The notes under the pieces are model-generated. The model saw only the letters and a program-made list of their open reading frames with translations. It had not been told where the DNA came from and ran no database searches. From contig JAAYWP010000102.1 of assembly GCA_012516535.1 (NCBI GenBank), forward strand, positions 1 through 38,537: DNA of 38,537 bases, given 5' to 3'. Below are positions 1 to 38,537 of this stretch, piece by piece. The position numbers and the translations under genes were made by a program. The DNA is from Syntrophomonadaceae bacterium. Its GTDB lineage: Bacteria; Bacillota; DSM-12270; Thermacetogeniales; Thermacetogeniaceae. Each line of letters starts with the position of its first letter. The stretch's first letter is position 1.

Positions 1-663
1 AGTGACCTCTTTACCGGTAACACCCAGGGGTTTAGCCCGCTCCAAGTGATCGGAGAAAGGGCCATCATAGATCAGAGTAGGAAGTTCCTGCATTTGGCTT
101 TCCACACTGCGAAAAGACCGGTCAGCAGACATTGACCCTTTCGCAAAATTACTGCTGATCCCTTTTTGAACCTCGGACCAGCGAAACTTCCCTGCTGCTG
201 CCTGTTGCTGCACCTTGGTCAATTCCCGGTTAAGTGCCTTAGCAGTCTTATACAGTTCCCTCATCGTAGAACGGTCCTCATCGGTCATCTTGGTCCCATC
301 GTCCCGCTTGGTGATGGCATAAGCATAATCCCCTACCTGGGTCAGGAATTTGGAGGTCTTAGCTATCACATTATGGGACAGAGGAAGTTGGTGTAGATTC
401 TCCTGGGCAGCATTAGCGTTGTACCAGAGATCAGAAAAAAGGTTGTCCATATTATTGTGAGATCCGCTGGCCAACCCTTTAGACAACAAGGCCTCAATAT
501 TTTTGCTTCTCTGTATTACTTCATAAAAGGCCCTGTTATATTTATTTTCTATTTGCATTTCAGCACTGCGCCTGGCTTGGGCCTGACTGACACCCCAAAA
601 AGCTGTGATACCCAACAGAACAAATAGTGCTACAAGGGCTGCTGTGTATCGTCTCAGGTTCAT
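1..663 (-). CDS. ypeB: Germination protein YpeB, N-terminal part (cut by window edge)
   Basis: The reading frame runs from an ATG at 663 off the left edge, giving 221 residues without a stop. It opens with an uncleaved-anchor type hydrophobic segment (MNLRRYTAALVALFVLLGI) followed by a long, mostly helical region with repeated polar and Gln-rich stretches, as in the N-terminal domain of YpeB. YpeB is a spore protein needed for stable localisation of the cortex-lytic enzyme SleB; its C-terminal PepSY repeats would lie outside the window. It starts 11 bp after the stop of the sleB-like gene on the same strand, the usual sleB-ypeB order, and this neighbour supports the call strongly. The identification rests on remembered family features plus context, not on an alignment. 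Confidence 0.88.
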   Translation of the reverse strand, partial: MNLRRYTAALVALFVLLGITAFWGVSQAQARRSAEMQIENKYNRAFYEVIQRSKNIEALLSKGLASGSHNNMDNLFSDLWYNANAAQENLHQLPLSHNVIAKTSKFLTQVGDYAYAITKRDDGTKMTDEDRSTMRELYKTAKALNRELTKVQQQAAAGKFRWSEVQKGISSNFAKGSMSADRSFRSVESQMQELPTLIYDGPFSDHLERAKPLGVTGKEVT

Positions 664-674
664 AATTACCCCTC

Positions 675-1187
675 CTATCTTGCAAATACATGATCTCCGA
701 TCTGAGTGATGATCGGCCGCGACCAGATCCATGGTCCCACCGGTTTACTGGGATTCCAGAAAAAGAGCGCCCCATAGGTAGGGTCAAACCCATTCAATGC
801 CTCAACTGCAGCACGGACACAATCTTCTGTAGGCTCACGGGACCAGATAAGTCCGTTTTCAACAGATTCAAAGGCCCAGGGTTCGAATATCACTCCGGAC
901 AAGCTGTTGGGAAAGGAACTGCTGCGCATCCTGTTCATGATAACTGCTCCCACCGCCACCTTGCCCAGATAAGGCTCATCCGCTGCCTCACCCATAATAA
1001 CCCGAGACAGAAGATCAACGTTGTCAGCATTGGTCTCCGGGCTGGCTTCTGCAACACTATCTACGGTATCGGCTCTTGGTGCAACATCTGACCCACCCTG
1101 CCGCCAAAGCAGATATCCTGTACAGAAAAACACAAGGGATAGAGCTATAAGAGCGGCCAAGCCATATTGCGGTTTTTTCATATCCAT
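675..1187 (-). CDS. sleB: Spore cortex-lytic cell wall hydrolase SleB
   Basis: A 170-residue protein with an N-terminal signal/anchor (MDMKKPQYGLAALIALSLVF) and a C-terminal Hydrolase_2 (SleB/CwlJ) domain. The domain shows the family run LLSRVIMGEAADEPYLGK with the catalytic-type Glu, then VAVGAVIMNR and a closing GPWIWSRPIITQIGDHVF segment. SleB degrades muramic-lactam cortex peptidoglycan during spore germination. It lacks the N-terminal peptidoglycan-binding domain of Bacillus SleB, as short clostridial versions do. The start at 1187 is chosen because an AAAGGGGG ribosome site lies 7 nt upstream; the longer frame from 1247 has no such site. It is followed after 11 bp by ypeB, so the two form an operon and mark a spore former. 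Confidence 0.9.
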   Translation of the reverse strand: MDMKKPQYGLAALIALSLVFFCTGYLLWRQGGSDVAPRADTVDSVAEASPETNADNVDLLSRVIMGEAADEPYLGKVAVGAVIMNRMRSSSFPNSLSGVIFEPWAFESVENGLIWSREPTEDCVRAAVEALNGFDPTYGALFFWNPSKPVGPWIWSRPIITQIGDHVFAR

Positions 1188-1405
1188 CGATAAACCCCCT
1201 TTATATCCAGATTTTGTTCGACAGTTATAATGTGTGAAGAATTTCATTTTTTATACAAACTAACCGATCAGAGGAATAACCCCACCGGCAAAGTCTGACC
1301 GGGTTGGAGCACAGGCAGAACAGTGCCTGTATAGGTTAGAAGGAGGAAAAGCGAAGTATATAGCGAAGTTTTTATAAAACAGTACTTAATACGAGGCGAA
1401 GGGAA
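1188..1405. other. Divergent intergenic region between sleB and the ubiA-like gene
   Basis: This 218-bp gap carries the promoters of the divergent sleB-ypeB and ubiA operons. On the minus strand a CATTATAA box around 1222-1229 follows a TGTATA box around 1249-1254, loosely like a forespore (sigma-G) promoter, but the 19-nt spacing is too long to be confident. On the plus strand the ubiA-like start at 1406 is preceded by GAGGCGAAGGG. No gene or stable hairpin was seen. Confidence 0.35.
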
Positions 1406-2308
1406 ATGCCAATCATTCAATCCGTAATTATCAGCAGTCTCAACAGGTTGAAATTATATGGGGAACTGGTGATGTTCAGCCACAGTCTCTTTGCCCTTCC
1501 CTTCGGTTTGATGGGGATGCTGCTGGCAGCTAACGGGCTTCCTGAGATGCGGGTATTTTTTTGGATCATTGTGGCTCTTGTGGGGGCGCGCAATGCAGCC
1601 AACGCACTGAACCGTTTGATCGATGCCCGTATTGATGCAGCGAACCCCAGAACCGCCAACAGGCACCTGCCCCGAGGGCTTGTTTCCGGCAAAGAGGTGC
1701 TGATGATCAGCATCATCGGTTTTGCCCTCTTTTTGTTGGCTTCTTGGCAGTTGAATCCCTTGTGTTTCAAGCTGGCACCTGTGGCTCTATTTATTATGGT
1801 GATTTACTCCTATACCAAAAGATTTACCTGGGCTTGCCACCTGGTACTGGGTTTTGCCTGTGGAATCGCTCCTACAGCTAGTTGGATAGCGGTTACCGGG
1901 AGCTTTGCACTACCCCCTATGCTGTTGAGTGCGGCAGTGATGTGCTGGGTAGCAGGATTTGATATTATTTACGGCACACTGGACACCGAATTTGATAGAA
2001 AAACAGGGATTTATGCGATTCCCGCCCGGTTCGGGATCCCTGCAGCATTGAATATCGCTAAAGCCCTACACCTGGCTGTGATCTTATTTCTACTCCTAGT
2101 GCCTGTCTTTTCCGCACCACCTCATGCTGTCCCCGGCCTTTTTTATTATCTGGGTATAGCTGCGGTAAGTGTGCTTCTTTTTTGGGAGCATTTGATAGTA
2201 AAACCAGATGACCTAAACAGGGTAACAACCGCTGCTTATACAGCAAACCAAATCATCGGTGTCACCCTGTTGGTCTTTACTGTTTTGGATGTTTTTATTC
2301 ATATTTAA
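1406..2308 (+). CDS. UbiA-family prenyltransferase (probably menaquinone pathway, MqnP-like)
   Basis: A 300-residue, strongly hydrophobic protein with eight or nine predicted membrane segments. Both Asp-rich UbiA motifs are visible: NRLIDARID at residues 69-77, followed by AANPRTANRHLPRG, and a second motif DIIYGTLDTEFD near residue 190. These residues bind Mg2+ and the prenyl diphosphate. UbiA-type enzymes attach an isoprenoid chain to an aromatic acid at the membrane. Ubiquinone is not expected in this kind of organism, so the likely role is prenylation of 1,4-dihydroxy-6-naphthoate in the futalosine menaquinone route; this is inference, because no mqn genes are in the window. It is the first gene of a plus-strand run with the U32 and aminotransferase genes, 16 bp ahead of the former. 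Confidence 0.82.
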   Translation: MPIIQSVIISSLNRLKLYGELVMFSHSLFALPFGLMGMLLAANGLPEMRVFFWIIVALVGARNAANALNRLIDARIDAANPRTANRHLPRGLVSGKEVLMISIIGFALFLLASWQLNPLCFKLAPVALFIMVIYSYTKRFTWACHLVLGFACGIAPTASWIAVTGSFALPPMLLSAAVMCWVAGFDIIYGTLDTEFDRKTGIYAIPARFGIPAALNIAKALHLAVILFLLLVPVFSAPPHAVPGLFYYLGIAAVSVLLFWEHLIVKPDDLNRVTTAAYTANQIIGVTLLVFTVLDVFIHI

Positions 2309-2324
2309 AAAGGGAGAATAGCCG

Positions 2325-4328
2325 ATGGAAAAAATCAGTAAGTCAGCCAGAGTGGAACTTCTGGCACCTGCAGGAAAATGGGATGTGTTGGAAGCTGTAA
2401 TCGGAGCAGGGGCAGATGCCGTCTATCTGGGCGGCAAGAAGTTTAATATGCGCCTGCACCGGAAAGATTACAATTTTACTGAAGATGAACTGAAAGCTGC
2501 TGCAGATTATGCCCACGAGAAAGGAGTCAAAATCTATGTGACGGTCAACAATCTGTTAACAGATACAGAAATGCGGGAACTCTCCAGCTATCTTTCTTTC
2601 CTTGAGGAAATCGCTGTAGACGCGCTGATCGTGCAGGACCTGGGAGTTGTAAAAATCGCTAAAGATATGGGTCTGACTATACCCCTGCACAGCAGTGTGA
2701 TGATGAACGCCCACAACCTTGAGGGTTTAAAAATGCTGGAGGGGTTAGGGATCAGCAGGGTGATCCTAGGGAGGGAGTTGACCCTTGATGACATAAAACT
2801 GATGAAGACCAGGACCTCCCTGGAACTGGAATACTTCACCCATGGAGATATGTGTTTTGCCCAGAGCAGCCAGTGCTATCACAGTGGGATGCTCTTCGGC
2901 AAAAGCAGCAACCGGGGCCGCTGTATGAAGCCCTGCCGTTGGGCCTTCGACCTGGTAAACCGGGAAAGCGGCGAGTTAATCCCGGTGAAAGTACCTGGCC
3001 CTTATTTTTTGGCGGTGAAAGATATGTGCCTGCTCCCCTACCTGCCAGAAGTAATCTCTTCCGGGATCTGCTCCCTGAAGCTGGAGGGGCGGATGCGCGA
3101 AGCTGATTATTTAGCAGCTCTGGTAGGCTTTTACAGGCGGGCACTGGATCGCTATTATCAAGACCCAGTAGGCTACACAATGGACTGGGATGATTTCCAT
3201 GAGCTGGAAAAGATGCGGGTGCGGGATTTCAGCCCTCTTTATGCCTTCGGCAATCCAGGTATTGATTCAGTTGGCTATACAGGTGAGCGGGAACCCCGCT
3301 TTTTCAGTAAAGCTATCAGGGAACCGGAAATCACAGCTGACAATATAAAAGATTCACCTTTACCTTTGCCCAAAGAAACAAAAAACACAGCTAAACCGCT
3401 GCTGGCTGTAAAAGTTGGGAGCAAATCAGCAGCTCTGGCCGCTTTAGATAATGGTGCTGACCTCCTTTATACCAGCGGAGAGTCCTTTCGCTCACAGGAT
3501 AAGCCCTGGGAGTTCGCCGACTACCCTGAGATAGTATCCAGAGCCCGTGAGCTGGGGAAGCGTGTAGTGATCGGGCTGCCGCGCATCACCATGCCCTGGG
3601 AAATGGATAGAACACTTCTTTTCCTCAAACAGATACAGGAATTAGACCCTGACGGTGTGCTGGTTACAAATCTGGGGACCATTTATGCAACCTTTCAGGA
3701 CACAGCTCTACCCCTTTACGCTGACTACTCCTGCAATATTGCCAACCAGGAAGCAGTAAAACTGCTCAAAGATTATCGTGTGGCAATGATTACAGCACCC
3801 CTGGAGTTCTGCTGTGAAGAAATCTTAGCAATGCCAGGTGAACACCTTCCTATGGAAGCGGTGATTCACGGCTTACTCCCTACCATGGTCAGCGACCACT
3901 GTCTTCCGGCAGCTCTGTTAAAAGGAAAAACAAGATACCAGTTTTGCGGTGCACTCTGTCATGAGCGGAACTATGGCCTGAGAGACACCGCAGGACAGGT
4001 GCACATCTTGGAGATTGACCAGGACTGCAGAAACCATATTTACCTGGCCAATGAACTAGCCCTGCTTCCCTACCTTCGCTCTTTTTACGGGGCAGGGTTT
4101 GCCAGCCTGCGTTTGGAGATACCATTATACAATGCAGATGAAACAGCGGCAGTCACCAAGATTTACAGAAAAGAGCTGGACAAACTTTGGGAAGATGTTG
4201 ATAACTATACATTTGAGGAATCCAGTTGGCAGCAGCTGACTGAGATCAGAAATGTGCCTTTTGGCACTGGTCCTTATACAACAGGTGTAAAAGCCGGGGA
4301 AAATCAAAAGGAGAGTGAAAAACAATGA
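2325..4328 (+). CDS. U32 peptidase-family protein (RlhA-type RNA hydroxylation factor)
   Basis: A 667-residue U32-family protein. The N-terminal TIM-barrel half opens with ELLAPAGKWDVLEAVIGAGAD and contains the signature FTHGDMCFA followed by a Cys set at 177, 184, 200 and 204 (RGRCMKPCRW), which in characterised relatives holds an Fe-S cluster. The length and the second half (from about residue 365, with another barrel-like repeat and further Cys) match the long RlhA/YdcP group, which with prephenate-derived carboxyl groups hydroxylates 23S rRNA C2501, rather than the shorter TrhP group acting on tRNA U34. 'Peptidase' is a historic label. The ribosome site GGGAGAATAGCCG precedes the ATG. Its stop overlaps the next start as ATGA, so the two genes are translationally coupled. 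Confidence 0.85.
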   Translation: MEKISKSARVELLAPAGKWDVLEAVIGAGADAVYLGGKKFNMRLHRKDYNFTEDELKAAADYAHEKGVKIYVTVNNLLTDTEMRELSSYLSFLEEIAVDALIVQDLGVVKIAKDMGLTIPLHSSVMMNAHNLEGLKMLEGLGISRVILGRELTLDDIKLMKTRTSLELEYFTHGDMCFAQSSQCYHSGMLFGKSSNRGRCMKPCRWAFDLVNRESGELIPVKVPGPYFLAVKDMCLLPYLPEVISSGICSLKLEGRMREADYLAALVGFYRRALDRYYQDPVGYTMDWDDFHELEKMRVRDFSPLYAFGNPGIDSVGYTGEREPRFFSKAIREPEITADNIKDSPLPLPKETKNTAKPLLAVKVGSKSAALAALDNGADLLYTSGESFRSQDKPWEFADYPEIVSRARELGKRVVIGLPRITMPWEMDRTLLFLKQIQELDPDGVLVTNLGTIYATFQDTALPLYADYSCNIANQEAVKLLKDYRVAMITAPLEFCCEEILAMPGEHLPMEAVIHGLLPTMVSDHCLPAALLKGKTRYQFCGALCHERNYGLRDTAGQVHILEIDQDCRNHIYLANELALLPYLRSFYGAGFASLRLEIPLYNADETAAVTKIYRKELDKLWEDVDNYTFEESSWQQLTEIRNVPFGTGPYTTGVKAGENQKESEKQ

Positions 4329-5617
4329 CAAAATACTGGGGGCCAGAAGAGATCATCAAAAAGAAGAAGGAGTATATCATACCCTGCCTCTACCATTTCT
4401 ATCAGGAACCCCCACAGATGGTAAGAGGGGAAGGACAGTATCTCTATGACAGCACTGGGAAGAAGTATCTGGATTTTTATGCCGGTGTTTCGGTAATCAA
4501 TGCCGGACACTGCCACCCGGAAATCACTGAGCGTATCTGCCAGCAGGTCAAAACCTTACAGCATGTGTGCAATATTTATCTCACCCAGCCCATGCTGGAA
4601 CTGGCAGAAAAGCTGGCACAGATTACACCGGGCAGGTTGAAGAAAAGCTTTTTCTGCAACAGCGGCACTGAGGCCAATGAAGGGGCTATCCTGCTGGCAA
4701 AAATAGCCACAGGCAGGAGTGAGCTCTTGGCGCTGGAAGGTGGGCTCCATGGCCGTACCTATCTGACCATGAGCTTGACAGGGATGCGTTTCTGGCGCAC
4801 TGACCCCACACCAGCCGGAGGAATCTCCTTCGCACCCAATGCCTACTGCTACCGCTGTCCTTTGAACCTTAGCTATCCAGCCTGTGACCTGGCCTGTGCT
4901 GAACAGGTGCGCCGGGTGATCGAAACATCTACCTCAGGTGAAGTGGCTGCACTGATCGCTGAGCCCATACAGGGGAATGCAGGGATCATCACCCCGCCAG
5001 CTGAATACTTCACGCGTTTAAAGGAGATCCTTGAAGAGTATGGAATCTTATTGATCATCGATGAGGTGCAGACCGGATTCGGACGCACCGGAAAATGGTT
5101 TGCCATCGAAAACTGGGGTGTAGAACCTGATATTATGACCATGGCCAAGGCCCTGGGTAATGGTGTGCCGATCGGTGTTTTCACCTCCCGTCCGGAGATA
5201 GCGGACAAGTATACACGCCCTGGTGCCTCCACCTTAGGGGGTAACCCGGTCTCTATGACAGCCGGACTTGCCACACTTGAGGTTATTGAAAAAGAAGGGC
5301 TTATCCAAAACGCTGCAGAACTGGGTTCCTATCTTAGGGAAAAACTGCTGGAACTGCAGGACAAGCACCCATTAATCGGTGATGTGCGGGGAATCGGCCT
5401 GATGCAGGGTGCAGAACTGGTCAAAGAGGGCAAAGAGCCTGCAGCTGAAGAGGTTGACAGAATCCTGGAGATTATGAAAAACAAAGGGATCATCATCGGC
5501 AAGAACGGTCGCTCCAGGAATGTCCTGGCTTTCCAGCCGCCCTTGGTTATTAATAAAGAGAATGTGGATGAAATGATCACTGCTTTAGATGATGCATTAA
5601 CACAAGTAGAAAAATAG
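4325..5617 (+). CDS. Class III PLP aminotransferase (AGXT2/GABA aminotransferase-like)
   Basis: A 430-residue fold-type I, class III aminotransferase. Visible marks are the cofactor-phosphate segment SGTEANEGA (113-121), IIDEVQTGFGRTGKWFA (244-260) with the PLP-ring Asp, and Lys275 in TMAKALGNG as the Schiff-base lysine. Family members move an omega- or beta-amino group to pyruvate, glyoxylate or 2-oxoglutarate; the overall sequence is closest in my judgement to the alanine-glyoxylate/beta-alanine aminotransferase branch. Exact substrate is unknown. An insertion carries four cysteines (Cys175, 178, 187, 191; CYRCP...CDLAC), a possible metal site seen in some relatives. It overlaps the U32 gene by 4 bp and is 30 bp ahead of the endonuclease IV gene. 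Confidence 0.85.
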   Translation: MTKYWGPEEIIKKKKEYIIPCLYHFYQEPPQMVRGEGQYLYDSTGKKYLDFYAGVSVINAGHCHPEITERICQQVKTLQHVCNIYLTQPMLELAEKLAQITPGRLKKSFFCNSGTEANEGAILLAKIATGRSELLALEGGLHGRTYLTMSLTGMRFWRTDPTPAGGISFAPNAYCYRCPLNLSYPACDLACAEQVRRVIETSTSGEVAALIAEPIQGNAGIITPPAEYFTRLKEILEEYGILLIIDEVQTGFGRTGKWFAIENWGVEPDIMTMAKALGNGVPIGVFTSRPEIADKYTRPGASTLGGNPVSMTAGLATLEVIEKEGLIQNAAELGSYLREKLLELQDKHPLIGDVRGIGLMQGAELVKEGKEPAAEEVDRILEIMKNKGIIIGKNGRSRNVLAFQPPLVINKENVDEMITALDDALTQVEK

Positions 5618-5647
5618 TTTTATTTTCATTGAAAGAAGGTGGCGTTT

Positions 5648-6505
5648 GTGCCATTTGGGGCACATATGTCAATCGCCGGTGGTTTGGATCAAGCTGTCTG
5701 GCGGGGGCAAAAAGCCGGTTGTGACACTATTCAGCTATTCGTCAAAAATGCCAACAGGTGGAAAGCTAAAGACCTTACCGAAAAAGATATCAGCGATTTT
5801 CAGCAGGCCCTTAGAGAAACAGGGATTGAGCCTGTGGTGGCTCACAACTCATATTTGATCAATCTGGCCTCCCCTGATGAGGATCTCTGGTTAAAATCTC
5901 TGGAGGCTATGGTAGTTGAGGTGGAACGCTGCAGCTCTCTAGGGATCCCCTATCTTGTGATGCACCCAGGTGCACACTCGGGAGCAGGTGAAGAGGTAGG
6001 GCTTGCCCGCATCACCAATGCACTTAATGAAATTATTAAACAGACTGAAAACTCCCAGGTGATGCTGCTCTTAGAGACCACTGCCGGACAGGGCTCTGTT
6101 TTAGGGGGGCGCTTTGAGCATTTGGCTGAACTGATCAGCAACTGCTTTTATCCAGAACGGTTAGGGGTCTGTCTGGACACCTGTCATATCTTTGCTGCCG
6201 GCTATGATCTGCGCACAGCAGAGGCCTGTGAAAAAACCTTTCGAGAGTTTGATGAGTTTATCGGTTTCGATAAGCTCAAAGCAATTCATGTCAATGACTC
6301 CAAGGCTGAACTGGGATCACACCGTGATCGCCATGAACACATAGGCATGGGACAGATCGGATTGGAAGGTTTTCGCTGGCTTGTCAACAATCCGCTGCTC
6401 AACCCCCTGCCTATGCTCTTGGAAACCCCTAAGGGGACTGATTTGAAGGAAGATATGGACAATCTATCACTCTTAAGGAGTCTAATAAAGAAAGAGGAAT
6501 ATTAG
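5648..6505 (+). CDS. nfo: Endonuclease IV (AP endonuclease)
   Basis: A 285-residue xylose-isomerase-like TIM-barrel AP endonuclease. Metal-binding and signature segments are in family order: GAHMSIAGG at the N-terminus, VAHNSYLINLA, MHPGAHSG, LLLETTAGQG, GVCLDTCHIFAAGYD, IHVNDSKAELGSHRDRHEHIG and a terminal LLETPKG. The enzyme cuts DNA 5' of abasic sites and trims blocked 3' ends in base excision repair, using three Zn ions bound by the His, Asp and Glu of these motifs. The GTG at 5648 is chosen over the in-frame GTG at 5639 because AAGAAGGTGG lies 5 nt upstream of it and covers the earlier codon. It is the last gene of the plus-strand run and is followed by a hairpin. Confidence 0.93.
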   Translation: MPFGAHMSIAGGLDQAVWRGQKAGCDTIQLFVKNANRWKAKDLTEKDISDFQQALRETGIEPVVAHNSYLINLASPDEDLWLKSLEAMVVEVERCSSLGIPYLVMHPGAHSGAGEEVGLARITNALNEIIKQTENSQVMLLLETTAGQGSVLGGRFEHLAELISNCFYPERLGVCLDTCHIFAAGYDLRTAEACEKTFREFDEFIGFDKLKAIHVNDSKAELGSHRDRHEHIGMGQIGLEGFRWLVNNPLLNPLPMLLETPKGTDLKEDMDNLSLLRSLIKKEEY

Positions 6506-6516
6506 ATATTCGACTA

Positions 6517-6540
6517 CCCAGGCAGTTTTTACTGCCTGGG
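6517..6540 (+). terminator. Hairpin after endonuclease IV gene
   Basis: A perfect 9-bp stem CCCAGGCAG/CTGCCTGGG with a 6-nt loop begins 11 bp after the stop codon. The trailing AATTTATT is only partly U-rich, so termination may be incomplete. Confidence 0.6.
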
Positions 6541-6569
6541 AATTTATTAAAATATAGGAGGATCGTCAC

Positions 6570-7748
6570 TTGCTGGCACTTACCAATGGGAAAATATTAA
6601 CCATGGCGGGACAAATTTTTGAAAAGGGCACTGTTGTGGTGGAACAACAAAAGATATCTGCCCTCTATCAGGAGCCGGTTCCAGTTGATGGAGCCCGGGT
6701 CATCGATGTGTCCGGAAAATATGTTTTACCGGGATTTATCGATGCCCATACCCATATTGGCATCTATGAGGAAATATACGCTGAGGGGGATGACACCAAC
6801 GAAATATCAGAGCCGGTAACCCCCCACCTGCGTGCCATAGATGCGGTTAATATGGAGGATTTGGCATTTACCGATGCCCTACAGGGCGGTGTGACCACTG
6901 TGATGACCGGGCCGGGAAGCGCCAATGTGATCGGCGGATCAAGTGTAGTACTGAAAACCTCAGCCAAAACTGTTGATCAGGCTGTCATGAAAAATCCGGC
7001 AGGCCTCAAAGCAGCTTTTGGTGAAAACCCAAAACGGGTTTATGGAACTAAAAAAAAGATGCCTGCCACCCGTATGGCAACAGCTGCATTGCTGCGTGAA
7101 ACACTGGTCGCTGCTAATAACTATGCAGATAAAATCAGAATGGGCAAAATGGATCCTGATAAACTCCCGGACCGTGATCTGAAAATGGAAGCAATGCTCC
7201 CGGTTATTAACCGTGAGATCCCATTACTGATACACGCTCACCGGGCTGATGACATCCTCACAGGGCTAAGAATAGCTGATGAATTTAATTTAAAGGTTAT
7301 TTTACAGCATGCTACTGAAGCACATAAAATAGCCGAAGAACTTAAAAAAAGAAATATACCGGCTGTTGTTGGCCCCACATTGGTCTCCAGGGCCAAGGTG
7401 GAGCTGAAGGACAGCAGCCTCAAAACAGCAGGTATTTTAGCAAAAGCCGGCATCAAAGTAGCCATCATCACTGACCACCCCATTGTTCCCATTCAATACC
7501 TTCCTCTGCTGGCAGCACTGGCAGTAAAAGGTGGAATGGATGAGGATGATGCACTCAAGGCTATTACCATCAACCCCGCCCAGATTTTAGGTATAGCAGA
7601 CCGGGTAGGAAGCCTTGAACCGGGAAAAGATGCAGATATCATAATTCTCAGCGGCCACCCCTTTGACTGGCGCAGCAGGGTGGAGTTGGTTTTGGTGAAC
7701 GGAGAGATCGTTTACAGCAGTGGGGATTTGGGGGAAGGAGTCCTTTGA
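6570..7748 (+). CDS. Amidohydrolase, imidazolonepropionase-like
   Basis: A 392-residue metal-dependent amidohydrolase. The first metal motif is DAHTHIG (His60, His62); further ligand candidates are LLIHAHRADD near 219, ILQHATEAH near 241 and IITDHP near 306, followed by the C-terminal beta-sandwich segment LGIADRVGSLEPGKDADIII. This is the 'imidazolonepropionase and related amidohydrolases' group; the substrate is not known and many members act on cyclic amides or deaminate heterocycles. The start is TTG at 6570 with AGGAGG 8 nt upstream. It ends 1 bp before the fdhD start, so the two are co-translated. A link with the ureide genes 11 kb away is possible but not shown. Confidence 0.8.
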   Translation: MLALTNGKILTMAGQIFEKGTVVVEQQKISALYQEPVPVDGARVIDVSGKYVLPGFIDAHTHIGIYEEIYAEGDDTNEISEPVTPHLRAIDAVNMEDLAFTDALQGGVTTVMTGPGSANVIGGSSVVLKTSAKTVDQAVMKNPAGLKAAFGENPKRVYGTKKKMPATRMATAALLRETLVAANNYADKIRMGKMDPDKLPDRDLKMEAMLPVINREIPLLIHAHRADDILTGLRIADEFNLKVILQHATEAHKIAEELKKRNIPAVVGPTLVSRAKVELKDSSLKTAGILAKAGIKVAIITDHPIVPIQYLPLLAALAVKGGMDEDDALKAITINPAQILGIADRVGSLEPGKDADIIILSGHPFDWRSRVELVLVNGEIVYSSGDLGEGVL

Positions 7749-7749
7749 T

Positions 7750-8550
7750 ATGGAAAATAATTATCCAGAGCTGACCGTATCACGCAGTATCATCAAAATC
7801 GATGATGGCTGTGTACGGCATAAAGAAGATTTAATAGTCAGAGAAACGACCCTGACCGTTTACATCAATTTAACTGAGGTGGCCACACTGGTCTGTTCGC
7901 CCCGGGACCAAAAATATCTGGCAGTAGGTTTTCTCTGTGCTGAGGGGCTTTTAAAAAAGAGGGAAGATATCATTTCAGTGGAGCTGAATCCAAAGCAGGG
8001 AGCGGTTTATGTTAAGAGCAGATCCGCTTTTTCTATTGCTGATCGATTAACTGTAAAACGCCGCGTTACCCCCAGTGCAGGGGGCAGTGGAACCACTGTT
8101 TCAGCTGGGGGGATCAGCTTGCCTCCGCCAATTGGATCGCATTTACAAGTAAGTGTGGAAACAGCACTAAATCTTGCCAATCAATTAGAGAAAAGGTCAC
8201 GGCTCTTTCAGCGCACAGGTGGAGTCCATAACGCTGCCCTGGCCAAAGGGGAAGAGATCTTGATTTTTCAAGAGGATATCGGCCGCCACAACACCCTGGA
8301 TAAAATCCACGGCCAGTGTTTCCTGGAGGGAATATCGAGGGATGATAAAATGATTATCTACAGCGGCCGTATTTCTACAGAGATAGTGCTTAAGGTAGCT
8401 CGTATGGGGGTGCCGGTCCTGATCTCCCGTTCGGCACCCACAGATCGAGCTTTACAGCTGGCTGAGAAGCTGAACATCACTGTTCTGGGTTTTGTACGGG
8501 GAAAACGGCTCACTATTTATACCGGTCAGGAACGGGTGATATTACCCTGA
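7750..8550 (+). CDS. fdhD: FdhD-family protein lacking the CxxC sulfur-transfer motif
   Basis: A 266-residue protein of the FdhD family, which transfers sulfur from the cysteine desulfurase to the bis-MGD cofactor of formate dehydrogenases. Family segments are visible: RETTLTVYIN, AVGFLCAEGLL, RTGGVHNAAL, EDIGRHNTLDKI and IIYSGRISTEIVLKVARMGVPVLISRS. The mobile-loop motif that normally carries the functional Cys (a CGVCG- or GCGxG-like sequence) reads TPSAGGSGTTV at residues 108-117, with no cysteine. The fold is intact, so either sulfur transfer uses another Cys (21, 49 or 63) or the protein has another job. The ATG at 7750 follows GGGGGAAGGAG by 9 nt, which rules out the earlier GTG. Its 3' end overlaps the fmdE 3' end by 9 bp. 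Confidence 0.88.
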   Translation: MENNYPELTVSRSIIKIDDGCVRHKEDLIVRETTLTVYINLTEVATLVCSPRDQKYLAVGFLCAEGLLKKREDIISVELNPKQGAVYVKSRSAFSIADRLTVKRRVTPSAGGSGTTVSAGGISLPPPIGSHLQVSVETALNLANQLEKRSRLFQRTGGVHNAALAKGEEILIFQEDIGRHNTLDKIHGQCFLEGISRDDKMIIYSGRISTEIVLKVARMGVPVLISRSAPTDRALQLAEKLNITVLGFVRGKRLTIYTGQERVILP

Positions 8551-9156
8551 AATGCGCGAAGTATAACTCTCACTACAAGGAATACAGACAAACTTCCCAT
8601 CTCTCACCCTTGCCCTGGGTTCCATCACCATTTCACCACACTTGGCACAAGGCACTGAATTAAAGATTCGTGCTTTCTCAGGCAGGTCCACTTCGATTTC
8701 CTGCACCTGCAGCAGTTCATCCTGTGGAGCCTGCAGTATATCAGAGACCACCTTGAGCTGCAGCTTTTTCATCTTTTCTTGATCTTCCGGGGTCAGCTCA
8801 CCACTGCGCCAGCGATCCCTTAAAGTTACAAACTCCTCAGGAAACAACTGCTCATTGGGTGTCACTACGATCCGAACCGCTTTTCCTGTATCCCGGCAGA
8901 CGAAGGTATAAGCATTTTTCCCATAATCTTTAAAAATAAGGTTGCCCTTCCCCATTGTACAGCCTGTTACAACCTGGACCGCATCAACACCACAGTTATC
9001 GGTCTCAGTTATGACCACCACTTCTTCATCTGGGGCTCTTTTAGCCTCAATCAAATCCATCCCTGCTTTAGCAGCCCTGTATCCGAAAGCAAGGCCAAGA
9101 CAGACATGGCCATGAAACTCCATTGCCTTTTCCCAATCAGTTTTTTCCCGACACAT
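8542..9156 (-). CDS. FmdE-family protein with C-terminal zinc finger
   Basis: A 204-residue protein of the FmdE family (named for an ORF in the formylmethanofuran dehydrogenase operon). The N-terminal domain shows MEFHGHVCLGLAFGYRAA, then TETDNCGVDAVQVVTGCTMGKGNL and AYTFVCRD, with conserved His and Cys residues that bind metal in relatives. A Zn-finger of the CxxC...CxxC type closes the protein (VPCAKCGEMVMEP...FVCIPCSE). FmdE proteins commonly sit near molybdo- or tungsto-enzyme genes; the exact role is unclear. The ATG at 9156 is 8 nt from GGGGGG; the longer frame from 9264 lies inside the structured leader and is rejected. It converges on fdhD, which fits a shared Mo/W theme. Confidence 0.85.
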   Translation of the reverse strand: MCREKTDWEKAMEFHGHVCLGLAFGYRAAKAGMDLIEAKRAPDEEVVVITETDNCGVDAVQVVTGCTMGKGNLIFKDYGKNAYTFVCRDTGKAVRIVVTPNEQLFPEEFVTLRDRWRSGELTPEDQEKMKKLQLKVVSDILQAPQDELLQVQEIEVDLPEKARIFNSVPCAKCGEMVMEPRARVRDGKFVCIPCSESYTSRISG

Positions 9157-9184
9157 GTTTAATTCCCCCCTAATATAGAAAATA

Positions 9185-9238
9185 GACACCTCAAGAGTGC
9201 ACCTTTCATCCTGAAAGGAAGAACACCTCCATGGTGTC
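9185..9238 (-). promoter_or_regulatory. Structured 5' leader RNA upstream of fmdE
   Basis: Read on the minus strand, a nested stem-loop can be folded. The closing stem is GACACC (9238-9233) with GGUGUC (9190-9185). Inside it is a symmetric 6/6 internal loop AUGGAG/UCUUGA, then GUGU (9226-9223) with GCAC (9200-9197), then a perfect 7-bp hairpin CCUUUCA/UGAAAGG around a GGA loop (9218-9202). It ends 28 nt before the fmdE start. I do not recognise it as a known riboswitch class; it does not match the Moco element as I remember it. Confidence 0.5.
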
Positions 9239-9371
9239 ATTTTCATAATATATTGTTTCGACACACTATTATGATATCCTTCCCCACTTCTGTTTTGTAA
9301 GCAAAATAAATAATAAACCCTTTATAACTCACCCATCAATTACCAAATGAGTAATATAGTTTATACCAAAG

Positions 9372-9387
9372 AAAACACTATTGTTAT
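9372..9387 (+). repeat. Left copy of a 16-bp direct repeat bracketing the hydrogenase-like operon
   Basis: The 16-mer AAAACACTATTGTTAT occurs here, 45 bp before the small-subunit start, and again exactly at 12060-12075. The two copies enclose only the three-gene hydrogenase-like unit. Confidence 0.8.
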
Positions 9388-9432
9388 TAGAGTTATGTAA
9401 ACCTTACTGTGGATATTATGGAGGACATTTTT

Positions 9433-10371
9433 ATGGGCAAGAAGGTATTTGAGCAGATGGTTAATGATGCAGTTTCCTCGGGGAACTTCATACAGAAACT
9501 TTTGCCCTTTGTAAAAGAACATTGCAAAGAAAAACTGCCTGTCATCTGGATAGAAACAAATGACAGCGGTGACAACAATATTTCTTTCATGAATTCAACC
9601 TTCCCCTACCTAGGGCAGATATTTGATAATTTAATCGACCTTCTCTACAGCAACACAATGATGGCTGCCCAAGGAAAGGATGCTGTATTTTTGTTGGAAC
9701 AGGCAGTAAAAAAATATGCTGGTCATTATACCCTTGTGGTGGAAGGGGCCATACCTGTCCGTGACAATGGCCTCTATAACATAATCTACAAAACAAAGCA
9801 AGGCAATGTCACAGCACTGGAAGCAGTAACAGAACTGGGTAAGACAGCAAAATATGTTATAGCAGCAGGTACCTGTGCCAGTTTTGGCGGACCTTCTGCT
9901 GCTCGTCCAAACATCACCGGCAGTATGAGTGTTCAAGCGGTTTTGCCCCGGGAAGTAATCAGGGTTAGCGGATGCCCTGTCAATCCCGACTGGTTGGTAG
10001 GAACCCTGGCTCACCTTCTTTTATATGGTAGGCCGGAACTGGATGATCAGGGGCGACCTGTGCTTTTTTACGGCTTTACAATACACAGGCACTGCCAGCG
10101 GCGGTCTTACTTTGACACGGGAGATCTGGCTGATAGCCTGGGAGACATCAGATGTATGTTTTCACAAGGCTGCATGGGACCGAGAACCTTTGCTGACTGT
10201 CCATACAGGCAGTGGATCGACCATATAAACTGGCCTGTCAAAGCCAGTACCCCCTGTATCGGCTGCACCAATCGTGATTTTCCTGATGGCTCTACTCCCT
10301 TTTTCACTCCGATGCCGCAAAAAGGCGCAAATGAACTGGGACCACAAACAGGAGGTAAAAATAATGAATAA
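9433..10371 (+). CDS. NiFe-hydrogenase-like small subunit without proximal CxxC
   Basis: A 312-residue homologue of the electron-transfer small subunit of group 1-like NiFe hydrogenases. Distal and medial cluster ligands are present: His218-x2-Cys221, Cys241, Cys247, Cys256, Cys275 and Cys278, and two proximal-type cysteines, Cys148 (AAGTCASFGG) and Cys181 (VSGCPVNPDW). The first proximal pair, normally DCTGC after the VIW strand, is replaced by NDSGDNN (residues 43-49), so both signature Cys are missing while the flanking VIW...STFP...MMAAQG context is conserved. There is no Tat signal peptide, so the protein is predicted to be cytoplasmic. The ATG at 9433 has GGAGG 8 nt upstream. It overlaps the large-subunit start by 8 bp. 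The missing ligands make normal hydrogen turnover doubtful. Confidence 0.88.
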   Translation: MGKKVFEQMVNDAVSSGNFIQKLLPFVKEHCKEKLPVIWIETNDSGDNNISFMNSTFPYLGQIFDNLIDLLYSNTMMAAQGKDAVFLLEQAVKKYAGHYTLVVEGAIPVRDNGLYNIIYKTKQGNVTALEAVTELGKTAKYVIAAGTCASFGGPSAARPNITGSMSVQAVLPREVIRVSGCPVNPDWLVGTLAHLLLYGRPELDDQGRPVLFYGFTIHRHCQRRSYFDTGDLADSLGDIRCMFSQGCMGPRTFADCPYRQWIDHINWPVKASTPCIGCTNRDFPDGSTPFFTPMPQKGANELGPQTGGKNNE

Positions 10372-11734
10372 AAAGCGCTTTATTTTCAGCCCTGTAACAC
10401 GTTTAAGCGGCCTTTTATCTGTAGATGTTTTTCTGGAAGAAGGTGTGGTAAGGGAAGCTAAAGCCAGTTCAACTTTTTTTCGCGGTTTTGAATGGATCAT
10501 GAAAGGCAGGCAGATTACAGATGCCGTTTACTTGACACAGCGCATCTGCGGCATCTGTTCGCTGGCACATGGGGCAGTATCCAGCTACCTTGTTGACAAA
10601 ATCTATGACAATGAAATCAGCGAAAACGCCCAATACCTGCGCAATATTATGTTCGCTGCCGATTTTTTACAGAATCACATCAGACACTTTTATATATTCA
10701 GTATTCCGGACTACGTGAGAATGCCTAGCCATCCTCCTTTTCACGGGCAGAATAAAGCAGACTTAAGACTGGATGAAAAACAAAACAGGTCCATCGCAGA
10801 AAACTACTTTGAGGCTGCAAAAGCATCCCAGAGATGCCACGAAATACTGGCGCTTTTCGGAGGAAAAGCACCCCATCAGCACAGTTTTCTCTTTGGGGGT
10901 GTCACTGCTGCGCCTACTGCTGACAAGATCAATAGAGCCCTGGCACTGCTCTCATCAATAAAGGAGTTTATCCACAGCCGAATGCTGCCTGATACTGAAA
11001 TTATTGCCCATACTTACAATGATTACTTTACCATCGGGAAAACCCCACCCCGCCTCCTTTCCTTTGGGCTGTTCCGCTTCGGGCCAAAAAATGAGAGAGT
11101 GCTATGGGAGAGCGGAGTTTTAGTTAATGGCCGGATCAAACCCCTACAGCCGGAACTGATCAGTGAAGAGGTAACCAGCAGTTGGTTTAAACAGGTCGAA
11201 ACAGGTGAACCAATACCCGATCCCAGAAAACCGGGAGGCTACACCTGGGTGAAAACAGCTAAATATGATGGAGAGTTCTTTGAGGTAGGGCCCCTGGCCA
11301 GGATGCTGATCAATGGCAAATATCATGGATCAACAAGCACCATGGATCGCATTACCGCCCGCTCCCTGGAGACCGCTTTGATCGCTGATCTGATGGAAGA
11401 ATGGCTGTTAAGGCTGAAACCAGGACCACCACCATTCAACCATAAAAAAACACCGGTTAGAAACAGTGCTGTATCTATTACCGATGCCATGCGGGGAGCA
11501 CTTCTTCACAAAGTGATACTAGCAGGGGAACAAATTAGTAAATACGATGTTATAACACCAACAGCATGGAACTTTTCACCAAAAGATCAGCTAGGAAAAC
11601 ATGGCCCTGTGGAGAACGCACTGATCAACACAGAAATACCGCCTCATGTCCCTGCAGAGACCGTATTGGGGCGCATCATCAGGTCCTTTGACCCCTGCCT
11701 TTCCTGTGCCACCCATGTAGTGACTGTTACCTAG
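10364..11734 (+). CDS. NiFe-hydrogenase-like large subunit
   Basis: A 456-residue NiFe hydrogenase large-subunit homologue. The L1 motif RICGICSLAH (Cys62, Cys65) and L2 motif DPCLSCATH (Cys445, Cys448, His451) are both complete, so the four Ni-Fe ligands are retained. After the L2 histidine only five residues remain (VVTVT), far shorter than the usual C-terminal peptide of roughly 15 or more residues that the maturation protease removes; hydrogen sensors of the HupV type also lack a long tail. The ATG at 10364 is chosen because GGAGG lies 8 nt upstream and the start overlaps the small-subunit stop; the frame upstream of it lies within the small subunit. No hydrogenase maturation protease or hyp gene is in the window. 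Confidence 0.9.
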   Translation: MNKKRFIFSPVTRLSGLLSVDVFLEEGVVREAKASSTFFRGFEWIMKGRQITDAVYLTQRICGICSLAHGAVSSYLVDKIYDNEISENAQYLRNIMFAADFLQNHIRHFYIFSIPDYVRMPSHPPFHGQNKADLRLDEKQNRSIAENYFEAAKASQRCHEILALFGGKAPHQHSFLFGGVTAAPTADKINRALALLSSIKEFIHSRMLPDTEIIAHTYNDYFTIGKTPPRLLSFGLFRFGPKNERVLWESGVLVNGRIKPLQPELISEEVTSSWFKQVETGEPIPDPRKPGGYTWVKTAKYDGEFFEVGPLARMLINGKYHGSTSTMDRITARSLETALIADLMEEWLLRLKPGPPPFNHKKTPVRNSAVSITDAMRGALLHKVILAGEQISKYDVITPTAWNFSPKDQLGKHGPVENALINTEIPPHVPAETVLGRIIRSFDPCLSCATHVVTVT

Positions 11735-11805
11735 AATATTTCCTCCTCTACAGCAGATAATAAACCTGTATCAGTTAGTTTCGACATAACAGAAAGGGGA
11801 AAAAG

Positions 11806-12060
11806 ATGCGGGAGATCAGTATCGATCTGGGGCCAACAATCGGCACCGGGGATATAGAAATCATCAAAGCAGCAACATCAAAAATGGAGCCTGGGGATCA
11901 CCTGCTGCTGAATTTAGAAGCGGCAGATGCCCATGAAACAGATAGAATTTTAGCCCTGCTGGAAAATGAAAACATGGACTACCAAACTCATGGCAGCCAT
12001 AGCGGACAAAGGTTTATAATTATTGCTACACCTCGAGGCAACACAAAAAAGCCCCACTAA
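11806..12060 (+). CDS. Small TusA-like fold protein without the CPxP motif
   Basis: An 84-residue protein starting at ATG 11806 with GAAAGGGG 6 nt upstream, 71 bp after the hydrogenase large subunit on the same strand. Its pattern, a short strand (ISIDLG), a helix (DIEIIKAATSKM), the turn MEPGDHLLLNLEA, a second helix (DRILALLENENMDYQ) and a final strand (QRFIIIATP), matches the TusA/SirA/YedF sulfur-carrier family. The functional CPxP motif expected at the first helix reads TIGTGDIEI, with no cysteine anywhere in the protein. The TusA relationship is my pattern judgement and needs a profile search. It is probably the third gene of the hydrogenase-like operon and may be a binding or assembly partner. 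Confidence 0.6.
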   Translation: MREISIDLGPTIGTGDIEIIKAATSKMEPGDHLLLNLEAADAHETDRILALLENENMDYQTHGSHSGQRFIIIATPRGNTKKPH

Positions 12061-12075
12061 AAACACTATTGTTAT
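12060..12075 (+). repeat. Right copy of the 16-bp direct repeat
   Basis: Exact second copy of AAAACACTATTGTTAT. It begins at the last base of the TusA-like stop codon and runs into the stop codon of znuB on the other strand, so it lies exactly at the boundary of the hydrogenase-like unit. Confidence 0.8.
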
Positions 12076-12914
12076 CCATTTTTAACAACCCAGCGCTTTT
12101 TGAAAAGGGTGAACAGTTGTTTGATCCCATAACTCACAATAAAAAAGGCGAGTGCAACCAGTACAACACAGCCTCCAGCAGCCAAACCGAACTGGTATGA
12201 AGCAGTTAGTCCTAACAAACTGGACAGCACTCCCAGAGCAAGGGATAGATAAACCACCTGACGGAAACTACGCCCCACAATTAGGGAAGTCAACACCGGG
12301 ATCACCATTAAAGCCCCAACCAGCAGGGTGCCTACTACTCTGAGACTGACAGCAACGGTCATAGCTACTAATAATATAAAGATGCGGTTGAGCAAATCAA
12401 CAGGCAACCCTGACACCCGGGCGGCTTCTTCATCTGAACAAATAAAGTACATCTCCTTTGCCATGAAAATCAAAAATAAGAGCACAATTGTCCCTACAAT
12501 TAATATCAACCAGAGATCAGCAGCACTGACGGTCATCAAACTACCGAAAAGATAAGAGGTGATATCCAAAGCTCCCCCTCTAGACAATCCAAAGAAAACA
12601 ACAGCTAGGGCAAGCCCAGCACTCATCACCAGAGCCAGCAGTGCATCAGCTGAAAGCCGGGAGCGCACTCTTAGGTAATCCGCTATCAATGCCCCAACAG
12701 TAGCTACCCCCAGGGTAAATAAAAGTGAAAATTCAGCAGCAACCCCGATCAAAAGCCCAAAGGCAACCCCAGCCAGAGAAATGTGAGCAAGGGTATCAGC
12801 CATAAATGAATAGCGGCGCAGCACCAGAAAAACGCCTAAAGCAGGGCAGATCAGCCCTGTTATAAGACCTGCGAACAGAGCACGAATCATAAAATCATAG
12901 TGCAGCATATCCAT
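12072..12914 (-). CDS. znuB: Zinc ABC transporter permease ZnuB
   Basis: A 280-residue integral membrane protein of the ABC-3 (ZnuB/MntB) family with about eight hydrophobic segments; recognisable parts are ALFAGLITGLICPALGVFLV, the helix pair with DTLAHISLAGVAFGLL, and VGTLLVGALMVIPVLTSL. It forms the membrane channel of a metal importer with ZnuC and ZnuA. The ATG at 12914 is favoured by AAGGAG upstream; a TTG directly before it is a possible alternative start. It is the last gene of the zur-znuA-znuC-znuB operon, 51 bp after znuC, and converges with the TusA-like gene. The zinc assignment comes from the linked Fur-family gene, and manganese cannot be excluded by sequence alone. Confidence 0.9.
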   Translation of the reverse strand: MDMLHYDFMIRALFAGLITGLICPALGVFLVLRRYSFMADTLAHISLAGVAFGLLIGVAAEFSLLFTLGVATVGALIADYLRVRSRLSADALLALVMSAGLALAVVFFGLSRGGALDITSYLFGSLMTVSAADLWLILIVGTIVLLFLIFMAKEMYFICSDEEAARVSGLPVDLLNRIFILLVAMTVAVSLRVVGTLLVGALMVIPVLTSLIVGRSFRQVVYLSLALGVLSSLLGLTASYQFGLAAGGCVVLVALAFFIVSYGIKQLFTLFKKRWVVKNG

Positions 12915-12965
12915 CAACAGTTGTTCTCCTTTTTCTAAATGTGACAAGGTCAGGATGCCCTGCAG

Positions 12966-13697
12966 TTAATTGGCAGCATAAAGGTTCATTCCATAAACAT
13001 CTTTGAGTTTAGCTGGATTCAATACCTCCCGCGGTGTCCCTTGGTAGAGCACTTTTTTGTTGAGGCAGATAATCCTGTCAGCCCAGGAACCTATCTCACC
13101 GATATCATGGGAAACAATAAAAATAGTGATAGCCCGCTCTTTTTTGAGCTGCTTCAGCAAACAATAAAAATCGTAAAGATAACGGTCATCGAGCCCTACC
13201 TGAGGCTCATCCAAAATTAATATATCAGGATGGCCAGCCAGTGCTCTGGCTATAAAGACACGCTGCTGCTGGCCTCCGGACAGCTCCAGGAGCGGCTTAT
13301 GCTGTAATGAAAGAAGCCCCACCATTTCCAAGGCTTCTTCAACCGCCTCCCAATCTTCCCTTTTCAGCTTCCGGCAGAGTCCAATCCTGCCGAAACGCCC
13401 AGCAGCCGCAGCCTCTCTAACAGTCACCGGGAAGCCATTATTAAGAACTGCCCGCTGGGGAACATATCCCAACCTATGCCAATCTTTGAACTGCTTCAAA
13501 GGAGTTCCGAAAACCAGCACTTTCCCACAAACAGGCTCCATAAGCCCTAGGATCAGCTTCACCAAAGTTGTTTTCCCTGAGCCATTGGGGCCGATCAACG
13601 CCAGGTACTCCCCTTTTTCTACTGCTAAATTAATATCTTCTAAAATAACTCTATCACTGTAGGAGAAATAGATGTTCTGAAGCTCGATCACTTTCAT
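12966..13697 (-). CDS. znuC: Zinc ABC transporter ATP-binding protein ZnuC
   Basis: A 243-residue ABC ATPase: Walker A GPNGSGKTT at 36-44, signature LSGGQQQR near 139, Walker B ILILDEP with the D-loop reading QVGLDD instead of the commoner TVGLD, and switch His in IVSHD. It energises uptake through ZnuB. Start ATG at 13697 with AAGGAA 8 nt upstream. It lies between znuA and znuB with short gaps, in the standard operon order. Confidence 0.93.
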   Translation of the reverse strand: MKVIELQNIYFSYSDRVILEDINLAVEKGEYLALIGPNGSGKTTLVKLILGLMEPVCGKVLVFGTPLKQFKDWHRLGYVPQRAVLNNGFPVTVREAAAAGRFGRIGLCRKLKREDWEAVEEALEMVGLLSLQHKPLLELSGGQQQRVFIARALAGHPDILILDEPQVGLDDRYLYDFYCLLKQLKKERAITIFIVSHDIGEIGSWADRIICLNKKVLYQGTPREVLNPAKLKDVYGMNLYAAN

Positions 13698-13714
13698 TTT
13701 CTCAGGTTCCTTCC

Positions 13715-14710
13715 TTATTCAGCTAGCGCTTTTTTCAAATTCTCAAGATTCTGGCGCATCAAATCAAAATAATCAAAGCCTTTATTGATATCCTTCTCTG
13801 TCAAAGCCCCGATGGGATGGAGTACCAGTGTTTCTACTCCGATTTCCTGGGCGATGGTCTCAGCAATCCGTGGGCTGCTAGTGGCTTCATAGAATATATA
13901 CTTAATATTGTGTTGACGAGAAAAATCAATTATTCGTGCCAGAGTTGCGGCATCAGGTTCCTGCTCCGGGGTTATACCCAGAACTGGTATTTGGCAGAGA
14001 CCATAACGGTTTGCCAAGTAGCCAAAAGCAGCATGGGAAACCACAATATCTCTGTTCGGAAACTGAGCAACTGCTGTTGTGTATTCCTTGTCCAGCTGAT
14101 CTAGCGTATCAAACAGCAACTGGGCATTATGCAAGTAATAGCTAGCGTTCTCCCTATCAACCGCCGCAATTTCTTCTGCCATGAAAGATACCATATCTTT
14201 GGCCAGCACAGGGTCCAGCCAGACATGTGGATCAAATACTCCTTCAAGTTCCCCTTCTTGCAAACCCTCAGATCTATTTGCTCGCAGAAAGTTCGTGATT
14301 CCAACTTTTTCTTCTTCTGCAAAGGTGAGAAGAGGAAGCCCTTCTGTAGCCTTAATTACTTTTACTTCTCGGTCTTTCAATTCTGGGAGAATTTTATTAG
14401 CCCATAACTCCATTCCCGCACCATGGTAAATAAAAAGGTCAGCCTCATAAATTCGCTTCATATCTGAGGGTGCAGGTTCCCAGTGATGTGGTTCACTTCC
14501 AGGAGGTATGATTTGGGTGACTGTTGCCCGATCACCTACTATCCCCCGAGCGAATTCAGCCAGTGGATAGATTGTTACTGCAAGCTGCAGTTTTGATTCC
14601 CCATCTTCTGCAGTGGGCTCTGCCTGCTGACAGCCGCTGAGTAGAACCGCAATAAAAATGAACACCATCAAACAGCTACATATTTTCAGAGAATTCCTCC
14701 ACTTACCCAT
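13715..14710 (-). CDS. znuA: Zinc-binding lipoprotein ZnuA
   Basis: A 331-residue cluster A-I solute-binding lipoprotein. The N-terminal hydrophobic segment ends in the lipobox LLSGC, so Cys27 should be lipid-anchored outside the membrane. Metal-site candidates are His in SEPHHWEP, His in FDPHVWLDP, His in VSHAAFGYLA, and an acidic residue in the FYEATSSP region. The loop between the first two His is acidic and not His-rich, unlike many ZnuA. It delivers the metal to ZnuBC. It starts 21 bp after the regulator stop and shares its promoter. Confidence 0.93.
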   Translation of the reverse strand: MGKWRNSLKICSCLMVFIFIAVLLSGCQQAEPTAEDGESKLQLAVTIYPLAEFARGIVGDRATVTQIIPPGSEPHHWEPAPSDMKRIYEADLFIYHGAGMELWANKILPELKDREVKVIKATEGLPLLTFAEEEKVGITNFLRANRSEGLQEGELEGVFDPHVWLDPVLAKDMVSFMAEEIAAVDRENASYYLHNAQLLFDTLDQLDKEYTTAVAQFPNRDIVVSHAAFGYLANRYGLCQIPVLGITPEQEPDAATLARIIDFSRQHNIKYIFYEATSSPRIAETIAQEIGVETLVLHPIGALTEKDINKGFDYFDLMRQNLENLKKALAE

Positions 14711-14731
14711 ATCTCTGTTTGTCCTCCATAA

Positions 14732-15169
14732 TTAATCTTCCCGGCACTGAGCACAGTATCCATAGATGGTAAAACTATGATCCTCAATTTTAAAATCCGA
14801 GTAACACTCCTTTACCCGCTCTATAATATCTACAGGACAATATGCTATTTCTCTAACATAGCCGCATCCTAAGCAAACAAGATGGTGGTGATGTTCCCCC
14901 TGAATAACCAGTTCATAACGCCGTGATTGGTCTTTAAACTGCAGTTCGTTAACAATACCCTTTCTAGTAAAGGTAGCCAGGGTCCGGTATACTGTATCTA
15001 AACTGATACCAGGGTAACGGGATCTGACACATTTCATAACCTCTTCAGCATTGACAGGTTGGCCGCCTGCCTGTGCCCTCTCCCATAGAACCTGTAATAT
15101 TTCCTGGCGCTGTGGTGTCAGCCTCACACCCACCCTTTTAAGGTGTTCGATAAATTCCCCCGGTATCAT
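14732..15169 (-). CDS. zur: Fur-family regulator, probably zinc sensor Zur
   Basis: A 145-residue Fur-family repressor. The winged helix (RLTPQRQEILQVLWE...SLDTVYRTLATF) is followed by the dimerisation domain with the His cluster GEHHHHLVC and two CxxC pairs (CLGC, CAQC) that form the structural Zn site. Its position as first gene of the znu operon makes zinc the likely effector. An AAATTGA-ATG-TCAATTT palindrome covers its own -35 element, suggesting autorepression of the whole operon when metal is sufficient. The ATG at 15169 follows GGAGGAATACC. Fur, PerR or Mur specificity cannot be excluded from sequence alone. Confidence 0.88.
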   Translation of the reverse strand: MIPGEFIEHLKRVGVRLTPQRQEILQVLWERAQAGGQPVNAEEVMKCVRSRYPGISLDTVYRTLATFTRKGIVNELQFKDQSRRYELVIQGEHHHHLVCLGCGYVREIAYCPVDIIERVKECYSDFKIEDHSFTIYGYCAQCRED

Positions 15170-15215
15170 GGTATTCCTCCTAGTTAAGAATTATTCCTAT
15201 TTCTTTGCCATTATT

Positions 15216-15247
15216 ACTTTACTGCGACAAAAATTGAATGTCAATTT
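15216..15247 (-). promoter_or_regulatory. zur-znuACB promoter with overlapping palindromic operator
   Basis: On the minus strand a perfect -35 TTGACA (15244-15239) is followed after 17 bp by a -10 TAAAGT (15221-15216). The -35 lies inside the palindrome AAATTGA-CAT-TCAATTT (15247-15231), a 7-3-7 perfect inverted repeat. Binding there would block RNA polymerase, as expected of a Zur operator; the sequence itself is not the TAATNATTA-type box known from Bacillus. Confidence 0.65.
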
Positions 15248-15284
15248 ATATTATCTGAAGCAGATTACTCCAAATAAGAAAATG

Positions 15285-15317
15285 AACCCTGGAAACATTT
15301 ATATGTTGACCAGGGTT
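15285..15317 (-). terminator. Terminator of the aroF-pheA operon
   Basis: Eight-base-pair stem AACCCTGG/CCAGGGTT, extended inside by AACAT/ATGTT, beginning 8 bp after the pheA stop. On the minus strand it is followed by CATTTTCTTATTT, moderately U-rich. Confidence 0.7.
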
Positions 15318-15324
15318 TAAATCT

Positions 15325-16161
15325 CTACTCTGCCGCAGGATAGGAACCCAGTAGTTTAAGATATGTTGTTATCTTTGAAAGATTACACAACAGATCTTGA
15401 ACTAGCGGATCAGCAGTTGACCCAAGAAAATCAAGAAAGAAAATATATTCACCCAGTTTATTTTTCGCAGGTCTGGATTCGATGCGGGTCAGGTTAATAC
15501 CGCGCAGGGCAAATTCCCGAAGCACAAGATACAATGCCCCCGGCCGGTCACAAACACCAAAAACCAGCGATGTTTTACAGCTGATACTTCTAGATGGCAA
15601 CTGCTCTCGACCGATAGCAAAAAAACGCGTCATGTTATTCGGATAGTCATTTGCCTGTGGAATGAGCACTTCAAGGCCATATACTGCAGCTGCAGTTGCA
15701 GGCGCAAGTGCTGCCCAAGGTTGTTCACTTTCAGCCACTAGCATAGCCGCGGCTGCTGTGCTGGTGCATTCCTGCCAGCAGACATGAGGAAGATTTTTAC
15801 GCAGAAAGTTTCGGCATTGGGCAAGGGCCTGAGGGTGGGAGAAAACCTTCTCGATCTTCTCTATAGAAACTTTCGACCGGGCCAGCAGACTGTGAATCAC
15901 AGGCACAATTATTTCCCCTTCTATTGCCATATTACAAGAACATGCCAGCAGATCATAAACAAGACCCACCGAACCCTCTGTAGAGTTTTCCACAGGGACT
16001 ATCCCTTTATCCAGCATACCGGAAACAACCCCATTGATGATATCTTCCAGTGAGTTGCACTCTACCAAATGCCAACCTTTTCCTTGAGAGTACTGGTGAG
16101 AAGCAATCTCCGAAAAGGTCCCCTTTGGTCCCAGATAACCCAAACAGATACTGCTTCCCAT
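15325..16161 (-). CDS. pheA: Prephenate dehydratase
   Basis: A 278-residue stand-alone prephenate dehydratase (no chorismate mutase domain). The catalytic PDT domain begins CLGYLGPKGTFSEIAS and contains VPVENSTEGSVG and the substrate motif NMTRFFAIG near residue 182. A C-terminal ACT domain with GALYLVLREFALRGINLTRI and ESRP (the Phe-binding motif) indicates feedback inhibition by phenylalanine. It converts prephenate to phenylpyruvate. Its start overlaps the aroF stop by one base (TAATG), so it is translated from the same transcript, which begins at the T-box leader. A terminator follows the stop. Confidence 0.95.
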   Translation of the reverse strand: MGSSICLGYLGPKGTFSEIASHQYSQGKGWHLVECNSLEDIINGVVSGMLDKGIVPVENSTEGSVGLVYDLLACSCNMAIEGEIIVPVIHSLLARSKVSIEKIEKVFSHPQALAQCRNFLRKNLPHVCWQECTSTAAAAMLVAESEQPWAALAPATAAAVYGLEVLIPQANDYPNNMTRFFAIGREQLPSRSISCKTSLVFGVCDRPGALYLVLREFALRGINLTRIESRPAKNKLGEYIFFLDFLGSTADPLVQDLLCNLSKITTYLKLLGSYPAAE

Positions 16162-17174
16162 TAAAGATCACGCCCCATAGCAGTTGCTATCCCTTGCAGT
16201 TCTTCCATCATCAGTTGAAAATCCTCAGTAGAAAGAGACTGTGGACCATCACATAATGCACGGGCAGGATCCGGGTGAACTTCAACAAGCAATCCATCTG
16301 CCCCAGCTGCCACCGCCGCCTTGGACATAGGAATCACCAGTCTACTGTTCCCTGTGGCATGGCTGGGATCGGCTATCACCGGTAGATGGGACAGCTCTTT
16401 TACCAGGGAGACAGCGCTCAAATCAAGGGTGTTGCGTGTAGCGGTTTCAAAGGTGCGAATACCGCGTTCACAGAGTATAACCTGTTCATTTCCTTCCGAT
16501 AATATATATTCTGCTGCCATCAGCCACTCATCGATGGTTGCTGAAAAACCGCGCTTCAACAACACCGGTTTATTACATCTTCCCACAGACTGCAGAAGTC
16601 TGAAGTTCTGCATATTTCTTGCTCCTACCTGAACAATATCAACATACTCCAGAGCCATCTCCAAACTGGGCTCATCCAGCACCTCAGAAACAACAGCTAA
16701 ACCGGTCAGCTGAGCTGCCTCAGCTAGCAACTGCAGCCCCTTTTCTCCGAGGCCCTGGAAGCTGTAAGGTGATGTCCTGGGTTTAAAGGCACCACCGCGC
16801 AAAACCTTGGCCCCAGCAGCAGCAACACTTTGAGCAGCGGCAAACAACTGCTCCCGGCTTTCCACAGCACAAGGCCCTGCTATAACCACCAACTCTCTGC
16901 CTCCAAACACAGCATCTTTCACTTTGATCAAACTGTTTTCACCTTTCACCTCACGGCTCACCAGTTTATAGGGTTTCATAATCGGCACTACCTTTTCCAC
17001 CCCGGGTAAAGCAACCAACCCTAAAGAGTCGATCACCCTCCTATCACCTACCGCACCGATCACCAAGCGCTTCACTCCATGGATAAAATGCGCCTGGAAA
17101 CCGGCCTCTTCCAATCTCTGCTTAACCGCAGCTATTTCCTCAGGTTTTGCTGTTAACTTCATCACAACTACCAT
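16161..17174 (-). CDS. aroF: DAHP synthase with N-terminal ferredoxin-like regulatory domain
   Basis: A 337-residue 3-deoxy-7-phosphoheptulonate synthase of the AroA-I-beta type, the first enzyme of the shikimate pathway (PEP + erythrose 4-phosphate). Residues 1-70 ([14 protein letters not shown]...) form the ferredoxin-like feedback domain known from Thermotoga; the barrel contains [49 protein letters not shown] and IADPSHATG, covering metal and phosphate contacts. The ATG at 17174 is chosen because GGGGG is 8 nt upstream; upstream in-frame codons lie inside the T-box terminator. Control is by charged tRNA-Phe through the leader and probably by aromatic end products on the protein. Confidence 0.95.
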
Positions 17175-17199
17175 ACTCATAACCCCCTTCATATCAGAT

Positions 17200-17325
17200 A
17201 AAAAAACCGCCGCTCCCGAAAAGGGACGAAAGCGGCGGGGCTTTTCGCGGTACCACCCTTTTTGGCCATCAGGCCCACTCATCAAGGTACGGGAATGATT
17301 CTACTGGATGGTACGACTCTGCTAA
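17200..17325 (-). promoter_or_regulatory. Second, partial T-box module (antiterminator/terminator only)
   Basis: A second T-box sequence AGGGTGGTACCGCG lies at 17259-17246, followed by a GC-rich terminator CCGCCGCT (17238-17231) / AGCGGCGG (17214-17207) and seven U residues to 17200, just 26 bp ahead of the aroF start. Only about 65 nt separate it from the first terminator, too little for a Stem I with a specifier. It looks like a partial duplication of the 3' half of the upstream T-box. Confidence 0.85.
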
Positions 17326-17625
17326 TAAAAAAGCTTCTCCTCCCTAAAGGGACGAGAAGCTGATGCTTTCCGCGTTACCACCCTGATTGGCGCGTTATAA
17401 AACGCGCCCACTCCTTAAGAGTACAAGAAATCATTCCGATACCCCCTCCCGTATAACGTCGGGAGATAACGTTCGAACCTACTTGCCGCTGATGCGGTTT
17501 CAGCAGACACCTCCAGAGAGAACTTCAACTAGCCATATTCCAGGGATGCTTACAGTCGGTGACATCCCCTCCCTGAGGAACTGGGACTAGCCTACTTTTC
17601 TCCTTCACTGGTTTTAGCTTATTTT
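17326..17625 (-). promoter_or_regulatory. T-box leader (tRNA-Phe responsive) of aroF-pheA
   Basis: Full T-box riboswitch on the minus strand. Stem I starts around 17610 with GGAGAAAAGTA; the S-turn GAA and specifier UUC (17522-17520) lie on its 3' side as GAAG-UUC-U, the phenylalanine codon, which fits the aroF-pheA genes. The T-box sequence AGGGTGGTAACGCG is at 17384-17371. The terminator is AGCTTCTC (17361-17354) with GAGAAGCT (17339-17332) and a U-run. Uncharged tRNA-Phe would stabilise the antiterminator and allow read-through. The specifier assignment is by eye. Confidence 0.88.
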
Positions 17626-17631
17626 TTTTGT

Positions 17632-17660
17632 ATTATATTCATCCTACAGCAAAAAAGCAA
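17632..17660 (-). promoter_or_regulatory. Promoter of the aroF-pheA T-box transcript
   Basis: Minus-strand -35 TTGCTT (17660-17655), 17-bp spacer, perfect -10 TATAAT (17637-17632), placing the start near 17625, just ahead of T-box Stem I. Confidence 0.7.
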
Positions 17661-17735
17661 TAAAAAAATTATAGCTTTTTTTTGGTGCTATTTATCACTT
17701 TTCCACACTGAGCAAACATTCAGACCGGGAAAACA

Positions 17736-17767
17736 AAGCCTGGAAAAACCTCAGCTTTTCCAGGCTT
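17736..17767 (-). terminator. Terminator of the NCS1 transporter operon
   Basis: A perfect 12-bp stem AAGCCTGGAAAA/TTTTCCAGGCTT with an 8-nt loop lies 34 bp after the transporter stop; on the minus strand TGTTTTCC follows. It separates the ureide unit from the aroF promoter. Confidence 0.8.
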
Positions 17768-17800
17768 GCTTTCAGGTATACTATTCCATACAATATTATA

Positions 17801-19264
17801 TTAGACTGTAGGATTCACAGCTTCCGTGGGTATCTCATCATACTGTTTTCCTGGCCGAGCAGCTTCGGCATAGGTCTCGTTTGTGGAAGCAACAGCTTTC
17901 ATAGCGAAATAGTAAGCGATACCTACAACAACTAGGGTGGCCAGGTTCTTGATCAAGACTTCTGGCACAATCAAATAGAACACGAAGCCTAGAGCTGTTA
18001 GAGCCACAGCTACTAAGTTAAACCCATTAGTGTATCTATATGCTCCATCTGGTTTAAAGAGGGCAACAATATCGATATATGTCTTTTTGATAAATAGATA
18101 GTCAACCAACAAAATACCGGCAATAGGTGCAAACAAGAATCCTAAAACATCCATATAGTCAGTAAACCCATACACAACAGATGGCACTGCTGAAAGCATT
18201 ACGCCTCCTGCAGCAATTGAAATGGTTGACCAGAATCGCCCTATTTTAGTGAATATATTACTGAATGATAAACCACCTGTGTACACGTTCATAACATTAA
18301 TACACCAGTTTTCAAGTACAATAACAATCAAGACAAAGAACAATATGACACCGTTTTGCGTTATAACTGGCATTAACTCAAAAACATTTGTATACTCTCC
18401 TAAGGTTGCAGCTGCTGCATAAGCACCAACAAAAGCCGATATAAAAGTTCCTACACAGGCAGCTGCAACCGTAGCTATCCACATATCAAGTCTAGAAGCT
18501 GAATATCTACAAAAATCTGCAGCATCTGTGATCATGCAGATCCAAGCAGCAATAACACTGTTGATCCACAAAGCTAGAGTCGGCCAATGCCAACCAATTG
18601 TACCTGGATATGAAAGTACATTGTTCCAATTAAAGTTCGGTTCCGGATAGTTAATGAGCAAATAGAGGATCATGGCTATCAGCACTATCTTCGCAGGAAA
18701 AGCGATCTTAGATAACACCTTCAGAGAATCATAACCTAGTATTGCGATTAATGCCTGAAAGATAGCAAAAATAACACTAACTAAAATTAAACTAACATTG
18801 AGACCAAACATTGCGTTCAAAATTGCGGTAATACCTGCTGCACCCGCAAGTGTTTGAAAGGCAAACCAATAAATAGAAGCTAGCACCCTAACCAAAGAAG
18901 GTAGCCATTTTGAGCCTTGGATTCCAAATGCCATCCTTGTTGCAACCTGACCGGGTATACCGTAATCGACACCAACGGTAGCCATAACAACATATGCAAC
19001 ATATGCAATAAACACACCAGAAACTGAAGTAACAACAGCTCCCCAAAAAGGTAAACCACTAGCTATTGCAAGACCTGCAATAACCATCATCCCAGGCTGA
19101 ATCAGAAAGTTAATAATAATATTGAACAAATCCCACCAGTGAGCAGTTTTTAGTTCTGGAGGTACAGCTTCAATACCAAATTGCTCTACTCCTTTTGGCT
19201 GCCGATATTTCCGGGCTAATTCTTCCTTTAACTGTTCCGCCCTCAGTTGATTCTCATTAGCCAT
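17801..19264 (-). CDS. NCS1-family nucleobase/hydantoin/allantoin transporter
   Basis: A 487-residue membrane protein with about 12 hydrophobic segments. N-terminal cytosolic features (GVEQFGIEAVPPELKTAHWWDLF) and the first helices (NFLIQPGMMVIAGLAIASGL), then GQVATRMAFGIQGSKWLPSLVR and ITDAADFCRYS, match NCS1 proton- or sodium-coupled symporters (CodB, PucI, AllW, Mhp1). Members take up cytosine, uracil, allantoin or hydantoins, so this is the likely entry step for the ring compound handled by the upstream genes. Substrate cannot be set from sequence. The start at 19264 has AAGGAG 8 nt upstream. It is the last gene of the preA-led unit, 121 bp after the methyltransferase gene, and is followed by a strong terminator. 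Confidence 0.88.
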   Translation of the reverse strand: MANENQLRAEQLKEELARKYRQPKGVEQFGIEAVPPELKTAHWWDLFNIIINFLIQPGMMVIAGLAIASGLPFWGAVVTSVSGVFIAYVAYVVMATVGVDYGIPGQVATRMAFGIQGSKWLPSLVRVLASIYWFAFQTLAGAAGITAILNAMFGLNVSLILVSVIFAIFQALIAILGYDSLKVLSKIAFPAKIVLIAMILYLLINYPEPNFNWNNVLSYPGTIGWHWPTLALWINSVIAAWICMITDAADFCRYSASRLDMWIATVAAACVGTFISAFVGAYAAAATLGEYTNVFELMPVITQNGVILFFVLIVIVLENWCINVMNVYTGGLSFSNIFTKIGRFWSTISIAAGGVMLSAVPSVVYGFTDYMDVLGFLFAPIAGILLVDYLFIKKTYIDIVALFKPDGAYRYTNGFNLVAVALTALGFVFYLIVPEVLIKNLATLVVVGIAYYFAMKAVASTNETYAEAARPGKQYDEIPTEAVNPTV

Positions 19265-19385
19265 TTAAGTTTCTCCTTCCTTTCAAGAGTTTAGTAATTC
19301 AAAAATTACAAAAGCCAACTTCAACCAGCCACAAGATGATGTTACTGAGTTTTCTAGCAACCACCCCCTTTAATAACACACCCCT

Positions 19386-20174
19386 TTAGTCTTGGATCAG
19401 CTCATTGCGGTAAGCTGTAAGATATTTCTGACAGATCCGATCTTTATTTAGGAGCAGGTTTGTTGCCAGCAAAGCCGTCATAATACTGCCATCCAACGGG
19501 TCCATAATGGCTGCATCCATACCTTTGCTCATACAAATTGTAAGAAAGTATTTGTTGATAACCTTTCTTTTTGGCAGAGAATGTGAGACATTGCTTAGAC
19601 CTGAAATAATCTTCACATTGTAGTGCTGCTTAATTTCTTCAATGCTTTGAAAAAACTTTACCGCGTTGTCAGTCTTTACAGCTACCGGCAAAACAAGTGG
19701 ATCAACATATATATCACTTCTATCCACATTGTTTTTTTCAAGAATATCAATCAGCTCACCAGCTATTCTTACCCTGTCCTCAACAGTATCAGGGATACCG
19801 CTATCATCAGTTGTAAGAGCAACCACAGAGCAATCATGCTCTTTTATCAATGGAAGAATACCCTCTAAGCGGTATTTTTCCATGGAAATAGAGTTAATCA
19901 TGGGCTTACCTTTATGTACCTGCAACCCTTTTTCAATGGCTGCGGGATTGGTGCTGTCTATACACAGGGGAACATCCACAACTTCCTGGATTATGCGCAC
20001 CATCCATTCCATATCTGGGACTTCATCACACATAGCAGTATTTACATCTATAAAATCAGCACCAGCTTCACACTGTTTGACAGCCAGCTCCTGAATATAT
20101 TTGACATCCTTCTCTTCTATTGCTCTGCGTACTGCGGGTATTGTGCTGTTTAATTTTTCTCCGATGATAAGCAT
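19386..20174 (-). CDS. Methyl-tetrahydrofolate:corrinoid methyltransferase (MtrH/AcsE family)
   Basis: A 262-residue pterin-binding TIM-barrel protein of the methyltetrahydrofolate:cobalamin methyltransferase family. Visible family segments are MLIIGEKLNST, the folate-site run AGADFIDVNTA, PLCIDSTNPAAIEKGL, MINSISMEK, and ISGLSNVSHSLPKR with an Asn expected to protonate the pterin N5. In acetogen demethylases this component (MT II) moves the methyl group from the methyl-corrinoid protein to THF. Together with the neighbouring UroD-type protein and corrinoid protein it makes a complete three-component set. The ATG at 20174 is preferred over the GTG at 20186, which sits in the GGGGTG ribosome site. 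The product methyl-THF would enter the Wood-Ljungdahl pathway. Confidence 0.88.
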   Translation of the reverse strand: MLIIGEKLNSTIPAVRRAIEEKDVKYIQELAVKQCEAGADFIDVNTAMCDEVPDMEWMVRIIQEVVDVPLCIDSTNPAAIEKGLQVHKGKPMINSISMEKYRLEGILPLIKEHDCSVVALTTDDSGIPDTVEDRVRIAGELIDILEKNNVDRSDIYVDPLVLPVAVKTDNAVKFFQSIEEIKQHYNVKIISGLSNVSHSLPKRKVINKYFLTICMSKGMDAAIMDPLDGSIMTALLATNLLLNKDRICQKYLTAYRNELIQD

Positions 20175-20210
20175 TATATTTTTCACCCCTGGATCAGAAA
20201 TTTGCAGAGT

Positions 20211-20269
20211 ATTATTGAGGGACAGACTAGGGGGGAACTTAGTGAAATTATTTGCTGCCCCTCAATAAT
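20211..20269 (-). other. Intercistronic inverted repeat between the UroD-type and MtrH-type genes
   Basis: Eleven-base arms ATTATTGAGGG (20211-20221) and CCCTCAATAAT (20259-20269) can pair across 37 nt. No U-run follows on the minus strand, so this is more likely an RNA processing or stability element than a terminator. Confidence 0.5.
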
Positions 20270-20285
20270 TTCAGCTTTTTTTACC

Positions 20286-21530
20286 TTAACTGTAAACACC
20301 ATATTCTTTTGTAAAATCAATCATTGCTTTTAAGTTTTCTGGTCTGGCCTCATCGATACATGCACTTGAATCCATGATGTATCCGCCATCTTTGCCCAGT
20401 ACATCAATCAGTTTTTTGCAGTATTCTTTCACTTCCTCTGGTGTTCCAGTACACAATAAAGCATTGGGTACATTTCCAGAGATACAGGCTACTCCACCAA
20501 GAATTTCTTTGGCTTTATAAATATCAACCTGTTCAAAGTGATATACAACTTTACCCTTTGGTACATCAGCAATGGTTTCTAACCGACATGTGTAATCCCC
20601 CTCTATATAAACATAGGGGACCAGGTCTGCTTCAATTAGGCCCATAATCACTTTCTTCAATCCAGGCCAATAGAAGGTCTTGAACTGCTCATCATTCATA
20701 AAACCATCGCAGCCCTTATGCAGCCAAATCCAGACCCTCGGGTTGCCGCTTGCTTTAGCTCCGTTGATACCTGCTTCCAAAGCCCACGGAGTAACCATAT
20801 CCACAGCAGCCAACAGCTTTTCTGGGTTTTTGTACATATCGAGCATAACACCTCTGGTGCCGCGGAAGGTATCCCCGATGATGTCATAAGGTGCATATGT
20901 AGCTGCTCCTAATGCATTAGGATATCCGAGGGCTTCCAATTCTTTATTGAAGTCACCTAAAAACTCGAACCATTTGGCAAATATATTTCCCGCCTCCATG
21001 AGAGCTTTCAGTGACTCCTGAACCTCCGGATCGCCAAAACTGCCGACTAATCCAAAGATCCCCTGCCAATAACCACCGTGAATCGGTGGCAGCTTCTGCA
21101 GCCCTGCCATAGCGCTGCAAACACGAGGGTAGTAAGTTCTAATCATAAAATCTGTAGGATCTGCCAGGAATTCATCATATTCACTGGCTTTCATGTACTC
21201 GCCTTCGACAAACTGATACATACGATCCGCTTTAAGACCTTTCCCCGGCCATTTCAGAAGATTATATCCTAACACTTCAAGGCCTTTGCCCGGATATGAA
21301 ATATAGGAGTTCCAATACATATCAGCATCCAGATCCAATGCTGTCTTTTTCCATGCCATATATGCTTTATCATAATCGTACATGGCTTCCTCAAAAGTGA
21401 TTCCCGCATATATAGCCGGAAAGAAATCCAGACATGGAATAATAGGTACCCGATCCGGAACTTTCAACTGAACAGCATCCATAAAACGTTTTTCCCGCTC
21501 TTCATACAGTTCCTGAGGACTTTTTTCCAT
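20286..21530 (-). CDS. UroD-family corrinoid methyltransferase (substrate-side candidate)
   Basis: A 414-residue uroporphyrinogen decarboxylase-fold protein. It lacks a heme context and sits between a corrinoid protein and an MtrH-type methyltransferase, the setting of MtaA/MtbA and of acetogen O-demethylase MT I enzymes. Recognisable segments are KVPDRVPIIPCLDF near the N-terminus, IWLHKGCDGFM near 275 and the late stretch GGVACISGNVPNALLCTGTPEEV; the His and Cys residues in the last two are candidate Zn ligands that activate the methyl acceptor or donor. I infer it removes a methyl group from the imported substrate and passes it to the corrinoid protein. The ATG at 21530 has GGAGG 7 nt upstream. 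It is 28 bp after the corrinoid gene. Confidence 0.82.
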   Translation of the reverse strand: MEKSPQELYEEREKRFMDAVQLKVPDRVPIIPCLDFFPAIYAGITFEEAMYDYDKAYMAWKKTALDLDADMYWNSYISYPGKGLEVLGYNLLKWPGKGLKADRMYQFVEGEYMKASEYDEFLADPTDFMIRTYYPRVCSAMAGLQKLPPIHGGYWQGIFGLVGSFGDPEVQESLKALMEAGNIFAKWFEFLGDFNKELEALGYPNALGAATYAPYDIIGDTFRGTRGVMLDMYKNPEKLLAAVDMVTPWALEAGINGAKASGNPRVWIWLHKGCDGFMNDEQFKTFYWPGLKKVIMGLIEADLVPYVYIEGDYTCRLETIADVPKGKVVYHFEQVDIYKAKEILGGVACISGNVPNALLCTGTPEEVKEYCKKLIDVLGKDGGYIMDSSACIDEARPENLKAMIDFTKEYGVYS

Positions 21531-21558
21531 TTAGGGACCTCCAATCTAATTTCTATTA

Positions 21559-22191
21559 CTAATTACCCTCTGTCCACTGGCGGGACAGTTCAACTGCTGC
21601 ATTAGCGTCTTTCCCATGGGCATCTGCACCAACATACTTTGCAACTTGTTCATCAGTTGGGCTACCGCCGATCATAATCTTTACCTTATCCCTTAGACCG
21701 CTGTTTTCCAATGCCTCAATGGTATTTTTCATGGAATCAAAAGCCAGTGTCAGCAACCCACTAAGCCCGACAACTTGAGGCTGGAATTCCTTAATTTTTT
21801 CCACAAAAACCTCTGGAGGAACATCAACCCCAATATCAAGCACATCAAAGCCATTGACTTCCAACATAAAAGTGACTATATTTTTGCCGATATCGTGAAT
21901 GTCACCCTCAACTGTTCCTATGAGCACCTTGCCACGTTTCTTCTCCTCTGTATCCGCAGAGATATGGGGTTTCACGATATTTGAGATATTTTCCATAATT
22001 TCTCCAGACATAAGCAGATCCGGGATAAAATACTTACCTTCCTCGAAACGCTTGCCCACGACCTCAACAGCAGTCCTGCAAGTTTCCAATACATCCATCG
22101 GGTCCGTTCCGTTAGATAGCATTTCCTTGACCAGTTCAAGAGCTTCCTCTTCTTTTAGGTCTGCTATCAGTTCTTTTAATTTTTCCTGCAT
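21559..22191 (-). CDS. Corrinoid (B12-binding) methyl-carrier protein 1
   Basis: A 210-residue two-domain corrinoid protein of the MtaC/MtbC/MttC type. Residues 1-85 form the four-helix cap domain (EALELVKEMLSNGTDPMDVL, GKYFIPDLLMSGEIM). The Rossmann B12 domain follows with the lower-ligand motif GDIHDIGKNI (His99), VLDIGVDVPPE, VGLSGLLTLAFDSM and IMIGGSPT. It carries the methyl group as methyl-Co(III) between the two flanking methyltransferases. AAGGAGG is 9 nt upstream of the ATG at 22191. A close paralogue is encoded at 34752-35387. Confidence 0.93.
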   Translation of the reverse strand: MQEKLKELIADLKEEEALELVKEMLSNGTDPMDVLETCRTAVEVVGKRFEEGKYFIPDLLMSGEIMENISNIVKPHISADTEEKKRGKVLIGTVEGDIHDIGKNIVTFMLEVNGFDVLDIGVDVPPEVFVEKIKEFQPQVVGLSGLLTLAFDSMKNTIEALENSGLRDKVKIMIGGSPTDEQVAKYVGADAHGKDANAAVELSRQWTEGN

Positions 22192-22284
22192 GATTATTAG
22201 CCTCCTTAATTACTATTTGATAGAACCACTTGTTGCAAATAGGTATACTCGCATCTTTATTTCAGTAGGCAGACTGGACAGAAG

Positions 22285-23649
22285 TTAATTCCTAGCTAAA
22301 AATTCCCCGTCGCCGGCTTTCCCAAAAAATTCTCCATCTTTAACAATGACTTTACCCTTACTGATGGTTACTTGTGGTACTCCTTTAACCTTCCATCCTT
22401 CATATGGACTCCAGTCGGCCATATCATGGGTCCCTTCTCCGGTTATGGTCATCTCTTTATTAGGATCAAATACCACCAGGTCAGCATCACTCCCAACCAT
22501 TACTGCACCTTTTTTGGGATATAGGTTGTAGACCATGGCAGGGTTTGTGCTGGTTATTTCCACTAATTGCTCTGTTGTGATCCCGTTTTTCAGCACCCCT
22601 TCATTGTACATTATGGATAGACGCACCTCTATACCCGGCAGGCCACCCGGGATCTTGTAGAAAACATCAGATATTTTTTTCTGTTCCCTTGTAAAGGCAC
22701 AATCATCGGTTCCGATGATAGAAATGGTTCCGTCCTTCAAACCTCTCCATAGTTCCTGCCTATCTTTCTCTTCTCGAATCGGTGGGTGGACAATAAAGTT
22801 CCGTCCATCATCACGCTGATAAACATCACTGGTAAATGTCAAGTAAGCGAGGCAGGTTTCACCATAAACAACCTGACCTGCTTTCTTGGCTTCACGAATA
22901 GCCTTTACCCCGCCTTCACTGGAGACATGCCTAATTAAGAGAGGTACACCGACATGGCGTGCTAACAGAATCATTCTCTGAATAGCTTCAACTTCGGATA
23001 TCTCAGGCTTGCATAAAGGATAGTAACGCGGTGCTTCCTTGCCGGCAGCAATGAGTGCTTCTGTGCTTCTTCTTACAATTGCCTCATTTTCGCAATGGAC
23101 TGTAGCTAAGGCACCCAGTTCTCGGACCCGTTCAAAAGCTCTTAAAATCTCACCATCATCAACATACAAACCATCTTCTTTATAAATTGTGAAAAATTTA
23201 AAGGAGGTGATCCCCATATCTACAATATCAGCCATCTGCTCCAGAGTTTTCTCATTAATGTCGGTCAAGGAACAATGAAAACTGTAATCCACAACACATT
23301 TCCCGGTGGCCTGCTCCATTCGTTCCTGAATTACCTCCATGGGCAGTTTACCCTTCTTCTGATCAGCAAAATCAATAAGAGTGGTAACACCGCCAAAAGC
23401 CCCGGCAACAGTTCCCGTATAAAAATCGTTTTTTGTCACGGTCCCGGCCAGGGGCAATAGCATATGAGCATGGGTTTCTACAAGCCCTGGAAATATAAGT
23501 TTGCCTGAAGCATCAATCACAGATTCAGCGTCTTCTGTGTCAAAATCTCCAAGTGCTGCGATCTTGCCTCCCTTTACTGCCACACTTACAATACCCAAAT
23601 CCTGTGGGGCGAAAACATGACCATTCTTAATAATCAAATCGTATTTCAT
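22285..23649 (-). CDS. Dihydropyrimidinase/D-hydantoinase-type amidohydrolase
   Basis: A 454-residue cyclic amidohydrolase. Binuclear metal ligands are visible: His60 and His62 (ETHAHM), the carbamylated Lys157 (FFTIYKEDG), His185 (ATVHCEN), His241 (LIRHVSSE) and Asp315 (IIGTDDCAF). The residue after Asp315 is Asp where most hydantoinases have His (TDHC). The C-terminal part (LYPKKGAVMVGSDADLVVFDP, SPYEGWKVKG) is typical of the hydantoinase/dihydropyrimidinase group and not of allantoinase. It opens a dihydropyrimidine or hydantoin ring to an N-carbamoyl amino acid. The ATG at 23649 has GGGAG 9 nt upstream. It follows preA by 49 bp, giving the reductive pyrimidine order of reduction then ring opening. 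Confidence 0.9.
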   Translation of the reverse strand: MKYDLIIKNGHVFAPQDLGIVSVAVKGGKIAALGDFDTEDAESVIDASGKLIFPGLVETHAHMLLPLAGTVTKNDFYTGTVAGAFGGVTTLIDFADQKKGKLPMEVIQERMEQATGKCVVDYSFHCSLTDINEKTLEQMADIVDMGITSFKFFTIYKEDGLYVDDGEILRAFERVRELGALATVHCENEAIVRRSTEALIAAGKEAPRYYPLCKPEISEVEAIQRMILLARHVGVPLLIRHVSSEGGVKAIREAKKAGQVVYGETCLAYLTFTSDVYQRDDGRNFIVHPPIREEKDRQELWRGLKDGTISIIGTDDCAFTREQKKISDVFYKIPGGLPGIEVRLSIMYNEGVLKNGITTEQLVEITSTNPAMVYNLYPKKGAVMVGSDADLVVFDPNKEMTITGEGTHDMADWSPYEGWKVKGVPQVTISKGKVIVKDGEFFGKAGDGEFLARN

Positions 23650-23698
23650 GCTAAACATCTCCCATTTGGAATTGTCTTTATTGACTTAGATGGGACAA

Positions 23699-24850
23699 TC
23701 ACTTTAAAGTGATAGCTTCTTTCGGACACCACTGCGCGCAAAGCCCACACCCATCACAATTGTCCTGGTCGATCCAGGTGTGATCTTCATCCCACTTGAC
23801 ACCATCATAGAAACAGGCACGATGACATCTTCCACAGTTTGTACATAGATCTTGATTTATCTCTGCCTTCAATGCAGGTTCCTGGCATAATTCTTCGACA
23901 GTTGTGATATAAGGCAGCGCCTTTCCTCTGAAGTCTTCAATACTTTTGTATCCCTTTTCATCCATATAAGCAGCCAGACCGTCCAGTATTTCCTGAACCA
24001 AGCCCAGACCCTTCCACATCACTGATGTAGCCAATTGTACTGTGGTAGCCCCGAGCATGATGTATTCCACAACATCCTGCCAGCTGCTGACACCGCCTAC
24101 AGCTGAAATGGGTATATCAACTGATCGGGCTGTTTCTGCGAGGAGAGCCATCGTAATCGGTTTTATCGCAGGACCGCTGTACCCACCATAACTCCGCAGT
24201 ATTGGCCTGCCGGTTTCAATATCCACACCGGCAAAAGAACGCACAGTATTGCTGATGGCTATTGCATCAACACCACCCTCAACTGCAGCGTTGGCAGCTT
24301 CAACAATATCACTTACTCCGGGGGTAAACTTAGCCATCACAGGAATTTTGGCCACACTTTTAACCGCCTTGATTTGTTCATATAATGTCTTAGCGTTCTT
24401 GCCGATATGCATACCTACACCTTTAGAGGGCATAGGACATGATACATTCATTTCAAAAAAGTCCACTAACCCAGTTTCTTGCACTTCTTCAACAATCTCT
24501 GCCGTTATTTCCGGATCAGGCATCGCCAGTATACTGGCACAGATCTTAGCTCCACCTTCTTTTGCAATGGCGAACTCCTTATTGAACCACTCATCTTTTG
24601 TCTGGGTGGTGAACAACTCCATGTTAATCATTCCGACTGGCTTGTTCCCGACACGATATAGAACCATGCGTCCATTGCGGGGATGTTCAAGCCATGCATC
24701 CCTGGGGCTGATTGATTTACTGATAACAGCGCCAAAACCCGCTTGACCTGCTTCCTTCAGCCGCTGGCCATCCCAACCCGGGGTTGCAGAAGCCAGCATC
24801 AGCGGATTCTTCAGTTCCATACCAGCAAAATGTACTTTTAAATCTGCCAA
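23699..24850 (-). CDS. PreA-type dihydropyrimidine dehydrogenase (DHODH-like, two 4Fe-4S)
   Basis: A 383-residue flavoprotein. Residues 1-310 form a DHODH-type FMN barrel starting LKVHFAGMELKNPLMLASATPG, with the catalytic-loop motif FEMNVSCPMPSKG (Cys as the expected acid/base), ISNTVR and VGGVSSWQDVVEYIMLGA for FMN binding. The C-terminus has two 4Fe-4S motifs, CTNCGRCHRAC and CDGCGLCAQWC. This is the PreA half of NAD-dependent dihydropyrimidine dehydrogenase. The PreT flavoprotein partner is absent here, so electrons may come from ferredoxin or another partner. It would reduce (or oxidise) the C5-C6 bond of a uracil-like ring. Start is TTG at 24850 behind GGGAGGAGGGG. First gene of its unit. 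Confidence 0.88.
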   Translation of the reverse strand: MADLKVHFAGMELKNPLMLASATPGWDGQRLKEAGQAGFGAVISKSISPRDAWLEHPRNGRMVLYRVGNKPVGMINMELFTTQTKDEWFNKEFAIAKEGGAKICASILAMPDPEITAEIVEEVQETGLVDFFEMNVSCPMPSKGVGMHIGKNAKTLYEQIKAVKSVAKIPVMAKFTPGVSDIVEAANAAVEGGVDAIAISNTVRSFAGVDIETGRPILRSYGGYSGPAIKPITMALLAETARSVDIPISAVGGVSSWQDVVEYIMLGATTVQLATSVMWKGLGLVQEILDGLAAYMDEKGYKSIEDFRGKALPYITTVEELCQEPALKAEINQDLCTNCGRCHRACFYDGVKWDEDHTWIDQDNCDGCGLCAQWCPKEAITLK

Positions 24851-24901
24851 AATGCCCCTCCTCCCTTTATAACCACATAAAATTTATTGTCAGTCGATCA
24901 A

Positions 24902-24930
24902 ATTATATAGTGACAAAAAGCACAAAACAA
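24902..24930 (-). promoter_or_regulatory. Promoter of the preA-led unit with TTTTGTGCT operator
   Basis: Minus-strand -10 TATAAT (24907-24902) and -35 TTGTTT (24930-24925) with a 17-bp spacer. The spacer contains TTTTGTGCTTTTTG (24927-24914), a word that recurs at 24971-24985 and in the ygeW/ygeY intergenic region. Confidence 0.55.
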
Positions 24931-25157
24931 TTTTATATTTTGACAAAACAACCAGCCAAAAAATTTACTCTTTTTGTGCTAACCGCTAATTACTTTAAAC
25001 AAATGGTTCAACCCCTATATACAATTGGGTTTAGCGACTTACCATATATCTCCACCCTTCATATCAACTGGCAGAATATATATAGTCAGGATACAAAACA
25101 CCAAAATTTCAGCTCAATCAGTTTTTGTAAATCTTACTGCTTTATCTCAAAAGGAGG
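24931..25157. other. Rest of the preA upstream region
   Basis: AT-rich non-coding DNA between the preA promoter and the glycerate kinase terminator. It holds the second TTTTTGTGCTAACCG word (24971-24985). I see no gene, tRNA or further hairpin in it. Confidence 0.5.
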
Positions 25158-25188
25158 AAAAACGGGAATTACTGAAAAGTAATTCCCG
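25158..25188 (-). terminator. Terminator of the ygeW-eno-arcC-gckA unit
   Basis: Perfect 11-bp stem CGGGAATTACT/AGTAATTCCCG with a 4-nt loop, followed on the minus strand by TTTTTCC. It lies 7 bp after the glycerate kinase stop and shows that preA has its own promoter. Confidence 0.9.
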
Positions 25189-25195
25189 TCCTTTG

Positions 25196-26554
25196 TTATA
25201 CAACTACCAATAGCTTAAGGTCATTAACATTCGTACCAGTTGCCCCTGTAATAATAATTTCACCCAACTGATCCAGGGGTACAGATACATCATGTTTTCT
25301 CAGAGCAGCAAAAAGGTCGATCCCTTGGCTCCGCGCCTGCTCCAGTGTATATTTGTCAACCATAGCGCCGGCAATCTCTGTGGGGCCATCTGTACCATCA
25401 GTATCAACACTGGCAATAACAACATTATCCAGTCCATCCATCCGTAACGCAGCACCCAGGGCAAATTCCTGGTTTGGGCCACCTTTGCCACATTCATCGG
25501 CTATACTTACTGTTGATTCACCACCACCGATCAATACACAAGGAGGTTTCATAGGATTGCCGCTGTTCAGTATCTCCCTGGCGATGTCAGCAAAGGTACC
25601 GCCAACTTCATGTCCTTGGCCTTCAAGAACCGTGGACAGGATCATCAGGTTTTTAATTCCCATTTCCTCTGCAGCCTCATAAGCTCCCATACAGGCGGCA
25701 TTGCTCGGTACTAAAATAAAGCTATATATATTGTGGTCAGAAAGATCTTTAGGTGTTTCCATCTCAGGTCCAGCTGTTCTAAGAAATTCCTGAATCGAAT
25801 CAGGCATTTTATCCCACAGCGAATATTTAGTCAAAGTATGTCTGGCCATCTCCAATGTGGATGTGTCAGGTACTGTAGGGCAAGTAATATAGTCAAGTTC
25901 ATCACCGGTCACATCAGAAACTGTCAGATTAATGATATGTGCTTCAGGATTAATCAACTGGGCTAATCTGCCGCCCTTGATCCTGGATAAGTGTTTGCGC
26001 ACTGCATTCATCTCATAAATATTGCAACCGCTGTAGAGTAGCACCTGAAAAGCCACTTTTTTGTCTTCAAGACTAATACCATCAACCGGATATGGCAACA
26101 AAGCAGTGCTGCCCCCTGTAAAGGCAGCAAATACGATATCTCCCGGCTTCGTATTTTCTGCCAAAGAATAAATGTCTTTTGCTGCAGCATGCCCAGCCTC
26201 GTCAGGAACTGGATGGGCAGCCATACGCATATCAATTTTATCAAGCTGGCCTTCCTGGCCATACTTGCAGATAACTATACCCTTATCAATCCTATCTCCC
26301 AGGATCTCTTCCAGAGCTTTAGCGATGGGATATGTGGCCTTTCCTGCTCCCACAACATATATATTTCCGCTTTTGCTGAGATCAAAGGTGTGGCTTCCAA
26401 CAGTAAGAATATTATTTTCTAAAGAAATCAGATTCTTCACCGCAAGATAGGGATCAGCTTTGGCCAATGCCTTTTCAATAAGTTCGACTGTAATCTCTCT
26501 AGCCTTTCTGCAGCCATGATCGGTAAGCCGCTCCCTGTTCTTAATATAGCTCAT
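25196..26554 (-). CDS. Glycerate 2-kinase (GckA/MOFRL family)
   Basis: A 452-residue type II glycerate kinase. The N-terminal DUF4147 domain contains VVGAGKATYPIAKALE, AAHPVPDEAG, FAAFTGGSTALLPYPVDG and MNAVRKHLSRIKGGRLA; the C-terminal MOFRL domain has VLIGGGESTVSI, GKGGPNQEFALGAAL and VDTDGTDGPTEIAGAMVD. Characterised members phosphorylate D-glycerate at C2 to give 2-phosphoglycerate. Next to an enolase and, on the other arm, a pyruvate kinase, this gives glycerate to pyruvate in three steps. ATG at 26554 with AGGAGG upstream; last gene of its unit, closed by a strong terminator. A related 2-hydroxy acid as true substrate is possible because the partner enolase is unusual. Confidence 0.9.
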   Translation of the reverse strand: MSYIKNRERLTDHGCRKAREITVELIEKALAKADPYLAVKNLISLENNILTVGSHTFDLSKSGNIYVVGAGKATYPIAKALEEILGDRIDKGIVICKYGQEGQLDKIDMRMAAHPVPDEAGHAAAKDIYSLAENTKPGDIVFAAFTGGSTALLPYPVDGISLEDKKVAFQVLLYSGCNIYEMNAVRKHLSRIKGGRLAQLINPEAHIINLTVSDVTGDELDYITCPTVPDTSTLEMARHTLTKYSLWDKMPDSIQEFLRTAGPEMETPKDLSDHNIYSFILVPSNAACMGAYEAAEEMGIKNLMILSTVLEGQGHEVGGTFADIAREILNSGNPMKPPCVLIGGGESTVSIADECGKGGPNQEFALGAALRMDGLDNVVIASVDTDGTDGPTEIAGAMVDKYTLEQARSQGIDLFAALRKHDVSVPLDQLGEIIITGATGTNVNDLKLLVVV

Positions 26555-26608
26555 CCTTTCCCCTCCTGCCTTGAATATTCCTAGATATTTATAGCAAACA
26601 CCAAGACA

Positions 26609-27568
26609 TCAACTCTTTCTGCTCATTTGGCTACAGATATGGGTACCGGCATTTCCCAAAACCGCATCATCAACCAATTCCGGCAAGGTTATTATTGCTT
26701 CACTTCCTCCTGACTCAAGGAAAGAAATCGCCGCCTCTATCTTCGGCCCCATACTTCCAGCTGCAAAATGCCCCTGCTCCATGTAAGCTTTAGCTTCATC
26801 CAAAGAAATGTGATCAAGATCAATCTGATTGGGTTTGCGGTAGTTCAAAGATACTTTGCTGACACCTGTAGGAATAACCAGCAGATCAGCCTGCAAAAGA
26901 GACGCTAGCAGACTGGCAGCCCGGTCCTTATCGATCACCGCTGCTACACCTACCAATCTTTCATCTGAATCACAGATCACCGGTATTCCTCCACCACCAC
27001 AGCTTATAACGGTATACCCTTTATCCACTAGAGCTCTGATCGCTTGGTATTCCACGATCTTAACTGGTTGGGGTGACGCAACCACACGCCTGTATCCCCT
27101 CCCAGCATCCTCTACCATATTCCATCCCTTTTCATTCATCAGCTTTTCTGCCTGCTCTTTGCTGTAAAAGGGCCCTATTGGTTTTTCAGGTTTTAGGAAT
27201 GCAGGATCATCCGCCTCAACCAACACCTGAGTCACTACTGTAACAACATCCTTATTGATTCCCTGGCGGGCATATTCACTTTTTAGAGCCTGCTGAATCA
27301 TATAACCAATTGATCCTTGAGTTTCCGCTACTGCTACATCAAGGGGCTGTGGTGGGACCTGCTCCCGAGCAGCTTCGGACCTGAGCAGATTAAAGCCAAC
27401 CTGTGGACCATTGCCATGAGCAATAACGACATTAAAACCGTGCTGAACAAGTTTTACAATCGGCTTGCAGCTATTTTTAATTACTTCTAATTGGTCAGCA
27501 GCGCTTATTTTGTCATTATCTCTGATTAGGGAGTTGCCTCCCAATGCTATAACAATTGTTTTATTCAA
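26609..27568 (-). CDS. arcC: Carbamate kinase
   Basis: A 319-residue amino-acid-kinase-fold enzyme. Family marks are IVIALGGNSL at the N-terminus, VIAHGNGPQVG, the segment GRGYRRVVASPQPVKIVE, ISCGGGGIPVI, AVIDKDRAASLLA and a final AGTHI. It converts carbamoyl phosphate and ADP into ATP, ammonia and CO2. In this context carbamoyl phosphate would come from the adjacent YgeW-like carbamoyltransferase, so it recovers ATP from a ureido group, like yqeA or allK in ureide clusters. The start is TTG at 27568, with GGAGAGG upstream. A hairpin separates it from the upstream enolase gene. Confidence 0.94.
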   Translation of the reverse strand: MNKTIVIALGGNSLIRDNDKISAADQLEVIKNSCKPIVKLVQHGFNVVIAHGNGPQVGFNLLRSEAAREQVPPQPLDVAVAETQGSIGYMIQQALKSEYARQGINKDVVTVVTQVLVEADDPAFLKPEKPIGPFYSKEQAEKLMNEKGWNMVEDAGRGYRRVVASPQPVKIVEYQAIRALVDKGYTVISCGGGGIPVICDSDERLVGVAAVIDKDRAASLLASLLQADLLVIPTGVSKVSLNYRKPNQIDLDHISLDEAKAYMEQGHFAAGSMGPKIEAAISFLESGGSEAIITLPELVDDAVLGNAGTHICSQMSRKS

Positions 27569-27609
27569 TTTTTGTTACCTCTCCTCCGCCTCACGATAAA
27601 GCTGTTAGT

Positions 27610-27646
27610 GATATGAAACGGCCGCGCTCTCCGGCCGCCTCATATC
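27610..27646 (-). other. Intercistronic hairpin between eno and arcC
   Basis: Imperfect inverted repeat with outer arms GATATGA/TCATATC and inner arms CGGCCG/CGGCCG. On the minus strand no U-run follows, so it is probably a processing or stability element inside the operon rather than a full terminator. Confidence 0.55.
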
Positions 27647-27664
27647 TATTTATCATACTTTAGC

Positions 27665-28936
27665 TTAAAAGGGAATCTTAAAATCCCTACCTGCATAAAC
27701 AGCCCGGGAACCTAATTCCTGCTCGATCTGCAGCAGCCTGTTATACTTCGCTGTTCTTTCACCGCGGATGGTTGCTCCAGTTTTTATCTGTCCTGCATTA
27801 ATACCCACTACCAGATCGGCAATCAATGGATCCTCTGTTTCACCTGAACGCTCAGAGACCATAACACCACAGTTATTGCGGTATGCTAATTCCGCAGCAT
27901 CAAGCGCCTCTGAGAGGGTACCGATCTGGTTCACTTTCAGTAACAATGCATTGCTAGCACCTAGGGGCACACGTTCCTTGATTAATCTGGGATTGGTGCA
28001 CAAAAAGTCATCGCCAACAATCTGGATCTGCAGTTCCTTGGTAGCTCTTACAAAACCATCTACATCATCTTCACTAAAGGGATCTTCCATGCTCATAATA
28101 GGATAATCTTTCAATAAATCTTTATAGAAAGCAAGCAGTTCATCTGTTGTCAGCTCATTACCCTCAAGGGTATACTTCTTAGTCTCCGGGTTATACAGGT
28201 GTGTTGCAGCACAATCCAAACCATAAACAATTTTATCCGCGTAAGGGGTTCTTTCTACTGCCAGCACCAGGTTATCCATTGCTTCCCGCACCTTGATAAT
28301 CGGCGGGGCAAAACCACCCTCATCACCAACATTCGCAGCTATTTTTCCATACCTATCTACAATAATATTTCTCAATTCCTCGTAAACTGCCATTGCAATC
28401 TCCATGGCTTCAGTGAATGATTCTGCCCCTACCGGAAAGATGCAGAACTCTTGGAATTCCAGGTCATTGGACGCATGTTTACCGCCATTGATCAGGTTCA
28501 GCAACGGAACCGGCAGCACATGGGCATTGATATTAATATATCGATAAAGGGGCATATGCAGGGCATTGGCAGCCGCTCTTGCAGCAGCTAAAGATACACC
28601 AAGGATAGCGTTAGCTCCGAGCCGCGATTTGTCAGGAGTTCCGTCAAGATCGATCAATGCAGCATCAAGTTCCCGCTGTTTTGAAGCATCCATACCTTTA
28701 AGTTCAGGTTGGATAACCTCTTTTACGTTGGCAACAGCCTTTCTAACCCCCATCCCTCCAAACCGCTTCTCACCATCACGCAATTCCTTCGCTTCATTTG
28801 CACCAGTAGAACGACCTGCCGGCACATCAGCACGCCCCATAGTACCGTCATTTAATATAACATCCACTTGCACAGTTGGGTTGCCACGACAATCCAATAT
28901 TTCTCTTGCATCAATTTCTCTAATTCTTAAATCCAT
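27665..28936 (-). CDS. Divergent enolase with His-to-Glu active-site change
   Basis: A 423-residue enolase-superfamily protein over the full family length. Mg2+ ligands Asp241 (GLDCAATH), Glu284 (SMEDPFSED) and the Asp of VGDDF (309/310), acid/base Glu206 (GDEGGFAPP), Lys334 (LLLKVNQIG) and Lys385 (QIKTG) are all present, as is His154 (GGKHASN). However the near-invariant phosphate-site motif SHRSGETED reads SERSGETED (Glu362), and the mobile loop VPSGASTG reads VPAGRSTG. It probably forms PEP from 2-phosphoglycerate made by the neighbouring glycerate kinase, or acts on a related phosphorylated three-carbon acid. The housekeeping enolase should lie elsewhere. It is flanked by hairpins on both sides, suggesting separate control of its message. 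Confidence 0.85.
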   Translation of the reverse strand: MDLRIREIDAREILDCRGNPTVQVDVILNDGTMGRADVPAGRSTGANEAKELRDGEKRFGGMGVRKAVANVKEVIQPELKGMDASKQRELDAALIDLDGTPDKSRLGANAILGVSLAAARAAANALHMPLYRYININAHVLPVPLLNLINGGKHASNDLEFQEFCIFPVGAESFTEAMEIAMAVYEELRNIIVDRYGKIAANVGDEGGFAPPIIKVREAMDNLVLAVERTPYADKIVYGLDCAATHLYNPETKKYTLEGNELTTDELLAFYKDLLKDYPIMSMEDPFSEDDVDGFVRATKELQIQIVGDDFLCTNPRLIKERVPLGASNALLLKVNQIGTLSEALDAAELAYRNNCGVMVSERSGETEDPLIADLVVGINAGQIKTGATIRGERTAKYNRLLQIEQELGSRAVYAGRDFKIPF

Positions 28937-28964
28937 ACCGGATCCACCCCTAAATTAATTTGGC

Positions 28965-29007
28965 CCTTGTCAATGAGGAAACCTTTTTAGTTTCCTCATT
29001 GACAAGG
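28965..29007 (-). other. Perfect 18-bp intercistronic hairpin between ygeW-like and eno genes
   Basis: Arms CCTTGTCAATGAGGAAAC (28965-28982) and its exact reverse complement (28990-29007) around a 7-nt loop. No U-run follows on the minus strand (GCCAAATTAATTT), so read-through is expected; it may protect or cleave the mRNA, or attenuate the downstream genes. Confidence 0.75.
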
Positions 29008-29022
29008 CATTCCTTCTCTTAT

Positions 29023-30066
29023 TTATTTCAAGAATAGAGAGAGAATTGCTTTTTGAATATGGAGTCTGTTTTCAGCCTCATCAAAAATCACGGAATTAGG
29101 TCCATCAGCTACAGCATCTGTTACTTCATAACCCCGGTCGCAGGGGAGGCAGTGCATGTAAAGGACATTCGGCTTGGCAAGCTTCAGCATTTCCTCATCG
29201 CAAATCCAATCCTTGTGCTTGTCAAACAGCTCCCGTTGTTTTTGCTCATCAAATGCTTCTGTTGCCGGTGGGAAGTATCTCATGCTGGCCCAAGATTTCG
29301 GGTAAACGATATCTGCATCTTTGAAGGCATCTTTCATGGAGTCTGTCTCTTCAAAGGAGCCGCCATATTTCTTTACATTTTCTTTGACTGCATCAATAAT
29401 CATGGGATCAAGCTCAAAACCTTCCGGACGAGCAAAGGTGATATTCATACCGAATTTGCTGGCAGTTGCCATCAAGCACTGGGGAACAGCGACTGGCTTT
29501 TTCACACTTGGGGAATAGGCCCAGCTGACAACCAGTTTTTTGCCACGGGGGTCACCAAGCTTTTCTTTGATGGTTAGCATGTCAGCCAAGGACTGTGTAG
29601 GATGATATACGTCATCTTCTGCGTTAATTACAGGAATATCTGCCCACTCGGCAAATTCACGGATGTACTTGTTACCAGCGCCATAAACCCATTTGACTGC
29701 GTCGCCATAGATTCTGATGACGATACCATGCCCAAACCTGGAAAGAACTCGGGCAGTATCAGCAACTCTCTCAGTCACATAAGCTTTTTCCTCACCTTCA
29801 ACAGCCGGAGTGTAGATCTTGTCTACATCAAGATAGTTGCCATGGCCACCTAATTGAGTCATGCCAGTTTCAAAACTATTCCGGGTGCGTGTTGAACGGC
29901 AATAAAAAATCAAAAATGCGGTTTTGTTTTTGAGCAGCAGGTGCTCCCGACCCATTGCCACATCCTGTTTTAGAGTTTTAGCTGTTTCTAGGATTGTTTC
30001 CAATTCATCTTTGGTGAACTCAAGCGTGTTGATAAAGTCACGGCCACGAAAAGCTCTTGTCTGCAT
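29023..30066 (-). CDS. YgeW-like (knotted) carbamoyltransferase
   Basis: A 347-residue aspartate/ornithine carbamoyltransferase-family protein. The carbamoyl-phosphate site CRSTRTRNSFE (Ser58-Thr-Arg-Thr-Arg62), YHPTQSLAD (His155-Gln158) and MHCLPCDRG near 302 are all intact. The general layout (long C-terminal part, VSWAYSPSVKKPVAVPQ insertion with prolines) matches the knotted YgeW group that works in ureide breakdown, more than catabolic ornithine transcarbamoylase. Running in the phosphorolytic direction it would remove a ureido carbamoyl group as carbamoyl phosphate, which the downstream carbamate kinase turns into ATP. AAGGAGG lies 8 nt before the ATG. First gene of the ygeW-eno-arcC-gckA unit. 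OTC cannot be excluded without alignment. Confidence 0.82.
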   Translation of the reverse strand: MQTRAFRGRDFINTLEFTKDELETILETAKTLKQDVAMGREHLLLKNKTAFLIFYCRSTRTRNSFETGMTQLGGHGNYLDVDKIYTPAVEGEEKAYVTERVADTARVLSRFGHGIVIRIYGDAVKWVYGAGNKYIREFAEWADIPVINAEDDVYHPTQSLADMLTIKEKLGDPRGKKLVVSWAYSPSVKKPVAVPQCLMATASKFGMNITFARPEGFELDPMIIDAVKENVKKYGGSFEETDSMKDAFKDADIVYPKSWASMRYFPPATEAFDEQKQRELFDKHKDWICDEEMLKLAKPNVLYMHCLPCDRGYEVTDAVADGPNSVIFDEAENRLHIQKAILSLFLK

Positions 30067-30518
30067 AAGTATTAACCTCCTTGAACTAGTGTGTTTAGAT
30101 TTTTGTGACCTACTACCAGAACTGCTTCACTGCTTAAAATAAATGTACTAAATTTGGCAGTTTTGACAGCATTGCCAACAAATAAAGGGTGTGTAAATCA
30201 AATATACTCTCATGTTCAATTATAGATGGCACACGGCTTAAAACAATTCACATTATAAACAAAACAATAACCACTCTACTGACCGTTTTTGTGCTTTCTG
30301 CCCAATTCCCTAAAAAAACACTTTTATGAGTGCATTGTGCACAAATAAGGAAATTATTATATCGGCCGGTTTGTTAGTAATGATAATATTTTCAGTTTCA
30401 CAGCTTTCTTATAATAAAAATAGTGCAAAAATGATGTCACCAACCACAATTCACTTATAGTAACAGTTTGAAACGAATATTTTCCACTTAGATATATGAA
30501 TGAAAAGAGGTAGTAAGG
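30067..30518. promoter_or_regulatory. Divergent control region of the ureide genes
   Basis: A 452-bp AT-rich region without a gene. It holds an inverted repeat TTGGCA (30154-30159) / TGCCAA (30173-30178), a perfect palindrome TTGTGCACAA (30335-30344), and the word TTTTTGTGCTTTCTG (30286-30300) shared with the preA promoter. TATAAT boxes occur at 30252-30257 (minus) and 30410-30415 (plus), both without a good -35, which would fit activator-dependent transcription. A TGGCAC near 30227 is not a sigma-54 site because the -12 GC is missing. Confidence 0.5.
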
Positions 30519-31667
30519 TTGCAGGTTGTTGAGTTAGCCAGAGAATTGGTTCGCATACCAAGTGAAAACCCCTCAGGCAGCGAGCAGGCAATTGCTAGTT
30601 ATATTAGCAAATGGATGAACCGCCTGCCTGGAGTGGAGGTTATCAATGAGGAAGTTCTGCCGGGAAGGTCCAATGTTCTGGGTATTTTGAAGGGCGAAGA
30701 AAAAAGATGTGGCCTGGCATACCTGGGACATATGGATACAGTACCCTCTGGTCCCGGTTGGACCTATGACCCATTTGGCGGCATTATAAAAGAGGGAAAA
30801 CTGTACGGCAGGGGAGCTGCAGATATGAAAGGCGGTCTGGCAGCAATTTTAATGACTTTGTCTAATTTAGCTTTATCAGGGCAAAAACCTAAACATGATT
30901 TCCTGGTCTGTGCAACCATTGATGAGGAAGGACCGGGGATGCTGGGCGCTGTAGATCTAGTTAAAAAAAATTACATAGATAACAACACTCTGGTGGTAGC
31001 TACAGAACCCACTGGCAATGAACTGCACATATTCCATAAAGGTTTGGTCTGGTATGAGATCTGTGTCAAAGGAAAGAACGCTCATGCTGGAAACCCAGAG
31101 CAGGGAGTTGACGCTGTTTATGGCATGTCATTGCTCCTGACTACATTAAAAAAACATCTGCAAAAACTTAATTATAACCACCCTATCTTAGGCAGACCAA
31201 GCCTGACCTGTGCAAAGATCCGGGGAGGATTAAAAACAAATATTGTTCCTGCCGAATGCATCGCAGAAATTGACCTGCGCCTTGTTCCACCTATGACATT
31301 GCATGGAACAGCTGAATTAATAGAGAAAGTACTGAATGGCGTTACACTATCCGTCCCTGGGCTACAGACTAGCTTCCGTCAGATCAACAATGACCGCCCT
31401 CCTATAGAGGCTAACCCTTCATCACCGGTCATCGGCGCGTTCCAGGAGGCATATCGTATTGTCACTGGCAATGAAATAAAGATAGGAGGCTTCCCTGCCT
31501 ATACAGATGCTTCAATCATCTCCTCCCTGACCAGCAACCCACACTGTGTACTGTTTGGTCCAGGCCACCTGGAACAGGCTCATACAACCGATGAGTTTAT
31601 ACCAATAAAAGAACTGGTAGAGGCAGAAAAAGTGCTCACAGAAGCAGCAAAGATTTTGCTTTATTAG
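30519..31667 (+). CDS. M20-family metallohydrolase (YgeY/DapE/ArgE-like)
   Basis: A 382-residue M20 dinuclear zinc amidohydrolase. Metal ligands and catalytic residues appear in order: LGHMDTVPSG (His, catalytic Asp), GRGAADMKGG (bridging Asp), TIDEEGPG (catalytic Glu and ligand), ATEPTGNE, and a final GPGHLEQAHTTDEF (His). The dimerisation lid runs from about 170 to 285. In the E. coli-type ureide cluster the YgeY relative works beside YgeW and hydantoinase, so an N-carbamoyl or ureido acid is a plausible substrate; peptidase or deacylase activity is equally possible by family. The start is TTG at 30519 with AGAGG 8 nt upstream. It leads the divergent plus-strand unit, 42 bp ahead of pyruvate kinase. 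Confidence 0.85.
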   Translation: MQVVELARELVRIPSENPSGSEQAIASYISKWMNRLPGVEVINEEVLPGRSNVLGILKGEEKRCGLAYLGHMDTVPSGPGWTYDPFGGIIKEGKLYGRGAADMKGGLAAILMTLSNLALSGQKPKHDFLVCATIDEEGPGMLGAVDLVKKNYIDNNTLVVATEPTGNELHIFHKGLVWYEICVKGKNAHAGNPEQGVDAVYGMSLLLTTLKKHLQKLNYNHPILGRPSLTCAKIRGGLKTNIVPAECIAEIDLRLVPPMTLHGTAELIEKVLNGVTLSVPGLQTSFRQINNDRPPIEANPSSPVIGAFQEAYRIVTGNEIKIGGFPAYTDASIISSLTSNPHCVLFGPGHLEQAHTTDEFIPIKELVEAEKVLTEAAKILLY

Positions 31668-31709
31668 TGCAAACAAATGTTGAGGATCATTATAAAGAAG
31701 GAGATAACT

Positions 31710-33446
31710 ATGAAAAAAACAAAAATAATCTGCACAATTGGGCCATCGTGTGAGTCACCTGAATTAGTAAAAAAACTGATAGAAGCCGGGATGGATATTG
31801 CCCGGTTGAATTTTTCCCACGGCAGCCATATGGAACACAGCAGGCGAATAACAGTTCTCCGTCAGATAGCAGCTGAAATGGGTAAAACTTTGGGAATCAT
31901 GCTGGACACAAAGGGGCCTGAAATCCGTGTTGGAGTTTTCAAAGATGGAAAAGTAATCCTGCGGGAAGAAGAAAAGGTCATCCTGACCACAGAAGATGTT
32001 GTCGGTGACAGCAATCTGATACCTGTTTCCTATAATGGGTTGCCCCAGGCTCTGAAAGAGGGCAACACAGTACTGCTGGCAGACGGAGCTATCAAACTAA
32101 AAGTGATAGAAACAAAGGAAAAGGAGATAAGCTGTCTGGTAGTCAACGGCGGAATACTGAGCAACCGGAAAGGGGTAAATATCCCTGGCATATCTTTAGA
32201 TCTACCCTTTCTATCAGAAAAAGATATTGAAGATATCAACTTTGGGATCGAGCAGGGAGTAGATTTTATCGCTGCTTCATTTGTGCGGCGCCCCGAAGAT
32301 GCTCTCATGATCAGAAGAATGTTAGAGTCAAAAAATGCCAATATCGACATCATCGCCAAAATAGAGAATGCAGAAGGTGTTCAAAAAATTAATGACATTA
32401 TAAAAGTGGTGGACGGTGTAATGATCGCTCGGGGAGATCTCGGAGTGGAAATCCCTTGTGAGGAAGTACCGCTCATTCAAAAAAAGATCATCGCCAAATG
32501 CAATCAGGTTGGCAAACCGGTAATCACCGCTACTCAAATGCTGGAGTCTATGATCGACAATCCCCGTCCTACCAGAGCAGAAGCCAGCGATATAGCAAAT
32601 GCTATTATCGATGGTTCTGATGCTATCATGCTATCAGGAGAAACAGCTTCGGGAAAATACCCGGTGGAAGCGGTACAGTTCATGGCAAGTATAGCTAGGC
32701 GAGTAGAGGAGGCTCTTGACTGCGTCAGATGTTCACAAGGTTCTGCTTCTGCATCCTACACGGTAACTGATGCCATTGCCCATGCAACTTGCACAATAGC
32801 CGCGGATTTAAAAGCATCCGCGATCATCACAGCTACCAAATCTGGTTTTACATCCCGGATGGTATCCAAATACAGGCCAAAGGCCCCGATCATAGCAGCC
32901 TGCCCTGACGAAAACATTTGCAGAAAATTGGCTCTTGTCTGGGGAGTTCAACCAATCGTCGGTTGCACAAAAAACAGCACTGATGAAATAATTAAAGAAG
33001 CGATAGAGCGGAGCCTAGAAGTTGGCCTAATTAAAAATGGAGATCTGGTAGTTTTGACTGCAGGAATTCCTTACAAAACAAACCTGATAAAAGTATCGAG
33101 CATCGGAGAAGTGCTCGCTAGAGGAACAGGAATAGGCAGCAGTGTGGTTACAGGCAAAATACGAATTTGCCGAAGCCCTCAAGAAGCGAAAAAAAAGATA
33201 CAACCGGGAGATATCCTGGTAGTCCGCTCCACAGACCAGGATTATATTCCTTTTATAAAGAAAGCAGGAGCGATAATCGCAGAGGAAGGAGGTCTCACAT
33301 CCCATACAGCCATAACCAGCTTAAATTTAAAAATTCCGGCACTAGTGGGAGTAGATGGTGCCCAGAAGATCCTTGATGATAATAGCGATGCCACCATTGA
33401 CACCATGCGCGGCTTAATTTATAAGGGCATAATCACAGTTCGGTAA
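31710..33446 (+). CDS. pyk: Pyruvate kinase with C-terminal PEP-utiliser-type domain
   Basis: A 578-residue pyruvate kinase of the long Bacillus type. The barrel holds TKIICTIGPSCESPE, RLNFSHGSH, MLDTKGPEIRVG, IIAKIENAEG, ARGDLGVEIP and the signature PVITATQMLESMI; the extra C-terminal domain resembles the phosphohistidine domain of PEP synthases, with GGLTSHTAITSLNLKIPALVG. It makes ATP and pyruvate from PEP. Genes of this kind usually sit with phosphofructokinase; here it follows an M20 hydrolase and faces the enolase/glycerate kinase unit, so it probably ends the same catabolic branch. The ATG at 31710 has AAGGAG 7 nt upstream, preferred over the earlier in-frame start at 31677. Confidence 0.93.
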   Translation: MKKTKIICTIGPSCESPELVKKLIEAGMDIARLNFSHGSHMEHSRRITVLRQIAAEMGKTLGIMLDTKGPEIRVGVFKDGKVILREEEKVILTTEDVVGDSNLIPVSYNGLPQALKEGNTVLLADGAIKLKVIETKEKEISCLVVNGGILSNRKGVNIPGISLDLPFLSEKDIEDINFGIEQGVDFIAASFVRRPEDALMIRRMLESKNANIDIIAKIENAEGVQKINDIIKVVDGVMIARGDLGVEIPCEEVPLIQKKIIAKCNQVGKPVITATQMLESMIDNPRPTRAEASDIANAIIDGSDAIMLSGETASGKYPVEAVQFMASIARRVEEALDCVRCSQGSASASYTVTDAIAHATCTIAADLKASAIITATKSGFTSRMVSKYRPKAPIIAACPDENICRKLALVWGVQPIVGCTKNSTDEIIKEAIERSLEVGLIKNGDLVVLTAGIPYKTNLIKVSSIGEVLARGTGIGSSVVTGKIRICRSPQEAKKKIQPGDILVVRSTDQDYIPFIKKAGAIIAEEGGLTSHTAITSLNLKIPALVGVDGAQKILDDNSDATIDTMRGLIYKGIITVR

Positions 33447-33485
33447 ACAGTAACCTGACACTCCCCCGAAACAAACAAAACTATG

Positions 33486-34667
33486 TCAGCTGTTATACTT
33501 CTCCAACATAATTGCCAGATACAAATACATGGCATCATAAAAGTTTCGGGGGTCCAGCCCTGTCAGGCTCTTCACCCGGTCTAATCGATATGTCAGGGTG
33601 TTCCTGTGCACAAATAGTTTATTGGCAGCTCTGTTGACACTCAGATTGCAGTCAAAAAACATCTTGACTGTTTCCTTCAGATTATCATCAAGGACTCTAA
33701 TAGTCTTTGCTATCAATTCACTAATATTTGTAGGAAGATACTCTAGTATAATATTAATTCCTATATCATCCCAGTAATAAATGCCGGGGGTTTCCACTAT
33801 TTTATTGGTAATCTTCAGGACCAAACATGCTTCCCGATAGCTCTTAGAGTACTCCTCTAAATTATTTGCTTTATTGCCTATACCTATGGAAACAGTCATC
33901 TTAAACAACTTATCCAGCATGTCAGACAGTTTTCTGGCAACACTATCTAGCCGTTCTTTCAATTGTCCATCTTTTAAATCATTAGGTACAACGTATAGAA
34001 TAGCAAAGCGCTCACGGCCAACTCTGGTTATCATACTTGTCTCTTCTTGAATCCGCCTTAGCTTTCTCTGAACGTTAGATGTCATGCTCTCCAGTTTCAG
34101 TTCTCTCCCAGCTTTGCTGCGTACCCATTCTTGTAGCGAAACCCCGCCAATCTTAAGGATATCTATAACCATAGCCACCCGGGGCACTTCAATATCAAAC
34201 CCCAGGGTTCTAGCTCTAAATCTGAATAAATCCATATCCTGCCCATAGCGACCCTTTAACAGGTCATGAATAAATCGGTCTCGAGCCCCTGTCTCCACCT
34301 GCAACTGTTGCTTAAGAAAGGAATCCTGCAACATAAGTTCAACTGTGTTTTTCAACAGCTTAGCATAGACTCGGACCTCTTCCGGATCACCTGTGATCCC
34401 CACAACTCCAATTATTTTACCTCCGAATGTGATGGGAAGACTAATACCAGGCAAAACTCCATCTATTTTTGAACTCTGGTCTTTGTCAATTTCAATAGTT
34501 TTGCCGGTTTTAATCACCTCAACAGAGGGTTCATGAAAGGTATTGATCCTAGATGAATCCCCACTAGCAAGAATAATCCCATTCTCATCCACAATATTGA
34601 TGTTTTTTTCGATAATCTCCATGCTGCTGTTGACTATATTCTGAGCTAGATCTGAAGAGAGCTTCAT
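33486..34667 (-). CDS. CdaR/PucR-family transcriptional regulator
   Basis: A 393-residue regulator. Residues 1-130 form a putative sugar-diacid-recognition domain (SSDLAQNIVNSSMEIIEKNINIVDENG, LPITFGGKIIGVVGITG), the middle resembles the degenerate GGDEF-like domain of CdaR, and the C-terminus is a PucR-type helix-turn-helix (NLSVNRAANKLFVHRNTLTYRLDRVKSLTG). E. coli CdaR responds to glycerate, glucarate and galactarate and activates glycerate kinase genes; PucR of Bacillus senses allantoin. Either sense would fit the adjacent island, so it is the best candidate regulator. The ATG at 34667 has GGGGGG 5 nt upstream. It is read convergently with pyruvate kinase, 39 bp apart, and follows corrinoid gene 2 by 84 bp. 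Confidence 0.88.
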   Translation of the reverse strand: MKLSSDLAQNIVNSSMEIIEKNINIVDENGIILASGDSSRINTFHEPSVEVIKTGKTIEIDKDQSSKIDGVLPGISLPITFGGKIIGVVGITGDPEEVRVYAKLLKNTVELMLQDSFLKQQLQVETGARDRFIHDLLKGRYGQDMDLFRFRARTLGFDIEVPRVAMVIDILKIGGVSLQEWVRSKAGRELKLESMTSNVQRKLRRIQEETSMITRVGRERFAILYVVPNDLKDGQLKERLDSVARKLSDMLDKLFKMTVSIGIGNKANNLEEYSKSYREACLVLKITNKIVETPGIYYWDDIGINIILEYLPTNISELIAKTIRVLDDNLKETVKMFFDCNLSVNRAANKLFVHRNTLTYRLDRVKSLTGLDPRNFYDAMYLYLAIMLEKYNS

Positions 34668-34751
34668 CAGTACCCCCCTAAATACCATTTTATAATATAT
34701 TATTGCAGCACTAGTGCTTAGACAATTCTAACTGCAACACAATCCTGCTTA

Positions 34752-35387
34752 TCAATCACTCACTGCCATCCACCGGCGACACAGATTTACTGCTGCATTA
34801 GCATCTCTACCATAAGCATCAGCACCCACATACTTTGCCACCCGTTCATCGGTAGGACTGCCGCCGATCATGACCTTTATTTGATCTCTGAGGCCTGTAT
34901 TGGTAAATGCTTCGATAGTGTTTTTCATAGGTTCAAAAGATAGGGTCAGCAACCCACAGAGTCCGACCACTTGCGGCCTGAATTCCTTAACCTTTTCGAC
35001 AAAAAGCTCTGGAGAAACATCAACCCCGATATCCAGCACCTCAAAGCCATTGACTTCCAGCATAAAAGCAACTATTTTCTTGCCAATATCGTGAATATCC
35101 CCTTCAACTGTCCCGATCAGTACTTTACCACACTTCTTTTCTTTTTTACCTACAGGAATATATCTTTTGATCAGCTCAGATACACTCTGCATAATTTCCC
35201 CGGACATCAAGAGATCAGGAATAAAGGACTTACCATCCTCGAAACGCTTGCCCACGATCTCGACACCTTTTCTGCATGTCTCGAGAACAGCCATGGGATC
35301 TTCGCCACTATTCAACATTTTTTTGGCTAGTGCGAGCGCTTCTTCTCCTTCTAAGGCCGCTATCAATTCTTGTAATCTCCCCAGCAT
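34752..35387 (-). CDS. Corrinoid (B12-binding) methyl-carrier protein 2
   Basis: A 211-residue paralogue of the corrinoid protein at 21559-22191, with the same two-domain layout and the same motif GDIHDIGKKI (His99), VLDIGVDVSPE, VGLCGLLTLSFEPM and IMIGGSPTDERV. By eye roughly two thirds of residues are identical, including most of the cap domain, so a recent duplication is likely. No methyltransferase gene is next to it; it sits directly upstream of the CdaR-type regulator. It may serve the same methyltransferases, a second substrate enzyme elsewhere, or a regulatory role. The ATG at 35387 is preferred over 35393 because AAGGAGG is 8 nt upstream. Confidence 0.92.
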   Translation of the reverse strand: MLGRLQELIAALEGEEALALAKKMLNSGEDPMAVLETCRKGVEIVGKRFEDGKSFIPDLLMSGEIMQSVSELIKRYIPVGKKEKKCGKVLIGTVEGDIHDIGKKIVAFMLEVNGFEVLDIGVDVSPELFVEKVKEFRPQVVGLCGLLTLSFEPMKNTIEAFTNTGLRDQIKVMIGGSPTDERVAKYVGADAYGRDANAAVNLCRRWMAVSD

Positions 35388-35612
35388 GATCATCGCCTCC
35401 TTGCTTTCATCAGAGAGAACCTCATGCTGCTTTTTGACAAGAGTATCGTATTTTCTGTTTGCAATCAGTCATAGGGACTATCCCCTCTCTACCATAACAG
35501 GTTGTCCACTGCAATATGGATCATTATTCTTCAAAAAATGCTTTTATCCCTTTATTAAGGATAAAGAAAAAACCTCTTAATCTGTATATTAACCATGCAG
35601 GGTGGTACTGTT

Positions 35613-35651
35613 AAAAAAAACCGGTTGGAGTTTTCTTCTCAACCCAACCGG
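35613..35651 (-). terminator. Terminator of the CofE-like gene
   Basis: Eight-base-pair stem CCGGTTGG/CCAACCGG with a 15-nt loop and eight U residues on the minus strand, starting 21 bp after the stop. The rest of the 35388-35612 gap shows no gene; it should hold the promoter of corrinoid gene 2. Confidence 0.88.
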
Positions 35652-35671
35652 CTGAAAGCAATCTAACTTAA

Positions 35672-37228
35672 TTATTTGCTCAACTTAAATCCCCTGACCA
35701 GCACAATTGGTGTACCGGCATCAGCAGAACCTGCAACCAGGTCTGCCAGTGTCCCGATGATGCTGGTTGTACTGCGGGGTGTTGTCCCTAAATCTTCTGT
35801 AGTATTCTCATTCTGATTCTTCTCTAATAGCGCTGTGATCTCTTCCTTGGAATATCCCTGTCTGTAAAGGGTGTCAACTACCAGTTTCAATTTGGTGCCG
35901 CCGCGCAGGCCTGCACATTTAAGACCACTGCTAACTCCAATAGCAGGATGGGGATCAGCCAGTTCGTAAATCCCTGTATCAGGGTCCTTGTAAGCGCCAT
36001 CTCCGAAGATAAGCACCTCTACATCCTTACCGCTCACTTCATAAATCTTATCCTTAATTCTTTCCGCAGTGCCATCGGGATCTTCAGGCAGCAGCTTCAA
36101 AACCCCTCCCTTAAAATCTGAAACATTGGAGCCGATCACTCCCCAGGGTGCAGGCCCTATATCCTGAAGTGTGATCACCGGAACCATTGCCCCAAAGGAG
36201 AGGAACTCCTCTTTTAGCTTTTCCCGCTCATGAACAGCACCGATACAAACACCGTCTATATAGCCCATATCATAGATTTTAAAAGGGTTATTGGTATAGA
36301 TTATCTCTCCACGAGCCCCTGCTTCTTCAATTGTGCTGACATATAAATCCTGATAATCCACCTTAGTAATAGGGTGAGTAAAGCTGTTGTTTCCCCGTTC
36401 ATTGGAGAAAATCACATCAGATTCATAATAGCTGTCAAGCTGCTCAGAAAAATCAAATGTCTCAGGCTCTACTTCAGTTTGCTCTAGATATTCATTGGCA
36501 TCTACTATGGTTAGATTATGGTGTTCAAGGCTTACAGCAATAGCTAAAGCCTTCTCAGCCTCAGGAACATCCCGCTGGATACCAACCGCTTTTCTAGCTG
36601 CTTTTTTTAGGTCGGAAAAGGTGACTTCTACAACCGCGGTTCTCCCATCAGGCATCTTCACAGTGAGGTCAGCAATCCCTTTGCCTGTAATTTTGCGAAT
36701 GCTGATAATGTGATAACCGATCTCCTGCAGTTTCAAGGCGGCGATAATCTCCCTGATCAAAACATTGAGCATCGGTGTGTTTCCCCTGGCCTCTCGCAGG
36801 CTCTGCAGTGTCTTCTTCAGTTTCAGACGTATAATAGCAAATTCCTCATTGATTACCTCATTGCCGACCTCATCAAAGGGAATAGGGAATTGAACGATCA
36901 CCTTCCCCCCCCTGGTTGCCATGGCAATTGATTTCAATATCAAGGCAAATCGATTGCGGCTGGCTATAGGACTGATCATGGCAACAGTGCTGCCAGCTTT
37001 CAGGTTCAACTTCTGCCGCACATCCTCAGCCAGTTCAGAACAGCTGACATAACGGTTTTGTGACCTGGCGACCACAGCCTCAGTGATGCAGATGATATCC
37101 CCATCAACTGCCATATCTTTAACAGCATCAGCAGTAATAGAAGCAATATCATCATTGGGTACAATCAATCCGATCTTCAAACCTATCGCTGCTACACCAG
37201 TGTTTTTCGGCAGTACAAAGTTATCCAT
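35672..37228 (-). CDS. CofE-like (F420-0:glutamate ligase family) protein with inserted segment
   Basis: A 518-residue protein related to coenzyme F420-0:L-glutamate ligase. The N-terminal part (IGLIVPNDDIASITADAV, VDGDIICITEAVVARSQ, ISPIASRNRFALILKSIA, FDEVGNEV) and the C-terminal part (HPITKVDYQDLY, GSNVSDFKGGVLKLLPED, IFGDGAYKDPDTGIYELADP) follow the CofE-like proteins common in Bacillota. Between them, about residues 126-255 look like an extra segment that includes GKGIADLTVKMPDGRTAVVEV. The real substrate is unknown; such proteins occur in organisms without F420. The ATG at 37228 is favoured by AAAGGA 8 nt upstream; earlier starts lie on the ribosome site. It has its own terminator and lies 186 bp after the DUF4198-like gene. 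Confidence 0.72.
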   Translation of the reverse strand: MDNFVLPKNTGVAAIGLKIGLIVPNDDIASITADAVKDMAVDGDIICITEAVVARSQNRYVSCSELAEDVRQKLNLKAGSTVAMISPIASRNRFALILKSIAMATRGGKVIVQFPIPFDEVGNEVINEEFAIIRLKLKKTLQSLREARGNTPMLNVLIREIIAALKLQEIGYHIISIRKITGKGIADLTVKMPDGRTAVVEVTFSDLKKAARKAVGIQRDVPEAEKALAIAVSLEHHNLTIVDANEYLEQTEVEPETFDFSEQLDSYYESDVIFSNERGNNSFTHPITKVDYQDLYVSTIEEAGARGEIIYTNNPFKIYDMGYIDGVCIGAVHEREKLKEEFLSFGAMVPVITLQDIGPAPWGVIGSNVSDFKGGVLKLLPEDPDGTAERIKDKIYEVSGKDVEVLIFGDGAYKDPDTGIYELADPHPAIGVSSGLKCAGLRGGTKLKLVVDTLYRQGYSKEEITALLEKNQNENTTEDLGTTPRSTTSIIGTLADLVAGSADAGTPIVLVRGFKLSK

Positions 37229-37414
37229 TGGCTCCATCCTTTCTTGGATGACCACTGTCCTCATTAGGATGCCACAAAGGCAACATCCTCTGGTCAACCG
37301 ATTTTAATTATAATAGCCAGCCAACCTCATTACAAGACATCATTTTACTGGGCACTCCTGGCAATCTTCAAATCCAGCAACCATTTAAAGTGCAAACTCA
37401 AGCTAGCTAACAAA

Positions 37415-38161
37415 CTACTTGGTCACCAGTATAAACAATGTAGTTGCAAAAGTTCTGCGGTCGTAGTACCCCTCTTTAACATCATCATTATCTATATATC
37501 TAGTCAGTGCCAGATAATAACCTGGTTTATCAAAGGTAAAGGCAACCTTTCCTTCACTATCCGAATCTTTCAGTTGGGGTTCATCCGCTTGTGTCATGCC
37601 ATTGATCAGGGCTACCTGTGTGTCCGCTGCCGGTGATCCATCAATTCTAACCTGAATCTCGATGGTATCCCCTGCCTTCCAATGTTTCCAATATAAAGGC
37701 TGTAGCTCCAAAATACCCCCCACAGGCTGCACATCCCCTTCCAGCTCGTGCCCTATAGGTATCACAGCACTGGCATACTGAGTATAAGCAATAGACTCCA
37801 GAGGAAACTCACAGTCTTTTTTGGGTACACTCAAATATTTGCCATCAACAGTCACAGTTGTAATACCCTCTGCCTCCACCACCGGCCTGTAGAAACCAGC
37901 TTGATCAGGGGTAAATGTGATCTTATAAGCTGTCTCCGTATCCTCTGGACCATCTAAATCCAGTTCACTTTTCTCACCATTGGGAGCAATAAGGAAGGCT
38001 TTCAGTATCTCTTTTCGGCACAAGCCATCAACCTTCATGTTATGTCCCCATTTGTAGAGTACTTCTACTGGTGAATCGTGATGCCCATGTGTTGCTCTGA
38101 ATTCCAACCATCCCTCATGCCCCTGGACCACCAGATTGGTGGTGTCACGATACTTTTGCAT
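37415..38161 (-). CDS. DUF4198-like beta-sandwich protein
   Basis: A 248-residue protein with a repeated beta-strand pattern. The N-terminal half (TFTPDQAGFYRPVVEAEGIT) and C-terminal half (AGDTIEIQVRIDGSPAADTQVALING, EGKVAFTFDKPGYYLALTRY) look like DUF4198, a domain found with nickel/cobalt and other metal uptake proteins. There is a His-rich start (THGHHDSPVEVLYKWGHNM) that could bind metal. Unlike most DUF4198 proteins it has no signal peptide, so it is predicted to be cytoplasmic. The ATG at 38161 has GGAGG 7 nt upstream. The function is unknown, and the family call is a pattern judgement. Confidence 0.62.
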   Translation of the reverse strand: MQKYRDTTNLVVQGHEGWLEFRATHGHHDSPVEVLYKWGHNMKVDGLCRKEILKAFLIAPNGEKSELDLDGPEDTETAYKITFTPDQAGFYRPVVEAEGITTVTVDGKYLSVPKKDCEFPLESIAYTQYASAVIPIGHELEGDVQPVGGILELQPLYWKHWKAGDTIEIQVRIDGSPAADTQVALINGMTQADEPQLKDSDSEGKVAFTFDKPGYYLALTRYIDNDDVKEGYYDRRTFATTLFILVTK

Positions 38162-38537
38162 AATGTATCCTCCTATCATTTTATAATTTCCTAAAAATAT
38201 ACTCTTTCTTTTAGCTCGCTTTTATTATAAAAAAACCACTAAGGCTTCCTTAATCCATCAAGGCAAAAAAGCCTCCGTGGCTTGATTTCAAAATTATTAA
38301 TCTATTACATAAGTAAAACACTGTTGTTCTCCGTGAACAGTTCCCAGGTTATCCATAACCTAGGCTATAATTTCCATAACACATCTATTTTTCGACATTT
38401 AATAAGCTAAATCCTTTTTTTGACTAGAAAAATCCCGGCTGTTCCGCCGGGAAGTGACAATGGGTTTATATTTCACCCGGGTGCCCTATGAAGCAACCGG
38501 ATTAAATATCATATTTCAACATAGGTCATCTTCTCCC
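38162..38537 (-). other. Right-edge intergenic region
   Basis: No gene could be supported here. A TATAAT box near 38224-38229 (minus) may serve the DUF4198-like gene, with a poor -35. A short hairpin AAGCC/GGCTT with six U residues lies at 38265-38283. The last 80 bp may hold the 3' end of a minus-strand gene that starts outside the window, but no frame is convincing. Confidence 0.4.
38428..38452 (-). terminator. Terminator of a gene to the right of the window
   Basis: Perfect 7-bp stem TCCCGGC/GCCGGGA with a 6-nt loop, followed by TTTTT on the minus strand. Confidence 0.8.

Follow-up and report, generated by a model that had tools for sequence, protein, structure and literature searches.

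The closest solved relatives of the gene pair described here, by both sequence and fold, are the group-1 [NiFeSe] and [NiFe] hydrogenases (Desulfomicrobium baculatum 4KL8/1CC1, D. vulgaris HysAB). These carry four proximal cysteines, a glutamate proton gate and a signal for periplasmic export. A 3Cys1Asp proximal cluster is known in the actinobacterial-type AH enzyme (HofK, 5AA5). The glutamate is presented as an essential proton gate in those passages of PMC11212049 that cite Dementin 2004. Single natural replacements of a proximal Cys have been described, by Asp in M. barkeri and G. metalloreducens and by Asn in N. punctiforme and in cyanobacterial HupS; serinyl ligation is said there to have no known natural example (PMC4070099). 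In the NiFe enzyme tested in the same study, Asp was the best-tolerated replacement of a ligating Cys and gave active variants; multiply substituted distal/medial ligand variants had no detectable activity. Huc contains three [3Fe-4S] clusters, and a large-subunit histidine is reported to contact the proximal cluster (PMC10017518). The H2 sensor RH (HoxBC/HupUV, group 2b) keeps four proximal cysteines (PMC5665086) and has bulky gas-channel residues (PMC10369191).

The window, that is the whole stretch of DNA analysed, comprises 38,537 nucleotides of a Syntrophomonadaceae bacterium; the draft genome to which it belongs, as contig C64, has 1.84 Mb and is 82% complete. It encodes the small subunit (312 AA; 9433..10371, +) and the large subunit (456 AA; 10364..11734, +) of a NiFe hydrogenase-like heterodimer. 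The coding regions share a few bases, and each ATG has a GGAGG upstream of it. The large subunit starts at the ATG at 10364; the GTG start at 10274 of the open reading frame list gives a longer product. The small subunit was recognised by its Pfam domains (NiFe_hyd_SSU_C and Oxidored_q6), by NCBIfam TIGR00391 above cut-off and by homologue alignment. Both subunits by sequence, and the small one also by fold (E 2e-21 to group-1 NiFeSe/NiFe structures), belong to the group-1 [NiFe] hydrogenases (TIGR00391 / PF14720 + PF00374). AH- and Huc-type structures are remote (small subunit of 5AA5, E 1e-23; 7UTD, 3e-22).

Only two of the four proximal cysteines required in group 1 are present in this small subunit. 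At the site of the canonical CxGC it reads VIWIETNDSGDNNISF; the corresponding stretch of L002, the canonical paralogue in this genome, is VIWLQGASCTGCSISL. As the earlier note had claimed, the codons at 9559..9579 (+) specify N-D-S-G-D-N-N (residues 43-49) instead of a DCTGC-type motif, a reading borne out by 47 homologues. When NiFeSe and NiFe structures are aligned gap-free with this subunit, their two CxxC cysteines face Ser45 and Asn48. The same note was also right that the remaining ligands are kept. The other two proximal ligands, Cys148 (GTCAS; 9874..9876, +) and Cys181 (SGCPVNP; 9973..9975, +), are each conserved in 46/46 aligned homologues. The distal ligands His218, Cys221, Cys241 and Cys247 (10084..10173, +) are accompanied by an additional, clade-specific His220. 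The medial ligands, assigned by homology, are Cys256, Cys275 and Cys278 (10198..10266, +), with Pro at the fourth position (3Fe-4S type). An AlphaFold model, metal-free and confident in its N-terminal part only (mean pLDDT 71.8), was set aside for ligand geometry on account of its poor C-terminal part.

From 84,980 species genomes scanned, 53 loci were obtained; a further genome search extended this set. The motif SGD[ND]N occurs in all homologues above about 60% identity, and in 47 of 47 non-duplicate homologues across Bacillota (Thermacetogeniales-type, Desulfotomaculum/Pelotomaculum and Sporomusaceae). It marks a single clade (SH-aLRT 100), so that the lone case among CxxC-bearing relatives envisaged earlier does not apply, and the alteration of the first electron relay is common to all 47. 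Members come from Syntrophaceticus/Thermacetogenium, Pelotomaculum, Desulfotomaculum, Desulfoscipio, Desulfotruncus, Sporomusa, Pelosinus and relatives of Fermentithermobacillaceae. About ten of 399 evenly sampled genomes of the phylum carry one (identity of at least 64%). Among the 47 members, Ser45, Gly46, Asp47, Asn49 and Ile50 are invariant; Asn48 is replaced once by Asp, and Asp44 once by Gly (L010, GSGDD) and once by Cys (L026, still CSGD). The motif codons differ synonymously between members, and dN/dS is 0.07-0.18 in eight clade pairs, indicating that these genes are under purifying selection. The non-ligand Cys31 drifts and is Cys in only two members. The N-terminal Cys10 was considered as a substitute ligand and discarded: it is Cys in 42/46 members but Val in the window, hence not essential, and is better seen as a remnant of a Tat signal.

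The clade large subunit of Syntrophaceticus schinkii Sp3 (L108:6068-7418) shows a frame change near 7024, due to an assembly error or a pseudogene. A 'cytoplasmic NiFe hydrogenase' reported in S. schinkii (SSCH_370002-6; PMC5113046) was considered as the clade gene but not adopted: FTHFS, placed at SSCH_370012 in that report, and a response regulator are missing from the contig that carries the clade gene. No account of the SGDN clade was found in the open-licence papers searched, nor any report in that literature of a lineage without two proximal cysteines, or additionally without the Glu gate.

The phylogeny was built from the concatenated subunits of 130 loci, leaving out the motif columns and the RxEGH columns, and included no RH sequence. 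It groups 98 rows (SH-aLRT 100) whose small subunits carry CxGD, CxGN (one CxGE) or SGDN. Within it, a single clade (SH-aLRT 100) unites the 42 SGDN rows and adjoins the CSGD sequences L061, L091, L092 and L124. Since the SGDN clade nests within this Bacillota CxG[DN] group beside CSGD sequences, the proximal cysteines appear to have been lost stepwise, Cys20 (the fourth ligand) first and Cys17 (the first ligand) later. The nearest sisters read NACSGDS, which indicates that the Asp beside the lost Cys predates the clade. L026 and L061 suggest a different history, in which [D/C]SGD would be the old CSGD moved by one residue; however, both hhalign and MAFFT favour the ungapped alignment. Two other arrangements were seen elsewhere. 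A separate CDGN small subunit whose partner keeps RIEGH (L145) is placed among canonical rows outside the main group, and three Nitrospinota small subunits (L051, L052, L053) carry SDTGC, in which the first proximal Cys is replaced by Asp and the second kept, the reverse of the CxGD type.

The large subunit of the window retains RICGIC and DPCLSC with the four NiFe cysteines (C62, C65, C445, C448), as well as Arg377, and ends in DPCLSCATH followed by VVTVT. RxCxxC and DPCxxC are conserved in all clade members that have the region (41-43). The active site, held to be intact in the earlier note, is so in its metal-binding cysteines, but not in its surroundings. Ser15 of RLSGL (10406..10408, +) occupies the position of the proton-gate Glu of RIEGH (Glu25 in D. 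fructosovorans numbering; this and the two following equivalences use a constant offset of 10). Ile64 (CGIC; 10553..10555, +) and Phe112 (FYIF; 10697..10699, +) correspond to D. fructosovorans Val74 and Leu122, both of them gas-channel positions. The Glu position is Ser in 41, Ala in one and Glu in one of 43 clade members, while Ile64 (43/43) and Phe112 (42/42) do not vary. His171 of GGKAPHQH is joined by an extra His173 (10874..10882, +), and matches, as far as its position tells, the large-subunit His reported to contact the proximal cluster in the Huc study. Two CxGC small subunits (L133, L137) are paired with large subunits degenerate in the first NiFe motif (RTNGTDF, RTSGLDF), suggesting NiFe-free hydrogenase-like dimers.

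Several of these changes extend beyond the SGDN clade. The RxEGH Glu is present in 26 of 29 CxGC rows, but is replaced by Ser, Asn, His or another residue in nearly all of the CxG[DN] group, where L068 and L145 retain it. In some CxG[DN] rows a Glu stands at the neighbouring position (RIHEP, RENTP); the gate could have shifted in these, though not in the clade of the window. Only two independent pairs were available to an independent-pairs test of Cys20 loss against Glu loss, and co-occurrence is all that is claimed. His173 of PHxH is found in 45/45 clade members and 46/55 CxG[DN] rows but in only 2 CxGC rows; Arg107 and Asp/Glu100 of the large subunit are similarly distributed, having been gained across the whole CxG[DN] group. 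These three residues track the loss of the proximal Cys rather than that of the Glu, because L068 (CSGN) already has His173, Arg107 and Asp100 while keeping RVEGH. The CxG[DN] sisters (L061-L068, L091-L130, L046-L050) thus resemble the clade in their group-1-like character, mostly lost Glu and added residues. Unlike the clade, they keep the first proximal Cys, and many are Tat-exported.

Many clade members are flanked by hyp genes or a maturation protease gene, with hyp genes adjacent in about ten loci. In three genomes, G330 (one contig, 99% complete), G389 (99%) and G061 (98%), no PF00374 gene occurs besides the clade member, and hypA-F adjoin the latter; in G330 and G061 the operon consists of the two subunit genes and the full hyp set only. 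As no other client of the Hyp machinery is known in these three genomes, the clade protein very probably receives its NiFe cofactor. HypD and HypF are missing from G279, a draft genome 95% complete. The C-terminal extension of the large subunit amounts to 5 residues in the window and about 14 in most other members. It is absent from ten Sporomusaceae-type members (L014, L017, L024, L027, L029, L030, L033, L034, L035, L044). These stop at the last His of DPCxxCATH and have no protease gene beside them, so their maturation is probably protease-independent.

No Tat signal was recognised, RRxF being absent from the small subunit of the window. Its N-terminus, MGKKVF, resembles a decayed Tat signal, where the canonical paralogue has SRRDFLKLC. 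The best reading of these termini is a soluble, cytoplasmic protein. No sensor kinase or regulator is consistently adjacent to the clade genes in the neighbourhoods of their loci, and no electron-partner gene or neighbouring pathway is common to these loci. Four loci (L026:4482-4829, L046:5468-6001, L050:5324-5884, L064:965-1462) have a cytochrome b5-like gene immediately upstream of, or near, the small subunit gene, and its product is a possible electron partner. In the window, an 84-AA open reading frame without Pfam match (11806..12060, +) follows just downstream of the large subunit gene. It is conserved in near relatives only (L003, L004, L005, L008) and is possibly a third gene of the operon; our impression is that its pattern recalls a Cys-less TusA-like protein. 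Further on (12072-15169) lie a ZnuA-type metal uptake ABC transporter and a Fur-family regulator, which also adjoin the hydrogenase in L003, L005 and L008.

Compared with known systems, the clade nests among group-1-like Bacillota enzymes and its best PDB relatives are group-1 NiFeSe enzymes. It shares with group 1 the distal ligands, the four NiFe positions and the two-subunit core, but lacks the equivalents of Cys17, Cys20 and Glu25 as well as the Tat signal, and has an Ile/Phe gas channel. It resembles AH, HupS and Huc in having a natural and, in those enzymes, functional non-Cys residue at the fourth proximal position. However, these have lost one proximal Cys and the clade two, so that it falls outside the 3Cys1Asp type, whereas its CSGD sisters have three. 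Ile/Phe is also the gas-channel pair of RH (RH numbering). Further features in common with RH are the cytoplasmic location, the missing signal peptide and, in ten members, the missing C-terminal extension. RH differs in its four proximal cysteines and in its partner kinase; the clade, group-1-like, lacks a PAS histidine kinase or regulator consistently linked to its genes.

The reading that we prefer, with a probability of about 0.5, is that of a functional cytoplasmic NiFe dimer whose proximal cluster is non-canonical and Cys/Asp-ligated and whose H2 chemistry is slow or sensor-like. The gene pair would encode a soluble heterodimer, a late and formerly Tat-exported branch of the group-1-type hydrogenases, whose NiFe(CN)2CO site would be assembled by the standard Hyp machinery. 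The proximal Fe-S cluster would be held by Cys148, Cys181 and one or more carboxylates of the DSGD loop (the invariant Asp47, usually also Asp44), probably assisted by His171/His173 of the large subunit. It would likely be a [3Fe-4S] or a labile [4Fe-4S] cluster of shifted potential. With the Glu gate missing and the gas channel narrowed, the dimer would bind H2 and pass electrons slowly over the medial and distal clusters, which are intact; its role would be one of sensing or of redox poising. We infer the presence of the cofactor, the type of cluster, the slow turnover and the sensing role from sequence. Ligation by Asp is favoured because Cys148 and Cys181 would be expected to drift at an empty site, the closest relatives are CSGD (3Cys+Asp type) and Asp is the best-tolerated replacement. 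The oxygen-ligated cluster proposed earlier is therefore the most economical reading. Nevertheless, Asp44 is not absolute, and ungapped alignments place Ser and Asn, not Asp, at the Cys positions. The sensor role proposed at the same time fits the RH-like features but not the missing partner kinase. That three genomes have no other NiFe hydrogenase to regulate further weakens a classical RH role; [FeFe] hydrogenases, present in several clade genomes including these three, could be the regulated system there.

Several other explanations have to be weighed against a Cys/Asp-ligated, slow or sensing dimer. A true turnover hydrogenase, using another proton route (e.g. Asp100/Arg107), a Cys/Asp proximal cluster and a small cytoplasmic electron carrier, is conceivable though doubtful. 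The arrangement of G330 and G061, subunit genes plus hyp set only, resembles an enzyme operon. Asp/Glu100, Arg107 and His173 are shared by the whole CxG[DN] group, the cytochrome b5-like genes may supply a carrier, and Asp-ligated variants of another NiFe enzyme are active (PMC4070099). Yet characterised enzymes are described as unable to turn over once the gate Glu is lost, the gas channel is narrowed and the clade lacks a consistent electron-partner gene. It is unlikely that the proximal cluster is absent altogether and the NiFe site, cut off, acts by binding a ligand (H2, CO) or by structural change. Two of the four ligands have indeed gone, and serinyl ligation has no natural precedent in PMC4070099; however, with electron transfer shut down one would not expect Cys148, Cys181 and all medial and distal ligands to be conserved, as they are, without or almost without exception.

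Recruitment of the NiFe protein to chemistry other than that of H2 seems more improbable still. It would agree with the loss of the Glu gate and the unusual second-sphere changes throughout a Bacillota group, and with the [FeFe] hydrogenases of several of the same genomes, but sits poorly with the retention of the four NiFe cysteines, Arg377 and the hyp genes and with the lack of a pathway common to the neighbourhoods. As to a sequencing error, a chance mutation or a decaying pseudogene, the frame-broken S. schinkii large subunit would be an example; conservation in 47/47 homologues, the low dN/dS and intact genes in isolates and MAGs of many families leave this explanation next to no chance.

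The sequences thus describe a conserved, predicted cytoplasmic NiFe hydrogenase-like clade of many anaerobic bacteria, without two of the proximal cysteines and the usual gate Glu, a combined loss that would surprise specialists. NiFe hydrogenases are often said to depend on their proximal cluster and their Glu proton gate, a view that the clade challenges. Having lost two proximal cysteines and the Glu, yet being conserved together with maturation genes of its own, the lineage offers a natural experiment on what these enzymes need, and the series CxGC, CxG[DN], CSGD and DSGDNN provides ready-made intermediates. Models of H2 metabolism may go astray where such proteins of syntrophs, acetogens and sulfate reducers are automatically annotated as ordinary hydrogenases. 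We propose only tentatively, and at less than even odds, that this NiFe lineage combines a proximal cluster of two Cys and a carboxylate, perhaps with a large-subunit His, with H2 chemistry that dispenses with the Glu gate. If this is true, both the cluster type and the proton path would be new to the family.
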